A stretch of 64,000 nt of DNA from Clostridia bacterium (GTDB lineage Bacteria; Bacillota; Clostridia; Oscillospirales; Acutalibacteraceae). A model generated the notes under the pieces. The model saw nothing but the letters and a program-made list of their open reading frames with translations. It was not told the origin of the DNA and made no database searches. Both the position numbers and the translations under genes were made by a program. Below are positions 1-64,000 of the stretch, piece by piece; positions within the stretch are counted from its first letter, which is position 1, and every line of letters starts with the position of its first letter. The DNA is taken from assembly GCA_017409475.1 (NCBI GenBank), contig JAFQSP010000001.1, positions 1-64,000 on the forward strand, read 5' to 3'.

Positions 1-330
1 AAGTCAATATACATTTTCGAGAATTTTGCGTATTTCTACACTTTGCAAAATTGCTACCGTGTTTTGCTTGCTGTCTACGTACAGGTTGCGATGAAAAAAC
101 ATTTCTTCTTTGTCTACTGCGGATCAAATTTTGATATAGAAAGAAAAAACAACCACCAGTGTTGAGAAAATTCAACGACTGCGAGGTTGTTTTTTTGACC
201 ACAGTTTATCCCACTTCCAGGACTGGAACACACGGATATAAAGGAGATAAAAGCATCAAAGAGGATATGATTTTGAGCAGAAAGGGTTAGGAATAACCGG
301 AAATGTATATAAAGTAGGGTTTTCCTATCA
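1..330. other. Gene-poor left edge, probable end of an integrated element
   Basis: No gene is called in this stretch. It lies on the element side of the tRNA-Pro 3' half at 331-375, so it is probably the terminal DNA of an element inserted into a tRNA-Pro gene and extending leftwards out of the window. A 32-codon minus-strand frame (102 down to 4, ending ILENVY) looks protein-like but has no convincing ribosome-binding site and is not called. A hairpin terminator at 144-197 is listed separately. From 198 to 330 I see nothing recognisable. Confidence 0.4.
144..197. terminator. Bidirectional hairpin terminator
   Basis: The arms AAAAAACAACC (144-154) and GGTTGTTTTTTT (185 onwards) pair around a loop that itself contains a small GTTGA/TCAAC hairpin. 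The A-run on one side and T-run on the other let it work in either direction. Confidence 0.6.
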
Positions 331-375
331 TTTGGGATGTCGATGCCGCAGGTTCGATCCCTGTCACTCGGACCA
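331..375 (+). tRNA. 3' half of tRNA-Pro(TGG), attachment-site scar
   Basis: The 45 bases align without gaps to tRNA positions 32-76. They give anticodon loop TTTGGGA (anticodon TGG), a 5-nt 3' anticodon strand, a 5-nt variable region, T-arm GCAGG-TTCGATC-CCTGT, acceptor 3' strand CACTCGG, discriminator A and CCA. The expected 5' strand CCGAGTG and the D-arm are absent upstream, and the bases before 331 do not complete the anticodon stem. Similarity therefore stops in the anticodon arm, a usual crossover point for tRNA-targeting integrases. A strong terminator follows at 380. The intact gene would lie at the far end of the element, outside the window. Confidence 0.7.
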
Positions 376-379
376 TATC

Positions 380-421
380 GAATGTTCATAACGGACATGA
401 CCGTTATGAACATTCTTTTTT
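380..421 (+). terminator. Terminator behind the tRNA-Pro 3' half
   Basis: A perfect 15-bp stem, GAATGTTCATAACGG (380-394) with CCGTTATGAACATTC (401-415), carries a 6-nt loop and a T6 tail. It sits 4 bases after the tRNA CCA and is the natural terminator of the original tRNA transcript. Confidence 0.9.
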
Positions 422-437
422 GTGCACATTAGTGTTT

Positions 438-463
438 AGAGCAGGTTTAGCCTGCTCTTTTTT
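438..463 (+). terminator. Second terminator in tandem
   Basis: The stem AGAGCAGG/CCTGCTCT has a TTTAG loop and is followed by six T residues. It lies between the tRNA terminator and the 3' end of the recombinase remnant. Confidence 0.8.
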
Positions 464-464
464 G

Positions 465-1531
465 TTATGCTGGCAAAGCTTTTGGTATATACGAAACCGC
501 CACACCTTGTCTTGTATCCTTGGTTAAAGGCCTTGTGAAGGCACTTTCAGGGATTTCTATATAACCTACGAATCGGTAGAATATCACAATTCGTTGGGTT
601 TTGTATTTTCCTTCGCCTTCGGTTTCGTGAACTTCAATATGGTCAATTAGTTCCCGAATTAGCGGTGCCGTGATGGTTTTCATCTCCATAAATCGCTGAA
701 TTGCCGATATAAACATATCTTTATGAAAAACCTTCTTGTCCAATTCGTTGAGTCTCATTTTGAGATTTAAGATTTTCTTTTTGAGTTCGGCTTTCACATT
801 TTCGTATTTGTGGGATAGTTCCATAAAGAATGAATCTGTGACTTTACCCGACACATTGTCCTCATATAGCCGTTCATAAAGCACATCAATTTTATTGATT
901 CTTGCTTGGCTTTGCTCTATCGTGGACTTGGTGTGTTTCTGCTCGGTCAACATATCCTTATTAGTTTTATCGGCAAGGAGCTGAGCAAATCCATCTTGGT
1001 CATAGCGTAAGAAATCCGCAAGCAGTTGTAGCTCATAGGTTACTACTTTCTCAATCGCATCGGCTCTCACATAGTGTCTTGTTTGGCAGGTGCCTCTGTA
1101 ATCCTTAACGTAATTAGAACAACTGAAATAATGAATATCTTTATTCTTGGTGTTGATATGAAACCAAAGTTTGCTTTGCAGTCTGCACAATATAGCAAAT
1201 CGGCAAACATATTCTTGGGAATTTCTTTAGACTTTGGCGCTCTGCGTTTGGTAGTAGTTGTTAGTTTCTGAACTTGTTCAAAAGTTTCACGATCAATAAT
1301 TGGTTCGTGAACATCCTTAAAGACCATCCAATCCTCTTTTGGCTTGGGTATGCGTTTCTTTTTCTTAAAGGAGATGGAATAGCTTTTAAAGTTAATAACG
1401 TCACCGCAGTATTCTTGTTGTGAAAGAATCTTTGCAATACTTGTTTTACACCACTTATAAGGATTGGGTTGCTTTATCTTGCCACCTCGTGGAAGTCCTT
1501 TGGATTGCCAATAGGCCATTGGAATTAACAC
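465..1531 (-). pseudogene. Serine recombinase remnant, frameshifted and N-terminally deleted
   Basis: The remnant encodes the recombinase domain (LPRGG...SIAKILSQQEYCGDV) and zinc beta-ribbon (LLYCADCK) in one frame. The cysteine-rich continuation (HYFSCSNY), the helical linker and the C-terminal domain (VIFYRFVGYIEIPE) are in another frame. The switch is near 1170-1173, where restoring one A to an AAA run would give KAKLWFHINTKNKD and rejoin the protein. The N-terminal catalytic resolvase domain with its active-site serine is missing; sequence before about 1530 belongs to a ParB fragment. Large serine recombinases move integrative elements, and this copy cannot be active. Confidence 0.85.
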
Positions 1532-1859
1532 CTGCCTTTCTTGTAAAATTCTTGCAATAGTTTCATTGCCTTTGCCGCATCTTTGTCGAGGGAATAAATT
1601 AAGGCAGGAACTTCTGAAAGTCCTGCCTTTTTCGCTGCGAATATTCTTCTGTGTCCGGATATTATTTCATAATTCTCAGTACCTTCAATTGGTCGAACCA
1701 CAACGGGATTAATGACACCACTTTTTCGAATACTCTCGGTGAGCGCCACCATATCCCAATCGTCTACCACCCTATACGGATGGCCTTTAAATTCTTTTAA
1801 GTTCTCAATTTTTAAATTAGTAATTTCTTTATTCAGTTACATTCTACTTGTTATATTCA
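1525..1859 (-). pseudogene. ParB/RepB-like partition protein fragment
   Basis: About 100 residues of the ParB N-terminal nuclease-like domain remain, with the signature VVRPIEGTENYEIISGHRR and the following IFAAKKAGLSEVPALI. Translation from ATG at 1859, just after an AGGTGATT ribosome site, hits TAA after seven codons and then continues in frame as LNKEITNLKIENLKEFKGHPY. The helix-turn-helix and C-terminal parts are missing: the frame ends in EFYKKGRC exactly where the recombinase remnant begins. This looks like a deletion junction inside an old integrative element that carried both genes. Confidence 0.75.
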
Positions 1860-1906
1860 TAAAATCACCTTTTATTATACAGCTTGCCCGAAAAATTTCG
1901 GCTAAA

Positions 1907-2659
1907 TCATAACCCAATTTCGAGCCCTACGGGACAATGGTCACTGCCCATTATTTCGGTAAAAATACGGCTATCCTTTACCTTGTCCATGATTCGCTCG
2001 GATACAACGAAATAGTCGATTCGCCACCCGACGTTCTTTTCACGAGCGTGATACATATAGCTCCACCAGGAATACTCCACCTTTTCGGGATAGAGCGTGC
2101 GGAAGGTGTCGCAAAAACCGCTTTGGAGCAGTTCGGTAAATTTGCCCCTTTCCTCGTCCGAAAAGCCTGCGCTGAAATGGTTTGTTTTCGGGTTTTTGAG
2201 GTCGATTTCCTCGTGGGCAACGTTAAGGTCGCCGCAGTAGATTACCGGTTTTTTCTCGTCAAGCGACTTGATATAATTCCTCAGTGAATCCTCCCATTTC
2301 ATTCGGTAGTCAAGTCGGGCAAGCTCACGCTGAGCGTTCGGTGTATAAACGCACAAAAGGTAAAAATCATCATATTCGAGGGTGATTGCTCGACCTTCAC
2401 GGTCATGCTCCTCAATGCCGAGCCCGTACTTTACCGAAATCGGCTCATGTTTTGCAAAAATGGCGGTACCCGAATATCCCTTTTTCTCGGCGCTGTACCA
2501 GTATTGATGATAGCCCTCCGCTTCAAAAGAAGCTTGTTCAGGTTGCATTTTCGTCTCTTGAATACAGAAAAAGTCGGCATCCGTATCTTTAAAAAATTGC
2601 TCAAATCCCTTGTTTAAGCAGGCGCGAAATCCGTTTACGTTCCATGATATGAGTTTCAT
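1907..2659 (-). CDS. xth: Exodeoxyribonuclease III, AP endonuclease
   Basis: This 250-residue protein is full length for the ExoIII/ExoA family, Mg-dependent enzymes that cut DNA at abasic sites and remove 3' blocking groups in base-excision repair. The hallmark motifs are present: SWNVNG at the N-terminus, IQETK (catalytic Glu35), GDLNVAH (143-149), GWRIDYF (211-217) and the C-terminal SDHCP with the catalytic His. The start codon overlaps the stop of the upstream peptidase gene (ATGA), so the two are translationally coupled and share the promoter at 3261-3289. Confidence 0.95.
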   Translation of the reverse strand: MKLISWNVNGFRACLNKGFEQFFKDTDADFFCIQETKMQPEQASFEAEGYHQYWYSAEKKGYSGTAIFAKHEPISVKYGLGIEEHDREGRAITLEYDDFYLLCVYTPNAQRELARLDYRMKWEDSLRNYIKSLDEKKPVIYCGDLNVAHEEIDLKNPKTNHFSAGFSDEERGKFTELLQSGFCDTFRTLYPEKVEYSWWSYMYHAREKNVGWRIDYFVVSERIMDKVKDSRIFTEIMGSDHCPVGLEIGL

Positions 2660-3234
2660 AAATTTTGTCCTTTCACCATTCGTTCAATGAGGATATTTCC
2701 GTTCTGTTTCAGCCATTTTCGCCGCTCTTTATAGTCGGGGAGAATGCTCTCGACCTCTTTCCAAAAGCGGTGCGAATGATTCATTTCTTTTATGTGACAA
2801 AGCTCGTGCACGATGACGTAGTCGATAATTTCCTCCGGCATCAGCATTATCAGGCAGTTGAAATTAAGGTTGCCCTTTGCAGTGCAGCTGCCGTATCGCG
2901 TTTTTTGATTTCTGATTGTAATTTTTCCGTATTTTACGCCCATTTCATCGGCAAAAAAGCGTACCTTTTTCTCAATAATCGGCTTTGCGGTGGCTTTAAG
3001 CGAGTCAATTTCGTCACTCGTTATCGGTGTAAGCGAGTTTAGTCTTTCGGTGCGATTTGCTATTCTTTTCTGCGCCTTTTCGATCCATTCTTTTCGCTCT
3101 TCGATTATTTTGTTTATCTTCTTTTCACTCATAAAAAATGGCGCACGAATGGTGACCGTTCCGTCTCTTTCAACCGTAATGGAACAGCTTTTTCTGAATG
3201 ACTTTATGATGGTATATTTTTTATTTTTACCCAT
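2656..3234 (-). CDS. YgjP-like zinc metallopeptidase domain protein (DUF45)
   Basis: The protein has 192 residues. The zinc motif HELCH (143-147), the distal His155 in NHSHRFW and the family signature KTRYGSC (111-117) place it in the YgjP/SprT-like DUF45 group. It has no signal peptide and should be cytosolic; the substrate of this family is not established. It is the first gene of a two-gene operon with xth, downstream of a consensus promoter and of the terminator that closes the zinc-ribbon gene. Confidence 0.85.
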   Translation of the reverse strand: MGKNKKYTIIKSFRKSCSITVERDGTVTIRAPFFMSEKKINKIIEERKEWIEKAQKRIANRTERLNSLTPITSDEIDSLKATAKPIIEKKVRFFADEMGVKYGKITIRNQKTRYGSCTAKGNLNFNCLIMLMPEEIIDYVIVHELCHIKEMNHSHRFWKEVESILPDYKERRKWLKQNGNILIERMVKGQNL

Positions 3235-3260
3235 TCGTTACACATCCATTCTACCATTCA

Positions 3261-3289
3261 ATTATATCATATCCTGCAATTCAAGTAAA
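3261..3289 (-). promoter_or_regulatory. Promoter for the DUF45-xth pair
   Basis: On the minus strand a -35 box TTTACT is separated by 17 bases from -10 TATAAT (plus-strand 3261-3266). The start codon follows about 25 bases downstream. Confidence 0.75.
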
Positions 3290-3294
3290 CAAAT

Positions 3295-3323
3295 AAAAAA
3301 AGCCGCAATAAAGCGGCTTTTTT
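3295..3323. terminator. Bidirectional terminator
   Basis: The stem AGCCGC/GCGGCT is flanked by A7 and T6 runs with loop AATAAA. It closes the minus-strand zinc-ribbon gene. Confidence 0.85.
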
Positions 3324-3334
3324 ATTATTTCATT

Positions 3335-4261
3335 TTATTTATATGTTCCACAATTTTTACAGAAAGAATCATGTTTGTTGTTTTTTGTTTTGCAGTTTTT
3401 ACATGTCCAGCATTCAGTTTGATTTACAGGTGTTAAAGGACCTTTGAGTTGTTCGGGATTATCTTTGTCAATGAATTTCATTCCGCAATTCCAGCAAACA
3501 TCGGTTTTGTTGCTTTTTTTGCATTCAGGACAAATCCAGATATTTGGGTCATTGTAACTAGGATGGGTTTCTTTTTTATCCGTTTTATCTTTATTAGGAT
3601 CAGTAAAACTTGCTGCGCATTTAAAGCATACTGTTCTTCCGCTCGGTTGTTCAAAGCCGCACTCTGAACAAATAATCGTGTTTGCGTCTTTAACAGTATA
3701 TGTTGAGCTTTTTTGAGAATTGTCATCTTGTTTGGGTTTGTTTGTTTTGCTCGGTTGCGATTCTTTTTCCTTTTTATTTTCTGCTTTGTTATTTGAATTA
3801 CTTTCGGGTTGCACATAAACGTTTTTTGGCGGATTTGCCGCAGTGTAAAGTGCTACGTTTGCAGTGATTCTCGTATGCTGAACTATGCTTGCAAGGGAAG
3901 CAATCAGTAATGCGATTATATGATATGTACAGTATTCGATAAAACAATATAAAAGCCAGTCAAATATCCCCTCAACAACAACTTCGAATACAGATTTGAT
4001 TTCTATTCCGTGTTCTGCGGCGGCTGTTTTTATTTCGTTCATATCAATATTTAATTCTTTGAGTAATTGTGAAGCTTGAATACCGTTGGAAATAATTGAA
4101 ATTGTTCCTATAATTGCTAAAAATATACAAATCCGAAATCCCCAAGATTCTACTCTCTCACACCAATCCCAAAGGTTGTTTGTTACATCGTCAGTTTTGC
4201 AACAGTCTCTAAGATCGTTCGGGATTTTTTTGTCTGCATTCCCTGAAAACATGTTTGTCAT
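3335..4261 (-). CDS. Membrane protein with three zinc ribbons
   Basis: This 308-residue protein has no assigned function. Two hydrophobic segments (about 42-60 and 99-127) are followed by a charged, low-complexity linker (about 145-190) and three CxxC...CxxC ribbons: Cys198/201/212/215, 244/247/256/259 and 287/290/301/304. The ribbons most likely face the cytoplasm and could bind zinc and a nucleic acid or protein partner. Translation starts after GGAGGAG. Expression seems controlled by a leader of about 180 nt with a long hairpin and a terminator directly before the ribosome site. I see no obvious partner gene. Confidence 0.8.
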   Translation of the reverse strand: MTNMFSGNADKKIPNDLRDCCKTDDVTNNLWDWCERVESWGFRICIFLAIIGTISIISNGIQASQLLKELNIDMNEIKTAAAEHGIEIKSVFEVVVEGIFDWLLYCFIEYCTYHIIALLIASLASIVQHTRITANVALYTAANPPKNVYVQPESNSNNKAENKKEKESQPSKTNKPKQDDNSQKSSTYTVKDANTIICSECGFEQPSGRTVCFKCAASFTDPNKDKTDKKETHPSYNDPNIWICPECKKSNKTDVCWNCGMKFIDKDNPEQLKGPLTPVNQTECWTCKNCKTKNNKHDSFCKNCGTYK

Positions 4262-4280
4262 TTTTTAACTCCTCCATAAA

Positions 4281-4310
4281 ATAAAAAAGTGCGCAGCCGA
4301 AGCCACGCAC
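4281..4310 (-). terminator. Attenuator-like terminator inside the leader
   Basis: On the minus strand GTGCGTGGC-TTCG-GCTGCGCAC forms a 9-bp stem with a UUCG loop followed by TTTTTTATTTTAT. It ends about 10 nt before the ribosome-binding site of the zinc-ribbon gene and downstream of that gene's promoter, so readthrough must be regulated or only partial. Confidence 0.75.
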
Positions 4311-4333
4311 TGAAAAACGCATCGCTCCGATTG

Positions 4334-4444
4334 CTGCGACACAATTCCGACACACAGTACAAGTATGCAAGAAAGAGCATGCATTTTTACCAAAATAAAA
4401 ATACACACTTATACTGTGTCCAAAAATATTGAATTGTGTCGCAC
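4334..4444 (-). ncRNA. Structured 5' leader: long imperfect inverted repeat
   Basis: The arms GCGACACAATTC (4336-4347) and GAATTGTGTCGC (4431-4442) are perfect complements. Inside them ACACAGTA/TACTGTGT and AAGTGTG/CATACTT extend the pairing, so the whole segment folds into one long hairpin. The predicted transcription start (about 4442) is the first base of the outer stem. A smaller hairpin (ATCG-GAG-CGAT, about 4318-4331) and the attenuator-like terminator follow. I do not recognise it as a known riboswitch class. A small palindromic mobile element is the alternative. Confidence 0.6.
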
Positions 4445-4448
4445 AATT

Positions 4449-4477
4449 ATTATATCATATAATTTTTATAAATACAA
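4449..4477 (-). promoter_or_regulatory. Promoter for the leader and zinc-ribbon gene
   Basis: Minus-strand -35 TTGTAT, a 17-base spacer and -10 TATAAT place the start of transcription near 4442, about 180 nt before the start codon. Confidence 0.75.
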
Positions 4478-4502
4478 TAATCATTAAAATTATTTATAAA
4501 AC

Positions 4503-4531
4503 AAAGCGGAGTGGGAAATCCACTCCGCTTT
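4503..4531. terminator. Terminator after glnN
   Basis: A perfect 12-bp stem, AAAGCGGAGTGG/CCACTCCGCTTT, with loop GAAAT lies about 28 bases past the glutamine synthetase stop codon. Confidence 0.85.
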
Positions 4532-4559
4532 TGCTATATTCTAATTTATTTTACCTCTA

Positions 4560-6647
4560 TCAAATCTTAAACAACAATTCCCCGTATGTCGGATAGGGCC
4601 AGTATTTTTCGCCAACGAGGGTTTCGAGCTCGTCGGCAACCCTTCTTGCCTCGTTCATTTTCATGAGGATAACGTCCTTTACATAAACGGCGTTTTCGAG
4701 CGCGTTCGAGGTGGGGGTAGCCGAATGAACGGCGGTGTCAAGCTCGGATGTGCGGTTGCAAAGCTCCTCTGCAAGCGCGGTCAAACGGGCGATAATCCTT
4801 TCCTCAAACTTGGTCGAAAGGGCAGGGGAAATGGTCTTTTTATTAGCGGCGCTATCTGCCAAATCCTTTATGTAGGAAGCAACTGCGGGGATAATTTCCT
4901 TATACAGCATATCGAGTGCGGTGAGCGCCTCTATGCGAATGACCTTCGCGTACTGTTCGAGATAGATTTCATACCTCGAATGGAGCTCAATCTCGGAAAA
5001 TACCTTGTGCGTGGTGAATAAATCAATCGACTTTTTGCTAATCAGATGGGGCATACAGTCGACGGTGGTTTTAAAGTTTTTGAGTCCTCTTCTTTCGGCT
5101 TCATCCTGCCATTCCTTCGAATAGCCGTCACCGTTGAAAATGATTCGCTTATGCTCCTTAATTGTGCGTTTAATCAGCTTCGAAACTGCCGCGCCAAAAT
5201 CTTCTGCGTTCTCAAGCTCGTCGGCAAATTGCCTTAATGCTTCGGCAATAATCGTGTTAAGCACGATGTTCGGATTTGCAACCGAGGCAGACGAGCCGAG
5301 CATACGGAATTCAAATTTATTTCCCGTAAATGCGAATGGCGACGTTCTGTTTCGGTCGGTGTTATCCTTCGGGAAGTGGGGAAGTACGTTTACGCCGATT
5401 TCCATATCGCCGAGCTTTGCGTTTTTATACGGTGTGCCGCTTTCGATTGAGTCGAGAATGGCGGTCAGCTCGTCACCGAGGAAAATCGAAACGATTGCCG
5501 GCGGTGCTTCGTCTCCGCCAAGTCGAAGGTCGTTGTTAGCCGACGCAATCGAAATTCGCATAAGCTCCTGATAATCGTCAACCGCCTTTATCGATGCGGC
5601 GAGGAAAAGAAGAAACTGTGCGTTTTCAGACGGAGTTTTTCCAGGGTCGAGCAGATTTTTTCCATTATCGGTCGAAAGCGCCCAGTTATTATGCTTACCG
5701 CTTCCGTTAATTCCCGCAAAGGGCTTTTCGTGCAGGAGACAGACCAGATTATGCTTTGCGGCAACCTTTTTCATGGTCTCCATGGTAAGCTGGTTGTGGT
5801 CGGTTGCGATGTTTGTTGTTGTATAAATGGGTGCAAACTCGTGTTGCGCAGGGGCAACCTCGTTATGCTCGGTTTTCGCCAATACTCCGAGCTTCCACAG
5901 CTCGTCATCAAGCTCGGCCATAAATGCCTGAACTCGCGGTTTTATTGCGCCAAAATAGTGGTCATCAAGGTCCTGACCTTTTGGCGGCTTTGCGCCAAAG
6001 AGGGTACGTCCCGTGTACATAAGGTCGCGGCGTTTTTCGCAACGCTCCTTATCGATAAGGAAGTATTCCTGTTCGGGTCCAACGGTAGGGATTACTCGCT
6101 TAACCTTTGTGTTTCCGAAAAGACGTAGTATGCGCAGAGCTTGGGTATTGAGCGCATCAATCGAACGTAAAAGTGGTGTCTTTTTATCCAGAGCTACTCC
6201 CGTATAGGCGCAGAATGCCGTAGGAATACAAAGTACCTTATCCTTTATAAACGCATAGGATGTCGGGTCCCAGTTTGTATATCCACGAGCCTCAAATGTG
6301 GCTCTGATACCGCCGTTAGGGAAACTCGAAGCGTCGGGTTCGCCCTTTATAAGCTCCTTGCCCGAAAATTCCATAATAATTCCTTCACCCGATGGCGAAA
6401 CGAAGCTGTCGTGCTTTTCGGCAGTAATACCTGTCATCGGCTGGAACCAATGGGTAAAGTGGGTAGCCCCCTTTTCGATGGCCCAGTCCTTCATCGCGTT
6501 TGCAACAACGTTTGCGTCCTCAAGTGAAAGGGGGGTGTTATTGTGAATTGATTTTTTTACAGAGTCGTAGGTTTCGCTCGGCAACCTTTCTTTCATAGCC
6601 GCGTCGCCAAAAACCATACAACCGAATATTTCAGGAATATTTGTCAT
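4560..6647 (-). CDS. glnN: Type III glutamine synthetase
   Basis: At 695 residues this matches the large GSIII family (about 700 residues), which makes glutamine from glutamate, ammonia and ATP and forms dodecamers in the cytosol. Visible family motifs are THWFQPMTG (65-73), [18 protein letters not shown] (about 107-124), [11 protein letters not shown] (189-199) and [13 protein letters not shown] near residue 315. GGGAGGG precedes the start. It is the last gene of the minus-strand run and ends in its own terminator. GSIII is typical of Bacteroidetes and many gut clostridia. Confidence 0.97.
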
Positions 6648-6683
6648 ATTGCCCTCCCGAGAAAAAACGGAGAAAATCCGCCA

Positions 6684-7208
6684 TTATTTAAGTAATTTTT
6701 TAATATGCTTTCTGTATTTCGCCCAATAAAGCGCCGCAATTCGCGAAATACATATATCGTAAAGAATAAAGAAAACGTTGCCGATTGCGAGTGTTATCCA
6801 CGCAAAAAGCATTTTATTAAAGCCGAGTGCCGCAAGCGAAAACACCGAAATCAGTATTCCGTAGCTTAAAATCATAGCCGCATTAAATATCGCGAATTTT
6901 GCTATATATTCAATCGGACGTACCCTAATTTTTTCGAGCAAAGATTTTATAATCGGATAGTAGCCGAAAAACAGCGTGAATATTATTCCGGACTCGCTTA
7001 TGCCGAGAATGAAGGTCAATGCCGCTGATACAAAATATGCGGCGAATGCCCATTTTACGCCTATTTCTATTAAGATAATGACGCCGATTAGCCCTGCGAT
7101 AGCAGGCATTGCTTGCGATGCGACCTGAAAGATATTGCCGCATATAACAAGTATCACGCTTAATGCCGCCATTATCGAGCAAAATGCTATTTTTTTACTC
7201 TTTTTCAT
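6684..7208 (-). CDS. Small polytopic membrane protein, ECF S-component-like
   Basis: The 174-residue protein is almost wholly hydrophobic, with about five membrane helices, a basic N-terminus (MKKSKK) and a basic C-terminal tail (KYRKHIKKLLK). Length and hydropathy resemble the substrate-binding S components of energy-coupling-factor vitamin transporters, but I see no substrate signature and no EcfA/T genes nearby. It begins 3 bases after the J-domain gene, so the two are cotranscribed. Confidence 0.6.
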   Translation of the reverse strand: MKKSKKIAFCSIMAALSVILVICGNIFQVASQAMPAIAGLIGVIILIEIGVKWAFAAYFVSAALTFILGISESGIIFTLFFGYYPIIKSLLEKIRVRPIEYIAKFAIFNAAMILSYGILISVFSLAALGFNKMLFAWITLAIGNVFFILYDICISRIAALYWAKYRKHIKKLLK

Positions 7209-7211
7209 AGC

Positions 7212-7796
7212 TTATCTGCAGCAGTTGCAAAGGCAGTTGAGACACATGAGCCCTTGGCAAATATCACACGGTGTACAGCCCTGCATATCGGCACCTGTGC
7301 GATAGGGGTTTGAACCGCTTCGTTGCATATTGATGTGATTAAGTGCCGCTCTGTATTCAGGGTTTGACGGATTCATTCTATATGCCGTAGCGAAGTTGGT
7401 GTACGCGTTATCAAACCAGCCGCGCTTGTACTGTACGCTTCCGTTAAGATAGTACCATTCAGCGCTTCTTTCGTTTATCGAAACGGCATCGAGCATTGTT
7501 TGTGCCTTTTCAAGCTCGTTTCGCTGGATGTAAATACGAATTTCGCTAAAGCTTTGATTCTGATATGCTGAGTAGCCGCCGGTGTCGCCCGAGGAACTGC
7601 CGCCACCCTTTCTTTCGTTCATGATTGAATCGTATGCCTCGTTAATTTCCTTCATCTTTTCGTCAGCAAGGTCGCTGAGCGGATTGTCGGCATAGTTGTC
7701 GGGATGATATTTTTTGGCAAGCTCTCTGTATGCCGCCTTAATTTTTTCGTCGCTGTCGTTTCTTGATACGCCAAGTATTTCGTATGGATTTTTCAT
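7212..7796 (-). CDS. J-domain protein with cysteine-rich tail
   Basis: This 194-residue protein has an N-terminal J-domain ([13 protein letters not shown] at 31-33) that should stimulate an Hsp70 partner. A glycine/serine linker follows, then a TPR-like helical region (about 83-160, with [20 protein letters not shown]). The last 22 residues hold eight cysteines, including CDIC, CLNC and a terminal CNCC cluster, suggesting metal binding or lipid/thiol chemistry. It is not the housekeeping DnaJ, as it lacks the G/F region and standard zinc repeats. Its start overlaps the stop of the DUF5685 gene by 4 bases. Confidence 0.85.
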
Positions 7797-8632
7797 TTTT
7801 TTGTTTCCTTTCCGCCGTTAACTGCTTTTTCTCCGGTTTCGATAAGTCCTATATAAATAATATTTCTCAGAATTCCGCCAAACCGCTTGATTTCGAGCAG
7901 CTCAAGCGCGTTTCCTGCCTCTGCCGCGCAAACATTCATTGTCATAACGGCCGATTCAACCGAGCTACTTTTGAGTGGGTTAAAATTACCCGATTTAATA
8001 TCTTCGTCGAGGTCCTCAACCGCGTCGATAAGATAAATCCACTTTCCGATGCAATATCCTATCTGACCAAGAATGCGACTTTGTACCTCATTATTTGTAC
8101 AAAGAGAAAACAGTCTTTTCATCGCTGCTGCTGTTGGCTCAGCCGCCTCGTCCATTCCGACAATTCCTTTTTTTTCTACCTTAATTTGATAGTTTACCAT
8201 ATTTAGCATGGTCTTTGCAATATCGGGAAATAATTTAACGGACTTTTCATATTTTCGTGAAAATATTGCCTTAAATATCCTGTACCCGAATTTTTTCAGC
8301 CCCTTGCTGTCCTCTATATTGTCAATGATTTTTGCATAAACGCTTGATACAGCCGCAGCGGAAACAAGGTCGAAAATATCATCCTTTTCGGATATGTAAA
8401 CGCATTTTTTAAATGGGTTATAAACGCACCCCTTTCGTTTATACTGGGGGTCGGTTTCATCTATAGCGAGCTTTAATATTGCAAGAAAGGTGAAATCGTA
8501 GCTGAGTGTCATTCTTGCTATATGGCCGTATTTTTTGCCCATCCTTTTGCAAAGGGTGCAGTAGGCGGCTTTATAGGTTTCGTATTCGCAAACTTTAAGC
8601 TGGTCTTTAAATGGCTTTACGCATCCAAACAT
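7793..8632 (-). CDS. DUF5685 family protein
   Basis: The start chosen is the ATG at 8632 ([14 protein letters not shown]), which follows AAAGGCGG; a longer upstream frame runs into uvrA and is not coding. The 279-residue product is mostly helical and carries cysteine pairs YCTLCKRMG and [12 protein letters not shown] plus [12 protein letters not shown] near the N-terminus. The family is of unknown function, common in clostridia, often beside a small J-domain protein as here. The 4-base overlap with the J-protein gene argues that they work together. Confidence 0.8.
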
Positions 8633-8663
8633 TTTTTTATTCAAGCCGCCTTTCTCTTTTTCA

Positions 8664-11489
8664 TTAAAGCATTTTTTTAAGGTAGGCTCCCGTAAATGAG
8701 CCTTCGGTTTCGGCAACCTCTTTGGGTGTACCGGTGGCGACAATTTTGCCGCCGTGTTTTCCACCGCCCGGACCGAGGTCAATTATGTGGTCGGCGGTTT
8801 TTATCATATCAAGGTTATGCTCGATAACGACTACCGTATTACCCTTGTCGGCAAGTCGAGAAAGCACGTTTATCAGTTGATGAACGTCGGCTGTATGAAG
8901 CCCCGTTGTCGGCTCGTCAAGGACGTAAATCGTCTTTCCCGTCGACGTTTTTGCAAGCTCGGTTGCGAGTTTCACTCGTTGCGCCTCACCGCCCGAAAGT
9001 GTGGTTGCAGGCTGACCGAGCTTTACATAGCCGAGACCAACGTCAAACAGCGTTTTCAGCTTTCTGTATATCTTTTTGTGGTTTTCAAAGAAAGTCATTG
9101 CCTCTTCAATTGTCATATCGAGAATATCGTGAATGTTCTTTCCCTTGAATTTTACTTCCAGCGTTTCTCGATTGTATCTTTTGCCCTTGCATACCTCACA
9201 CGGCACGTAAATATCGGGTAAAAAGTGCATTTCTATCTTTAAAATTCCGTCTCCGTCACAGGCGTCACAGCGTCCACCCTTCACGTTGAAGCTGAATCGG
9301 TTTGCTCCGTAGCCCCTGATTTTCGCGTCGGCGGTTTGAGCAAAAAGCTCACGAATATCGCCGAAAACACCTGTATAAGTGGCAGGATTTGAACGCGGCG
9401 TTCTTCCGATAGGTGACTGGTCAATGTCGATAATCTTGTCGAGATGTTCTATGCCGATTATATCGTCGTGGTCACCGGCAAAGGTCTTTGCTCGGTTGAG
9501 CTCGTTTGCCAGCCGTTTATATAGAATTTCGTTAATAAGCGACGATTTTCCCGAACCCGAAACTCCCGTTATACAAACGAATTTACCAAGCGGAATTTCG
9601 ACATCGATGTTACAAAGGTTATTTTGTCTAGCACCTTTAATTATCAGTGAATTTCCGTTTCCGTCACGGAGCTTTTTCGGTAGCGGAATGCTTCTTCGTC
9701 CCGAAAGATAGGCTCCCGTAATCGAATTTTCGCATTTTTTGATATCCTCTACGTCGCCCGTACAAACAATTTCGCCGCCGTGAATACCTGCACCGGGTCC
9801 AACGTCAACTATAAAGTCGGCGGCATTCATGGTATCCTCATCATGCTCAACGACAATAACTGTGTTGCCGATGTCCCTTAAATGCTTGAGTGTAGCAATC
9901 AGCTTTTCGTTGTCCCTTTGATGAAGTCCGATGCTCGGCTCGTCGAGAATATACATGACACCCATCAGCGATGAACCGATTTGTGTTGCCAAGCGAATTC
10001 GCTGACTTTCGCCGCCTGAAAGGGTAGCCGACGTTCTTGCAAGGGTGAGGTAATCGAGCCCCACGCTGTTCAAAAAGCCGAGCCGTTCTTTAATTTCCTT
10101 TAAAATACCCTTTGCGATAAGCTCGTCTCTTTCGCTGAGCCTTAAATTGTTAATAAAATCGAGCGCTTCGTCAATGTTCATCAGACAAACGTCGTTAATA
10201 TTCTTATCCCCAACGGTAACGGCAAGAGCGATTGGATTAAGTCGTGAACCGTGACATTCTGGGCATTCGCAGGCATTCATAACGCTTTCGATTTCGGCTC
10301 TCGAATATTCGCTTGACGAGGTGGTGTATCTGCGCTCTAAATTGTTGATAACGCCTTCAAATGCCGCGTTGTAATAACCGCCGCCGTAATCGGTTGTTCT
10401 TTCCATTTTCAGCTTTTTGTCGCCTGTTCCGTATAAAAGCGCGTTTTGCCCCTCTTTGCTGATTTCCTTGAATGGTGTGTCGAGGGTAAAGCCGTATTCC
10501 TTCGCAATTGCTGAAAAATACATATTCGCAATCGAATTATCCTTGCCTACTGAATTCCAGCCACTTGCGTGAATTGCTCCTTGATTGAGGGATAGGCTTT
10601 TATCGGGGACTACGAGGTTTTTATCCACGTGTAAAAAGGTACCCAGCCCCGAACATTTTTGACACGCACCAAACGGGTTGTTGAATGAAAACATTCGCGG
10701 AGAAAGCTCCTCAATGCTGATATTGTGCTCGGGACAGGCATAATTCTGCGAAAAGGTCAGCTCCTCGCCACCGATAACGTCTATAATGATGATTCCGCCC
10801 GAAAGCTTTGCCGCCGTTTCAATCGAGTCGGCAAGCCGAGAGTTCATTTCGGGCTTGATTACAAGTCTGTCTATGACAATTTCGATATTGTGCTTTTTGT
10901 TTTTGTCCATCTTAATCTGTTCGGTCAGCTCGTACATAATTCCGTCCACACGAACACGGACAAATCCGCTTTTTTTAGCGTTTTCAAGCTCTTTTACATA
11001 TTCGCCCTTGCGACCTCTGACGATGGGGGAAAGTACCTGAAATTTTGTCCCCTCGTGGAGAGCCATAATGCTGTCAACGATTTGGTCAACCGTCTGATGA
11101 GCAATTTCGCGGTTACAAATCGGGCAGTGGGGCACACCCACTCTTGCAAAGAGAAGACGTAAATAGTCGTATATTTCCGTAACCGTTCCAACGGTTGAAC
11201 GGGGGTTTTTCGAGGTTGTTTTTTGGTCAATCGAGATAGCGGGAGAAAGCCCGTCAATCGAATCAACGTCGGGCTTTTCCATTTGACCGAGAAACATTCT
11301 CGCGTATGATGAAAGCGATTCTACATATCGCCGTTGTCCTTCTGCATAAAGGGTATCAAAGGCAAGTGACGATTTTCCCGAACCCGAAAGTCCCGTGAAA
11401 ACCACCAACTTATCACGCGGTATTTCTAAATCTACGTTTTTCAAGTTATGCTCTCTTGCGCCCTTTATGGTAATTTTATCAATCGGCAT
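8664..11489 (-). CDS. uvrA: Excinuclease ABC subunit A
   Basis: The 941 residues are full length. UvrA is the damage-recognition ATPase of nucleotide-excision repair and loads UvrB. There are two ABC ATPase modules: Walker [11 protein letters not shown] (from 33) and [10 protein letters not shown] in the second half, each with an LSGGE signature ([11 protein letters not shown] and [11 protein letters not shown]). Zinc motifs such as CPICNR and CDACDGDG are present. It lies 22 bases downstream of uvrB in the same operon. Confidence 0.98.
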
Positions 11490-11511
11490 TTTTTCACCTT
11501 TTGTAAATTAA

Positions 11512-13470
11512 TTATTTTCCCTTGCGAAGCTGTTCAATTCGGTCGCGTAAATATGCCGCATGCTCGAATTCAAGCAGCTTTGCAGCGTTTTTCATTTCTC
11601 TTGTCAGCCGTGCAACAAGCTCCTCTCTTTCCTTGTGAGAGAGCTTTTTGCCTGATTTTTCGTCGGTCGGCTTGCTCGAAATTTCGATAACGTCGCGAAT
11701 ATCCTTTTTAATCGTTTTCGGCACTATGCCGTTTTCAATATTGTATCTTGTTTGAATTTCACGGCGACGGTTGGTTTCGTTAATCGCCCTTTCCATCGAC
11801 GGAGTGACCGAATCGGCGTACATGATAACCTCACCCTCGGAGTTTCGCGAAGCTCGTCCGATGGTCTGAATAAGCGACGTTTCGGAGCGGAGGAAGCCCT
11901 CTTTATCTGCGTCAAGTATGCAAACGAGCGAAACCTCGGGTATGTCGAGCCCTTCTCGCAGGAGGTTGATTCCGACCAAAACGTCGAATTCGCCAGTTCT
12001 CAAATCGCGTATAATCTCCATTCTTTCCATGGTATCAATATCGTGGTGCATATATCTTACCTTGATACCCGTCTGCTCGATATAATCGGTCAGGTCCTCT
12101 GCCATTTTCTTTGTCAGCGTGGTGACGAGTGTTCGCTCACCCTTGCTGATTCGCTTGTTAATTTCGCTTACAAGGTCGTCAATCTGACCGTCGGTCGACC
12201 TAACCGAAATCAGCGGGTCGACCAGTCCTGTCGGGCGAATAACCTGCTCAACAAATTGGCTCGAATGCTCCTTTTCGAATTCGCCTGGAGTAGCCGAAAC
12301 GTAAATTGCCTGATTAATATGCGAATAAAATTCGTCAAAGTTTAGCGGTCGGTTATCGTATGCCGACGGCAGACGGAAACCGAATTCTACAAGGTTTTCC
12401 TTTCTTGCTCTGTCACCGCCAAACATTCCTCTAACCTGCGGTAAAGTAACATGCGACTCGTCGACAAAGAGTAAAAAGTCATCGGGGAAATAATCGAGCA
12501 AGGTGAACGGGGTGCACCCCGCAGGGCGTCCCGATAATACCCTTGAATAATTTTCGATACCCTTGCACATTCCGATTTCACGCAGCATTTCGATGTCATA
12601 TTCGGTGCGTTGCTTAATTCGTTGCGCCTCAATCAGCTTTCCGCTTTTCTTAAACCATTCGGTGCGATCAATCATTTCGTCATATATATTTTGAAGAGCG
12701 ACTGCCATTTTATCCGCAGGGACGATGTAATGTGACGCGGGATAAACTGCCGCGTGTGACAGTACCGCCTTGATTTCGCCTGTAAGCGCGACAAATTCGC
12801 TCACTCGTTCAATTTCGTCACCGAAAAATTCTACCCTCAGCGCAATTTCGGAATTGTACGCGGGGAAAATCTCGACAACGTCGCCTCTTACACGAAATGT
12901 GTTTCGCACAAAGCTGATGTCATTTCGGTCGTATTGCAGGTCAACCAGACGACGAAGCAGCTTATCACGTGACATTTCGAGCCCGGGACGTAGTGAAATA
13001 ATCATATTTCGGTAATCAATCGGGTTTCCGAGCGAATAAATGCAGCTGACACTTGCCACGATGATAACGTCCCGTCTTTCTGAAAGAGAAGCGGTTGCGG
13101 CATGACGGAGCTTGTCAATTTCATCATTTATAGCCGAGTCTTTTTCGATATATGTGTCGGTGCCGGGAAGATATGCCTCCGGCTGATAGTAGTCGTAGTA
13201 GGATACAAAATATTCCACCGCGTTTTCGGGAAAGAATTCTCTAAACTCGGAACACAACTGCGCAGCCAACGTCTTATTATGAGCGAGAACAAGAGTAGGG
13301 CGATTTACTTTTTCAATAATATTCGCCATCGTGAAGGTTTTTCCCGAACCGGTAACGCCGAGAAGTGTCTGTTCTCTTTTGCCGTCGATAACCCCTTTCG
13401 AAAGGCGGTCAATCGCTTGCGGCTGGTCACCCGTCGGCTTAAATTTTGAATGTAAAATAAATTTATCCAC
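11512..13470 (-). CDS. uvrB: Excinuclease ABC subunit B
   Basis: UvrB is the damage-verifying helicase-like core of nucleotide-excision repair, 652 residues from the GTG at 13470. That start is chosen because AGGAGTGAGG lies just upstream and [20 protein letters not shown] matches the usual UvrB N-terminus; a GTG at 13491 would place the ribosome site inside the gene. Motifs include Walker A GVTGSGKT (38-45), the beta-hairpin region [14 protein letters not shown], helicase motif QTIGRASRN and a C-terminal UVR domain ([14 protein letters not shown]). No clear LexA box is visible upstream. Confidence 0.97.
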
Positions 13471-13523
13471 CTGTGTCCTCACTCCTTTCACTATGATTAT
13501 TATGAACCTGTTTAGTGCTTAAA

Positions 13524-13952
13524 TTACGCGCGTTTTGAAAGTTTTTCGAGGGTTTGCTTGATGATATCAAGCGCTTGTTTTGAGTCGGTGATTTCTTTTA
13601 CCGCCGTCTCAATAGGACAAGCGCCCTCACCCGACCGATTTATGATATACGGAACCACGTCGTCATAAAACGCATCAATTCCATTTGTCTGCAAAATGTC
13701 CATTGCATCCTTGCTCATCAGCTTCGCCCAAACGGCCTTTACTCCAAGCAAAACGTACAGGTGAGCCGCACCTGCACCAACCACCTTATCGGCGGCATAA
13801 TAGCCCGCGGAATCGAAATTGCTTTCTAAAAAATCAATCAGCGGCTTAACTCCGCGTAGGGTTGAGTGATACGCTTTTCCGTTTGAATAAAGCACACAAG
13901 TATAATCGTTTTCTATGAGAATTTTTTTGGCTGTTAAAATATCTTTGTTCAT
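13524..13952 (-). CDS. DUF1893 domain protein
   Basis: The 142-residue protein matches DUF1893, a small family with a deaminase-like fold and unknown activity. Visible features are DYTCVLYSNGKAYHSTLRGV, the glycine-rich DKVVGAGAAHLYVLLGVKAV and GEGACPIE. It overlaps the preceding membrane-protein gene by 4 bases (ATGA). The pairing of DUF1893 with a putative transporter suggests they handle one small molecule, but this is inference. Confidence 0.8.
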   Translation of the reverse strand: MNKDILTAKKILIENDYTCVLYSNGKAYHSTLRGVKPLIDFLESNFDSAGYYAADKVVGAGAAHLYVLLGVKAVWAKLMSKDAMDILQTNGIDAFYDDVVPYIINRSGEGACPIETAVKEITDSKQALDIIKQTLEKLSKRA

Positions 13953-14494
13953 ATGTCAAAATGCTTTGTATTTACAAAATACGGCACGACCAAAAGCTGC
14001 AAAATATATCCCGGAATTGCTAATATAATACCGCTTAAAGCTGCGGTGGCAGTTATGGTAATATCGCTGATAAAACAGCTCAAAATCAATGTAGCCGCTA
14101 TTCGCAAAACTCGGCTTACAACCTGAATGATTAAAAGCTTAGAAAAAACATTTATTTTCGTTTTAGAAAGCAATCCGGCAAAAAAGCCGAAACATATAAG
14201 CTCTATGATTATCAGCGGCAACATTGAAGCGGTGGGCATACCGCTTATAGCGTAGCTGACAATCGGAGACGAAACGCCTGCAATTACGCCGACGATTGCA
14301 TTGGTCTTAATAGCTAAAATCAGTACGGGTAAATACATTGGCAAGAACATTTGACCGAACTTGCCACCCATTCCTGCAAATACACCGAAAGCGTGAAAAA
14401 TCTGTGGTAATGCAACCGCACATAGCGTTGCTACGCTGATTGCTAAAAGGTATCTTAATGCCAGGTTTATATTTTTGTTAATTGATTTTTCCAT
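13949..14494 (-). CDS. ECF transporter S component-like membrane protein
   Basis: The 181-residue protein has about five or six hydrophobic helices and short loops. The pattern QIFHAFGVFAGMGGKFGQMFLPMYLPV and the internal GVIAGVSSPIVSY resemble ECF-type S components of vitamin/cofactor uptake systems. No EcfA/EcfT genes are adjacent, as is usual for group II systems that share one module. It is translationally coupled to DUF1893 and lies 12 bases after the aldo/keto reductase gene. Confidence 0.65.
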   Translation of the reverse strand: MEKSINKNINLALRYLLAISVATLCAVALPQIFHAFGVFAGMGGKFGQMFLPMYLPVLILAIKTNAIVGVIAGVSSPIVSYAISGMPTASMLPLIIIELICFGFFAGLLSKTKINVFSKLLIIQVVSRVLRIAATLILSCFISDITITATAALSGIILAIPGYILQLLVVPYFVNTKHFDI

Positions 14495-14506
14495 TTTAGA
14501 TACCTC

Positions 14507-15604
14507 TTAAATTTTAGATATTTTTTCGAGTTCCTGCTTAATATCAATGCTTTGAGGACAAACCTTTTCGCATTTTCCGCATTTTAAACAATCGCTTGCG
14601 GTAGGCTTGTCTTTTGGGAACTCATCTTTAGCCTCTTGTGCAGTTGTTTTTGCGGCCAACATCTTATTATAACCGGAAAAAAGCTGTGGAATGGGTATGT
14701 TTCTAGGACAAACATCGGTACAATAGCTGCAACCCGTGCAAGGAACTTGAATTACTTTTCGAATGATTTCGCGTACTCGGTCGGTCGCTGTATATTCTTT
14801 TTCTCTAAACGGGACAAAATCGGTAAAGGTATTTATATTATCCTGCATCATATCCATATTACCCATTCCCGAAAGAACCATAAACACTTCGGGGAAGCTT
14901 GCAGCATAACGCAAGGCATATGAAGCATAACTGCCACCGTTTAGTTGGTCAAAAACCTTTTTTGCTTCTTCGGGAAGGTTTACGAGATATCCTCCTCTGA
15001 CAGGCTCCATAACTATAACCTTTTTGCCGTGCTTTACGGCAACGTCGTAGCATTTTTTGCTTTGCACAGAGGGGTCATCGTAATCGAGATAATTTATCTG
15101 CAACTGAACAGCTTCAATATCGGGCTGTTCGGTGAGTATCATGTCGAGAATATCCGCTGTATCGTGAAATGACATTGCTATATGCTTAATTTTGCCTTGC
15201 TCTTTTAATTTTTTTGCTATTTCAAAGCTGTTGCATTTTTTATGCTTTGGATACGAATTTCTTGTAAGACAGTGGAATAAGTAAATGTCAAAATACTCTA
15301 CTCCGCATATTTTCAGCTGCTTTTCGAAAAGGGGAATAATGTCTTCTTCTTTTTCAAAAAACCAGTCGGACAATTTATCTGCAAGTACATAATCTTCGCG
15401 GTTATATCTTGCAACCAAACAGTCGCGTATGGCTGTTTCGCTTTTTCCGTCGATATATCCGTGAGCGGTATCAAAATAATTGAATCCGGAGGCAATAAAA
15501 GCATCTATCATGCGGTTGAATTCTTGATAATCGACCTTGTCATCCGTCATTTTTAATCGCATGCATCCAAAGCCAAGTTTTCCTTTAATCTTGTTAAAAC
15601 TCAT
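14507..15604 (-). CDS. Aldo/keto reductase with C-terminal 4Fe-4S domain
   Basis: This 365-residue protein combines an AKR barrel, with catalytic-type residues in FDTAHGY (Asp45, Tyr50), LADKLSD (Lys77) and YLFHCL (His), with a ferredoxin-like C-terminus carrying CTGCSYCTDVCP and CLKCGKCEKVCP, enough for two 4Fe-4S clusters. Such proteins are common in anaerobes and probably exchange electrons between ferredoxin and a carbonyl substrate; the substrate is unknown. It heads the minus-strand run and has its own promoter. Confidence 0.9.
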   Translation of the reverse strand: MSFNKIKGKLGFGCMRLKMTDDKVDYQEFNRMIDAFIASGFNYFDTAHGYIDGKSETAIRDCLVARYNREDYVLADKLSDWFFEKEEDIIPLFEKQLKICGVEYFDIYLFHCLTRNSYPKHKKCNSFEIAKKLKEQGKIKHIAMSFHDTADILDMILTEQPDIEAVQLQINYLDYDDPSVQSKKCYDVAVKHGKKVIVMEPVRGGYLVNLPEEAKKVFDQLNGGSYASYALRYAASFPEVFMVLSGMGNMDMMQDNINTFTDFVPFREKEYTATDRVREIIRKVIQVPCTGCSYCTDVCPRNIPIPQLFSGYNKMLAAKTTAQEAKDEFPKDKPTASDCLKCGKCEKVCPQSIDIKQELEKISKI

Positions 15605-15675
15605 GCCGTTTGTTCCTTCCCAATTCTGCAGTAATAAAAAAGAATGTCGTAGCTATATTAGATAATATTCTATTT

Positions 15676-15704
15676 ATTATATCATATATCAAGGTCAATG
15701 TAAA
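15676..15704 (-). promoter_or_regulatory. Promoter for the aldo/keto reductase run
   Basis: Minus-strand -35 TTTACA, a 17-base spacer and -10 TATAAT, about 70 bases before the start codon. Confidence 0.7.
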
Positions 15705-16020
15705 CAAAAAACATTGCTGTTTTGCAATCAATAAGTTTACATATTAATTTGATGTTTTGTTACAAAAATTAATTGCTGTTTTTTGCAAAATTTTTAAACC
15801 GTAAATTCATCTTTTTAAAATAAAACAGCAGGCGCTTGATTTTAAATTTGTCGCGATTAAAAAAACAGGCACGGTTGTTTCTAAGTTAAAACGATGTTTA
15901 CCAATTGATTATTAATTTGTTTTTTTAGCCTTGGAAAGTAAAATAATCTCAGTAAAATAAAGGAGGAAAATCATAAAAATGTCAAATTTTTGACCTATTA
16001 TTATCTTTGGTGAAAATGTG

Positions 16021-16049
16021 TTGAAATCTTCACATTTATATTGTATAAT
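16021..16049 (+). promoter_or_regulatory. Promoter of the glycan operon
   Basis: TTGAAA, a spacer of exactly 17 bases and TATAAT. It is the only good promoter seen before the 19 tightly packed genes, leaving an untranslated leader of about 80 nt. Confidence 0.8.
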
Positions 16050-16135
16050 ATAGGAGCATATTATGATATCGGTGAAACTTGGTTAAAAATCAGATAGATA
16101 AATTCGCACAGATTAAGAAAAAGAGGGTTTAAAAA

Positions 16136-17278
16136 ATGAAAAAAGCAGAGAAGCGCATATTACTTTCAACACCTACTATGCATGCCGAAGAGATGGGTTA
16201 TATCACCGAGGCATTTGAAAAGAATTGGATAGCTCCGCTTGGATTTAATTGCGACGGACTTGAAAAAGAAATTGCAGAATATGTTTGTAACGGCACCAAC
16301 GAGATGTATACCCTCGCACTCGTATCGGGTACTGCCGCCTTGCATCTTGCCGTTAAGTTGGCTGGAGTAAAGCCGGGTGATGTAGTTCTTTGCTCGGATA
16401 TGACCTTTTCGGCAACGGTAAACCCGATTGTTTACGAGGGAGGAGTCCCCGTATTCGTTGATAGCGAAAGAGAAACATGGAATTTGGATCCTGTTGCCCT
16501 CGAAAAAGCATTCGAAAAATATCCGAATGCGAAGGCGGTTATGCTTGCTCATTTGTACGGTACCCCGTCTAAAATGAACGAAATTATCGCCGTTTGTAAA
16601 AAGTACGGGGCAGTTCTTATCGAGGATGCAGCCGAAGCATTATCCTCTACATATTTCGGAAAAAAATGCGGTACCTTTGGCGAATATAACGTAATTAGCT
16701 TCAACGGAAATAAGATTATTACAACCTCAGGCGGCGGAATGCTTTTGACAAACAGCCGCGAAGCGAGAGAAAAGGCGTTCTTCTGGTCAACCCAGTCGAG
16801 AGAGAAGACAGTCTGGTACGAGCATAAGGAAATCGGTTACAACTATCGAATGAGTAACGTTCTCGCAGGAATTGGAAGAGGTCAGCTCAAGCATTTAGAG
16901 GAGCATCGTGATTTAAAGGAAAAAATTTATCAGCGATATAAAGAAGGGTTCAAGGATTTACCTGTAAAAATGAACCCATACCTCGATGGGACAAGACCTA
17001 ATTTCTGGCTGTCCTGCTTTACCATCGACGAAGGTATCGGCATAAGCCCAATGAACATTTTACAAAAGCTGAATGAAGCAAATATCGAATCTCGACCGAT
17101 ATGGAAGCCTATGCATATGCAACCCGTATTTGAAAAAGAGGATTTCATAAAGGATGAGGAAAAGGCAATAAACGAGGATATTTTCAAAAGAGGTCTCTGC
17201 TTGCCGTCGGATATAAAAATGACAAAGGACGAGCAGGAACTTGTTATTGAGGTTGTAAAATCCTGCTTTCAAAAATAA
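16136..17278 (+). CDS. PglE-like UDP-4-amino-sugar aminotransferase (DegT family)
   Basis: This 380-residue PLP enzyme of the DegT/DnrJ/EryC1/StrS family has SGTAALHLAV (64-73), the aspartate segment LIEDAAEALSS and the PLP lysine Lys193 in SFNGNKIITTSGGG. That last motif matches bacillosamine aminotransferases such as PglE, which turn UDP-4-keto-6-deoxy-GlcNAc into the 4-amino sugar using glutamate. The following genes are PglC- and PglD-like, which supports this substrate. The PglF-type 4,6-dehydratase needed to make it is not in the window. It is the first gene of the glycan operon. Confidence 0.88.
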   Translation: MKKAEKRILLSTPTMHAEEMGYITEAFEKNWIAPLGFNCDGLEKEIAEYVCNGTNEMYTLALVSGTAALHLAVKLAGVKPGDVVLCSDMTFSATVNPIVYEGGVPVFVDSERETWNLDPVALEKAFEKYPNAKAVMLAHLYGTPSKMNEIIAVCKKYGAVLIEDAAEALSSTYFGKKCGTFGEYNVISFNGNKIITTSGGGMLLTNSREAREKAFFWSTQSREKTVWYEHKEIGYNYRMSNVLAGIGRGQLKHLEEHRDLKEKIYQRYKEGFKDLPVKMNPYLDGTRPNFWLSCFTIDEGIGISPMNILQKLNEANIESRPIWKPMHMQPVFEKEDFIKDEEKAINEDIFKRGLCLPSDIKMTKDEQELVIEVVKSCFQK

Positions 17279-17296
17279 TTTAGGGGCTTACGCTGT

Positions 17297-17950
17297 ATGT
17301 ATAGAAAATTTTTCAAAAGGATAATGGATTTTTGTCTTTCACTTTTGGCGTTAATCGTTTTGTCACCTGTTTTGTTGATATTAACGATTATCGGTTTGTT
17401 TGCGATGGGCGGAAATCCGTTTTTCGCACAATCACGACCCGGAAAAAAGGATAAAAACGGTGAAGAAAAGATTTTTAAACTAATCAAATTTCGCACCATG
17501 AACAACAAAAAAGATGCAGACGGTAATCTTTTACCCGACGAGGACCGCCTTACAGGCTACGGAAGGTTTCTACGTGCAACCTCGCTTGATGAGCTTATGG
17601 AGCTTGTCAATATCTTAAAGGGTGATATGTCAATCGTTGGACCGAGGCCTTTGCTTGTCAGCTATCTGCCTCTTTACAGCGAGGAGCAACGTCGCCGCCA
17701 CGATGTGTTGCCGGGACTTACGGGACTCGCTCAGGTAAGCGGCCGAAATGCAATTTCATGGGACGAAAAATTCGTACTCGACATTGAATATGTGAAGGAT
17801 ATAACCTTTATCGGCGACGTAAAAATTATACTTAGAACGGTCAAAAAGGTTCTTGTAAAAGAGGGAATCCAGTCCGAAACCTCAGCAACAATGGAAGTTT
17901 TCACAGGCTCAGAAAATATAACCGACGAAAAGGAAGTAGTTAATTCATGA
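17297..17950 (+). CDS. PglC-like initiating phosphoglycosyl transferase
   Basis: The 217-residue protein is a monotopic bacterial sugar transferase. It has an N-terminal re-entrant membrane helix (about 10-38), KFRTMN, the catalytic Asp-Glu in SLDELMEL, VGPRPLL and GLAQVSGRNAISWDEKF. Length and motifs resemble Campylobacter PglC, which moves diacetylbacillosamine phosphate from UDP onto undecaprenyl phosphate. It should start each glycan repeat at the inner membrane. The last 4 bases overlap the acetyltransferase gene. Confidence 0.92.
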   Translation: MYRKFFKRIMDFCLSLLALIVLSPVLLILTIIGLFAMGGNPFFAQSRPGKKDKNGEEKIFKLIKFRTMNNKKDADGNLLPDEDRLTGYGRFLRATSLDELMELVNILKGDMSIVGPRPLLVSYLPLYSEEQRRRHDVLPGLTGLAQVSGRNAISWDEKFVLDIEYVKDITFIGDVKIILRTVKKVLVKEGIQSETSATMEVFTGSENITDEKEVVNS

Positions 17951-18588
17951 AGCAGTTGCTCATAATCGGCGCAGGTGGCTACGGTGGAGTAGTTTACGAT
18001 ATCGCAAAGCTTAACGGATACGAAAATGTTGCCTTTCTTGACGATTTTCCGAAGGATAAGGTTGTAGGAAAAATATCCGATTTCGAAAAATTTAAGGACG
18101 ATGCCGAGTTCGTTCTCGCAATTGGCGATAATACCCTTCGCGAAAAATTCTATAATATGCTCACCGAAAACGGAGCAAAGGTGATTTCCCTTGCTCATCC
18201 CAGCGCAATTGTTGCCGAAAGCGCCTTTGTCGATAACGGAACCGTAATAATGGCTGGGGCAATAATTAACCCGAATGCAAGGGTCGGACGAGCGGTAATA
18301 GTAAATACCTGTTGTTCTATTGACCACGATTCGATTGTCGAGGATTTTACTCACATTTCTGTTGGAGCGCGAATTTGCGGCACGGTACATGTTGGAAGCC
18401 GCACATTTGTCGGCGCAGGAGCAACCATTATCAATAATATCAGCGTTTGCGCTAACTGTATGATTGGCGCAGGTGCCGTGGTGGTAAAGAATATTTCGGC
18501 ACCCGATACCTATGTCGGTACACCCGCCGGACGTAAGTTTAAAACGGTCATATCCGACATGAATTCAAAGCCGATTCATCACAAGTAA
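17947..18588 (+). CDS. PglD-like sugar O/N-acetyltransferase
   Basis: The 213-residue NeuD/PglD-family protein begins with a small Rossmann-like domain (LLIIGAGGYGGVVYDIA) followed by left-handed beta-helix hexapeptide repeats. CSIDHDSIVEDFTHISVGA carries the His expected to act as base, and the end is YVGTPAGRKF. By analogy it uses acetyl-CoA to acetylate the 4-amino group of UDP-4-amino-6-deoxy-GlcNAc, giving UDP-diacetylbacillosamine for the PglC-like enzyme encoded just before it. The substrate is inferred from these neighbours. Confidence 0.9.
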   Translation: MKQLLIIGAGGYGGVVYDIAKLNGYENVAFLDDFPKDKVVGKISDFEKFKDDAEFVLAIGDNTLREKFYNMLTENGAKVISLAHPSAIVAESAFVDNGTVIMAGAIINPNARVGRAVIVNTCCSIDHDSIVEDFTHISVGARICGTVHVGSRTFVGAGATIINNISVCANCMIGAGAVVVKNISAPDTYVGTPAGRKFKTVISDMNSKPIHHK

Positions 18589-18663
18589 AATGGTTTTTTT
18601 ATTCGGTTGGTTTAGACGCGATTTAGCTGAAAAAAAGTACGATAAAGTTACCGCGAGGTGTTT

Positions 18664-19812
18664 ATGAAAAAGGTCTGTTTTATTACTACGGTGTCTCTTA
18701 CCCTTCGAACCTTCTTTCTTCCTCAAATGGAATATATAAAAGAGAAACATAAGGATTGGGAGATATACTGTATATGTGATAGTGATGATACGGTAGGTCA
18801 GCTTGGCGACAGCGTAACCTATATCCCGGTTAAGATTACTCGGGGAGCAAGTCTTTCGGGCATTAGCTCGGTAATTGCACTTTTAAAGGTTTTCAAAAAG
18901 TACAAGTTTGATATGATTGTGTATTCCACTCCTAACGCTGCTTTTTACTCATCTATTGCGGGCAAGATAGCAGGAATAAAAAAACGTCTTTATTGCCAAT
19001 GGGGAATAAGATATGTGGGCTTTTCGGGCAAGGCGAGAAAGATTTTTAAGGCTATAGAAAAGATTACTTGCAAGCTTTCTACTCATGTAAATGCGGTAAG
19101 CGTTATGAATCGTCAGTTTGCAATTGACGAAAAGCTTTATCATGAAAAAAAGGCGGTAGTAGTTGGAAACGGCGGCACAATCGGCGTTGATTTAAGCGAT
19201 TTTCAGCTTTCGGAATATGATGAAATGAGAAGCAAGGTCCGCACCGAGCTTAACGTCACCGACCAAACGCTTTTCGGCTTTGTGGGCCGAATTTGCAAGG
19301 ACAAGGGGTCAAAGGAACTGCTCGAAGCGGTAAAAATGTTTAACGATGCCGATAGGATAAAGCTTGTTTGTGTCGGCGGTGATGAGCTGAATTCGGGTGA
19401 CATTCCCGAATCTCTTTTAGAATGGGCAAAGGGAAGTGACCGAATTATTTTCACCGGCGAGGTTTCGCCCGATATAATAAAGGGATATTACGCTGCTTTT
19501 GACGTGCTTGTTCACCCAACCTATCGCGAGGGCTTTGGAATGGTTTTACAGGAAGCAGGAGCTATGCGTTGCCCGATTATTACAACCGAAATTCCAGGAG
19601 CAAGCGAGGTAATGGACAACGGAAGCTCATGCTTGCTCATTCCGGTAAAGGATAGCAAGGCGCTTTTTGATGCGATGAAAAAGATTTCATCGGATAAAGC
19701 CCTTTGCGAAGAAATGGGAAATAATGCCCGTCTTAAAGTAGAAGAATGCTACGAAAGAAATTTAATGCTAAATAACCAGTTAGAAAGATACGAAAGTCTA
19801 TTGGAGGCATAA
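18664..19812 (+). CDS. Glycosyltransferase family 4, PglA-like
   Basis: The ATG at 18664 follows GAGGTG and is preferred over a GTG six bases upstream, giving 382 residues. The GT-B fold is shown by GFVGRICKDKGSKELLEAV, the nucleotide-sugar site THPTYREGFGMVLQEAGAM-type segment (near residue 280-300) and PIITTEIPGASEV. It is the first transferase after the bacillosamine module and is therefore the best candidate to add the second sugar onto the lipid-linked primer. Acceptor and donor cannot be read from sequence. Confidence 0.9.
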   Translation: MKKVCFITTVSLTLRTFFLPQMEYIKEKHKDWEIYCICDSDDTVGQLGDSVTYIPVKITRGASLSGISSVIALLKVFKKYKFDMIVYSTPNAAFYSSIAGKIAGIKKRLYCQWGIRYVGFSGKARKIFKAIEKITCKLSTHVNAVSVMNRQFAIDEKLYHEKKAVVVGNGGTIGVDLSDFQLSEYDEMRSKVRTELNVTDQTLFGFVGRICKDKGSKELLEAVKMFNDADRIKLVCVGGDELNSGDIPESLLEWAKGSDRIIFTGEVSPDIIKGYYAAFDVLVHPTYREGFGMVLQEAGAMRCPIITTEIPGASEVMDNGSSCLLIPVKDSKALFDAMKKISSDKALCEEMGNNARLKVEECYERNLMLNNQLERYESLLEA

Positions 19813-19815
19813 AGT

Positions 19816-20625
19816 ATGTTAAAATTGATGCTTTTGACCGGTGACCCAACCTTTGCAAAGAGGGCACAGGACTGCGGAGTTGACCGAATATTTCTTGACC
19901 TCGAATATATCAACAAGGCCGACCGTCAAAAAGGACGCAACACCTTTATAACCCAGAACACAGTAGAGGATATACCTGCGCTGAGAGAGGTTATTGACAA
20001 ATCCGAGCTTTTGGTACGCGTTAACCCAATCAACCCCTCATCAAAGGCAGAGATTGACGCCGTTTGCAATTCGGGTGCCGATATAATTATGCTTCCGATG
20101 GTTTACGATGCCGACGATGTAAAGCGCTTTGTAGAGCTTGTCGGCGGAAGGGCAAAGACGGTGCCCATGATTGAAACGGCCCAGTCGTTTGTCCGTCTTG
20201 ACGATATTCTCGACGTTGATGGAGTGGACGAGCTGTTTGTCGGTCTCAACGATTTGCACATCAGTATGGAACTTAACTTTATGTTCGAGATACTCAGCGG
20301 CGGTCTTATTGACTATATGTCGCAAAAGATTTTGTCTAAGAATATCCCGTTTGGTTTCGGCGGAATGGCAAAAATCGGTGAAGGAATGCTTCCCGCTGAG
20401 CGCATTTTGGCCGAGCATTACCGACTTGGCTCGTCGAGTGTTATTCTTTCGCGTACCTTCCGTAACGAGAGGGATGCCGAAGGAAAGCCGATACTTGACC
20501 TTAAAAAAGAGATTCAAAAAATTCGTGATTACGAAGAAAAAATTACTTCGTGGACCGATACCGATTTTGCATCCAATAGAGAGGAAGTTAAGAATTGCGT
20601 CAACGCCATTCTTAACAGAATGTAA
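19816..20625 (+). CDS. HpcH/HpaI-type aldolase/citrate lyase family protein
   Basis: The 269-residue predicted (beta/alpha)8 barrel keeps the metal and substrate residues of class II pyruvate aldolases: LLVRVNP (Arg69), VPMIETAQ (Glu120) and GLNDLH (Asp146). Relatives cleave or form 4-hydroxy-2-keto acids or acyl-CoA thioesters. It lies 3 bases after a glycosyltransferase gene and 1 base before a hydroxyacid dehydrogenase gene, so it is part of the glycan operon. It may supply an unusual acid used to decorate the polymer. No substrate can be assigned. Confidence 0.8.
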   Translation: MLKLMLLTGDPTFAKRAQDCGVDRIFLDLEYINKADRQKGRNTFITQNTVEDIPALREVIDKSELLVRVNPINPSSKAEIDAVCNSGADIIMLPMVYDADDVKRFVELVGGRAKTVPMIETAQSFVRLDDILDVDGVDELFVGLNDLHISMELNFMFEILSGGLIDYMSQKILSKNIPFGFGGMAKIGEGMLPAERILAEHYRLGSSSVILSRTFRNERDAEGKPILDLKKEIQKIRDYEEKITSWTDTDFASNREEVKNCVNAILNRM

Positions 20626-20626
20626 A

Positions 20627-21559
20627 ATGCTTGTTTTAACCGATAAAAAACTTAATGAAACCGAGTTTTCAAAAGATGTAAAAGTGATAAAGCTAAATAG
20701 CTGCGCCGAGCTCAAAAACTATAGTGGCTCTGCCGATGTTGTCGCTTTATGCGGAAGTCGGGCTATGGCGATTACTGCCGAAAAGATGGATTTTCCGTCA
20801 ATGAAGCTTGTTCAGCTTACGAGCGCAGGATTTGATGGCGTACCCTTGGCCGAATATGCAAAACGGGGTATCCCTGTTTGTAATGCCGGTTCGGTTTACA
20901 GCGCACCGATGGCCGAAACAATTGTTTTTGGAATGCTCCAATTTGCAAAAAGGTATCGCAAGAATCCAAATAATCGTCGTTTCAAGCTGCTTAGAAAATA
21001 TAGCTTGATAACCGAGCTTGCTGATAAAAAGGTGCTTATCATGGGCGCAGGAAATATCGGTACAGCCGTTGCCGACAGATTAAAAGGTTTTTCCATGCAT
21101 ATTGACGGATACGATATTTTCGATGTAAAAAAACCGCAGTATGAAAAAATGCTTCATACACGCGATGAACTTATAAATGATATCGGTAATTACGACTATA
21201 TCGTTTGCACACTTCCTGACAACAATGACACACGCGGCTTTTTTGATAAAGAAATTTTTGGGTCAATGAATATAAATGCCGTGATAATTAATGTAGGACG
21301 ACGTGCCGTATTTAACGAAAACGATTTTTATACTGCGCTGAAAAATAAGGTAATCGGTGGTGCAGTGCTTGACATGTTTGAAAAGGTTCCGAACCCGATT
21401 ACAAATAAATTCAGACGCTTGTCAAATACGGTTATATTACCGGGAGTTGCGGCAATTTCTCAGGAGCTTAATGTGCGGCTTTGCGATTTAATGACCGAAA
21501 ATGTAAAGGCGGCAATCGAGGGTCAACCGTTATCTTTTATAGTAAATTCTGTGAAATAA
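20627..21559 (+). CDS. D-isomer-specific 2-hydroxyacid dehydrogenase-like protein
   Basis: The ATG at 20627 comes one base after the aldolase stop; earlier in-frame sequence is inside that gene. The 310-residue product has the NAD motif GAGNIG (140-145), the substrate arginine in INVGRRAVFNE and the Glu in LDMFEKVPNP. The catalytic histidine normally found in the TPH motif near the C-terminus is replaced: the segment reads VILPGVAAIS. It may use another base, act on an unusual substrate or be non-catalytic. The tight junction suggests it works with the aldolase on the same keto acid. Confidence 0.82.
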   Translation: MLVLTDKKLNETEFSKDVKVIKLNSCAELKNYSGSADVVALCGSRAMAITAEKMDFPSMKLVQLTSAGFDGVPLAEYAKRGIPVCNAGSVYSAPMAETIVFGMLQFAKRYRKNPNNRRFKLLRKYSLITELADKKVLIMGAGNIGTAVADRLKGFSMHIDGYDIFDVKKPQYEKMLHTRDELINDIGNYDYIVCTLPDNNDTRGFFDKEIFGSMNINAVIINVGRRAVFNENDFYTALKNKVIGGAVLDMFEKVPNPITNKFRRLSNTVILPGVAAISQELNVRLCDLMTENVKAAIEGQPLSFIVNSVK

Positions 21560-21578
21560 AAAATACGGAGTGAAATGA

Positions 21579-22529
21579 ATGTATTTTAGTATCATTGTAC
21601 CCGTTTACAATGTTGAAAAATATTTAAGTGAATGTATAGATAGCGTTTTGCGCCAAACATTTACCGATTATGAGCTTATTTTGGTTGATGACGGCTCAAA
21701 GGATGAAAGCGGTAAAATATGTGACCAATACGCTGAAAAGGATAACAGGATAAAGGTAATTCATAAGGGAAACGGCGGTCAATCATCGGCAAGAAACCGT
21801 GGCGTACAGCAGTCATCGGGGGAATACATTGTTTTTCTCGACAGTGACGATTTTATAAGTGAAGATACTTTTTTACAGGATATAAAGGAAACTTCAGCGG
21901 AAACCGACGTTATCGTTTATAGATATAAAAAATATTTCGAGGATGGAAGGGAAGAGGAGGTAGCTGTACCTTCTGTTACCTCTACGGAAAAGAATGAATT
22001 TTTACGTCAGCTTGTAATAGGAGATGCGTTTTTCTGTTCCTGCTGGTCAAAGAGTGTAAAGGCATCCTTGTTAAAGGAAAACAGCATTCTTTTTGACGAA
22101 TCATTACGCTGTGAAGATATGGATTGGTACTATTCTGTTGTACAAGTAGCTCAAACCTTTGCATTTATTGATAAACCGTTTGTAAGCTACCGCCAGCGTG
22201 AAAATTCGGTTACATCATCGTTTAATAAAAAGAGCATTACCGACTATATCATTACAATAGATAAATGGTATTCAAATTTTAAGAGTATAGATGATGAACA
22301 TTTTAGAATTACAATGCTTTCATCTCTGGCAAAGTTGTATTGTAATTTAATTATTTCATATTCACGAAATTCTAAATTGTTAAAAGAGGAAAAGAAACAA
22401 ATTTTTTCTTTTAAACCGTTACTGAAATACAATTTAAATCCACGCACCCGAATAATAGGTAAATGTTCAAAAATATTTGGGCTCAACATAACCTGTAAAC
22501 TGCTTAAAATAATAGATAAAATCAGGTGA
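21579..22529 (+). CDS. Glycosyltransferase family 2
   Basis: The 316-residue GT-A enzyme begins with IIVPVYNVEKYLSECIDSVL, has LILVDDGSKDESG and NRGVQQSSGEYIVFLDSDDF (DSD metal motif), and a CEDMDWYYSV acceptor-side segment. It has no membrane helices and should act at the cytosolic face on the lipid-linked intermediate. From here to about 31640 the DNA is visibly more AT-rich than the two ends of the operon, typical of the exchangeable middle of a glycan locus. Confidence 0.92.
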   Translation: MYFSIIVPVYNVEKYLSECIDSVLRQTFTDYELILVDDGSKDESGKICDQYAEKDNRIKVIHKGNGGQSSARNRGVQQSSGEYIVFLDSDDFISEDTFLQDIKETSAETDVIVYRYKKYFEDGREEEVAVPSVTSTEKNEFLRQLVIGDAFFCSCWSKSVKASLLKENSILFDESLRCEDMDWYYSVVQVAQTFAFIDKPFVSYRQRENSVTSSFNKKSITDYIITIDKWYSNFKSIDDEHFRITMLSSLAKLYCNLIISYSRNSKLLKEEKKQIFSFKPLLKYNLNPRTRIIGKCSKIFGLNITCKLLKIIDKIR

Positions 22530-22533
22530 TTGA

Positions 22534-23835
22534 ATGAAACTGCCAAAGGTTTTGGTTATCGGTATAAACTCGTGGCGAGATAATACCGGAATAAATACGT
22601 TAATAAATTTTTTTAAAGACTGGGATAAGGAAAATCTTGCCCATTTATATACAAAATCGAATTTGCCAAAGACTGAAATTTGCGATACGTTTTTTCGAAT
22701 TTCGGAAAATTCGGTTATAAAAAGTGTACTTAAAAGAAGTATAAAAACCGGTATGATTGTCGAAAACGAGACGGTTATATCCGATGAAGATAAAAAAGCA
22801 GCAGAAGAAGAAAAGAAGAGATACGCAAGTAAGGGTAAATCAAGCTTAATTTTAAGCATTTGCCGTGAACTTGTTTGGAAATTCGGTAAATGGAAAACAA
22901 AAGAACTTGATGAATTCATCGAAAATTATGATGCCGACATCCTTTTTCTGCCCATTTATCCTACAATATATATGTGCCGAATTCAGAAATATATAATAAA
23001 AAAAACCGGTAAACCGGCCGTAACCTATCTTGCCGACGATAATTATACCTACAAGTCGGTGTCAAAAAATCCGCTTTCTCTCTTACATCGATTCTTTTTG
23101 AGACGGTATGTAAAATATATTGTGCAAGAGAGCAAGCAGCTCATGGTCATCGCACCTAAGCAAAAGGAAGAATATGACAAAGCCTTTGATAAAGATAGCG
23201 TGGTTTTAACCAAGGGAATTGATTTTTCCGACCTTAAATTTGAACCGAAGCAGGTATCTAATCCAATAAAAATGGTTTATACGGGTAAATTGATTATCGG
23301 ACGTGACAGGTCGCTTTCATTGATAGCCGATGCTCTCGGCGAAATAAATAAAAACGGAACCCGTCTCGAACTTGATATATATACCACTGAAACCCTTTCA
23401 AAAAAACAGCAGTCGGCACTCAACCGAAATGGCTGCAGTGTAAAAGGTGCTCTTTCATTAGACGAGGTTCAGGCGGTTCAAAAGGCGGCGGATATTCTCG
23501 TTTTTGTCGAAGGTCTTGAAAATAGGTATAAAAATATTGCTCGACTTTCATTCTCGACAAAAATTACCGATTATCTTAAAAGTGGAAAGTGCATTTTTGC
23601 CATCGGTGATAAGGAGATAGCACCGATTGATTATTTTAATCGATACGATTCGGCTATTACGGCATCAAGCTGTGACGAGGTATACAAAAAGCTTGTTGAA
23701 ATCATTGACAATCCCGAAATTATTAATTTGTACGGTGAAAAGGCTTTCAATTGCGGAAAAGAAAATCACGATATATTAGAAACGGATAAATTGCTGAAAA
23801 GCACGATTGCAGAAATTTTTAAGGAGGATAAATAA
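22534..23835 (+). CDS. GT-B fold glycosyltransferase
   Basis: The protein has 433 residues. The N-terminal half is poorly conserved (a charged, helical 85-115 region, then ILFLPIYPTIYMCRIQKY). The C-terminal half shows the GT-B pattern: KMVYTGKLIIGRDRSLSLIA, SLDEVQAVQKAADILVFVE and a sugar-nucleotide-side segment FSTKITDYLKSGKCIFAI. It fits GT1/GT4-like transferases, donor unknown. Its stop overlaps the next start by one base (TAATG). Confidence 0.8.
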   Translation: MKLPKVLVIGINSWRDNTGINTLINFFKDWDKENLAHLYTKSNLPKTEICDTFFRISENSVIKSVLKRSIKTGMIVENETVISDEDKKAAEEEKKRYASKGKSSLILSICRELVWKFGKWKTKELDEFIENYDADILFLPIYPTIYMCRIQKYIIKKTGKPAVTYLADDNYTYKSVSKNPLSLLHRFFLRRYVKYIVQESKQLMVIAPKQKEEYDKAFDKDSVVLTKGIDFSDLKFEPKQVSNPIKMVYTGKLIIGRDRSLSLIADALGEINKNGTRLELDIYTTETLSKKQQSALNRNGCSVKGALSLDEVQAVQKAADILVFVEGLENRYKNIARLSFSTKITDYLKSGKCIFAIGDKEIAPIDYFNRYDSAITASSCDEVYKKLVEIIDNPEIINLYGEKAFNCGKENHDILETDKLLKSTIAEIFKEDK

Positions 23836-24905
23836 TGCAAACTGCAACAATAGGAATTAAGCAAAAAAAGAACTATTTTGCGCTTGATATAGTAAAGTTT
23901 TTTTGTGCTGTGCTAATAATTGCTGCTCATTTCAGTACCGAAAGATGTAATTTTTCAGGACTTGTTGATTATGCGTTTTCCTTGTATATTTTTGCCGTTC
24001 CATTCTTTTTTACATGTAGCGGATTTTTGTTTTTTAACAATCTGAACAAGTATGAGTCAAAGGAAGAAAAATTTGCATATTTTAAAAAATATCAAAAGCG
24101 TCTATGGATAATGTACGGATGCTGGTCATTGGTATATTTTACTTATGTTGTGTATTACTGGATTAAAAAAGGGGTTTTCGGTATTCCTCAGTTTTTAAAA
24201 TACCTTCATATGGCGGTAACCATTCAAACATATTCGACTATTTGGTTTTTGCCTGCCCTTGCAATAGGAATTGCAGTGACTTATTATTTAGTGAACAGGT
24301 TTTCTAAAAAGACGATTTTATTAATTGTATCGTTTTTATATTTGTTTAGTATGCTTGGGGCGTCTTACAATTTTGTATTAGAAGGAACCTTTTTAGAGGG
24401 TTTTTTCGATTTATATCTTTTAGTTTTCAAATCCAGCAGAAACGGACTTTTTAATGCAGTTCCATTTATTTTTATGGGTTATCTTTGCACTCAAGAAACT
24501 AAAAGCGAAGAAACAAAATTAGCCGTCAAAGATATTTTATTATCGATACTGTTTATTGCTTTAACAATAGTTGAATGTGTAATTTTGAAATTTAAGTTTG
24601 ACGTTAGCGGCGGCGACGTAGTTTTGTTTCTTGTGCCAAGTTCTTATTATGTCGTTAAGTTGTGCGTTTCAATTCAGTTAAAGGAAAATAAAATTTGGCT
24701 TTGGATGAGAAATTTGAGCCTTCTTATGTTCTTATCACAGCGTCTTTTCTTAACTATATTAATCGACGAGGTTCCGATATTTAAAAATTTTGTTACTTGG
24801 AACGGTTATTTTGGATTAATTGTAATATTAACGCTTATAATTGCTTTTTCTTATTGCTTTATAAAACTTAGTAAAAGGATAAAGCTTCTTAAATATTTCA
24901 TGTAG
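23835..24905 (+). CDS. Membrane acyltransferase, acyltransferase-3 family
   Basis: The 356-residue integral membrane protein has about ten helices. The N-terminal LDIVKFFCAVLIIAAHF carries the conserved early His of acyltransferase-3 (OafA/WecH-type) enzymes, and FAVPFFFTCSGFLFF matches the second family motif. It probably O-acetylates a sugar of the repeat unit or of the finished chain at the membrane. The acyl group and target sugar are inference. Confidence 0.85.
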   Translation: MQTATIGIKQKKNYFALDIVKFFCAVLIIAAHFSTERCNFSGLVDYAFSLYIFAVPFFFTCSGFLFFNNLNKYESKEEKFAYFKKYQKRLWIMYGCWSLVYFTYVVYYWIKKGVFGIPQFLKYLHMAVTIQTYSTIWFLPALAIGIAVTYYLVNRFSKKTILLIVSFLYLFSMLGASYNFVLEGTFLEGFFDLYLLVFKSSRNGLFNAVPFIFMGYLCTQETKSEETKLAVKDILLSILFIALTIVECVILKFKFDVSGGDVVLFLVPSSYYVVKLCVSIQLKENKIWLWMRNLSLLMFLSQRLFLTILIDEVPIFKNFVTWNGYFGLIVILTLIIAFSYCFIKLSKRIKLLKYFM

Positions 24906-24915
24906 GTGATAAAAA

Positions 24916-26121
24916 GTGCGGGTTTTACAGGTCAATGCCGTTTACGGTATTGGTAGTACTGGAGTTATAGTTGAGGATATACATAGGCTTTCAATCGAAA
25001 AGGGGATTGAGTCCTATGCAGCTTATTCTACAACTAATAAGAGTGAAGTGCCAAACGGATATAAAATTGGCAATAATTCAGGAAAGAAAATTCACGCATT
25101 ATTTAGTAGAATAAATGGTAAGCAGGCGTATTTTTCGAGATATTCAACTCGTAAATTCCTACAATATATTGATAAAATAAAACCCGACATAGTTCATCTT
25201 CATAATCTTCACAGCAACTACATTAACCTAAACATGCTTCTTAAATATTTAGCAAAAAAGGATATAAAAACGGTAATAACTCTGCATGATTGCTGGTTTT
25301 ATACCGGCGGCTGTTTTCATTACACATCAGCCGACTGCTATAAGTGGTTGGGCGGCTGTGGCGATTGCCCTAAAAAAACGGCTGATACACCGGCCTATCT
25401 TTTTGACCGGTCAAATAAGATTTTGGCCGATAGAAAAAAATATTTCAGCGCTATTAAGAATCTTACAGTAACCGGTGTATCACAATGGATATTGAATGAG
25501 TCAAAACGCGGGATTTTTCATAAAAACAACGGTGTTGTTATTTATAACGGCGTTGATACCGAGCTTTTTTGCCCAACCGATTCGGATTTAAGAAAGAAAT
25601 ATGATTCGGATGATAAATTTGTCATTCTCGCGCCTGCTAATAAAATGCTGAATCCAGCTAATAAAAAGGTTTTTAAAGAGGTTGTAGAGTCGCTTGACGA
25701 TAAGGCTGTGATATGGCTTTTTGCCTGCCCAAAGGAAAGGCAAAACAATCTTCCCGATAAGGTTGTCCCGATTGATTATGTCACCGAAAGAAAAGAGTTG
25801 ATTAAGCTTTATTCAGCAGCTGATGTTATGCTTAATCCAACACGTGAGGAATCACTTTCGCTGCTTAATGTTGAATGCTTGTCTTGCGGAACGCCTGTAA
25901 TTACCTTTAAAAATACGGGTGTTAAGGAAACGGTTGATAATATTTCTAGCTTTAGCGTTGAAAATGATGATACTAAAGCAATTTTAGAGAAATTAAGTGA
26001 AATAAAAATAAAAGGAAAGTCTTATTATTCGGCTGACTGTCAAAAGCATGTTGCCGAAAAATTTGAAAAGAATGAAAATTATAATAGGTATATAGAATTA
26101 TATACCAAGCTTTGTAACTGA
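24916..26121 (+). CDS. Glycosyltransferase family 4
   Basis: This 401-residue GT-B enzyme starts at GTG after TAGGTGAT. Visible are VLQVNAVYGIGSTG, PDIVHLHNLHSNYINL, LHDCWFYTGGCFHY and a cysteine-containing insert (GGCGDCPKK). The donor-site region has ADVMLNPTREESLSLLNVE and SCGTPVITFKNTGVKETV. The N-terminal segment resembles WcaC/WcaL-type transferases of extracellular-polysaccharide loci. Donor sugar unknown. Confidence 0.9.
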   Translation: MRVLQVNAVYGIGSTGVIVEDIHRLSIEKGIESYAAYSTTNKSEVPNGYKIGNNSGKKIHALFSRINGKQAYFSRYSTRKFLQYIDKIKPDIVHLHNLHSNYINLNMLLKYLAKKDIKTVITLHDCWFYTGGCFHYTSADCYKWLGGCGDCPKKTADTPAYLFDRSNKILADRKKYFSAIKNLTVTGVSQWILNESKRGIFHKNNGVVIYNGVDTELFCPTDSDLRKKYDSDDKFVILAPANKMLNPANKKVFKEVVESLDDKAVIWLFACPKERQNNLPDKVVPIDYVTERKELIKLYSAADVMLNPTREESLSLLNVECLSCGTPVITFKNTGVKETVDNISSFSVENDDTKAILEKLSEIKIKGKSYYSADCQKHVAEKFEKNENYNRYIELYTKLCN

Positions 26122-26140
26122 TTTTATCAAGGGGATAAAA

Positions 26141-27367
26141 ATGCAAGAAAATAAACTGATAGAGAAAAAGGGAATGGGTCCGTTTGAGATTTTGCTCATA
26201 GCATTCTTTACGGCATACAGTATTCTTCCATCATTTGGAGCAAGCTTTCCGTTTGTGGTTGTTCTAATGGTAACTCTCGGATATTGTCTGTGTATAGCGC
26301 TTTTCGAAAGAAAGGCAAGCTCAATGGTTTCCCGTTTTTTGATAATGATTACGGTATTGGTTTTGGCATACGTATTTACCTGTAATACATATACCATTGC
26401 GTCAAGTGCATCAAATCGAGAATTAAAGATATTTATATCTAAAATGAATAACTATTTAATGATGTTTTTTCCGTTACTGATGTTTTATCGTTTAAAGGAA
26501 CATGCAGGCGAGCGTAATAAAAAGTTCCTTTTATATTTGGCATATGCTTTGGTAGCATACGTTTTTGTAAAAACTCTTACCGAAATGATTGCGAATCCCG
26601 GAATTACACGCCATTGGTCAGAGTTTGCGGAAATTTCCGAATCAAATATAGGAAGTTATTCTTTTGTTTATTCGATACCATATATTGCAGTAATTTTCGG
26701 TATGTTTTTATTATATGCAAGGTCTTCTCTTGCAAAGATAATTTTCTTTGGATGTATTATCGTGTGCTTTTATTTTTTGCTTCTTGCCCAGTATACGTTA
26801 GCCCTTCTCATAACCATTATTGGTTTAGTATTATTGTTCGTTCAGGTTTACGACTCGGTATCTATAAAGGCGCTAATCGTTTGTTTGGTAATAGCTTTTT
26901 TTGTATTAGCTCCATATATATTCAACTGGCTTGCTGATAACGTGCCTTCTGAATCAATGTCAATTCGTTTAAGAGAAATCGGTGATTTCTTTAGTTCCGG
27001 TGATGCTTCGAGTGAAAACCTTGGCGGTCGAATGACCCTGTATATTGCAGCGTTTAAGGATTTTTTAAGAAGCCCTCTTTATGGACATGAGGTTTTGGGT
27101 TATGATCCACATTCAACGTTCTTAAACATTTTGTCCGATACCGGGTTATTAGGATTTATACCGTTTATATATGTATTTACCGGTTGCAATAAGGTGTCGA
27201 AATTGCTACTCGGTGAAAGCGCAAAGTTGTTTACGCCGATATTTTTTATGCTGGTAGCTATGGGTCTTACTAATCCGATACATTCAGCACGGCAAATTTC
27301 GCTTGCGGTATGGTTTATTGTTCCGCTTACAATCGATTTGTATATAAATAAAAGAGAGGTTGAATAA
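26141..27367 (+). CDS. wzy: Wzy-type O-antigen polymerase/ligase family protein
   Basis: The 408-residue polytopic protein has about eleven or twelve helices and one large outside loop (about residues 270-325, with GDASSENLGGRMTLYIAAFKD-type content and SPLYGHEVLGYDPHSTFLNI). The GHNxxL-like GYDPHSTFLNILSDTGLLG is typical of O-antigen polymerases/ligases. With the flippase at 29156 it indicates a Wzx/Wzy route, in which repeats are joined outside the membrane. Confidence 0.85.
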   Translation: MQENKLIEKKGMGPFEILLIAFFTAYSILPSFGASFPFVVVLMVTLGYCLCIALFERKASSMVSRFLIMITVLVLAYVFTCNTYTIASSASNRELKIFISKMNNYLMMFFPLLMFYRLKEHAGERNKKFLLYLAYALVAYVFVKTLTEMIANPGITRHWSEFAEISESNIGSYSFVYSIPYIAVIFGMFLLYARSSLAKIIFFGCIIVCFYFLLLAQYTLALLITIIGLVLLFVQVYDSVSIKALIVCLVIAFFVLAPYIFNWLADNVPSESMSIRLREIGDFFSSGDASSENLGGRMTLYIAAFKDFLRSPLYGHEVLGYDPHSTFLNILSDTGLLGFIPFIYVFTGCNKVSKLLLGESAKLFTPIFFMLVAMGLTNPIHSARQISLAVWFIVPLTIDLYINKREVE

Positions 27368-27368
27368 A

Positions 27369-28313
27369 ATGAAAGAGTGGAAGGTTGACGTACCGGTTCT
27401 TTTAATATTTTTTGCACGCAGTGACACCTTTGAGAAGGTGTTTGAAGCGGTAAGAGAAGCTCGACCCAGCACACTTCTTTTGTGGCAGGACGGACCTCGC
27501 GAAAACAGACCTGACGATATTGAAAATATAAATAAATGCCGACGAATTGCCGAAAACATTGATTGGGACTGTACCGTATATAAAATGTACAACGAAAAGA
27601 ACATTGGTTGCGATCCGTCAATTTTTTACGCATATAATTGGGCATTTACCCATGTTGATAGGTGCATATTTCTCGAAGATGATCAGGTGCCTTGCCAGTC
27701 ATATTTTCGCTTCTGCAAGGAATTGCTTGATAGGTATGAAAACGATACAAGAATAAGCCATATTTGCGGATACAATTATACCGAAATAGCTCCTGATTGT
27801 GATGCTGATTATTTGTTTGCTACATCGGGAAGCGGAGCATGGGCAACATGGAAAAGGGTTGCTGATATGTGGGATGGCAAATACAGGTTTTTGGATGATA
27901 AGCTTGCAACTGATAATGTAAAGGTTCAGTATGGAGCACTTGCAGATATATCTCTCAGCTGCGCCGAACGTCATCGGAAGACGGGTAAGGAGTTTTGGGA
28001 AAGCATAGTAGGATGTAATTGTCTTTATAACAATATGCTGTCAATTATTCCGAAAAAGAATTTGGTATCAAATATGGGATTGACTCACGATTCGGTACAT
28101 AGCAACACTAATAAAAAGTACTTGCCAAAGGTTACAAGCAACCTTTTTGAAATGAAGACTTATGAGTTGGAATTTCCGATGAAACACCCGGATTATGTTA
28201 TTGAAAATAAGGCGTACAGAAAAAAGGTTAATGTAATTATGGGTACAGGTCATCCGTTGAGAGTAAAGTGGAGACAGCTGGTTCATTCTTTTAAAAAAAT
28301 ATTTATTAAATAG
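27369..28313 (+). CDS. GT-A-like glycosyltransferase, HlpA-like
   Basis: Start ATG 27369 follows AGAGAGG and lies one base beyond the Wzy stop; 314 residues. It opens VDVPVLLIFFARSDTFEKVFEAV, then LLLWQDGPRENR, a conserved NEKNIGCDPSIFYAYNWAF and the acidic metal-type motif FLEDDQVP. The pattern is that of GT2-related proteins annotated as hemolytic protein HlpA-like in polysaccharide loci. Donor unknown. Confidence 0.75.
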   Translation: MKEWKVDVPVLLIFFARSDTFEKVFEAVREARPSTLLLWQDGPRENRPDDIENINKCRRIAENIDWDCTVYKMYNEKNIGCDPSIFYAYNWAFTHVDRCIFLEDDQVPCQSYFRFCKELLDRYENDTRISHICGYNYTEIAPDCDADYLFATSGSGAWATWKRVADMWDGKYRFLDDKLATDNVKVQYGALADISLSCAERHRKTGKEFWESIVGCNCLYNNMLSIIPKKNLVSNMGLTHDSVHSNTNKKYLPKVTSNLFEMKTYELEFPMKHPDYVIENKAYRKKVNVIMGTGHPLRVKWRQLVHSFKKIFIK

Positions 28314-28324
28314 AGGAAATTATT

Positions 28325-29131
28325 GTGAGTAAATATACTGTGTGCGGCTATGATATGGAGCTGCTTCATGAAAGAATGCTCGAAATAGCAGTTGAAGTAG
28401 ATAGAATTTGCAGGGAGCAAGGGTTACGCTGTTCACTTTACGGCGGCTCGGTTATCGGCGCCGTAAGACATAATGGTTTTATTCCCTGGGACCATGACAT
28501 TGATATGGCTATGCCGCGCAAGGATTACGATAAATTTGTTAAATATATGCTGAAAAATCCTAATGAAAAGATTTTTTTCAGCAATTACAAGTCGGAAAAA
28601 CGCTATCCGAATAACTGGGGTAAAGTGCGACTTAAAGGCACCGTATTTTTAGAAAAGGAATTGGCACCAATTACCGAGCTTGAAAAGGGCATTTTTATCG
28701 ACCTTCATCCAATTGATAATATTATTCCTTGCTTTTTAAAGTTTCAAACACGGCTTGCGCTTTTCTGGTCCTGCGTCGGAAAGGTAAAGAGCGGAATATA
28801 TGCGGGCAGCGAAAAAAAGGCAGTTGCATACAAGCTGTTTTCGTGGCTGCCGTATAGCGTTATAAATGCTCTGAGAGCCGTAGCTATGAAGATGTTCAAG
28901 CATTTTCCGACAAAGAATGTGTACAAGGTTGCTCATCCTAATAATGGAATTTATCCGATAAAACGCGAAACCTTTGAAAAGCTTATCGAGCACGATTTCG
29001 AGGATAAAAAATTCTATATTCCCGAAAATTACGATGAATTTTTGCGTAAAAGATACGGCGATTATATGCAAATTCCTCCCGAATCGGAAGTATATGAATG
29101 CTGTACATCAATTGTGGAGTGTAAACTTTAA
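28325..29131 (+). CDS. LicD family phosphotransferase
   Basis: The protein has 268 residues from GTG 28325. The nucleotidyltransferase-fold core is clear: LYGGSVIGAVRHNGFIPWD followed by DHDID (56-60) and MPRKDYDKF. LicD enzymes move a phospho-substituent such as phosphocholine or a phospho-sugar onto glycans. No choline uptake or cytidylyltransferase genes (LicABC) are nearby, so the group transferred is open. Confidence 0.88.
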   Translation: MSKYTVCGYDMELLHERMLEIAVEVDRICREQGLRCSLYGGSVIGAVRHNGFIPWDHDIDMAMPRKDYDKFVKYMLKNPNEKIFFSNYKSEKRYPNNWGKVRLKGTVFLEKELAPITELEKGIFIDLHPIDNIIPCFLKFQTRLALFWSCVGKVKSGIYAGSEKKAVAYKLFSWLPYSVINALRAVAMKMFKHFPTKNVYKVAHPNNGIYPIKRETFEKLIEHDFEDKKFYIPENYDEFLRKRYGDYMQIPPESEVYECCTSIVECKL

Positions 29132-29155
29132 GTTATTATAAATTTGGAGAAAACA

Positions 29156-30721
29156 ATGGGGAAACAGGTAAATCAGCTTAAAGCGGGAGCTATTATTTCC
29201 TATGTTCAGATGGCGTTGAATATTATAATAGGAATAGTATATACCCCTGTAATGCTGAGAATTTTGGGAAAAGGTGAATACGGACTGTATAGTACGGTTG
29301 CGTCAACCATTTCGACATTGAGTATATTAAGTTTGGGGCTCAATTCAGGATATATCAGATATTTTTCAAAGTATAAGAAAAATAATGATATGACATCAAT
29401 TTATAAGTTAAATGGTCTTTTTGTATCTATTTTTACCGTAATAGGAATAGTAATGATTCTTTGCGGAGCGTTTCTGACAGCTAATCTTAATCTTATATTT
29501 GACACAGGGCTTACTGAAAAAGAGTATGCAATCGCAAGAATACTTATGATTTTGCTTACGATTAGCTTGGCGACCTCTTTTTTGGCGGGAGTTTTTGCAC
29601 ATATCATTTCTGCTAATGAACGATTTGTTTTTTTAAAGGGCTTAGGAATGATAAAAATGGTTGCGGGACCGCTTTTGACGTTGCCGTTGCTTCTTTTGGG
29701 TTATGGCTCTATCGGAATGGTTTCAGCCTCACTTTTCATTTCACTTGTGACAGACTCTATATATTTTTATTATGTAGTAAAGGTATTAAAGTATAAGTTT
29801 TATTTTCGTAATTTTGAAAAGGGAATATTTAAAAGCCTTTTCGTTTTTACTGGATTTATTGCCCTTAATCTTATTGCCGAGCAAATCAACCATAATTTAG
29901 ATAAGGTTTTAATAACCCGTTATCTCGGTGCCGAGTTTACTGCGGTTTATGCTGTTGGCTATACTCTTTATACATACTATACGAGCTTTGCGACTGCAAT
30001 TTCGGGAGTGTTTACTCCACGCGTGCACAATATAGTTAATGCAACCGATAATGATGAAAAAGAAAGAACGAACAAAATAACCGAGCTGTTTGTTCGAGTA
30101 GGAAGGATTCAGTACATAATTCTTGCGCTTTTAACGCTGGGCATAATCTTTTTTGGCTACGAATTTATAACGATTTGGGCAGGAAAAGGATATGATGATG
30201 CATATTTTGTTGTTGTGCTGCTTGTCATAGCGTCGATATTTCCAAATACACAGACAATAGGAATGTATATTCAACGCGCCCTTAATACTCATAAATTCAG
30301 AGGCGTAATGTACGTCATAATAGCTTTTATTAATATTGTTTTGACGATATTGTTAATCCCTCCGTTTGGTATTATTGGTGCAACCGTAGGAACCATGATT
30401 TCCCAAATAGTCGGAAACATTATTATCATGAATACCTATTATCATAAAAAATGTAACATCAATATTTTTGATTATTGGAAAAATATGATATCAATGTCAA
30501 AGGGACTTATTCTTCCGATTGCATTTGGAATAGTTATAAAAATGTATTTTGACGTAAGCACAATTCCAATGATGATTTTGGGAATAGCAGTTTTTTCGTG
30601 CATATATGCCGTATCAATGTGGCTGTTTGCACTTAATAAATATGAAAAAAACCTATTTTTAAGCCCCATTAAAAAGATTATCAAAAAAAATAATCACGGA
30701 GAAGAAACTTATGATTCGTAA
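29156..30721 (+). CDS. wzx: Wzx-type oligosaccharide flippase
   Basis: The ATG at 29156 is chosen because TTGGAG lies 8 bases before it; the product has 521 residues. Fourteen hydrophobic segments and an N-terminal KAGAIISYVQMALNIIIGI are typical of the MOP superfamily polysaccharide exporters. It should turn the undecaprenyl-linked repeat to the outer leaflet for Wzy. The final 11 bases overlap the next transferase gene. Confidence 0.92.
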   Translation: MGKQVNQLKAGAIISYVQMALNIIIGIVYTPVMLRILGKGEYGLYSTVASTISTLSILSLGLNSGYIRYFSKYKKNNDMTSIYKLNGLFVSIFTVIGIVMILCGAFLTANLNLIFDTGLTEKEYAIARILMILLTISLATSFLAGVFAHIISANERFVFLKGLGMIKMVAGPLLTLPLLLLGYGSIGMVSASLFISLVTDSIYFYYVVKVLKYKFYFRNFEKGIFKSLFVFTGFIALNLIAEQINHNLDKVLITRYLGAEFTAVYAVGYTLYTYYTSFATAISGVFTPRVHNIVNATDNDEKERTNKITELFVRVGRIQYIILALLTLGIIFFGYEFITIWAGKGYDDAYFVVVLLVIASIFPNTQTIGMYIQRALNTHKFRGVMYVIIAFINIVLTILLIPPFGIIGATVGTMISQIVGNIIIMNTYYHKKCNINIFDYWKNMISMSKGLILPIAFGIVIKMYFDVSTIPMMILGIAVFSCIYAVSMWLFALNKYEKNLFLSPIKKIIKKNNHGEETYDS

Positions 30722-31637
30722 AATTTCAGACAAGATAAAGCTACCTGAATCGCTAAGAATACCTTTTTTTGGCGGGTTGTGGTACAGAATAATGCTTGCG
30801 GCAGAAAACAGAAGCATAGTTAAAGAAAAAATACCGACAAATCCGCTGAATACAGAAAAAAGGGATATAAAAATCACCGCGTCGCTTACAAGCTACCCCG
30901 CGCGAATGGATTATATTCATCTTGCAATAAAGTCGATTATGCTCCAATCGGTGAAGCCCGACCGAATTATTCTTTGGCTTGCCGAGGAGCAGTTTCCGGA
31001 TAAAAAGCTTCCTGACAAGGTGACAGAGCTTCAAAAATACGGACTCGAAATTTGCTGGATTAATGATCTTTACGGACATAAAAAGTATTTTTACCCGGTT
31101 AAAAACCAGGAGGATAACGAGGTTGTAATTACCTTTGACGATGATATAATATATCCGATAGATTGTATAAAGCGACTCATAAAGGTTCACAAAAAGCATC
31201 CAACCTGTCTTGTTTGTGAAAGGGGACAGACTATTTGTAATTACAAAAATGGCGAAATCGTAGCCAATCCGGGCAGTTGGAAGGTGCTTTCGTCAATGGG
31301 AGTGAAAAAGCCTACATATAGTATGAATCCGTCACCGGGAGGCGGTTGCTTAATACCAAAAGGTGCTTTTCACGTTGACGCAGGTGATGAGGAAAAAATT
31401 AGAAAGCTCGCGTACAAAAATGATGACCTGTGGTATATGTTTATGTGCGCCGCAAACAAAACACGAATGATAAAAACACGAAAATATCATCGTATTTTTT
31501 CGGTTGTAACCGGTTCTCAGGGAGAACAAATGGCTAACGCAAATGTTGTCGGAAACGTTAATGCTACCGTTACGGATGGGCTGAAAAAGGCCTATCCTGA
31601 CGCATGGAAACGAATTATTACCGATAAAGATATATAA
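30711..31637 (+). CDS. GT-A-like glycosyltransferase
   Basis: The 308-residue protein contains ITASLTSYPARMDYIHLAI, PDRIILWLAEEQFP and VITFDDDIIYP, whose DDD fits the metal-binding DXD of GT-A enzymes; PSPGGGCLIPKGAF follows. Similar proteins occur in clostridial and streptococcal capsule loci. The start overlaps the flippase gene, consistent with coupled translation. Confidence 0.78.
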   Translation: MIRKISDKIKLPESLRIPFFGGLWYRIMLAAENRSIVKEKIPTNPLNTEKRDIKITASLTSYPARMDYIHLAIKSIMLQSVKPDRIILWLAEEQFPDKKLPDKVTELQKYGLEICWINDLYGHKKYFYPVKNQEDNEVVITFDDDIIYPIDCIKRLIKVHKKHPTCLVCERGQTICNYKNGEIVANPGSWKVLSSMGVKKPTYSMNPSPGGGCLIPKGAFHVDAGDEEKIRKLAYKNDDLWYMFMCAANKTRMIKTRKYHRIFSVVTGSQGEQMANANVVGNVNATVTDGLKKAYPDAWKRIITDKDI

Positions 31638-31650
31638 GGAGAAGATAAAA

Positions 31651-32694
31651 ATGGGACTTTTTACAAATAAAACACTTATGATTACAGGTGGTACAGGCTC
31701 GTTTGGAAACGCTGTACTCAACCGCTTTTTAAAGACCGATATAGGCGAAATTCGTATTTTTTCACGCGATGAAAAGAAGCAGGACGATATGCGCCACGAG
31801 TTCCAGGTAAAATATCCTGAGGTATCTGATAAAATCAAGTTCTTTATCGGTGATGTGCGAGATATTTCGAGCGTAAAGAATGCTATTCACGGCGTTGACT
31901 ATATTTTCCATGCCGCAGCGTTAAAGCAGGTACCATCATGCGAATTTTTTCCGATGGAAGCGGTTCGCACCAACGTAATCGGCACCGATAACGTTCTTAC
32001 CGCCGCAATTGAAGAAGGAGTAAAATCTGTTATCTGCCTTTCTACCGACAAGGCGGCATATCCTGTAAACGCCATGGGTATTTCAAAGGCTCTCGAAGAG
32101 CGCGTATCTGTAGCAAAATCGAGAACCACCGAAAAAACAAAGATTTGCTGCACACGTTACGGTAACGTAATGTGTAGTCGCGGCTCTGTAATTCCGCTCT
32201 GGATTGACCAGATTAAGCAGGGCAACCCGATTACAATTACCGAGCCCTCAATGACCCGATTTATTATGTCGCTTGACGAGGCGGTTGACCTTGTACTGTT
32301 CGCGTTTGAACACGGCGTTTCTGGCGATATTCTTGTTCAAAAGGCCCCTGCTTGCACAATCGGCGTTTTAGCCGAAGCAGTTAAGGAGCTTTTCGATAGC
32401 AAGAGTGATGTTCGTATTATCGGAATGCGTCATGGCGAAAAAATGTACGAAACCTTGCTTACTAATGAGGAATGTATTAATGCTATTGATATGGGTGATT
32501 TTTACCGTGTGCCCTGCGATAAGCGCGACCTTAATTATGACAAGTATTTTAATGACGGCAATATTGACCGCAACTCTCTTTCGGAGTTTGACTCGAATAA
32601 TACTGAGCTCCTCACTGTTGAGCAGGTAAAGGAAAAATTGCTTAACATTGATTATATCCGTGATGAATTAGCAAAAAAGGAAGGCAACAATTAA
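31651..32694 (+). CDS. capE: CapE-like UDP-GlcNAc 4,6-dehydratase/5-epimerase
   Basis: This 347-residue extended SDR enzyme has GGTGSFG (13-19) for NAD(P), LSTDKAAYP with Ser131, Asp133 and Lys134, and Met142-x3-Lys146 in place of the usual Tyr-x3-Lys. That Met/Lys pattern is the mark of CapE/FnlA-type inverting dehydratases. CapE gives UDP-4-keto-6-deoxy-L-arabino-hexose, the first step to UDP-L-FucNAc. capF and capG follow after one intervening gene. It is not the non-inverting PglF type that would feed the bacillosamine module. Confidence 0.93.
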   Translation: MGLFTNKTLMITGGTGSFGNAVLNRFLKTDIGEIRIFSRDEKKQDDMRHEFQVKYPEVSDKIKFFIGDVRDISSVKNAIHGVDYIFHAAALKQVPSCEFFPMEAVRTNVIGTDNVLTAAIEEGVKSVICLSTDKAAYPVNAMGISKALEERVSVAKSRTTEKTKICCTRYGNVMCSRGSVIPLWIDQIKQGNPITITEPSMTRFIMSLDEAVDLVLFAFEHGVSGDILVQKAPACTIGVLAEAVKELFDSKSDVRIIGMRHGEKMYETLLTNEECINAIDMGDFYRVPCDKRDLNYDKYFNDGNIDRNSLSEFDSNNTELLTVEQVKEKLLNIDYIRDELAKKEGNN

Positions 32695-33876
32695 GTGCTT
32701 GATTCAAAGATTGAAATGATAATTGCGCTTGTTCGTAGCGCATTAAAGGACGAAAAACACGATTTTGATAGCGATTTTGACTATGATTATATTTTAAAAA
32801 TGGCAAAAGAGCATCAAATGTATAGTTTGCTGTTTACAGGCGCGGTGAACCTCGGCGCTGATAAAAAGGTGCCTCAGATGAGAGCGCTTTTTGACCGTGT
32901 TTGCAAATCAATTATGATAAGCGACCGTCAGCTTCATCAAGTGGATAGGATAATGAAAGCATTTGAGGACAAAGGAATTGACCATCTTGCTCTCAAAGGA
33001 ATTATATTAAAATCTATGTATCCCGAGGCGCATATGCGCCTTATGGGCGATGCCGACATACTTATTCGTCTCGACCAGATTGACGAATGCGATAGAGTTA
33101 TGGCGGAGCTCGGCTTTGAAAAAGGACCCGAAAGCGATCATGAGTTGATTTACACACACAAGGATTTGTTTGTCGAGCTTCACAAGCGTACTATACCTTC
33201 GTACAATAGGGATTACTATGCATATTTTGGTGACGGATGGGAAAAGGCGAAGAAGTGCGATTCGACTGAATATCGGTATACATATAATCCCGAGGATGAG
33301 TTTATTTTCATTTTCACCCATTTTGCAAAGCATTATCGAGATGCGGGAATAGGTTTCCGTCATTTATGCGACCTTTGGGTTTATTTAAATAATAAGCCGA
33401 ATTTAAATGATGAATATATGAAAACAGAGCTTCAAAAGTTGTGCCTTTATGATTTTTATTTAAATATCTGCGATACTTTGGAATATTGCTTTGAGGGCGG
33501 AAAGCTTACCGATAAAGCCGAATTTATACTTAACAATATATTCAGCAGCGGAGCTTACGGAACGAGAGAAGCAGGTCGTCTTTCGGATGCGGTAAAAATG
33601 TCAAAGGGAAAAACGGTTAGAGGCGCTTGGATAAAAAAGATTATAAAAATCGCCTGCCCACCGTATAAAACGATGACAGAAAGATATTCTGTTCTTAAAA
33701 AAGTTCCCGTTTTGCTTCCGATTTTTTGGATTGTAAACTGGTTTGAGATTCTACTTTTCAGACGAAAGAATATAAAGAAAAGAACTGATGAAATTCGTAG
33801 TTTGTCGGTAGATAAGATAGAAAATTATCAGCAAGGATTAAATTTTGTAGGACTCGATTTTAATTTTGAGGAGTAA
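32695..33876 (+). CDS. Nucleotidyltransferase-fold protein (NTP_transf_5-like)
   Basis: The 393-residue protein starts with GTG immediately after the capE stop. The conserved core is LALKGIILKSMYPEAHMRLM then GDADILI, which fits the uncharacterised nucleotidyltransferase family often found in capsule loci and related in fold to LicD and MNT enzymes. The C-terminal half is helical (FIFTHFAKHYRDAGIGFRHL). It interrupts the capE-F-G order. Activity is unknown; a phospho- or nucleotidyl-transfer to the glycan is possible. Confidence 0.8.
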   Translation: MLDSKIEMIIALVRSALKDEKHDFDSDFDYDYILKMAKEHQMYSLLFTGAVNLGADKKVPQMRALFDRVCKSIMISDRQLHQVDRIMKAFEDKGIDHLALKGIILKSMYPEAHMRLMGDADILIRLDQIDECDRVMAELGFEKGPESDHELIYTHKDLFVELHKRTIPSYNRDYYAYFGDGWEKAKKCDSTEYRYTYNPEDEFIFIFTHFAKHYRDAGIGFRHLCDLWVYLNNKPNLNDEYMKTELQKLCLYDFYLNICDTLEYCFEGGKLTDKAEFILNNIFSSGAYGTREAGRLSDAVKMSKGKTVRGAWIKKIIKIACPPYKTMTERYSVLKKVPVLLPIFWIVNWFEILLFRRKNIKKRTDEIRSLSVDKIENYQQGLNFVGLDFNFEE

Positions 33877-33878
33877 TT

Positions 33879-35078
33879 ATGAAAATATTAGTTACCGGCG
33901 CAGACGGCTTTGTGGGACGCAATTTGGTCGAAGCGCTAAAATGCATCAAGGACGGAAAGGATAGGACAAGGCCTAATTTAATAATTGACGAAATTTATTG
34001 CTACGATGTCGATTCAACCGATGCCGAGCTTGACTTTGCTTGCAAAAGTGCCGATTTCGTTTTCAATCTTGCCGGAGTTAATCGTCCTCAATCAAATGAC
34101 GAGTTCATGAAAGGGAATTTTGGCTTTGCCGAAACTCTTTTAAATAGGTTGAAGGCGTATGATAATAAATGCCCGATTATGCTTTCGTCGTCGGTGCAGG
34201 CTACCCTTATCGGTCGCTACGACGGTGAATACGGCCGAAGCAAAAAGGCAGGGGAGGACCTCTTTTTTGACTATGCCGACCAAACGGGCGCAAAGGTGCT
34301 GGTTTATCGCTTTCCAAATCTTTTCGGAAAGTGGTGCAGACCTAATTATAATAGTGCTGTTGCAACCTTTTGCCACAATATTGCCAATGATTTGCCTATA
34401 ACGGTGAATGACCGTAATATTTCGCTCGAACTCGTATATATTGATGATTTGGTTTACGAAATGCTCGATTGCTTAGAGGGCAATGAGCATGGTTGCGAAT
34501 TTGACGGAGTGAGCGCAGTGCCTTCTGCGCAAGGGAAATTCTGCATGGTCCCTGTGTCGCATAAGGTGACACTTGGTCAAATTGTCGACCTCCTCGACGA
34601 ATTTAAGAAACAGCCGTTGACACTTATCATCCCCGAAATTCCAAACGGCTCATTTGAAAAAAAGTTGTATTCAACCTATCTTTCATATTTGCCGAAGGAA
34701 AAGGTCAGCTTTCCGCTTAAAATGAATGTTGACGAGCGCGGCTCCTTCACCGAGCTGATAAAAACGCTTAATTGCGGACAAATCAGCGTCAATATTTCAA
34801 AGCCGTCAATTACAAAGGGACAGCATTGGCATAATACAAAGTGGGAGTTTTTCATTGTCGTTTCAGGCAAGGGACTTATCCAGCAACGAAAGGTTGGAAC
34901 CGACGAGGTGCTGAATTTCGAGGTTTCAGGCGAAAAAATCGAGGCGGTTCATATGCTCCCGGGATATACACATAACATAATCAATCTTTCAGATACCGAT
35001 GACCTTGTTACTGTCATGTGGGCTAATGAACAGTTTGACAGTAAAAGACCGGATACATTTTTTGAGGTGGTTGAATAA
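33879..35078 (+). CDS. capF: CapF-like bifunctional epimerase/reductase
   Basis: The protein has 399 residues. An N-terminal SDR domain (ILVTGADGFVGRNL, then SSSVQATLIGRYDGEYGRSK) is followed from about residue 275 by a cupin domain with the metal ligands of KGQHWHNTKWEFF and PGYTHNI. In CapF the cupin part epimerises C3 of the CapE product and the SDR part reduces C4 with NADPH, giving UDP-N-acetyl-L-talosamine. The full two-domain length is kept. Confidence 0.94.
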   Translation: MKILVTGADGFVGRNLVEALKCIKDGKDRTRPNLIIDEIYCYDVDSTDAELDFACKSADFVFNLAGVNRPQSNDEFMKGNFGFAETLLNRLKAYDNKCPIMLSSSVQATLIGRYDGEYGRSKKAGEDLFFDYADQTGAKVLVYRFPNLFGKWCRPNYNSAVATFCHNIANDLPITVNDRNISLELVYIDDLVYEMLDCLEGNEHGCEFDGVSAVPSAQGKFCMVPVSHKVTLGQIVDLLDEFKKQPLTLIIPEIPNGSFEKKLYSTYLSYLPKEKVSFPLKMNVDERGSFTELIKTLNCGQISVNISKPSITKGQHWHNTKWEFFIVVSGKGLIQQRKVGTDEVLNFEVSGEKIEAVHMLPGYTHNIINLSDTDDLVTVMWANEQFDSKRPDTFFEVVE

Positions 35079-36250
35079 TGAATAAAAAAATTGATGCAAA
35101 ATTCAAAGACAACGGAAAATTAAAGCTTCTCATTATCGTAGGAACGCGACCCGAAATTATCCGTCTTGCCGCAGTTATAAACAAGGCAAGGGTTTATTTT
35201 GACACGATTTTAGCCCATACAGGTCAGAACTATGACTACAATCTCAACGGAATATTCTTTAAGGATTTAAAGATTGATGAACCCGACGTTTATCTTGATG
35301 CTGTTGGAAACGACCTTGGCGAAACGATGGGTAATATAATTGCAAAATCATATCAGCTTATGGCCGAAATAAAGCCCGATGCTGTTTTGGTTCTCGGCGA
35401 TACTAATTCTTGTCTCAGCGTTATTGGCGCAAAGAGATTGCATATCCCGATTTTTCACATGGAAGCGGGCAATCGTTGCAAGGATGAATGCTTACCCGAG
35501 GAAACCAACCGCCGTATAGTTGACATTATTTCGGACGTCAATTTGGCATACAGCGAACATGCGCGAAAATATCTGCACGAGTGTGGCTTGCCGAAGGAAA
35601 GGGTGTATGTAACGGGTTCACCCATGGCCGAGGTTTTGCACAATAACCTTGCCGAAATTGAGGCATCCAATGTTCACGAAAGACTTGGACTTGAAAAAGG
35701 CAAATATATTCTCCTTTCGGCTCACCGAGAGGAAAACATTGACACCGAAAAGAATTTTATTTCGCTTTTCACCGCGATTAACAAAATGGCGGAAAAATAC
35801 GATATGCCTATTCTTTATTCCTGCCATCCGCGTTCAAAAAAGCGCCTCGAAGCCAGCGGATTCCAGCTTGACAAACGAGTTATTCAGAATCAGCCTCTCG
35901 GCTTCCACGATTACAATTGTTTACAGATGAATGCTTTTGCCGTTGTCAGCGATAGCGGTACTCTCCCTGAGGAAAGCTCATTCTTCACAAGCATAGGAAA
36001 ACCGTTTCCGGCTGTTTGCATCAGGACCTCAACCGAGCGCCCCGAAGCATTGGACAAGGCCTGCTTTGTCCTTGCGGGAATTGACGAAAAATCGCTTTTA
36101 CAGGCGGTTGATACAGCCGTTACCGCTAACGAAAACGGCGACTATGGAATTCCCGTGCCCGATTATATCGATGAAAACGTATCAACAAAGGTATTAAAAC
36201 TTATTCAGTCGTATACCGGTGTTGTGGATAAAATGGTTTGGCGCAAATAA
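35078..36250 (+). CDS. capG: CapG-like UDP-N-acetyl-L-talosamine 2-epimerase
   Basis: The 390-residue member of the WecB/CapG GT-B-like epimerase family has IVGTRPEIIRLAAVI, the active-site segment EAGNRCKDECLPEETNRR, VTGSPMAEV and SAHREENID. Placed after capF it should complete UDP-L-FucNAc by inverting C2. It shares one base with capF (TAATG) and ends the operon at a strong terminator. Confidence 0.93.
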   Translation: MNKKIDAKFKDNGKLKLLIIVGTRPEIIRLAAVINKARVYFDTILAHTGQNYDYNLNGIFFKDLKIDEPDVYLDAVGNDLGETMGNIIAKSYQLMAEIKPDAVLVLGDTNSCLSVIGAKRLHIPIFHMEAGNRCKDECLPEETNRRIVDIISDVNLAYSEHARKYLHECGLPKERVYVTGSPMAEVLHNNLAEIEASNVHERLGLEKGKYILLSAHREENIDTEKNFISLFTAINKMAEKYDMPILYSCHPRSKKRLEASGFQLDKRVIQNQPLGFHDYNCLQMNAFAVVSDSGTLPEESSFFTSIGKPFPAVCIRTSTERPEALDKACFVLAGIDEKSLLQAVDTAVTANENGDYGIPVPDYIDENVSTKVLKLIQSYTGVVDKMVWRK

Positions 36251-36253
36251 GAT

Positions 36254-36290
36254 AAAAAAAGGGATGACGAATTTTTCGTCATCCCTTTTT
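36254..36290. terminator. Bidirectional terminator at the end of the glycan operon
   Basis: The stem GGGATGACGA/TCGTCATCCC is flanked by A7 and T5 runs. It lies between the converging capG and tcdA genes and can serve both. Confidence 0.93.
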
Positions 36291-36301
36291 TATCTTTTTT
36301 A

Positions 36302-37021
36302 TTAAATACCGCAAATATCTTTAATAACCTCACCTGCGATAATAAGTCCCGCAACGCTCGGTACGAATGAAATGCTTGCGGGTATCGGTCGCGAATTTTC
36401 CCCTTCGTTGACCAAATTTGGAGTAATAGCATCCTCTTTTGAATAAACGGTTTTAAGGTGCTTTATTCCTCTAAGCCCAAGCTGCTTTCGCATAATTCTG
36501 GCAAGTGGGCAAACGCTCGTTTTCGAAATATCGGCTACCTCAAATTTTGTGGGGTCAAGCTTGTTACCCGTACCCATCGAGCTGATAATTGGAATATTTT
36601 TTTCTTTCGCAAGTACGATAAGAGTAATTTTTGCCTTTACGCTGTCGATGGCATCGACAATGTAATCAATCCCCGAAAAATCAATTTCGCTCATGGTTTC
36701 TTCGTCGAAAAAGATGGGGTGAACGTTCACCTTTGCGTCGGGATTGATTTCGTGGATTCGTTTTTTTGCCACCTCGACCTTTTTCATGCCAATCGTGTTA
36801 ATGGTAGCGATAAGCTGGCGGTTGATGTTGCTTTCGTTCACCGTGTCGGCGTCAATAAGTGTAAGCTGACCTACACCTGCACGAGCTAATGCCTCGGTCG
36901 TGTATGAGCCCACTCCGCCGATGCCGAAAACGGCAACGTGACTGTCTTTCAGTCGGTCTAAATTTTCTTTTCCAATAAGCATTTCGGTCCTAATAAATTT
37001 TTCGTCAGCCAATTTTTTCAC
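36302..37021 (-). CDS. tcdA: tRNA threonylcarbamoyladenosine dehydratase
   Basis: The 239-residue ThiF/E1-like enzyme has the ATP-binding VFGIGGVGSYTTEALAR, LIDADTVNESNINRQ and DAIDSVKAK, and TSVCPLARIMRKQL in the C-terminal half. TcdA cyclises t6A to ct6A at position 37 of ANN-decoding tRNAs. It is standard length and not functionally linked to the neighbouring glycan genes. Confidence 0.9.
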   Translation of the reverse strand: MKKLADEKFIRTEMLIGKENLDRLKDSHVAVFGIGGVGSYTTEALARAGVGQLTLIDADTVNESNINRQLIATINTIGMKKVEVAKKRIHEINPDAKVNVHPIFFDEETMSEIDFSGIDYIVDAIDSVKAKITLIVLAKEKNIPIISSMGTGNKLDPTKFEVADISKTSVCPLARIMRKQLGLRGIKHLKTVYSKEDAITPNLVNEGENSRPIPASISFVPSVAGLIIAGEVIKDICGI

Positions 37022-37059
37022 CGCCTTACGATTTATTTTACACTACCGAATTTGCCCTG

Positions 37060-37875
37060 TCAATCATGGGATTTTTGCGCAGCCTTTTTGCCGAAAATAT
37101 AGGATGCTATTGCTCCAAAAACCGATAGCGCCAGTGCTATAAAAAACGATGTATTGATTACGTAAATCTTCGGTATTATAGCAGCAATCGAGCTTCCGAG
37201 CAGACCGAATAGTATAAACGAAATTTCGCCGTGATACATACAAAACAGCCATTTTACCGTATTTAAAAGTAATGCTACCGCTATTACAAAGCCTAAAACG
37301 GTAGGGATTATTATGGCAAATTTGAATTCGGTGACGGATGCAAGCAGGGGCTTATAGAATCCAAGCGCCATGAGTACAGCCGATGCGCTGATTCCCGGTA
37401 TAATTGTCCCGACTCCGATTATAATTCCGCATATTGCCGCAATAAATGGCGTAATTTTATCACCAAAATCCCCACTAATGAGCTGATAACCAAAAATGGA
37501 AATCAGCATAGTGCCAATAAAAATGAGTGGGTAATATCCTTTGTATCCTTGTGCGGTTGCTGCCGAATATACCGATGGAAAGGTGCCGACCATAACTCCT
37601 GCAAAAAGAAATCGCATGAAAAATTCATATTTATCGAATAAAAAGTTCAGCCCAAGCAAAAAAGCGCCTATACCTATTATTCCGCCTATAGCAAGCGGTA
37701 CCAAAAAGTGAAGTTCACTCACCGCCTTTTTACGAAAATCGGTTAATATTTCGACAATTTTTTCATATATACCAAAGGCGATTGCCATTGAGCCGCCACT
37801 CACTCCGGGAGCTACCGAGCCAACTCCGATTATCAAACCCATCGCAAAGTAGTTAATAAAAGACAAAAATATCAC
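37060..37875 (-). CDS. DUF368 (PopT-like) undecaprenyl-phosphate transporter
   Basis: The 271-residue protein has about eight helices. Two inverted copies of a glycine/proline-rich motif are visible: VGSVAPGVSGGSMA near residue 20 and VGTIIPGISASAV near 155. This matches DUF368, whose member PopT has been shown to return undecaprenyl phosphate to the inner leaflet. The neighbouring Wzx/Wzy operon consumes this carrier, so the location makes sense, although the gene is transcribed in the opposite direction. Confidence 0.88.
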   Translation of the reverse strand: MIFLSFINYFAMGLIIGVGSVAPGVSGGSMAIAFGIYEKIVEILTDFRKKAVSELHFLVPLAIGGIIGIGAFLLGLNFLFDKYEFFMRFLFAGVMVGTFPSVYSAATAQGYKGYYPLIFIGTMLISIFGYQLISGDFGDKITPFIAAICGIIIGVGTIIPGISASAVLMALGFYKPLLASVTEFKFAIIIPTVLGFVIAVALLLNTVKWLFCMYHGEISFILFGLLGSSIAAIIPKIYVINTSFFIALALSVFGAIASYIFGKKAAQKSHD

Positions 37876-37924
37876 CTCAAATAATTATAATGTGATAATT
37901 TGGCATATATTCTCTTTAAATATG

Positions 37925-37953
37925 TTGAAAAACAGATAAATTTTTGGTATGAT
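37925..37953 (+). promoter_or_regulatory. Promoter for the GH3 gene
   Basis: TTGAAA, a 17-base spacer and TATGAT, about 33 bases before the start codon. Confidence 0.7.
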
Positions 37954-37985
37954 ATCATTAAATTTGTGTTTAGGTGGTAGCTAAT

Positions 37986-40712
37986 ATGTCAGAAAATATT
38001 ATTGGCAGATACGATTTGAATAATTTAGAGCCTCAGCCGATTCCCGAACTGGCAACATTTTCGCGTAAAATTGCGGCAGAAGGCTCTGTTTTGTTAAAGA
38101 ATGAGAATGAAATTTTACCTTTTAAGAAGGGCGAAAGAGTTTCTGTTTTCGGACGCATTCAATTTAATTATTATAAGAGTGGTACAGGTTCGGGCGGCAT
38201 GGTAAATTCACCATACGTAACTAATATCATTGACGGCCTCAGAAACAACGGTCAGGTATCGGTTAACGAAAGGTTGACATCGGTTTATGCCGCTTGGATT
38301 GAGGAAAATCCCTTTGACAAGGGCGCCGGCTGGGCTCAGGAGCCTTGGTGCCAGAAGGAAATGCCGCTTGATGACGAAATTGTTGCCGACGCAGCCGCAA
38401 ATTCCGATATTGCGCTTATAATTATCGGACGAACAGCAGGCGAGGACCACGACAATTTTGCCGGAGAGGGAAGCTATTTCCTTACCGAAATCGAGCTCGA
38501 TATGGTAAAGAAGGTTTCAGCGGCATTCGATAGAGTTGTTGTGCTTCTTAACGTTGGAAACGTTATCGACGTTAACTTTGTTGACGAGAATAATATTGAC
38601 GGCTTGATTTACGTATGGCAGGGTGGTATGGAAGGCGGAAACGCCGCAGCCGATATCCTTTGCGGTAACGTAACCCCGTCGGGAAAGCTTGCCGACACAA
38701 TTGTACATAATATTAATCAGTATCCCTCAACGGCCAATTTTGGCGACAGGGTCGAGAATAAGTATGTCGAGGATATTTATGTCGGCTACCGCTATTTCGA
38801 AACGGTGGCAAAGGGTGAGGTAAAATATCCTTTCGGCTTCGGTCTTTCGTATACCACATTTAACGTAAAAACCGACGAAGTTTCTGCCGAAAACGGCGAA
38901 ATCACCGCCAAAGTTACCGTTACCAATACGGGCGTGTTTAACGGAAAAGAGGTTATCCAGCTTTATTACGAAGCCCCTCAGGGAAAGCTGGGAAAGCCAC
39001 TTCGTCAGCTTATCGCATTTAAGAAAACAAAGGAACTTGCACCGAACGAAAGTGAACAGCTGACAATTTCCTTTAAGGCGGAAAGGATGGCTTCATACGA
39101 TGATAGCGGTGTTACCGGATATAGAGCATCGTATGTCCTCGAAGAAGGCGAGTATAAGCTTTATGTAGGCAATTCGGTACGCGATGCCAAATACGCTTAT
39201 TCCTACAATGTCGATGCTACAGTGGCAACTGAGGTTTGTAAGTCTTCACTCATGCCTACGGTCGAGTTTAACCGCATGAAACCGAGCGTAAACGCACTTG
39301 GTAACTACGAAATGGCATATGAGCCGGTTCCCACACGTGACTATGACCTTGAAGAAAGAATGGTTGCGGCAAGACCTGCTGATATCGAATACACAGGTGA
39401 CAAGGGCTTAAAGCTCATGGACGTAAAGACCGGAAAATGTACCCTCGACGAGTTTGTTGCCCAGCTGACTAATAATGATTTAAAGGTTCTCGTTTATGGC
39501 GAAGGAATGTCGAGCCCGAAGGTAACTCCGGGAACAGGCTGTGCATTCGGCGGACTTACCCCCGAGCTAAAGGCGTTCGGAATTCCGATTGCCTGTGGTA
39601 CCGATGGCCCAAGCGGACTCCGTCTTGATAGCGGCGCAAAGGCATCGGCTATGCCTAACGGAACCCTGCTTGCCTGCTCGTTCGATACCGAACTTGTCGA
39701 AGAAATGTTCGTTTACGAGGGCATCGAGCTTCAAGGATACGAGGTTGACTGTTTGCTTGGACCGGGAATAAACATTCACCGTCATCCCTTGAATGGTCGA
39801 AACTTTGAATATTTCTCCGAAGACCCGCTTCTTACGGGTAAAATGGCGGCGGCTATCTGCCGAGGAATTGAAAAAACGGGTAACACTGCCGTAATCAAGC
39901 ATTTTATTGCCAATAGTCAGGAAACCTGCCGCCATTCATCTAATTCGATTATTTCCGAACGTGCCGTACGCGAAATTTATGCAAAGGCGTTTGAAATCGC
40001 GGTAAAGGAGAGCAACGTGCTTTCAATTATGACGTCATATAATCCTATGAACGGCATTTGGTCGGCAAGCAACTTCGACCTTAATACCCAGCTTCTTCGC
40101 AACGAATGGGGTTACAAGGGCTTTGTCATGACCGACTGGTGGGCAATGATGAATCACGACGGAGGCGTTCAGTCAAAGGAAAATATCTGTGCAATGCTTC
40201 GTGCCCAGAATGATATTTACATGGTTACGGGCGACGCCCAGACGGCTCCCGATAATCTCCACGAATCACTCGAAGACGGTAGCCTCACCCTTGGCGAATT
40301 ACAGCGCAGTGCAAAGACAATGCTCCGCTTCCTTATGAATAGCCGCTCGTTTGAAAGATTTATTAAAACGGGCGGAATTGACCTCGAAAGCTTGATGCTT
40401 ACCGATGAGGGAAAGACACCTTTTATGACCCTCGACAGCGTTTCAAAGACCGAGGAATATTCCTTCACTACGGCTGAAAAGGGACATTACATCGTTTCGG
40501 CTGTATTAAAGTCTGACGCTCAGTCACTGGCTCAGATGACTGTACGCGTATTCGTTGATGGACAGTGCAAGCTGACATTGGCTGTCAATGGTTCGGCAGG
40601 TAAGGAATTTAAGTTTGTTCGCGAAATTTGGGTGAACGAAGGTGACCATAAAGTAACCTTCAAGTATGATGAAGAAATGGTTCAGGTCGTTTCATTCGGA
40701 ATATTTAAATAA
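37986..40712 (+). CDS. Domain-permuted glycoside hydrolase family 3 enzyme
   Basis: The ATG at 37986 follows AGGTGG; the product has 908 residues. The domain order is reversed relative to most GH3 enzymes. The alpha/beta-sandwich domain comes first (FSRKIAAEGSVLLKNENEIL, about 20-270), then a fibronectin-III-like domain (GLSYTTFNVKT..., about 290-400), then the TIM barrel (GPGINIHRHPLNGRNFEYF; catalytic Asp in GFVMTDWW) and a C-terminal beta-sandwich. Reversed GH3 enzymes are known from Ruminococcus albus and Butyrivibrio. No signal peptide is present, so it probably works inside the cell on short glucosides or xylosides; the exact sugar is not readable. Confidence 0.93.
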   Translation: MSENIIGRYDLNNLEPQPIPELATFSRKIAAEGSVLLKNENEILPFKKGERVSVFGRIQFNYYKSGTGSGGMVNSPYVTNIIDGLRNNGQVSVNERLTSVYAAWIEENPFDKGAGWAQEPWCQKEMPLDDEIVADAAANSDIALIIIGRTAGEDHDNFAGEGSYFLTEIELDMVKKVSAAFDRVVVLLNVGNVIDVNFVDENNIDGLIYVWQGGMEGGNAAADILCGNVTPSGKLADTIVHNINQYPSTANFGDRVENKYVEDIYVGYRYFETVAKGEVKYPFGFGLSYTTFNVKTDEVSAENGEITAKVTVTNTGVFNGKEVIQLYYEAPQGKLGKPLRQLIAFKKTKELAPNESEQLTISFKAERMASYDDSGVTGYRASYVLEEGEYKLYVGNSVRDAKYAYSYNVDATVATEVCKSSLMPTVEFNRMKPSVNALGNYEMAYEPVPTRDYDLEERMVAARPADIEYTGDKGLKLMDVKTGKCTLDEFVAQLTNNDLKVLVYGEGMSSPKVTPGTGCAFGGLTPELKAFGIPIACGTDGPSGLRLDSGAKASAMPNGTLLACSFDTELVEEMFVYEGIELQGYEVDCLLGPGINIHRHPLNGRNFEYFSEDPLLTGKMAAAICRGIEKTGNTAVIKHFIANSQETCRHSSNSIISERAVREIYAKAFEIAVKESNVLSIMTSYNPMNGIWSASNFDLNTQLLRNEWGYKGFVMTDWWAMMNHDGGVQSKENICAMLRAQNDIYMVTGDAQTAPDNLHESLEDGSLTLGELQRSAKTMLRFLMNSRSFERFIKTGGIDLESLMLTDEGKTPFMTLDSVSKTEEYSFTTAEKGHYIVSAVLKSDAQSLAQMTVRVFVDGQCKLTLAVNGSAGKEFKFVREIWVNEGDHKVTFKYDEEMVQVVSFGIFK

Positions 40713-40719
40713 TTGATTT

Positions 40720-40751
40720 ATCGGGCTGTTTTTACTCTAAAACAGCCCGAT
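40720..40751. terminator. Hairpin after the GH3 gene
   Basis: A perfect 13-bp stem, ATCGGGCTGTTTT/AAAACAGCCCGAT, has a 6-nt loop. The following T-tract is short, so termination may be partial. Confidence 0.55.
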
Positions 40752-40773
40752 TTAAGCAACGGAGGCAACAAAA

Positions 40774-41325
40774 ATGCGAAGAATAAGCGCATTTACCTTG
40801 ATTTTAGGCGGTGCTGCAGCCTGTCTTTGCGGCTATTTTAATGATAATATTGTTTATTATGCCTTTGGCGCCGTTTTTGCTATTGTTGGGACAATCGACC
40901 TTGCCGCAGCCGCTTTTGGCTCAAAAGGGCGTTTTAAAATGAAATTTAGCGCAACAGTAGAAAGTGAACTCCAAAAAATTGATGAAATGAGCGGCTTGGA
41001 ATTTGAACAGTATGCTGCCGACCTGCTTGAAACGGTAGGCTTTGACGATGTTGAGCTGACAAGCTCCTCACACGACCAGGGCGCTGATATAATAATGATG
41101 CGTGACGGTGTGCGCTTTGCCGTTCAGTGTAAGGTGTATTCAACCCGACTATCTAACACACCTGTTCAGGAAATAACCGCCGCAAGAGAGTATTACGGTT
41201 GTCACGTCGGCATAGTTATAACTAATAGCTATTTTACCGATTCGGCAGTTGACCTTGCCGCCGCTAATCGAATTTTATTGTGGGATAGAGCATATCTTGC
41301 AAGGTTGATTGACGAAAATATGTGA
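40774..41325 (+). CDS. Membrane-anchored Mrr-like restriction endonuclease domain protein
   Basis: The 183-residue protein has two N-terminal hydrophobic segments (about 5-22 and 27-48), then an Mrr_cat domain with the PD-(D/E)xK core: GLEFEQYAADLL, DQGADIIM with Asp105, and QCK at 118-120, then VGIVITNSYFT. It lacks the winged-helix DNA-reading domain of true Mrr. The catalytic residues look intact. No methylase or defence partner is adjacent. It may be a membrane-tethered nuclease acting on foreign or damaged DNA. Confidence 0.85.
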   Translation: MRRISAFTLILGGAAACLCGYFNDNIVYYAFGAVFAIVGTIDLAAAAFGSKGRFKMKFSATVESELQKIDEMSGLEFEQYAADLLETVGFDDVELTSSSHDQGADIIMMRDGVRFAVQCKVYSTRLSNTPVQEITAAREYYGCHVGIVITNSYFTDSAVDLAAANRILLWDRAYLARLIDENM

Positions 41326-41374
41326 TGCTTTTCACATAGCGATAATAAATTGAATAAAATCTGTTACCTTTTGC

Positions 41375-41403
41375 TTGACACTTTGCTTATCGATGAGTAT
41401 AAT
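41375..41403 (+). promoter_or_regulatory. tRNA-Leu promoter
   Basis: Perfect consensus: TTGACA, 17 bases, TATAAT, ending 13 bases before the tRNA. Confidence 0.9.
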
Positions 41404-41416
41404 ATATTGGTAGCTC

Positions 41417-41503
41417 GCTGGTGTGGCGAAATCGGCAGACGCAAGGGACTTAAAATCCCTCGGTGGCAACACCGTACCGGTTCAAGTCCGGTCACCAGCA
41501 CCA
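41417..41503 (+). tRNA. tRNA-Leu(TAA)
   Basis: The gene is 87 nt with acceptor GCTGGTG/CACCAGC, discriminator A and encoded CCA. The anticodon stem AGGGA/TCCCT holds loop CTTAAAA (anticodon TAA), and a long class II variable arm (CGGTGGCAACACCG) precedes the T-arm CCGG-TTCAAGT-CCGG. It has its own promoter and a terminator directly behind. Confidence 0.97.
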
Positions 41504-41535
41504 AAAATCCCGAATGCGTAAGCGTTCGGGATTTT
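41504..41535 (+). terminator. tRNA-Leu terminator, first part of palindromic element A
   Basis: The arms AAAATCCCGAATGC and GCGTTCGGGATTTT pair around GTAA with one wobble. The 3' arm is repeated in direct orientation at 41574-41587. Confidence 0.9.
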
Positions 41536-41617
41536 ACTTTTTCACTATTCACTTTTCACTCTTCACTAAAATACATTCGGGATTTTTGGGAAGTAAAAGG
41601 TAATAGTGAATAGTGAA
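41536..41617. repeat. Palindromic element A enclosing a third terminator arm
   Basis: The 12-bp arms TTCACTATTCAC (41541-41552) and GTGAATAGTGAA (41606-41617) are perfect inverted repeats. The space between them holds CATTCGGGATTTTT (41574-41587), a near copy of the 3' arm of the tRNA-Leu terminator. TTTACTTTT and AAGTAAAAGG add further pairing. Element B (42231-42331) has the same order of parts with different terminator sequence. Confidence 0.65.
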
Positions 41618-41623
41618 GAAGTA

Positions 41624-41652
41624 TTGCTCCTCCGCCGCTTTTATGCTATAAT
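41624..41652 (+). promoter_or_regulatory. Promoter of the small membrane-protein gene
   Basis: TTGCTC, 17 bases, TATAAT, just outside palindromic element A and 23 bases before the start codon. Confidence 0.7.
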
Positions 41653-41674
41653 ACACTTAAAGGTCGGTGATGAT

Positions 41675-42184
41675 ATGAAAAAAATCAGCCAAGGAAAATT
41701 CGAACTTTTTACTACAAAGACAGATGCAATAGATAAGTTTATGCAAATGCAAGGCATTTGTAGGGAAGAATTAAGCAGTGAAAATCTCATAGAGTTTTAT
41801 TGCTCTAAAAAAGGCAAAATTGACATCACTAACCCGCCGAAAAAACATATTGAACACACAAACTCTACCAATCTTTATGCAGAGATTATAGAAGAAGATG
41901 GTAAAACATATGTTACATATTTTACTGTGTATAGCCATTTCAATAATGTTTTAAAATTTACATCTCTTATTATATTAATAGCAATGGCTATCATTGCTAT
42001 TGTATTAGCTGTGGCTAATGTAGATAAAACAATTTCTCCTATTGTTTTAGTTTTCTGTTTACTATTTTTTGTTTTTCAATTATTTAATAGCGCAAAAGAA
42101 CAAAATAATTCCCCAAAAGATTCTCAAATCATGATAAAAGAACTTCAAAAAAGAGTCGAAGCAATAAACCTATGGGATAAATAA
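41675..42184 (+). CDS. Two-helix membrane protein of unknown function
   Basis: The ATG at 41675 follows AGGTCGGTGATGAT; 169 residues. A soluble N-terminal domain of about 85 residues (KISQGKFELFTTKTDAIDKF, later YVTYFTVYSHFNNVLK) precedes two hydrophobic helices (about 88-110 and 116-135) and a short charged tail. I do not recognise the family. It has its own promoter and lies between two structurally alike palindromic terminator elements, so it may be a small exchangeable cassette. Confidence 0.75.
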   Translation: MKKISQGKFELFTTKTDAIDKFMQMQGICREELSSENLIEFYCSKKGKIDITNPPKKHIEHTNSTNLYAEIIEEDGKTYVTYFTVYSHFNNVLKFTSLIILIAMAIIAIVLAVANVDKTISPIVLVFCLLFFVFQLFNSAKEQNNSPKDSQIMIKELQKRVEAINLWDK

Positions 42185-42230
42185 AGAAAATCCTCGGTTT
42201 TCACCCAGTTCTTTTTCGGAGACGAATGAC

Positions 42231-42331
42231 AAAAAGAAAAGTCACACATCGTGTGGCTTTTTCTTTTTGTACTTTTCACTATTCTCTAAATATATGTGTG
42301 ACTTTTCCGGATAAAAGATAAGAGAGAATAG
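42231..42331 (+). repeat. Palindromic element B with terminator
   Basis: The terminator AAAAAGAAAAGTCACAC (42231-42247)/GTGTGGCTTTTTCTTTTT (42251-42268) is followed by arm CTATTCTCT (42279-42287), a third copy of the terminator 3' arm (GTGTGACTTTTC, 42296-42307) and the inverse arm AGAGAATAG (42323-42331). The order of parts equals element A. It closes the small membrane-protein gene. Confidence 0.65.
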
Positions 42332-42435
42332 ATAAAAGAAAAGGTGTGGCTTCACCACGAATTATAAACGCTTTATATTAATTTTGATACAATTAATAAA
42401 AGGGTATATTATTTTAATAGAATTTTATCGCATAC

Positions 42436-42469
42436 AAAAAAATCCGTTCTCTATTGAGAACGGATTTTT
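42436..42469. terminator. Terminator of the cysteine-rich membrane protein gene
   Basis: The arms AAATCCGTTCTC and GAGAACGGATTT, flanked by A and T runs, lie about 20 bases past the minus-strand stop codon. Confidence 0.85.
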
Positions 42470-42489
42470 CTATATTACTAATTCACTGC

Positions 42490-42906
42490 TTAGCGAGCGT
42501 TTTCACATCTGCAACAGCCAGCCACCAAGCAAGCGGTGGTGGATAAAATCAGAGAAAGGAAGAAAATAAGCAGTCCCACCAAAATAGCACCAATAATGCT
42601 GGTGGCGACAAAGGTGATTGCTAACAGAATTACCGAAACAAGCGCTGTACCAAGAATGCCTGCAAGCACTGCAGTTAATGCGCAACCTCTGCACCGACAG
42701 CAACGAGCCGATTGATTACAACCGGTGGTGGCAAGTAAAATGGCGAGATATACTACCGCAACACCAAGCGCAACCCAAAGGAATGCAGGAGTTACTGTAA
42801 TTACCGCGGTGATGCGTAAAAAGGCGGCAATTACGCCGAGAATTGCGCTTGCAATGACAGCCAAGCCGGTACAACTTGTTCTGCTTTCACAACAAAAGAT
42901 GGCCAT
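42490..42906 (-). CDS. Cysteine-rich four-helix membrane protein
   Basis: The 138-residue protein has four hydrophobic segments (about 12-32, 39-60, 75-98, 103-128). Cysteines cluster in the three short hydrophilic parts: FCCESRTSC at the N-terminus, CNQSARCCRCRGC between helices 2 and 3, and CCRCENAR at the C-terminus. A strong AGGAGGTG ribosome site precedes the start. The loops could bind metal or be acylated. I do not recognise the function. Confidence 0.75.
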   Translation of the reverse strand: MAIFCCESRTSCTGLAVIASAILGVIAAFLRITAVITVTPAFLWVALGVAVVYLAILLATTGCNQSARCCRCRGCALTAVLAGILGTALVSVILLAITFVATSIIGAILVGLLIFFLSLILSTTACLVAGCCRCENAR

Positions 42907-43010
42907 TATTTTTCACCTCCTCACACCCATATTATGAAAGACAAGCAGAAAGGTGAGTAGCGGAATAAAACTTTCACAATTAGGTAGAGTCGCATTTTCA
43001 TTTAGTTGGC

Positions 43011-43039
43011 TTGCACCCTTACTGCTGATATGGTATAAT
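43011..43039 (+). promoter_or_regulatory. Promoter of the lipoprotein gene
   Basis: TTGCAC, 17 bases, TATAAT, 20 bases before the start codon at 43060. Confidence 0.8.
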
Positions 43040-43059
43040 TTACCTAAGGCGGTGGTGGT

Positions 43060-43608
43060 ATGAAAAAAATACTGTCAATTATAGTTTTAGCGGTGATTAT
43101 ATTTTGTGTATCCGGCTGTGAAAAGAAAAAGGAGCCTTTTCCCCAAATAACAGAAGGAGAATTTCCCTTTGTCTTGGAATACGAAATAGGTGGTCAAAGA
43201 TATTTAATTGAAGATACTGTTGTATGCAAATTTTCCGGTCACGATCTTTCCAATCCTTTTCCTTTTTTTGATTATTCACGCACCTGGGATTCAAAATTAA
43301 AAAGCGGAAACGAAGATAAAAGAGTTCTTATAGAATTTGATGCAAACACAGAATCACAGTTTGTTAAAGATAGAATTAACATAGATTCAAGGGCCATTTT
43401 ATATTATGGCAGCGGCGGATATTATCTCGGCGATCCCGATGAAGCCGAAAGAGGACCATGCATTAGATATGTTGAACATTATAGAATTTCGGAAAATGGT
43501 AGTAGCGTCGAATCTGTAAAATTAAGCTTTAATCAACTCGATAAGTTTTTTGGTATCAAGATTATAAGATTTGAGTTCAGTGAGCCGATAAAAAACATAT
43601 TTAAGTAA
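43060..43608 (+). CDS. Putative lipoprotein
   Basis: The 182-residue protein has a lipoprotein signal peptide: basic start, hydrophobic IIVLAVIIFC and lipobox VSGC with the lipidated Cys near residue 20. The mature part is acidic and probably beta-rich (FVLEYEIGGQRYLIEDTVVCKF, YYGSGGYYLGDPDEAERGP). It is exported and membrane-anchored. Single gene with its own promoter and terminator; function not recognised. Confidence 0.85.
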   Translation: MKKILSIIVLAVIIFCVSGCEKKKEPFPQITEGEFPFVLEYEIGGQRYLIEDTVVCKFSGHDLSNPFPFFDYSRTWDSKLKSGNEDKRVLIEFDANTESQFVKDRINIDSRAILYYGSGGYYLGDPDEAERGPCIRYVEHYRISENGSSVESVKLSFNQLDKFFGIKIIRFEFSEPIKNIFK

Positions 43609-43632
43609 AAAAATTACGGTTTAACCGACATG

Positions 43633-43669
43633 AAAAATCACCTCTTTGCTTTTGCAAAGAGGTGATTTT
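43633..43669. terminator. Bidirectional terminator
   Basis: The stem AAAATCACCTCTTTG/CAAAGAGGTGATTTT lies between the converging lipoprotein and CapA-like genes. Confidence 0.9.
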
Positions 43670-43687
43670 AATATCTAAACATTCTAT

Positions 43688-45085
43688 TTATGCGGCGTTA
43701 GCTTGATTTGAGCTTTCGGATAATTTTAATCCTTCGATTTGAGGAAGAGCGCCTAAATATTCCTTAACGGTAGTCATTCCTTCGCCAACGATTTTCTGCG
43801 TTCTGTCATATGATTTTCTGGCGTTAGCCTCGCTTGTGTTAGAAAGGTCAAATGCTGCTTTCCAATCTTCTTTTTCTATGTCAAGCGGAATTATTTGATA
43901 AACCTTTTTACCTATCGAGCTTGAATAAAACATATTAACCCATGTCGGCAAAAGGTCGCATCCTTCAAGTCTTACCGTGCCGTCGTTATATTTCGCGAAG
44001 GTAAACTGGAACAAAACGCCATCCTCGGTGTGACCGGTTTTGAGGTTCATTCTTTCTTTTCGCTGGTTTGAAACGGCGTTTCCGACCGAGTAGATACAAA
44101 CCGTCTTATGCTCGGAATCGGTTTCACTCGTCAATAATTCGACGGGCTGAATAACGTGCGGGTGTCCGCCAACGATAACGTCAATTCCAAAGTTGCATAA
44201 TTTTTGCGCTATTTGGTTCTGATACTTGTTTTCGGTTGTTTGGTATTCGTTACCCCAGTGGATATAAAGAACGGTGCTTTCGGCTCCGGCCTGTTTCATT
44301 TCGGCGATTTGCTGCTCAATCTTTTCATAAAATGCATCTAATTCGCCGTAACTGAATGCGTTGACCAAATTTTTCGCTTCATCCTTCAAAGGAATACCGT
44401 TTAAAGCAACCTTGCCAACCTCATTGTTGGTTTCGTAGGTGTAGCAAATCATTCCTATTTTAATGCCGTTAACGTCAACCACCTTATATCTTTTTTCGGT
44501 TTCGTCCTTTACCGTGCCAATGTGGTCAATACCATTTTCGTCAACGACATCGAGAGTACGAAGCATACCCTGCAACCACGTATCATACGAGTGATTGTTA
44601 GCTGTGAGCAGCATATCAAATCCGGCGGATTTGGTAGCCTTAATTATTTCGTCGGGGCAGTTGAATCGCGGATAACCGGTATATTTGTATCCGTCCTGAT
44701 TGCCTCGAAGGGTTGTTTCGAGGTTTGCGACTGCGTAATCGGCTTTTGATGCATATTCGCCGAAATATTTATAAATAAGGTCAAAATTATACCCATCGCT
44801 GAATTTAGAATTTGTGATAATGGGCTCGTGCATCAAAAGGTCGCCCGTAACAGCCACAGTAGCGGTTGAAAGCTTTTCTATTTTGGGCTCTTCTTCGGGT
44901 TTAGATACTGCGTTTTTATCCGAAGCGTTGCCGGTTAAACCGCCGCTTCCGTTATCAAAAAATGTTTCAATAACAGCTACTGATGATAACAAAATAGTTA
45001 ATGTAATCATAGCTGATAATATTATTAATAATGAACGTCTTAAACCTTGCTGGGATTTAGATTGTTTTTTAAACTTTGACGACAT
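43688..45085 (-). CDS. CapA/PgsA-family metallophosphoesterase-like protein
   Basis: The 465-residue protein has an N-terminal membrane anchor (about 16-40, RRSLLIILSAMITLTILLSS) and a Ser/Lys/Glu-rich linker. The CapA domain starts at VAVTGDLLMHEPI, with NLETTL, LLTANNHSYD and IVGGHPHVIQPVE giving the metal-binding residues of the calcineurin-like fold. CapA proteins take part in poly-gamma-glutamate or other capsule assembly, but no capB/capC ligase genes are nearby, so here it may be an orphan surface phosphoesterase. Promoter at 45118-45146. Confidence 0.9.
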   Translation of the reverse strand: MSSKFKKQSKSQQGLRRSLLIILSAMITLTILLSSVAVIETFFDNGSGGLTGNASDKNAVSKPEEEPKIEKLSTATVAVTGDLLMHEPIITNSKFSDGYNFDLIYKYFGEYASKADYAVANLETTLRGNQDGYKYTGYPRFNCPDEIIKATKSAGFDMLLTANNHSYDTWLQGMLRTLDVVDENGIDHIGTVKDETEKRYKVVDVNGIKIGMICYTYETNNEVGKVALNGIPLKDEAKNLVNAFSYGELDAFYEKIEQQIAEMKQAGAESTVLYIHWGNEYQTTENKYQNQIAQKLCNFGIDVIVGGHPHVIQPVELLTSETDSEHKTVCIYSVGNAVSNQRKERMNLKTGHTEDGVLFQFTFAKYNDGTVRLEGCDLLPTWVNMFYSSSIGKKVYQIIPLDIEKEDWKAAFDLSNTSEANARKSYDRTQKIVGEGMTTVKEYLGALPQIEGLKLSESSNQANAA

Positions 45086-45117
45086 AATTAAACTCCCTTT
45101 TTATTACTCTTTTTTTG

Positions 45118-45146
45118 ATTTTATCACAAATTATTTTCTTTTTCAA
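45118..45146 (-). promoter_or_regulatory. Promoter of the CapA-like gene
   Basis: Minus-strand TTGAAA, 17 bases, TAAAAT, about 33 bases before the start. An inverted repeat (GCAATACA 45153-45160, TGTATTGC 45184-45191) lies immediately upstream. Confidence 0.7.
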
Positions 45147-45240
45147 CATGCTGCAATACAAAATTACGTTTTTGCGTTGGGTATGTATTGCGTAAATTGT
45201 TAATAAAAAAGTTTATTATAAGAGAGCGTTTATCATTATA

Positions 45241-45277
45241 AAAAAACGAGCCGTTACTCGTCACGGCTCGTTTTTTT
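45241..45277. terminator. Terminator overlapping the end of the RHH gene
   Basis: The stem ACGAGCCGT/ACGGCTCGT is flanked by A and T runs. The stop codon of the ribbon-helix-helix gene lies within the hairpin. Confidence 0.88.
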
Positions 45278-45413
45278 GCTGGTTAATATGCTGTTTTAAT
45301 ACTATGTTAATATATTGCGATAGGGAACGGTCATCATACTCGGCTTTTTCTTTTAATTTTATTAAAAGATCATTATCAATGGTAATGCTGATTTTTTCTT
45401 TTAACGGTCGCAA
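45261..45413 (-). CDS. Ribbon-helix-helix DNA-binding protein
   Basis: This 50-residue protein starts at TTG 45413, six bases after GAGGTG. The pattern is that of Arc/CopG/MetJ-type repressors: a short beta strand KISITID, helix LLIKLKEKAEYDD and helix SLSQYINIVLKQHI, with the SxSQYI motif common in phage- and element-borne RHH proteins. It is divergent from the micro-ORFs at 45583 and 45713 and probably binds the intervening repeats (45446-45515), repressing both directions. Confidence 0.8.
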   Translation of the reverse strand: MRPLKEKISITIDNDLLIKLKEKAEYDDRSLSQYINIVLKQHINQQKNEP

Positions 45414-45445
45414 TACAATCACCTCAAATTAATTATAAAAAAAAT

Positions 45446-45515
45446 CCTAAATAATATTGACAAGTAAGATAAAGTAGGATAAAATAATACGACATAAAAC
45501 CCTAAATTTTGACAA
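45446..45515. promoter_or_regulatory. Divergent promoter region with repeated operator-like sites
   Basis: A plus-strand promoter TTGACA (45457-45462), 17 bases, TAAAAT (45480-45485) is overlapped by CCTAAATAATATTGACAA (45446-45463). A second copy, CCTAAATTTTGACAA, lies at 45501-45515, and an ATCCTA/TAGGAT inverted pair spans 45444-45480. These are the best candidates for binding sites of the adjacent RHH protein. Confidence 0.55.
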
Positions 45516-45582
45516 AAAAAGTAAATAATTACCTCTTTATAATTTGCTGTTAATTTGTTTTTTAGGATAGGAGCGTGGTTTA

Positions 45583-45723
45583 ATGCTAAATTTTATTTTT
45601 GGAGTTATTGTCGGTAGTAGTGCCTCCTTTTTAATTTTTTCAGTGTTTAGTATTAATAGGATTGAAGAAACCTGTGAAAAATTTGATGACGATTTAAAAA
45701 ACAAGGGAAGTCATGATGAATAA
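45583..45723 (+). CDS. 46-residue membrane protein, DUF3789-like
   Basis: ATG 45583 follows GGATAGGAG. The product is one hydrophobic helix (FIFGVIVGSSASFLIFSVF) followed by an acidic tail. It resembles the small DUF3789 proteins found in integrative elements of Firmicutes; the match is by general pattern only. It overlaps the next gene by 11 bases. Confidence 0.65.
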   Translation: MLNFIFGVIVGSSASFLIFSVFSINRIEETCEKFDDDLKNKGSHDE

Positions 45724-45937
45724 CATAAACCCCGGTATAATTTTTATAATGGCAATAGTAGTCCTTTTGATATTATTTGTAATAATAACCGGAATAATTC
45801 AATTTTATAACGAATTTGTGGCCGAGCTGGAATATCTTAATAGCGAAATTGAAAGAACGGACGGAGAGGAAAGGGCATACTGGTCATTCAGAAGGCGAAG
45901 ATTATGGCTTTCACTCCTTCCTTTTGTAAAATACTAA
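45713..45937 (+). CDS. Small single-helix membrane protein
   Basis: The 74-residue protein has one helix (about 8-30, GIIFIMAIVVLLILFVIITG) and then an amphipathic, charged region ending RRRRLWLSLLPFVKY. It is translationally coupled to the 46-residue gene. Function not recognised; gene size and arrangement suggest element cargo. Confidence 0.65.
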   Translation: MMNNINPGIIFIMAIVVLLILFVIITGIIQFYNEFVAELEYLNSEIERTDGEERAYWSFRRRRLWLSLLPFVKY

Positions 45938-45975
45938 ATTATACACGCCAAATGATTTTTTATAATCAATATTCA

Positions 45976-46004
45976 TTGAATGCCAATGCTGATTATGGTA
46001 TAAT
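45976..46004 (+). promoter_or_regulatory. Promoter of the nuclease gene pair
   Basis: TTGAAT, 17 bases, TATAAT, 36 bases before the start codon at 46041. Confidence 0.75.
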
Positions 46005-46040
46005 TAAATGGTACAATAATAATTTTTCAGTAGGTGTAAA

Positions 46041-46439
46041 ATGAATATTATTTTATGTATTGATGATAAAAACGGCATGCTTTTTAACCGCCGACGTCAG
46101 AGCAGGGATAGTGTTTTATGCGAAAGGGTGCTTGCTCATTCGTCAAAATCGAATCTATGGATAAATGAATATTCGTCATCGCTTTTTTCTCCCGATAATG
46201 TTAAAATTGATGAAAACTTTCTCGAAAAAGCGGGGGACGGCGATTATTGCTTTATTGAAAATGTTGATTTTCAGCCTTTTCTCGTTAAAGCGGAAAGAAT
46301 AATCATCTATCGTTGGAACAGGGTTTATCCCTCGGATAAAAAATTTGATGATACCATTTTAGCTTCACGAAGCCTTATAAAATCAACCGATTTTAAAGGC
46401 TCATCACATGAAAAAATTACTGAGGAGATTTACGAATGA
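46041..46439 (+). CDS. Conserved hypothetical protein paired with NucA-like nuclease
   Basis: The 132-residue cytosolic protein begins IILCIDDKNGMLFNRRRQSRD and contains LWINEYSSSLF and YCFIENVDFQP. Similar clostridial proteins have sometimes been labelled ribonuclease Z, but no HxHxDH metal motif is present, so that name is not supported. The CIDDxxGMLFN start and RRQSRD are the conserved parts. The gene overlaps the exported nuclease gene by 4 bases, hinting at an immunity or partner role, which is inference. Confidence 0.75.
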   Translation: MNIILCIDDKNGMLFNRRRQSRDSVLCERVLAHSSKSNLWINEYSSSLFSPDNVKIDENFLEKAGDGDYCFIENVDFQPFLVKAERIIIYRWNRVYPSDKKFDDTILASRSLIKSTDFKGSSHEKITEEIYE

Positions 46440-47428
46440 CAAGGTTAAAATTATTTAGGTTGCTTGCCGCGATTATATTTATGGTCGCGTTGTTTACCTC
46501 CTGCAATGATGAAACAACGTTGTCATTTTCGTCATCGTTTGTAGCGATTTCACAGGTGTCAGAGGGTCAGGTTTCAGACGTAGATAGCGCATATGAATCT
46601 ATATCCGAGTCTGCTGCTGAATCGGGTCGCGAAATCAACAATATAACCACGATTAACGGAATCCCAAAATTCGACGGTCAAAACGCCTATATTGCGATAA
46701 ATAATAACATACCCGAATTTACTGCCGCCGACCTCGTCACAACCTCGTACGAGAGCTATTCACCCCTTGATAAATTGGGAAGATGCGGCGTTGCAAAGTC
46801 ATGTATAGGTCGGGATATAATGCCAACTGAAGAGCGGGGTAGTATTGGCTCGGTTAAGCCAACCGGCTGGGTAACATCAAAGTACGACATTGTTGACGGA
46901 AAATATCTTTACAACCGATGCCACCTAATAGGTTTTCAGCTTACTGGTGAAAATGCCAACGAAAGAAATCTAATTACAGGTACGCGTTATCTCAATATCG
47001 AGGGGATGTTGCCCTTTGAGAATATGATTGCCGATTATGTAAAAGAAACGGGGAACCACGTTATCTATCGTGTAACGCCGATTTTCAGCGGCAATAATCT
47101 TTTATGTAATGGCGTTCAAATGGAGGCAATTTCGGTCGAGGATAATGGTGACGGAATATGCTTTAACGTTTATGCATATAACGTGCAACCCGGGATAAAG
47201 ATTGATTACTCAACCGGCGAAAATTGGCTTGATAAAAGCGCAACTACCTCATCAAACAGTGACGAAAGTGAAGTTGAATACGTTTTAAATACAAGTTCTA
47301 AAAAAATCCACCGACCAACCTGCAGCAGCGTAAAGGATATAAAAACTGAGAATAAATCGGTGTCCAATGAATCAAAAGAAAGTCTTATAGATAAGGGATA
47401 TTCGACCTGCAAATCCTGTAATCCTTAA
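46436..47428 (+). CDS. Surface DNA/RNA non-specific endonuclease (NucA/EndA-like lipoprotein)
   Basis: The 330-residue protein has a lipoprotein signal with Cys23 in LFTSC, a Ser-rich linker, and a beta-beta-alpha-metal nuclease domain with YNRCHLIGFQLTGENANE, where the histidine and distal Asn are catalytic-type residues. The C-terminal domain (VLNTSSKKIHRPTCSSVKDI ... YSTCKSCNP) is the Ada-like Cys-rich module often fused to such nucleases. It is probably anchored on the cell surface, degrading DNA for nutrients or uptake. Confidence 0.9.
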   Translation: MTRLKLFRLLAAIIFMVALFTSCNDETTLSFSSSFVAISQVSEGQVSDVDSAYESISESAAESGREINNITTINGIPKFDGQNAYIAINNNIPEFTAADLVTTSYESYSPLDKLGRCGVAKSCIGRDIMPTEERGSIGSVKPTGWVTSKYDIVDGKYLYNRCHLIGFQLTGENANERNLITGTRYLNIEGMLPFENMIADYVKETGNHVIYRVTPIFSGNNLLCNGVQMEAISVEDNGDGICFNVYAYNVQPGIKIDYSTGENWLDKSATTSSNSDESEVEYVLNTSSKKIHRPTCSSVKDIKTENKSVSNESKESLIDKGYSTCKSCNP

Positions 47429-47468
47429 AAAAACAAGACGCTCTTATATAAGAGCGTCTTGTTTTTTT
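47427..47468. terminator. Bidirectional terminator
   Basis: A near-perfect 18-bp stem, AAAACAAGACGCTCT/AGAGCGTCTTGTTTT with A and T tails, separates the converging nuclease and pyrI genes. Confidence 0.93.
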
Positions 47469-47471
47469 GCT

Positions 47472-47885
47472 TTATGCCTTTGTGTCGCAATAGATACAGC
47501 GATAAACGCCTTTTTCCCTGTCGGTGAGACGGAAAATGTGGTGAATATCCTGTTCGGTTGAGGTGATGCAACGCGGATTTTTACAATGGAGAATATCGGT
47601 GAGCTGTTCGGGAAGGTCAATGTGCTTCTTTTCGGCAACCTTTCCGTCACGAACGATACAAACAGTGATATTAGGGCTGATGAAACCGAGTACGTCAAAA
47701 TTGATTTCGATGTCGCAGTCTATTTTTATAATATCCTTTTTGCCCATTTTATTGCTCGGTACATTTTTGAGAATTGCGACGGTGCAATCGAGATTGTCAA
47801 GATTGAGCATATCATAAATCTGCATTGCTTTGCCGCAGGTGATATGGTCAATTACTATTCCGTTTTTAATCGAGTCAACTCTCAT
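47472..47885 (-). CDS. pyrI: Aspartate carbamoyltransferase regulatory chain
   Basis: PyrI, 137 residues, is slightly shorter than the enteric form but complete: an allosteric nucleotide domain (NGIVIDHITCGKA) and a zinc domain with Cys101 and Cys106 (CKNPRC) and Cys130/133 (CIYC). It joins PyrB to form the regulated ATCase holoenzyme. Last gene of the pyr operon; its start shares a base with the pyrB stop. Confidence 0.95.
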   Translation of the reverse strand: MRVDSIKNGIVIDHITCGKAMQIYDMLNLDNLDCTVAILKNVPSNKMGKKDIIKIDCDIEINFDVLGFISPNITVCIVRDGKVAEKKHIDLPEQLTDILHCKNPRCITSTEQDIHHIFRLTDREKGVYRCIYCDTKA

Positions 47886-48799
47886 TATTCCACCTCCAAA
47901 AGCTTTAGGATAAGCGCCATTCGGATAAATTTTCCGTACTTTGCCTGTCTAAAATAGCTTGCACGCTTGTCACTGTCAACTGCGGTCGAAATTTCGTTTA
48001 CTCTCGGCAGCGGATGCATAACAATCATGTTTTCTTTCGCGTTTTTGAGCTTTTCAGGGGTGAGAATATAACTGTCTTTTAGGCGGAGATAGTCCTCCTC
48101 GTTAAAGAAGCGCTCACGCTGAACTCGTGTCATATACAGAATATCAAGTTTACTCATAGCGTCATCGAGAGAGGTTGTCTGCTCGTAAGGGATGCCGTTT
48201 GCTTTAATGTGAGCATCCTTGACATAGCTCGGCAGCTCCAATTCCTTGGGCGAAATGAGGATGAATTTGATACCGCTGTATCGGGAAAGGGCGGCAATCA
48301 GCGAGTGAACCGTTCGACCGAATTTTAGGTCGCCGCAAAGTCCTACCGTAAGATTGTCGAGACGTCCCATCTCACGCTTTATGGTGAGCAGGTCGGTGAG
48401 CGTCTGGGTCGGGTGATTGTGACCGCCGTCACCCGCGTTGATAATCGGAACGTCGCTCTTCATCGACGCAACAAGGGGAGCGCCCTCTTTTGGATGGCGC
48501 ATAGCGATAATGTCGGCATATCCGCCAACAACCGCAATCGTGTCCGAAACGCTTTCACCCTTTGCCGATGAACTCGAATTAGCTTCTGAAAAGCCGAGTA
48601 CGTTTCCGCCAAGCTCCATCATAGCCGCTTCAAAGGATAATCTCGTTCTTGTTGACGGCTCAAAAAAGAGGGTAGCAAGCTTTTTATATCGGCATTTTTC
48701 ACGATAATTTTCGGGATTTTCGATAATATCGTTTGCTGTGTCGATAAGTTGCTCTATTTCCTCCGTGGAAAGATCCAATATGTCTATCAGATTTTTCAT
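47885..48799 (-). CDS. pyrB: Aspartate carbamoyltransferase catalytic chain
   Basis: The ATG at 48799 follows GGAGGAAAATA; 304 residues. The carbamoyl-phosphate motif STRTRLSFE (49-57), [10 protein letters not shown] and HPLPRVNEI are present. The enzyme makes N-carbamoyl-aspartate in step 2 of UMP synthesis. The presence of pyrI and the length point to a regulated class B ATCase. Confidence 0.97.
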
Positions 48800-49446
48800 T
48801 ATTTTCCTCCGTTTATCCATCCTTCGTCTGACGGATTATTACGGAAAGCAATCAAGCGGCTGACGTCTTCTGGCTTGATATAGCTTTCCTCAGCTGCGAT
48901 TTCTGCGATTGTGTCAAAGTTTGTGAGACTAACGTTTTTAACATTTGCTTCGGCAAGACGGTCGATACCTTTCTTCATGCCATAGGTGAATATGCTTACG
49001 ATACCGAGAACCTCGGCACCTGCTTCACGAAGAACATTTACTACCTCGATAACGCTTCCGCCTGTTGAAATGAGGTCTTCAACTACAACTACCTTCTGAC
49101 CCTTTTCGAGCTTGCCTTCAATCTGGTTTCCGCGGCCGTGGTCCTTGGCTCCCGAGCGAACATAACCCATCGGCATATCGAGAATATGAGCAGTGATAGC
49201 TGCGTGAGCGATACCCGCTGTCGATGTACCCATAAGCACTTCTGCGTCGGGGTATTCACGCTTGATTGTTTCTGCAAGTGCATTTTCAACGTCGTTTCTT
49301 ACCTTCGGTGCGGTGAGGGTGAGACGGTTGTCGCAATAAACGGGGCTCTTAATTCCGCTTGCCCAAGTGAACGGTTCGTCGGGACGGAAAAATACTGCCT
49401 TAATCGAGAGAAGATCCTTCGCAATAAGCTTTTCTGTATTATTCAT
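48799..49446 (-). CDS. pyrE: Orotate phosphoribosyltransferase
   Basis: The ATG at 49446 follows AAAGGAAAA; 215 residues. The PRPP-binding signature [12 protein letters not shown] and the preceding [10 protein letters not shown] are clear. It converts orotate and PRPP to OMP. Overlaps pyrB by one base. Confidence 0.97.
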
Positions 49447-49459
49447 ATCAATTTTCCTT

Positions 49460-50158
49460 TCAGTCAACAAATTCGCTTACACAGCGTTCGTATGCGGCAA
49501 CAGGATCGGCTGCTGCGGTGATGGGACGGCCAACAACAATGTAATCTGAGCCAATTTCTTTGGCTTTTGCGGGGGTGGTAACTCGTACCTGGTCGCCAAT
49601 ATCTCCGTCGGCAAAGCGTACACCGGGAGTTACGGTAACAAATTCGTTTCCGCAAACCTCGTGAACCTTTTCAGCTTCAAGCGGTGAGCAAACAACGCCG
49701 TCAAGTCCTGCAACCTTTGCGCATTTTGCATAGTGCATAACAACCTTGTCAAGCGGCTGGTCGATGAGAAGGTCGCTCTTCATTCTTTCCTCGCTTGTCG
49801 ATGTGAGCTGGGTAACAGCGATGAGCATCGGACGGCTTCCGTCCTCACGAGTAAGTCCTTCGATAGCGGCCTCCATCATAGCGACAGTACCTGATGCGTG
49901 AAGATTACACATATCAACGTCGAGACGTGACAAAACGCTCATCGACTTTTTAACGGTGTTGGGAATATCGTGAAGCTTTAAATCGAGAAAAATCTTGTGT
50001 CCTCTTGCCTTAATTTCGCGGACAATGTCGGGACCTTCGGCATAATAAAGCTCCATACCGATTTTTACAAATGGCTTTTTACCGCCGAATTTGTCTAAAA
50101 ATTCGAGAACCTCTTTTTTACCTGCAAAGTCGCAGGCTACGATAACATCCTTACCCAT
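49460..50158 (-). CDS. pyrF: Orotidine 5'-phosphate decarboxylase
   Basis: The 232-residue enzyme has the catalytic DLKLHDIPNTV segment (Asp-x-Lys...Asp) and the C-terminal phosphate loop DYIVVGRPIT. It decarboxylates OMP to UMP. Its ATG is fused to the pyrD stop. Confidence 0.97.
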   Translation of the reverse strand: MGKDVIVACDFAGKKEVLEFLDKFGGKKPFVKIGMELYYAEGPDIVREIKARGHKIFLDLKLHDIPNTVKKSMSVLSRLDVDMCNLHASGTVAMMEAAIEGLTREDGSRPMLIAVTQLTSTSEERMKSDLLIDQPLDKVVMHYAKCAKVAGLDGVVCSPLEAEKVHEVCGNEFVTVTPGVRFADGDIGDQVRVTTPAKAKEIGSDYIVVGRPITAAADPVAAYERCVSEFVD

Positions 50159-51069
50159 TAGTGTGCGCCTCCTATTATTTCACTTAATGAATTTATACTG
50201 TACTTTGCCATTTCTTCGGGCAATTTTTCGATAATTTCTTTGCAAACAAAGGGGTTAACAAGGTTTGCGGCACCGATTTGAACTGCGGTGGCACCTGCAA
50301 GCATCATTTCAATAACGTCCTTTGCCGTCGCAACGCCACCCATTCCAATAATCGGAATTTTTACCGCATCGTAAACCTGATAAACCATCCTCAGGGCTAC
50401 GGGGAGAATTGCGCTTCCCGAAAAACCGCCCATTTTATTTGCGATAATCGGCTTTTTTGTTTTAAGGTCGATTCTCATACCGAGCAAAGTGTTTATCATG
50501 CTGATTCCGTCAGCGCCTGCGTCCTCACACGCCTTTGCAATTTCGACAATGTCGGTAACGTTGGGGCTGAGCTTGATATAAAGGGGTTTTGTTGTAACCG
50601 CCTTAACCCTCTTTGTAACCTCTGCGGCCATTTTCGGGTCGGTGCCGAAGCTCATTCCACCGTTATGCACATTCGGACAGCTGATATTAACCTCTAAAAG
50701 TCCGACCTGCTCCTGAGAGTCGAGCATTTGGCAGGTTTCGGCATATTCTTCGAGCGAAAATCCGCCCACGTTTGCAATAACCTTTTTCGAAAAGCATTCC
50801 TTGAGCTTTGGAAGCTCCTCGCTGATAACCTTTTCAACGCCGGGATTCTGAAGTCCTACGCTGTTAATCATTCCTGCAGGACATTCGGCAATTCTCGGTG
50901 TGGGGTTGCCGAATCTTGCTTCGCGTGTAGTACCCTTAAATGAGAAGGAGCCGAGGCAGTTTATGTCGAAAAGCTCTGCGTATTCATAGCCGTAGCCGAA
51001 TGTACCGCTTGCGGGAATAATCGGGTTATCGAGTATCAGTCCGCTAAGCGAAACCGATGTATCTACCAT
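50158..51069 (-). CDS. pyrD: Dihydroorotate dehydrogenase, class 1B catalytic subunit
   Basis: The ATG at 51069 follows AAAGGAGGAG; 303 residues. Family motifs: [20 protein letters not shown] with the active-site Cys typical of class 1 enzymes, KLSPNVTDI and [14 protein letters not shown]. It works with PyrK, encoded just upstream, to pass electrons from dihydroorotate to NAD. Confidence 0.96.
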
Positions 51070-51794
51070 ATAATCTCCTCCTTTATAAGCACGGGACCGT
51101 CCTTGCAAATTCGCTTGTTGCCATACTTTGTCTTACATGAGCAGCCCATACAAGCACCGAATCCGCAGCCCATTCTTTCCTCAAAGCTGAGCTGACCCGA
51201 TGTTTTACTCACGTTGTAAATAGCCTTTAACATCGGCTCGGGACCGCAGGTGTAAAAGTAGCTGTAATTAAGGTCAGCCATAGCGTCGGTGACAAAGCCC
51301 TTTATACCATAGCTGCCGTCAGCCGTTGTAACAAAAACGTCAGCACCGAGCGCCTTAAACTCATTTTCATAAAAAACGTCGTCGGCGCTGTTAAAGCCGA
51401 GGATTACAGTCGGCTTTTTACCTTCTGCAACCAATTTTTTGCAAAGGTTGTAAAGGGGAGGTACGCCAACGCCACCTCCGAGTAAAAGCGGCGTTTCTCC
51501 CGAAAGGGAGGTATCGTATCCGTTGCCGAGCCCGGTGAGAATATCGAGCTCGGTTCCGTTTTCATACTTACTCATTGCCGCGGTACCCTCACCGACGGTT
51601 TTGTAAATGAGGGTAAGCTCATTTTTATCATAATCACATACCGAAATCGGTCGGCGGAGATAAAATCCGTCGAGCTTGATGTTTACAAATTGACCCGAAG
51701 CGGTAATATCGTCGGTGTTACCCGAAAGGACCATTTTAAAAACATCTTTTGCGATTTTTTCCTGTGATTTTATCACAAAAATTTCTTGTTTCAT
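51063..51794 (-). CDS. pyrK: Dihydroorotate dehydrogenase electron-transfer subunit
   Basis: The 243-residue protein has an FAD-binding RRPISVCD region, an NAD-binding [12 protein letters not shown] stretch and a C-terminal 2Fe-2S site [13 protein letters not shown] with the fourth Cys in RICKDG. It connects PyrD to NAD(+) in class 1B enzymes. Its end overlaps the pyrD start by 7 bases. Confidence 0.96.
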
Positions 51795-51805
51795 TGTAAT
51801 CTTCC

Positions 51806-54800
51806 TTATGCGTCGATTGTCGAAATGCAGAGTGTAGTTTCTTCCAAAACGTCGAGAAGAATTGCAACCGTGTCGAGTGAAGTAAAGATATTCACATTGT
51901 TTTCTGTTGCAAGACGGCGAATCTGTCTTCCGTCGTCAGCCGTTGTTTTCGAGTGGCTGATATCGCTTGTATTGATGATATATGCGATGTGTCCCTGACG
52001 GATTGCCTGCGGAATTTCTTCGCTGCCTTCGCTGATTTTTTCAAGAACGTGTGTGCGAATTCCGTTAGCTTTGAGGAATTCGGCCGTGCCACGTGTAGCC
52101 TCGATGTTAAATCCAAGGTTATAGAAGCGTCGAATAAGCGGAAGCGCTTCGTCCTTATCCTTGTTCGAAACGGTGACAAAAACTGTACCGTAATTTTGAA
52201 GCTTCATACCCGATGCTTGAAGCGCCTTGTACATAGCACGATAGAATTTATCATCATAGCCGATTGCTTCACCGGTTGATTTCATTTCGGGTGAAAGATA
52301 GGCGTCAAGGCCTCGAATCTTATTGAAGGAGAATACCGGAACCTTTACGTACCAGCGCTTTTTCTCTTCGGGATAGATGTCGAATATGCCCTGTTCTTTA
52401 AGGCTCTTGCCCAGAATTACTTCGGTTGCAATATCGGCGAGGCTGTAACCTGTCGCTTTAGAAAGGAAGGGAACGGTTCTTGATGAGCGGGGATTAACTT
52501 CGATAATGAATACGTTGTCATCCTTGTCAACGATGAACTGAATGTTGTAAAGTCCAACAATGCCAATGCCTAAACCGAGCTTTTTAGCATATTGAAGAAT
52601 GGTACCCTTTACCTTGTCAGAAATGCTGAATGTCGGGTAAACACTGATTGAGTCACCGCTGTGGATACCTGTTCTTTCAACAAGCTCCATTATACCGGGG
52701 ACGAATACGTTTCTGCCGTCGCAAATAGCGTCAACCTCAACCTCTTTACCTACGATGTACTTGTCAACAAGAACGGGCTTGTCCTCGTCGATTTCAACCG
52801 CTGTTTTGAGATAGTGGCGAAGCTGTTCTTCTGTTCCGACTATCTGCATTGCTCTGCCACCGAGAACGAAGCTCGGTCTTACTAAAACTGGGTAACCGAT
52901 TTCGGCAGCGGCCTTTACGCCGTCCTCAATTGCGGTTACTGCCTTGCCTTGCGGCTGAGGAATGTTAAGTTCTTTAAGTATTTTTTCAAATGCATCTCTG
53001 TTTTCGGCTCTTTCGATAGCGTCACAGTCGGTACCGATAATTTTAACTCCGCGTTTTGCAAGCGGTTCAGCAAGATTGATTGCCGTTTGACCGCCGAGAG
53101 ATGCAATAACGCCTTCGGGCTTTTCCATTTCGATAATGTTCATAACATCTTCGGTTGTGAGCGGCTCGAAATAGAGCTTATCGGCTGTTGTATAGTCGGT
53201 CGAAACGGTTTCGGGGTTGTTGTTTACGATAATTGCTTCGTAGCCCGAATTTTTGATTGTCGAAACGGCGTGAACGGTTGAATAGTCGAATTCAACACCC
53301 TGACCGATACGGATAGGACCGGCGCCAAGAACAACAATCTTCTTTTTATCCGAAATGATGGTATCGTTTTTCTCTTTATATGTTGAGTAGAAATAGGGGA
53401 TATATGCGTTTGTGTGGCAGGTGTCAACCATCTTATACACAGGCATAATTCCATTATCTTTACGAAGATTGAATACTGTAATTTCGTCAACCTTCCAAAG
53501 CTGCGAAATGAACTTGTCGCCAAAGCCCATTTCCTTAGCTTTTTTAAGTGTTTCAACGTCAAGTGGATTAGCCTTAACCACCGTTTCAAAGTCAACAATT
53601 CGCTTAATTGCTTCGAGGAAGTATGAGGTGATTGCGGTAATTTCGTGAAGCTCGTCTACGCTCATTCCGTTGCGAAGAAGCTGTGCAACGGCAAAAATGC
53701 TGTCGTCACGGAATTGCTTAATATATTCAACCATTTCGTCATTCGGCATCTTATCAAACTTAGCCATGTGAAGATGGCATACGCCGATTTCGAGCGAACG
53801 AACCGATTTGAGCATACATTCTTCGAGGGTTGAGCCGATGCCCATAACCTCACCGGTAGCCTTCATTTGAGTACCGAGCGTATTTGTAGCCGAGGCGAAT
53901 TTATCAAACGGGAAACGCGGGAATTTAGCTACAACATAGTCGAGTCTCGGCTCAAATGCAGCTGTTGTGTTAGCTATAGCGATTTCGTCAAGCGACATGC
54001 CTACCGCAATTTTTGCTGTAACCTTTGCAATTGGGTATCCGCTTGCCTTTGATGCGAGGGCTGATGAGCGTGAAACTCGCGGATTTACCTCGATGAGATA
54101 GTATTCGGAGGAATCAGGATTGAGCGCAAACTGAACGTTGCAACCACCCTCGATTTTAAGCTCGCGAATAATTTTGATTGCGCTGTCGTTAAGCATTTTG
54201 AGGTCGTGGTCGTTAAGTGTCATAATCGGAGCAACAACTATTGAGTCGCCGGTATGAACGCCGACAGGGTCAATGTTTTCCATGCCGCAGATGGTGATAG
54301 CCTTGTCATTTGAGTCGCGCATAACCTCGAATTCGATTTCCTTATATCCCTTAACGCTCTTTTCAATAAGCACCTGGTGAACAGGCGAAAGCTTAAATGC
54401 GTTTGTACCGATTTCGATAAGCTCGTCTTCGTTATAAGCAAAGCCGCCACCTGTACCGCCGAGTGTGAATGCAGGACGGAGTACAACGGGGTAGCCGATT
54501 CTTTCGGCCGCTTCCTTTGCTTCGTCGAGTGAATAGGTGATTTCGGAGGGGATAACAGGCTCACCAATCGACTGGCAAAGCTCCTTGAACATTTCGCGGT
54601 CCTCAGCGCGTTCGATACTTTCGCTCGAAGTACCGAGAAGCTGAACGCCGCATTCCTTTAAAACTCCCTTCTTTTCAAGTTGCATGGCGAGGTTGAGTCC
54701 TGTCTGACCGCCGATTCCGGGTACGATAGCATCCGGACGCTCGTGACGAAGAATCTTTGCTATGTATTCGAGTGTAAGCGGCTCCATATATACCTTGTCG

Positions 54801-54982
54801 GCAATTGTGGTGTCGGTCATGATTGTTGCAGGGTTCGAGTTTACGAGTACAACCTCGTAGCCTTCCTCTCTTAATGCTAAGCAGGCCTGAGTGCCGGCAT
54901 AGTCAAATTCGGCAGCCTGACCGATAACTATAGGACCTGAGCCTATGATTAAAATTTTCTTTAAATCTGTGCGTTTTGCCAT
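51806..54982 (-). CDS. carB: Carbamoyl-phosphate synthase large subunit
   Basis: The ATG at 54982 follows GGAGGAAAAAAC; 1058 residues, full length. Two homologous ATP-grasp halves are visible, starting KILIIGSGPIVIGQAAEFDY and VVLGAGPIRIGQGVEFDYS, and a C-terminal MGS-like allosteric domain (YIINTSDISHSKTTADDGRQ). It makes carbamoyl phosphate. The small glutaminase subunit gene carA is not adjacent and not in this window. Confidence 0.97.
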   Translation of the reverse strand: MAKRTDLKKILIIGSGPIVIGQAAEFDYAGTQACLALREEGYEVVLVNSNPATIMTDTTIADKVYMEPLTLEYIAKILRHERPDAIVPGIGGQTGLNLAMQLEKKGVLKECGVQLLGTSSESIERAEDREMFKELCQSIGEPVIPSEITYSLDEAKEAAERIGYPVVLRPAFTLGGTGGGFAYNEDELIEIGTNAFKLSPVHQVLIEKSVKGYKEIEFEVMRDSNDKAITICGMENIDPVGVHTGDSIVVAPIMTLNDHDLKMLNDSAIKIIRELKIEGGCNVQFALNPDSSEYYLIEVNPRVSRSSALASKASGYPIAKVTAKIAVGMSLDEIAIANTTAAFEPRLDYVVAKFPRFPFDKFASATNTLGTQMKATGEVMGIGSTLEECMLKSVRSLEIGVCHLHMAKFDKMPNDEMVEYIKQFRDDSIFAVAQLLRNGMSVDELHEITAITSYFLEAIKRIVDFETVVKANPLDVETLKKAKEMGFGDKFISQLWKVDEITVFNLRKDNGIMPVYKMVDTCHTNAYIPYFYSTYKEKNDTIISDKKKIVVLGAGPIRIGQGVEFDYSTVHAVSTIKNSGYEAIIVNNNPETVSTDYTTADKLYFEPLTTEDVMNIIEMEKPEGVIASLGGQTAINLAEPLAKRGVKIIGTDCDAIERAENRDAFEKILKELNIPQPQGKAVTAIEDGVKAAAEIGYPVLVRPSFVLGGRAMQIVGTEEQLRHYLKTAVEIDEDKPVLVDKYIVGKEVEVDAICDGRNVFVPGIMELVERTGIHSGDSISVYPTFSISDKVKGTILQYAKKLGLGIGIVGLYNIQFIVDKDDNVFIIEVNPRSSRTVPFLSKATGYSLADIATEVILGKSLKEQGIFDIYPEEKKRWYVKVPVFSFNKIRGLDAYLSPEMKSTGEAIGYDDKFYRAMYKALQASGMKLQNYGTVFVTVSNKDKDEALPLIRRFYNLGFNIEATRGTAEFLKANGIRTHVLEKISEGSEEIPQAIRQGHIAYIINTSDISHSKTTADDGRQIRRLATENNVNIFTSLDTVAILLDVLEETTLCISTIDA

Positions 54983-55029
54983 TGTTTTTTCCTCCAAAAT
55001 GTTTGCAATTTATCTAAAAACTTTATTTA

Positions 55030-56262
55030 TCAAAGATTTTCAACAAGCGATTTATCTATAAAGGCGATTTTGCCGCCTTTGATGGTTAACAAGCATTTAC
55101 CCATAACCTCACGTTTATCAAAGGGTGTGCTTCGCCCCATTGACAAAAATTCGTCGGGATTTACTGTGTATTTTTCGCTTAAATCCCATACGCAGAAGTC
55201 GTTGTCATTTATCGGCAACCCGAATCTCTTTCTCGGGTTAATGCTCATCAGTTCAATCAGTTTTTCGAGTGGAATAATTCCCGTCAATACAAGATCTGTA
55301 TAAAGCACCGAAAAGGCTGTTTCAAGTCCGACAACGCCCATTAAGCTTGATTTAAGCCCTTTTGATTTTTCTTCAGCGCTGTGAGGTGCGTGGTCGGTGG
55401 CAATCATATCAATTGTACCGTCGATTATGCCCTCAATCAACGCATTTCGGTCGGCCTTTGTCCTTATCGGCGGGTTCATTTTAAATCGTCCGTCATCCTC
55501 TAACATACTATCGTCAAAAACGAGGTAGTGGGGAGCCGTTTCGCAGGTGATGTTAACCCCATCAGCCTTAGCCTTTCGAATAAGGTCAACGCTTTCCTTG
55601 GTTGAAATGTGGCAAACGTGATATTTACATCCCGTTTTCTTTACAAGCTCGATGTCGCGCTTTATCTGGCCCCATTCGCTCTCGCTGCAAATTCCTTTGT
55701 GACCGTTTTTTGCCGCGTATTCACCGTCATGGATGTATCCGCCATTCAGAAGCTTGTTTATTTCACAATGGGCGACAATCGGTTTTCCGAGCTCCTTTGC
55801 CTTAATCATGGCGGCTTTCATCATTTCGTCCGATTGAACTCCGCGTCCATCATCGGAAAAACCGATTACAAAATCAGCTATATTTTTCATATCCGAAAGT
55901 GATTCACCCATTTGCCCTTTTGTGATTGAGCCGTAGGGATGAACGCCGATAACCGCGTCTTTTTTTATCGCATCGAGCTGAATATCGAGATTGTTCATGC
56001 TGTCGGGTACCGGCTTTAAGTTCGGCATACTGCAAATTTCGGTATATCCGCCGTGAGCAGCGGCAAGTGTACCGGTTTTTACCGTTTCTTTATAAATAAA
56101 ACCCGGCTCGCGAAGATGTACGTGGACATCAACAAAGCCGGTAAAGACAGAGCAGGTATCAAGTTTATTAAAAAAAGCGGCATTTTCACCGACAGAATAT
56201 CCGTCAGCTGAAAGTGCTGCTTTTATAATTGCAATTTTTTCGTTTGAAAGTGAAAAACTCAT
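55030..56262 (-). CDS. pyrC: Dihydroorotase
   Basis: The 410-residue amidohydrolase has the metal motif DVHVHLREPG (45-54), GVHPYGSITKG, AHCEINKLL and IATDHAPHS. It closes N-carbamoyl-aspartate to dihydroorotate. First gene of the pyr operon, preceded by AAAGGAGC, a structured leader and a promoter at 56418-56446. Confidence 0.95.
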   Translation of the reverse strand: MSFSLSNEKIAIIKAALSADGYSVGENAAFFNKLDTCSVFTGFVDVHVHLREPGFIYKETVKTGTLAAAHGGYTEICSMPNLKPVPDSMNNLDIQLDAIKKDAVIGVHPYGSITKGQMGESLSDMKNIADFVIGFSDDGRGVQSDEMMKAAMIKAKELGKPIVAHCEINKLLNGGYIHDGEYAAKNGHKGICSESEWGQIKRDIELVKKTGCKYHVCHISTKESVDLIRKAKADGVNITCETAPHYLVFDDSMLEDDGRFKMNPPIRTKADRNALIEGIIDGTIDMIATDHAPHSAEEKSKGLKSSLMGVVGLETAFSVLYTDLVLTGIIPLEKLIELMSINPRKRFGLPINDNDFCVWDLSEKYTVNPDEFLSMGRSTPFDKREVMGKCLLTIKGGKIAFIDKSLVENL

Positions 56263-56286
56263 GTTAGCTCCTTTTGTATAAATAAT

Positions 56287-56395
56287 GCCTGCCGCAAATT
56301 TACGGCAGGCAAAATATACAGTGAAAGATATATGCGTGTGCGGCCACTCGCATATACGGTAAACTCTATTTTTTCTTGCCGATATCTCTGTATCG
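56287..56395 (-). promoter_or_regulatory. Structured leader of the pyr operon
   Basis: Three hairpins follow the promoter on the minus strand. They are CGATA-CAGAGA-TATCG (56380-56395), TATATGCG/CGCATATA (56329-56336 with 56349-56356), and GCCTGCCG...CGGCAGGC (56287-56310) about 20 nt before the ribosome site. The first loop CAGAGA equals the loop core of the PyrR-binding hairpin (CCAGAGAGG) but the stem bases differ. The last hairpin lacks a proper U-run. Regulation by attenuation is plausible but unproven. Confidence 0.45.
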
Positions 56396-56417
56396 AATTA
56401 AAGAAATTATTTCTATT

Positions 56418-56446
56418 ATAATACCACCTTGCACCTTTAATGTCAA
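56418..56446 (-). promoter_or_regulatory. Promoter of the pyr operon
   Basis: Minus-strand -35 TTGACA, 17-base spacer, -10 TATTAT. It lies between purL and pyrC, giving a leader of about 150 nt. Confidence 0.8.
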
Positions 56447-56470
56447 GCACAATAAGTAATATTTATAATA

Positions 56471-59400
56471 TTATTTATAGTATTTTACTGCTGATTCAAA
56501 GAGCTTCATGTCATAGTTGCCTTCAACGTTTTTGTAAAGGCCGTTTCCGATACGCTCCGAGTGACCCATTTTACCGATAACTCTTCCATCCGGTGAGAGA
56601 ATACCCTCAATTGCCCACATTGAGTTGTTGGGGTTAAAGTGGATGTCATCGGTTGCCTTTCCGTCGAGGTCAACGTACTGGGTTGCGATTTGTCCGTTGG
56701 CAGCGAGCGTTGCGAGTGTCTTTTCATCGGCGATGAAGCGACCTTCACCGTGAGAAATCGGCACGTTATAAATGTCGCCTACCTTTGTACCGGTGAGCCA
56801 GGGGGAATTGTTTGAAGCAACGCGGGTTGCGACAATTCGTGACTGGTGACGTCCGATTGTGTTAAAGGTAAGGGTGGGACAGTTTTCGTCGGTGTCGATA
56901 ATCTTTCCATAGGGGACAAGACCGAGCTTAACAAGCGCCTGGAATCCGTTACAAATACCGCACATAAGTCCGTCACGCTTTTCGAGAAGGTTGGTTACCT
57001 CCTCCTTGATGACACCGTTGCGGAAGAATGCGGTAATAAACTTACCTGAGCCGTCGGGCTCGTCACCGCCGGAGAATCCACCTGGGATAAAGATAATCTG
57101 CGACTGCTTAACCTTGTCGGCGAATTGCTCAACGCTGCGTGCAATTCCGTCGGCAGTAAGGTTGTTGATAACGAATATTTCGGCTTCTGCACCGGCGTCG
57201 GTGACAGCCTTTGCCGAATCGTATTCACAGTTTGTACCCGGGAAAACAGGGATAAGTACGCGAGGCTTTGCAACCTTAATAGCGGGGGCTGAAACCTTAC
57301 CGTCGGTGTAAGAAATTGTAGCAATTTCCTTATTTTCGCTCGGCAGGTTGCAGCTGTAAACGCTTTCGAGCTTGTCCTCGTATACCTTTTGAAGCTCGTC
57401 GAGCGAAATAGCCTCATTTCCGAGCGAAATTACGCCGTCATCGGTAACGTAGCCGAGGGTAGCGTCCATATAATCGTCGCTGTTAACTTCGAGTACGAAT
57501 GAGCAGTAATCGTAATCGAAAATATCGTCGAGTTTTGTACCGTTTTCGTACTTGAATCCGAGCTTGTTACCGATACACATCTTAAAGATAGCCTCTGCGA
57601 TACCGCCCATACAGGGAGTGTAGCAGGCAACCGCTTTTTTGTCACGCATGAGTGTTGTAACGGTTGTAAAGAGGTTAAGGAGCGATTCGGTAATCGGTAA
57701 TCCGTTTTTGTCAAGTTCGGGACGGAGTACGATAACTCTGTTGCCGGCCTTTTTGAATTCGGGGGATACGATATTCTGAATCTTATCGGTTGTGACGGCA
57801 AAGGAAACAAGTGTAGGCGGAACGTCTAATTTTTCAAACGAGCCGCTCATTGAGTCCTTTCCGCCGATTGCGCCGATGCCAAGCTCCTTCTGCGCCTTGA
57901 ATGCGCCGAGAAGAGCTGCAAGCGGCTTGCCCCAGCGATGAGCATCCTTGTTCGGACGTTCAAAGTATTCCTGGAAGGTGAGATAAACGTCCTCAAACTT
58001 TGCGCCGGTAGCGACAAGCTTACATACCGATTCCAAAACGGCGGTATATGCGCCGTGATAGGGGCTCTTTTCAGTGATAAAGGGGTTGTATCCCCAGGCC
58101 ATCAGTGAGCAATCGTCGGTATGAGCCTTTTCCATCGAAATTTTCTGAACCATCGCCTGAATAGGTGTCTGCTGATACTTTCCGCCGAAGGGCATGAGTA
58201 CGGTTCCTGCGCCGATGGTCGAGTCAAAGCGCTCGGAAAGTCCGCGCTTTGAGCAAATATTGAGGTCGTCAACAAGCTTTTTGTACTCGCTTGTAAAGTT
58301 GCTTCCAACCTCTCTCTTATATTCCTGCGGCTTTGTAACCGCGATGTCAATGTGCTTTTGAGCGCCGTTTGAGTTAAGGAATTCGCGGCTGAGGTCGACA
58401 ATCTGCTTTCCGTTCCATGTCATTGTAAGACGTGGGTCAGCCTTAACAGTGGCTACTACGGTTGCTTCGAGGTTTTCGCTGTTTGCCAGCTCGATAAAGC
58501 GGTCAACATCCTCTTTTGCAACAACAACAGCCATTCTTTCCTGCGATTCGCTGATTGCAAGCTCGGTGCCGTCGAGTCCGTCATACTTTTTCGGTACGGC
58601 GTTGAGGTCGATATTCAGTCCGTCGGCAAGCTCGCCGATAGCAACCGAAACACCGCCTGCACCAAAGTCGTTGCAACGCTTAATCATGCGGCTTGCTTCA
58701 TAGTTTCTGAAAAGGCGCTGTAACTTGCGTTCTTCGGGAGCGTTACCCTTCTGAACTTCTGCGCCACAGCTTTCGAGTGACTGTAATGTATGCGATTTTG
58801 ACGAGCCTGTAGCACCGCCGCAGCCATCGCGTCCTGTACGACCGCCGAGGAGAATTACAACGTCGCTGTCTTCGGGACGTTCACGGCGAACGTTCTTTTC
58901 GGGAGCGGCAGCAATAACTGCACCGATTTCCATTCTTTTTGCGGCATAGCCGTCGTGATAAATTTCGTCAACGATACCGGTAGCAAGACCAATCTGGTTT
59001 CCGTATGAGGAATAGCCGGCAGCAGCGGTAGTAACAATTTTGCGCTGGGGAAGCTTACCTTCCATGGTTTCGCTTACGGGCTTAAGCGGGTCGGCGGCGC
59101 CGGTAACACGCATAGCACCGTAAACGTAGCTTCGTCCCGAAAGGGGGTCGCGGATAGCGCCGCCTATACAGGTAGCGGCACCGCCAAAGGGCTCGATTTC
59201 GGTCGGGTGATTGTGTGTTTCGTTCTTGAAAAGGAGGAGCCACGGCTCTTTTTTACCGTCGGCTTCAACCTCGATTTTAACTGTACAAGCGTTGATTTCT
59301 TCCGATTCGTCGAGCTTGTCGAGCTTTCCGATGCTTCGGAGGTATTTTGCGGCCAAAGTACCGATATCCATGAGGTTAATCGGCTTTGTGCGACCGAGCT

Positions 59401-60160
59401 GTTTTCTTGTTTCGATATAGTCGTCATATGCCTCTTGAAGCAGCTTATCCTCAAAGGAAACGCTGTCAATGGTGGTGAGGAAGGTGGTATGACGGCAGTG
59501 GTCCGACCAATATGTATCAATCATGCGGATTTCGGTGATGGTCGGGTCGCGCTGTTCGCTGATAAAGTAATTCTGACAAAAGGCGATATCGTCCTCATCC
59601 ATAGCAAGACCGTAATTCTTGACAAAATCGGCGAGTTCACTCTTTGTCAGCTTGCAGAAGCCATCGAGTGTCTCTACCGAGTCGGGAATTTCGTACTCGG
59701 CCTGTAATGTTTCAAAGGTGTCAAGTGTTGCCTGACGTGATTCAACGGGGTTAATTACATACTTTTTAATTTCGGCAATTTCGGTTTCGCTGATTTTTCC
59801 GTAAAGCATATAAACCTTTGCCGTGCGAACGGTCGGACGTTCACCCTGCGAGATAATTTGAATACACTGAGCGGCTGAATCGGCTCTCTGGTCAAACTGA
59901 CCGGGTAAGAACTCAACGGCAAAAACTACGTCACCGTCAAGGTCAATTTCGTCGCTGATAATGTCGAGCTGGGGTTCGGAAAATACGGTGCCTTTTGCGT
60001 AATCAAACAGCTCCTTGTCAATATTTTCGACGTCGTAGCGGTTGATTATGCGAAGGTCGGAAACTCCGTTAATCTGAAGAAGTCCTCTAATATCGGCAAG
60101 AAGGGCAGCTGCTTCATTAGCAAGCTCCTTTTTCTTTTCGACGTATATGCGATAAACCAT
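56471..60160 (-). CDS. purL: Phosphoribosylformylglycinamidine synthase, single-chain
   Basis: The 1229-residue large-type FGAM synthase contains the PurS-like N-terminal region, two AIRS-like halves (TIGAGTVLMPFGGKY; GGAATCIGGAIRDPLSGRS) and a C-terminal glutaminase domain (RVLIPVFPGTNCEYDSAKA) with the nucleophile Cys in MCGICNGFQ. It makes FGAM from FGAR, glutamine and ATP. The one-chain form replaces separate PurS, PurQ and PurL. It is the last gene of the purine run; no clear terminator is seen before the pyr promoter. Confidence 0.97.
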   Translation of the reverse strand: MVYRIYVEKKKELANEAAALLADIRGLLQINGVSDLRIINRYDVENIDKELFDYAKGTVFSEPQLDIISDEIDLDGDVVFAVEFLPGQFDQRADSAAQCIQIISQGERPTVRTAKVYMLYGKISETEIAEIKKYVINPVESRQATLDTFETLQAEYEIPDSVETLDGFCKLTKSELADFVKNYGLAMDEDDIAFCQNYFISEQRDPTITEIRMIDTYWSDHCRHTTFLTTIDSVSFEDKLLQEAYDDYIETRKQLGRTKPINLMDIGTLAAKYLRSIGKLDKLDESEEINACTVKIEVEADGKKEPWLLLFKNETHNHPTEIEPFGGAATCIGGAIRDPLSGRSYVYGAMRVTGAADPLKPVSETMEGKLPQRKIVTTAAAGYSSYGNQIGLATGIVDEIYHDGYAAKRMEIGAVIAAAPEKNVRRERPEDSDVVILLGGRTGRDGCGGATGSSKSHTLQSLESCGAEVQKGNAPEERKLQRLFRNYEASRMIKRCNDFGAGGVSVAIGELADGLNIDLNAVPKKYDGLDGTELAISESQERMAVVVAKEDVDRFIELANSENLEATVVATVKADPRLTMTWNGKQIVDLSREFLNSNGAQKHIDIAVTKPQEYKREVGSNFTSEYKKLVDDLNICSKRGLSERFDSTIGAGTVLMPFGGKYQQTPIQAMVQKISMEKAHTDDCSLMAWGYNPFITEKSPYHGAYTAVLESVCKLVATGAKFEDVYLTFQEYFERPNKDAHRWGKPLAALLGAFKAQKELGIGAIGGKDSMSGSFEKLDVPPTLVSFAVTTDKIQNIVSPEFKKAGNRVIVLRPELDKNGLPITESLLNLFTTVTTLMRDKKAVACYTPCMGGIAEAIFKMCIGNKLGFKYENGTKLDDIFDYDYCSFVLEVNSDDYMDATLGYVTDDGVISLGNEAISLDELQKVYEDKLESVYSCNLPSENKEIATISYTDGKVSAPAIKVAKPRVLIPVFPGTNCEYDSAKAVTDAGAEAEIFVINNLTADGIARSVEQFADKVKQSQIIFIPGGFSGGDEPDGSGKFITAFFRNGVIKEEVTNLLEKRDGLMCGICNGFQALVKLGLVPYGKIIDTDENCPTLTFNTIGRHQSRIVATRVASNNSPWLTGTKVGDIYNVPISHGEGRFIADEKTLATLAANGQIATQYVDLDGKATDDIHFNPNNSMWAIEGILSPDGRVIGKMGHSERIGNGLYKNVEGNYDMKLFESAVKYYK

Positions 60161-61432
60161 TTATTTTTCCTCCTTTGCCGCGAGGGCTCTCTTTCCAATA
60201 TCGTTTCTGTAATATGCGTTGGCAAAATTTATGCTCTTTGCAACCGAATATGCCTTTTTGATAGCATTTTCGAGGTTGTCACCCACAGAAACTGCGCCCA
60301 GTACGCGACCACCTGCCGTAAGCAGCTTTCCGTTTTCGGTTTTTGCTCCTGCGATATAAATTTCGCCGTCAACATTTTCGGGAAGGGTAATTTCGAATCC
60401 CGATTCATATTTTTGCGGATAGCCGTCGGATGCCATAACAACACAGCATGCCGACTTGTCCGAGAATTTAACCATTTCGTTTGTGAGGGTGCCGTTGGTT
60501 GTTGCTACCATGATTTCAAAAAGGTCGCTTTCGAGCAGGGGAAGAACAACCTGAGTTTCAGGGTCGCCAAAGCGGCAGTTGTACTCAATTACCTTCGGTC
60601 CCTTTTCGGTCAGCATAAGTCCAAAATAGAGACAACCCTTGAAGATTCTACCTTCCTTTTCCATGGCGCGAATGGTCGGCAAAAAGATTGTTTCCATGCA
60701 AATATCGGCAATTTTGTCGGTATAGTAGGGGTTGGGTGCAATTGTGCCCATACCGCCGGTGTTGAGTCCTTCGTCGTTGTCCTTTGCGCGTTTGTGGTCC
60801 ATTGACGAAATCATTGGTACAACCGTCTTTCCATCGGTGAACGAAAGCACCGAAACCTCGGGACCGGTAAGGAATTCCTCGATGACAATGTTGTTTCCGC
60901 TGTTGCCGAAAACCTTGTCCTCCATGATTGACTTAACTGCCGAAACGGCTTCATCCCTTGTGGTTGCGATGATAACGCCCTTTCCAAGAGCAAGACCATC
61001 CGCCTTAATAACGGTGGGGATGGGAGCTGTTTCGAGATATTTAATCGCATCGTCAGCGTTGTCAAATACTTCGTATTCGGCGGTAGGAATGCCGTATTTT
61101 TTCATCAAATTTTTTGAAAAAACCTTGCTTCCTTCGATTATTGCCGCGTCGGCATTAGGACCGAAGCAGGGCACGCCTATTTTACCGAGAGCGTCAACCG
61201 CACCGAGTACAAGCGGGTCATCGGGAGCAACAACTGCATAGTCGATTCCGTTTTCCTTTGCGAAATTTACGATACCGTCAATGTCCTTTGCGCCGATATT
61301 GACACAGGTTGCGTCGAGAGAGATGCCGCCGTTTCCGGGTAAGGCAAAAATCTCGGTAACCTTGTCACTTTCCTTTAATTTTTTTATGATAGCGTGTTCA
61401 CGGCCACCGCCGCCAACAACTATTATTTTCAT
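60161..61432 (-). CDS. purD: Phosphoribosylamine-glycine ligase
   Basis: The 423-residue ATP-grasp enzyme has KIIVVGGGGREHAI, VIKADGLALGKGV, LNTGGMGTIAPNPYY and EYNCRFGDPETQ. It joins glycine to phosphoribosylamine to form GAR, the substrate of the PurN enzyme at the right edge. The stop abuts the purL start directly. Confidence 0.97.
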   Translation of the reverse strand: MKIIVVGGGGREHAIIKKLKESDKVTEIFALPGNGGISLDATCVNIGAKDIDGIVNFAKENGIDYAVVAPDDPLVLGAVDALGKIGVPCFGPNADAAIIEGSKVFSKNLMKKYGIPTAEYEVFDNADDAIKYLETAPIPTVIKADGLALGKGVIIATTRDEAVSAVKSIMEDKVFGNSGNNIVIEEFLTGPEVSVLSFTDGKTVVPMISSMDHKRAKDNDEGLNTGGMGTIAPNPYYTDKIADICMETIFLPTIRAMEKEGRIFKGCLYFGLMLTEKGPKVIEYNCRFGDPETQVVLPLLESDLFEIMVATTNGTLTNEMVKFSDKSACCVVMASDGYPQKYESGFEITLPENVDGEIYIAGAKTENGKLLTAGGRVLGAVSVGDNLENAIKKAYSVAKSINFANAYYRNDIGKRALAAKEEK

Positions 61433-61460
61433 ATCAAAAACACCCTTAAATTATATTGTA

Positions 61461-62642
61461 TTAGTGGTGGAAGAGTCGCATTCCGGTAAATGCCATAACC
61501 ATACCGTACTTGTTACAGGTTTCGATAACCTGGTCATCTCTTATTGAGCCACCCGGTTCAGCAATATAGCTTACGCCGCTCTTAAATGCTCTTTCGATAT
61601 TGTCGCCAAAGGGGAAGAATGCGTCAGAGCCGAGAGCAACACCGGTGATCTTGCTGAGATATTCGCGAGCTTCTTCATCGGTAAGGGGTTCGGGCTTTGT
61701 TGTGAAGTATTTTTCCCAGTTTCCATCGGCGCAAACGTCCTCTTCATTCTTGTTGATATAGCCGTCGATAACGTTATCTCTGTCGGGACGTCTGATATCG
61801 CTGCGGAAGGGGAGGTTAAGCACCTTTTCGTGCTGACGGAGGAACCAAGTGTCAGCCTTTGAGCCTGCGAGACGGGTGCAGTGAATACGTGACTGCTGAC
61901 CGGCACCAACGCCGATAGCCTGACCGTCAACGGCATAGCATACCGAGTTTGACTGGGTGTATTTTAATGTAATAAGAGCGATGATAAGGTCGCGCTTAGC
62001 TTCGTCGGTGAAGCTTTTGTTATCGGTAACGATGTTTTCGAGGAGGGCTTCGTTGATTTCGAAGTTGTTTCTACCCTGTTCGAAGGTGATACCGAATACC
62101 TGCTTACGTTCGATAACCTCGGGAACATAGTTCGGGTCGATTTCGATGATGTTGTAGTTACCGTTTCTCTTTGATTTGAGGATTTCGAGAGCTTCGGGCT
62201 CGTATCCGGGAGCGATAACACCGTCCGAAACCTCGCGCTTGATGAGGTTAGCGGTTGTAACGTCGCAAACATCGGAAAGAGCAACAAAGTCGCCGAATGA
62301 GCACATACGGTCGGTGCCTCTTGCTCTTGCATAAGCGCAGGCAAGGGGAGAATCGTCGAGCTCGGGAACGTCGTCAACGAAGCAGGCTTTTTTAAGTGTG
62401 TCGTTAAGCTTTATACCAACAGCGGCAGAGGTCGGGCTAACGTGCTTGAATGAAGCGGCGGCAGGAAGACCGAGTGCCTTTTTGATTTCGCTTACGAGCT
62501 GCCAAGCGTTGAATGCGTCCATAAAGTTGATATATCCGGGCTTGCCACAGAGGATTGTAATGGGCAATTCGCCGTTTTCCATATAAATTCTGGAGGGCTT
62601 CTGGTTAGGGTTACAGCCGTATTTGAGTTCGAGTTCTGTCAT
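61461..62642 (-). CDS. purH: AICAR formyltransferase, stand-alone (PurH C-terminal type)
   Basis: The 393-residue protein corresponds only to the transformylase part of PurH. LKYGCNPNQKPSRIY begins the domain, and the catalytic Lys66-His67 lies in FKHVSPTSAAVGI; RIHCTRLAG, LRQHEKVLNL and DAFFPFGDNIERA follow. It formylates AICAR to FAICAR using 10-formyl-THF. The MGS-like IMP cyclohydrolase domain that normally precedes it is absent, and a separate PurO gene lies 14 bases upstream in the operon. Confidence 0.93.
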   Translation of the reverse strand: MTELELKYGCNPNQKPSRIYMENGELPITILCGKPGYINFMDAFNAWQLVSEIKKALGLPAAASFKHVSPTSAAVGIKLNDTLKKACFVDDVPELDDSPLACAYARARGTDRMCSFGDFVALSDVCDVTTANLIKREVSDGVIAPGYEPEALEILKSKRNGNYNIIEIDPNYVPEVIERKQVFGITFEQGRNNFEINEALLENIVTDNKSFTDEAKRDLIIALITLKYTQSNSVCYAVDGQAIGVGAGQQSRIHCTRLAGSKADTWFLRQHEKVLNLPFRSDIRRPDRDNVIDGYINKNEEDVCADGNWEKYFTTKPEPLTDEEAREYLSKITGVALGSDAFFPFGDNIERAFKSGVSYIAEPGGSIRDDQVIETCNKYGMVMAFTGMRLFHH

Positions 62643-62656
62643 TGTTTTTTCTCTCC

Positions 62657-63373
62657 TTATACGTTCTTGTTAACTATTCTTGTTTCGTATTCGCCGGTTG
62701 CCAAATCAATATATCTGACAAAAAGTGAAACCTTGTTATCCTCGTTGAGATTTGTCCAAAGGATATCGGTTAATGTATCAATATCTGTATCGGGGAGCTC
62801 AAGTGTTTTTGGCTCTCCCTCAAAGCTGGGAAGAGGATTTCCGTCGCACTTGTAGGTATGGATGAATTTCGCCTTTCCGGCAATCGGATTTGAGTATGCA
62901 TAGGTATATCTCTGGCAGGAGGAATCGTCTCCGTCAGCCGATTTGAGAATTGACATAGCATAGTTCATGTCGCCGTTTTCGAGGTGGATGATACCCGAAA
63001 TACGCGGTGTGAAGTTGGGCTTATCGTCCTCAAATTCACGGGTGCGAAGCGCCTGTTCAAAGGTCATCTGCTTGTCCATGAGGTCATAGATTGTATCGGT
63101 CTGGTCACCATTGGTAACAATTGTTTTGTTACCCAAAACGCGTACCGGAGCATAAATAATGAGATGGGGGTCAACCATTTTTGATTCGTCAAATGCCTGA
63201 GTTCTGATACCTTCGCCGTCCTCTACAAATACGCGGTTGCGGCTGTTTTCACTGCGACCCATGATAAAATATGCGGTTACAGCCTTCTTTCCGTCTGCGC
63301 TTTTTCCGATGATAATTCCTCTGCCGTGATAGGCGAGGGAATTAAGCTCGTTTTCAAGTGTCTTAATTTCCAT
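62657..63373 (-). CDS. purO: PurO-like IMP cyclohydrolase
   Basis: The 238-residue protein matches the IMP cyclohydrolase family first known from archaea: YHGRGIIIGKSADGKK, AYFIMGRSENSRNRVFVE and YAPVRVLGNKTIVTNGDQTD. It closes the ring of FAICAR to give IMP. Its position directly before the stand-alone formyltransferase gene fits the pair replacing bifunctional PurH. TTGGAGG precedes the start. Confidence 0.9.
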   Translation of the reverse strand: MEIKTLENELNSLAYHGRGIIIGKSADGKKAVTAYFIMGRSENSRNRVFVEDGEGIRTQAFDESKMVDPHLIIYAPVRVLGNKTIVTNGDQTDTIYDLMDKQMTFEQALRTREFEDDKPNFTPRISGIIHLENGDMNYAMSILKSADGDDSSCQRYTYAYSNPIAGKAKFIHTYKCDGNPLPSFEGEPKTLELPDTDIDTLTDILWTNLNEDNKVSLFVRYIDLATGEYETRIVNKNV

Positions 63374-63390
63374 ACCAAAAAGCCTCCAAT

Positions 63391-64000
63391 TTATTTAATA
63401 TATGTTCTATTATTTTCTACAATAATTTTACCGTCACAAAGGAGCTGAACGGCTTTCGGCAGAATTTTCCATTCTGCCTCCTGCATAATGCGGAGCTGAA
63501 GCGTTTCGGGCGTGTCGTCGTCGAGCACCTCAACCGCCTTTTGTAAAATAATTGGTCCTGCGTCACATTCGGCAGTTACAAAATGAACGGTAGCGCCCGA
63601 AACCTTTACGCCCTTTTTAAGTGCCTCCTCGTGAACGTGAAGCCCGTAATATCCCTTTCCGCAGAAGGAGGGGATAAGCGCAGGATGAACGTTAACCATC
63701 CTGTTCTCAAATGCGTCACAAACGTTTTCGTCGAGAATGGTCATGAATCCCGCATATACCACAATGTCGGCTTTTTCCTCAATCAAGGCATCACGCATAG
63801 CGATACTGTATGAGGCAATATTGTCATAATTCTTGCGAACGAGTATGCGGGTTTTTATTCCGTTTTCTGCCGCACGGGTGAGTGCATAAGCATCCTCTTT
63901 TGACGAGATTACACAGCTGATTTTACCGCAGCCGAGTCCTCCTCGTTTTTCGGCATCGATCAGCGCCTGCAAATTCGTTCCGCCGCCCGAAACGAGCACT
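63391..64000 (-). CDS. purN: Phosphoribosylglycinamide formyltransferase, 5' end outside the window
   Basis: About 203 residues are visible, lacking only the first few. The reading begins VLVSGGGTNLQALIDA, the usual start region of PurN. The catalytic segment VNVHPALIPSFCGKG and the folate-site Asp in TAECDAGPIILQKAVEV are present. It formylates GAR with 10-formyl-THF. First visible gene of the purine run, 17 bases before purO. Confidence 0.93.
   Translation of the reverse strand, partial: VLVSGGGTNLQALIDAEKRGGLGCGKISCVISSKEDAYALTRAAENGIKTRILVRKNYDNIASYSIAMRDALIEEKADIVVYAGFMTILDENVCDAFENRMVNVHPALIPSFCGKGYYGLHVHEEALKKGVKVSGATVHFVTAECDAGPIILQKAVEVLDDDTPETLQLRIMQEAEWKILPKAVQLLCDGKIIVENNRTYIK

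Follow-up and report, generated by a model that had tools for sequence, protein, structure and literature searches.

The leader and the gene behind it

The window analysed here is a 64,000-nucleotide stretch of a Clostridia bacterium contig. On its minus strand, a long leader lies ahead of a zinc-ribbon gene whose ATG is at 4261. An intrinsic terminator is placed between the promoter and this start codon, as is expected of an attenuator, and a ribosome site is located between the terminator and the ATG. The following features were assigned, with the strands that may exchange partners designated A, B, C and D.

3335-4261, minus strand: gene behind the leader, encoding a 308-aa membrane protein with a double zinc ribbon
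4449-4477, minus strand: promoter, with -35 TTGTAT at 4477-4472, a 17-nt spacer ending in TGA and -10 TATAAT at 4454-4449 (from sequence)
4431-4443, minus strand: 5' arm of P1, presumably the first RNA bases, the start being judged from the -10 (inverted repeat and covariation)
4427-4430, minus strand: conserved unpaired AAUA in the internal loop that separates P1 from the inner stem, with a presumed role (alignment consensus)
4404-4421, minus strand: 5' arm of the inner stem (fold and covariation)
4396-4404, minus strand: strand 1, the 5' arm of P2, GUAUUUUUA, which runs on from the inner stem (covariation)
4374-4391, minus strand: strand 2 (A), GGUAAAAAUGCAUGCUCU, partner of strand 1 or strand 3 (both pairings covary)
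4349-4367, minus strand: 3' arm of the inner stem (fold and covariation)
4335-4347, minus strand: 3' arm of P1 (inverted repeat and covariation)
4312-4329, minus strand: strand 3 (B), CGGAGCGAUGCGUUUUUC, partner of A or C (covariation and energies)
4298-4311, minus strand: strand 4 (C), the 5' arm of the terminator and the UUCG loop, partner of D or of UCGGAGC...AUGCG in B, the latter giving an antiterminator (covariation and energies)
4288-4297, minus strand: strand 5 (D), the 3' arm of the terminator (terminator sequence and covariation)
4283-4288, minus strand: U-tract of the terminator (from sequence)

The first-pass annotation of this locus had described a consensus promoter. The -10 hexamer was indeed found to be perfect and extended (TGATATAAT), but this description is generous because the -35 TTGTAT agrees with TTGACA at just three of six positions. 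Judging from the position of the -10, the 5' end of the RNA should lie at 4443 or at most about two bases away. The perfect outer stem, previously given as 12 pairs, contains 13 (4431-4443 with 4335-4347), and the inner pairing blocks were recovered in the predicted fold of the leader. The UUCG-loop terminator was likewise present and occupies, with its U-tract, positions 4311-4283 (AGTGCGTGGC-TTCG-GCTGCGCACT). The leader strand was predicted to fold with -71.7 kcal/mol, which corresponds to z -7.2 against 200 dinucleotide shuffles, none of which was as good.

Homologues of the zinc-ribbon gene had been proposed as the anchor of a search for related leaders. This anchor failed, as the 59 other relatives searched yielded no homologue (E up to 1e-5); among solved structures, no relative was found at E up to 0.01. 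The zinc-ribbon gene is thus not the conserved partner of the leader RNA. Elsewhere in the window (465-1531, minus strand), a recombinase-like gene was observed in two overlapping frames, one with DUF4368 and a recombinase zinc ribbon and the other with a Recombinase domain. This gene is apparently broken and is a possible remnant of a mobile element.

Distribution and genomic context of the leader RNA

A BLAST search with the leader uncovered another home-genome copy. Across the home genome and 39 relatives it gave 26 matches, 15 of which were accepted as real by inspection and 11 of which (17-31 nt) were dropped. A covariance model was built on 14 of the 15 copies; L018 was omitted because of a long insert. 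With seven to nine candidates scored per genome, so that the tallies are lower bounds, the model gave hits in 143 of the 394 order genomes searched (E up to 0.01), in 100 of 391 genomes of the class (E up to 0.001; this set overlaps the order set) and in one of 299 genomes of the phylum (E up to 0.0001), namely the home genome. When 150 candidates were scored, each of twelve chosen genomes had 3 to 30 matches (E up to 0.001), weak matches and at least one antisense match included; the home genome had three. A single weak match was found in G563, a single-contig genome. A pattern scan of the named genomes yielded at least 120 stretches. Among the 80 matches listed, nearly all record titles referred to MAGs of Oscillospiraceae, Ruminococcaceae, Clostridia, Ruminococcus, Ruminiclostridium, Monoglobus and similar groups, and many sources were guts of deer, goat, sheep, cattle and rabbit. 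Because the leader recurs across many genomes with compensatory changes, it is beyond chance.

Plasmid records gave no match to the leader RNA. Copies were found in two unannotated human faecal records among the phage records, both labelled Bacteriophage sp., and one pattern match in viral contigs scored as a leader copy. One of the faecal copies lies at 2076-2235 of MT835845.1 (L301), where the surrounding ORFs look chromosomal by inspection, and this contig may be mislabelled. The leader is therefore not interpreted as a phage element.

The distance between the promoter and the first stem was nearly fixed. For 103 of the 104 copies of the order set, 60 nt of upstream sequence were available. 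A -10 was found in 102 of these; it was of the extended type (TGn) in 98, and its end lay precisely 5 nt ahead of P1 in 95. A -35 with four of six matches was present in 76. In the stretch from -60 to -31, the mean gapless identity between these copies was 0.34, with a 99th percentile of 0.57.

A scorable gene with a ribosome site was located behind 95 of 104 copies, and in 76 of these 95 a start codon with a ribosome site followed within 40 nt of the end of the match. According to a simple hydropathy rule, 58 of the 95 downstream proteins look exported; 22 were lipoprotein-like, 36 had a signal-peptide-like N-terminus, 14 had other membrane segments and 23 had none of these. A CxxC...CxxC motif was present in 12 of the proteins, and all three home-genome genes behind leaders encode Cys-rich proteins. 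The 95 proteins matched 74 Pfam families. Among the 25 families listed, BspA-type leucine-rich repeats were matched by 17 proteins, AMP-binding and HTH_3 by 4 each, CHAP by 3 and each of three zinc-ribbon models by 3. Inspection of the scored genes in genomes G680 and G646 showed that most encode either a protein whose start resembles a signal peptide or a small zinc-ribbon protein.

Some short proteins recurred behind the leaders. Zinc-ribbon proteins of 79 aa were observed at L283:332-568 (plus strand) and at L267, L270 and L289; the one that was scanned gave MazE/MraZ-like matches below their cut-offs. Proteins of 48-54 aa with the common start PDYK.MYL.LFNSVTDAIEIL were observed at L070:3534-3695 (minus strand) and L066:2377-2523 (plus strand). 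The L070 protein had no Pfam match at E up to 0.01.

The occurrence at many unrelated loci per genome, before genes of so many families and in tandem, would also be expected of a mobile promoter-palindrome cassette that lands before genes by happenstance. Recurrence as a mobile palindrome had been named in advance as an outcome that would overturn the first interpretation. The RNA does recur at unrelated loci, as a unit of promoter, RNA and terminator that usually lies just before a start codon. However, the three home copies are just 73-81% identical to one another over aligned bases, the stretch from -60 to -31 is unlike between copies, the alternative pairings are kept by compensatory changes and the copies are mostly placed before start codons. 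The origin of this distribution in a mobile cassette is thus considered very improbable.

At several loci, two or three copies were found with starts about 225-335 nt apart. The following arrays were recorded.

L210:1682-2372, plus strand: tandem array of three copies, each with its own promoter and terminator
L197:1203-2047, minus strand: tandem array of three copies, each with its own promoter and terminator
L066:1876-2356, plus strand: tandem array of two copies, each with its own promoter and terminator
L227:4659-5096, plus strand: tandem array of two copies, each with its own promoter and terminator

At L066, the first copy is followed by an apparent broken duplicate of the start of the next gene. 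Furthermore, the rule applied assigned no gene to 18 of 48 matches inspected. Of these 18, one lies in antisense orientation, some open a tandem pair, and at least two (L260 and L275) have an ATG overlooked by the rule. Since there are tandem copies and copies with no scored gene, a function of the short transcript in its own right is conceivable. The product would then be the terminated RNA, a stable trans-acting small RNA of about 160 nt, and the downstream gene would be expressed by read-through. The arrays with a promoter and a terminator for each copy, the gene-less matches (some of them explained or due to the rule) and the 13-bp stem at the start of the RNA agree with such a product, whereas the position of 76 of the 95 scorable order-set copies within 40 nt of a start codon with a ribosome site, and a covarying B:C antiterminator for which a free small RNA has no obvious use, do not. 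A small RNA as the main product is therefore regarded as improbable, and control of the adjacent gene in cis is the preferred interpretation.

Covariation of the alternative pairings

To compare copies, an alignment of 112 matches was reduced by 6 antisense and 2 duplicate rows to 104 copies. In a strand-swap test, the duplex energy of the strands of each copy was compared with that of strands exchanged between copies in 2000 permutations. The copies' own strands paired better for P1 (z -18.2), C:D (z -15.8), P2 (z -15.1), A:B (z -13.5) and B:C (z -5.4), and in each case none of the 2000 permutations was as good. Ten other strand combinations served as controls; nine of them had |z| of at most 2.1. 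The tenth, the 5' arm of P1 with C, is outside the model and had z -2.2 (29 of 2000 permutations as good). A second set of 43 further distinct copies was drawn mostly from genomes G680 and G646 and contained the third home copy. In this set, A:B (z -9.7) and B:C (z -9.0) were again unmatched in 2000 permutations, the covariation of P2 was weaker (z -5.3) and the 5' arm of P1 with C had z -2.7 (6 of 2000). On visual inspection, some copies (L018, L019 and L002) have a weak or rearranged P2. The strands of the third home copy differ from those of the window copy, yet A:B, B:C and C:D can all be formed by eye.

Covariation was also computed between all columns, without structure input, for 202 dereplicated sequences (Neff 101). 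Among the best 70 column pairs were base pairs of P1, the terminator, P2, the inner stem and A:B, alongside some couplings of another kind, and the A:B pair 61-125 ranked fifth of all column pairs. B:C (register 261) had the highest summed score among the 13 diagonals listed; its best single pairs ranked within the top 0.6% of all column pairs but outside the best 70. The test of B is conservative because 98 of the 202 sequences came from loci found via a pattern that fixes part of B. Such statistics are inflated by related sequences; the control strand pairs argue against relatedness as the cause of the signal.

Strand A is common to P2 and A:B, strand B to A:B and B:C, and strand C to B:C and C:D. 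Therefore, the RNA can hold either P2 with B:C or A:B with C:D, hereafter the ON and OFF structures. It follows from the shared strands that A:B excludes P2 and B:C and that B:C excludes C:D. Pairs were counted for both structures on alignment A2, which has 110 distinct rows, including 6 antisense rows, and was fitted to P1, P2 and the terminator, though not to A:B or B:C. In the ON structure, 92.8% of cells were paired and 248 were changed on both sides (73 in shuffles and at most 93 in slid controls). In the OFF structure, which as counted contains a 4-pair hairpin UUGU/GCAA that is not claimed, the corresponding values were 96.5% and 141 (30 and at most 45). Although this hairpin (100-103 with 110-113) covaries, it was not retained in the OFF state because just 5 of 202 sequences have its best pair in reversed form. 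A U-A-U triple helix between the two U5 tracts and A5 was also rejected, as strand exchange appears simpler given that the flanks pair antiparallel with both partners.

On the basis of covariation, the helices P1, inner stem, P2, A:B, B:C and C:D are considered established, and an arrangement of five strands in two exclusive sets of pairs is supported. The exclusive antiterminator B:C is conserved by covariation, as is expected of an attenuator. The covariation check that the first-pass annotation had named beforehand thus gave compensatory changes across the family copies. The antiterminator that it had suggested, CTGCGCAC with GTGTCGCAG (the 3' arms of P1 and of the terminator), is a different one. 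This duplex can form in the window copy but is not conserved in the family: in the 104 copies the own strands were no better than swapped ones (z -0.6, 540 of 2000 permutations as good), and in the 43 further copies they were marginally better (z -2.2, 33 of 2000). The small hairpin noted before the terminator falls within strand B, for which the supported partners are strand A and the 5' arm of the terminator. The earlier interpretation is thus partly supported, being right in kind and wrong in the detail of the antiterminator.

Classical leader-peptide attenuation was considered as an alternative. Within strand A, an ATG is present in 90 of the 202 copies and a GTG in 37. However, judging from the eight commonest words listed, at least 72 of the 202 have neither at that position, and control by translation of a leader peptide is considered very unlikely.

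Proposed switch and comparison with known systems

The energies of the terminator and antiterminator were compared in the 202 copies under soft constraints. On average the antiterminator was favoured, with a difference of -1.8 kcal/mol (sd 4.8). The two were within 3 kcal/mol of each other in 135 copies; the antiterminator was more stable in 118, and the terminator was better by more than 3 kcal/mol in 18. After removal of the terminator pairs, the best fold held at least 6 B:C pairs in 191 of 202 copies, and when the RNA was cut before D this was the case in 190 of 201. For the window copy, the ON fold was the predicted minimum (-66.9 kcal/mol). A fully nested OFF fold, in which P1 is broken, had -46.9 kcal/mol and was 20 kcal/mol less stable; therefore, the OFF state would be reached via a pseudoknot that keeps P1, via kinetics or with help. 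Probably, the OFF state keeps P1 as a pseudoknot, with GCUCU of A as the toehold for GGAGC of B.

In the proposed switch, the 5' half of the RNA would form an extended hairpin, composed of P1, the internal loop, the inner stem and P2, in which strand A is held. While A is kept in this hairpin, B would be free to pair with C, the 5' arm of the terminator, and read-through would turn the gene ON. If B captured A, the terminator C:D would form just before the ribosome site and the gene would be OFF. The state of the switch would depend on a signal by which the 5' hairpin is either stabilised or opened, and a small-molecule ligand is the first guess. The consensus contains conserved, though not invariant, unpaired bases, namely AAUA after P1, GG in the P2 loop and a U-rich stretch after GCUCU. 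Because these bases sit in the 5' hairpin, the sensor was placed there; as a guess, binding would keep the gene ON. We infer that the exclusive folds act as a switch, that an intact 5' hairpin corresponds to ON and that there is a signal of the suggested kind.

The same switch might be operated not by a small molecule but by a trans-acting RNA-binding protein, either an antiterminator or a terminator-promoting factor. Up to 30 matches per genome before unrelated genes are what a global regulator would produce, and both the conserved AAUA and the U-rich sequence that follows GCUCU could serve as protein sites. The sole candidate examined was LoaP, which exceeded the NCBIfam cut-off in one of 50 genomes, and this genome was among the 25 in which no RNA match was seen. 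LoaP was rejected as the trans factor because it was over the cut-off in none of the 25 RNA-rich genomes. A protein-operated switch is rated as rather unlikely.

Taken together, these findings make it likely that the leader belongs to a large class of transcription attenuators that act in cis, have two exclusive folds and are apparently uncatalogued; the class is probably riboswitch-like. The switch architecture itself is held with high confidence. Given this architecture, a small molecule has about an even chance of being the signal; a protein or other trans factor is a distinctly weaker candidate, and any other kind of signal is weaker still. More tentatively, and with somewhat less than an even chance, the RNA may represent a riboswitch class that is new, occurs in gut Clostridia in as many as 30 copies per genome, and in which a five-strand bistable switch responds to one common metabolite or signal, the orphan and surface genes form one regulon and the 5' end is set by a stem-locked promoter. 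If this is true, many genes of gut Clostridia, which are mostly uncultured, would obey one RNA-sensed signal, among them surface, lipoprotein and orphan genes; this signal could be found by in-line probing, and genes beyond the reach of homology annotation would gain a function. Some 30 copies of a single attenuator within one genome would constitute a striking RNA regulon.

The first-pass annotation had assigned the layout of a riboswitch or attenuator to the leader and matched it to no known class. This assignment is borne out by the strong covariation and by Rfam 15, in which no family reached its gathering score over the leader in the window or at 20 loci. In the window stretch, 28 matches were obtained at E up to 10, all well below the gathering score, and the best ones on the leader's own strand were microRNA models (E 0.6 to 1.8). 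At 14 loci searched at E up to 5, nothing over the leaders reached the gathering score. In genome G680, a drum RNA (RF02958) scored above its gathering score at L263:1444-1564 (plus strand), about 1.2 kb from the leader copy at L263:113-288 and without overlap with it. In the literature consulted, which included PMC8040213, PMC11109978, PMC8632094 and PMC6429828, no description of the leader RNA was found. PMC8040213 reports 3161 candidates, among which the leader RNA could be.

Several known systems resemble the leader in part. The predicted read-through of its terminator resembles that in the LoaP-dependent antitermination leaders of Firmicutes; the leader differs in that LoaP was below the cut-off in 25 of 25 RNA-rich genomes. 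Attenuators of the trp/his type and T-boxes consist of a chain of alternative pairings that ends in an intrinsic terminator, and the leader is built in the same manner. However, its one candidate leader-peptide start is not conserved, and the T-box was absent from the Rfam searches of the leaders. Riboswitches for c-di-GMP occur in multiple copies per Clostridia genome ahead of genes for surface and secreted proteins. The leader is similar in copy number, gene context and host group, whereas the c-di-GMP family was absent from the Rfam searches of the leaders and its architecture is different. Transcription-terminating riboswitches in general have a conserved 5' domain, an exclusive antiterminator and terminator and a U-tract just ahead of the ribosome site. 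The leader stands apart from them in having no Rfam 15 family at threshold over it, very diverse genes and a nearly fixed promoter spacing, but it has the same succession of a 5' domain, an exclusive antiterminator and terminator and a U-tract before the ribosome site.
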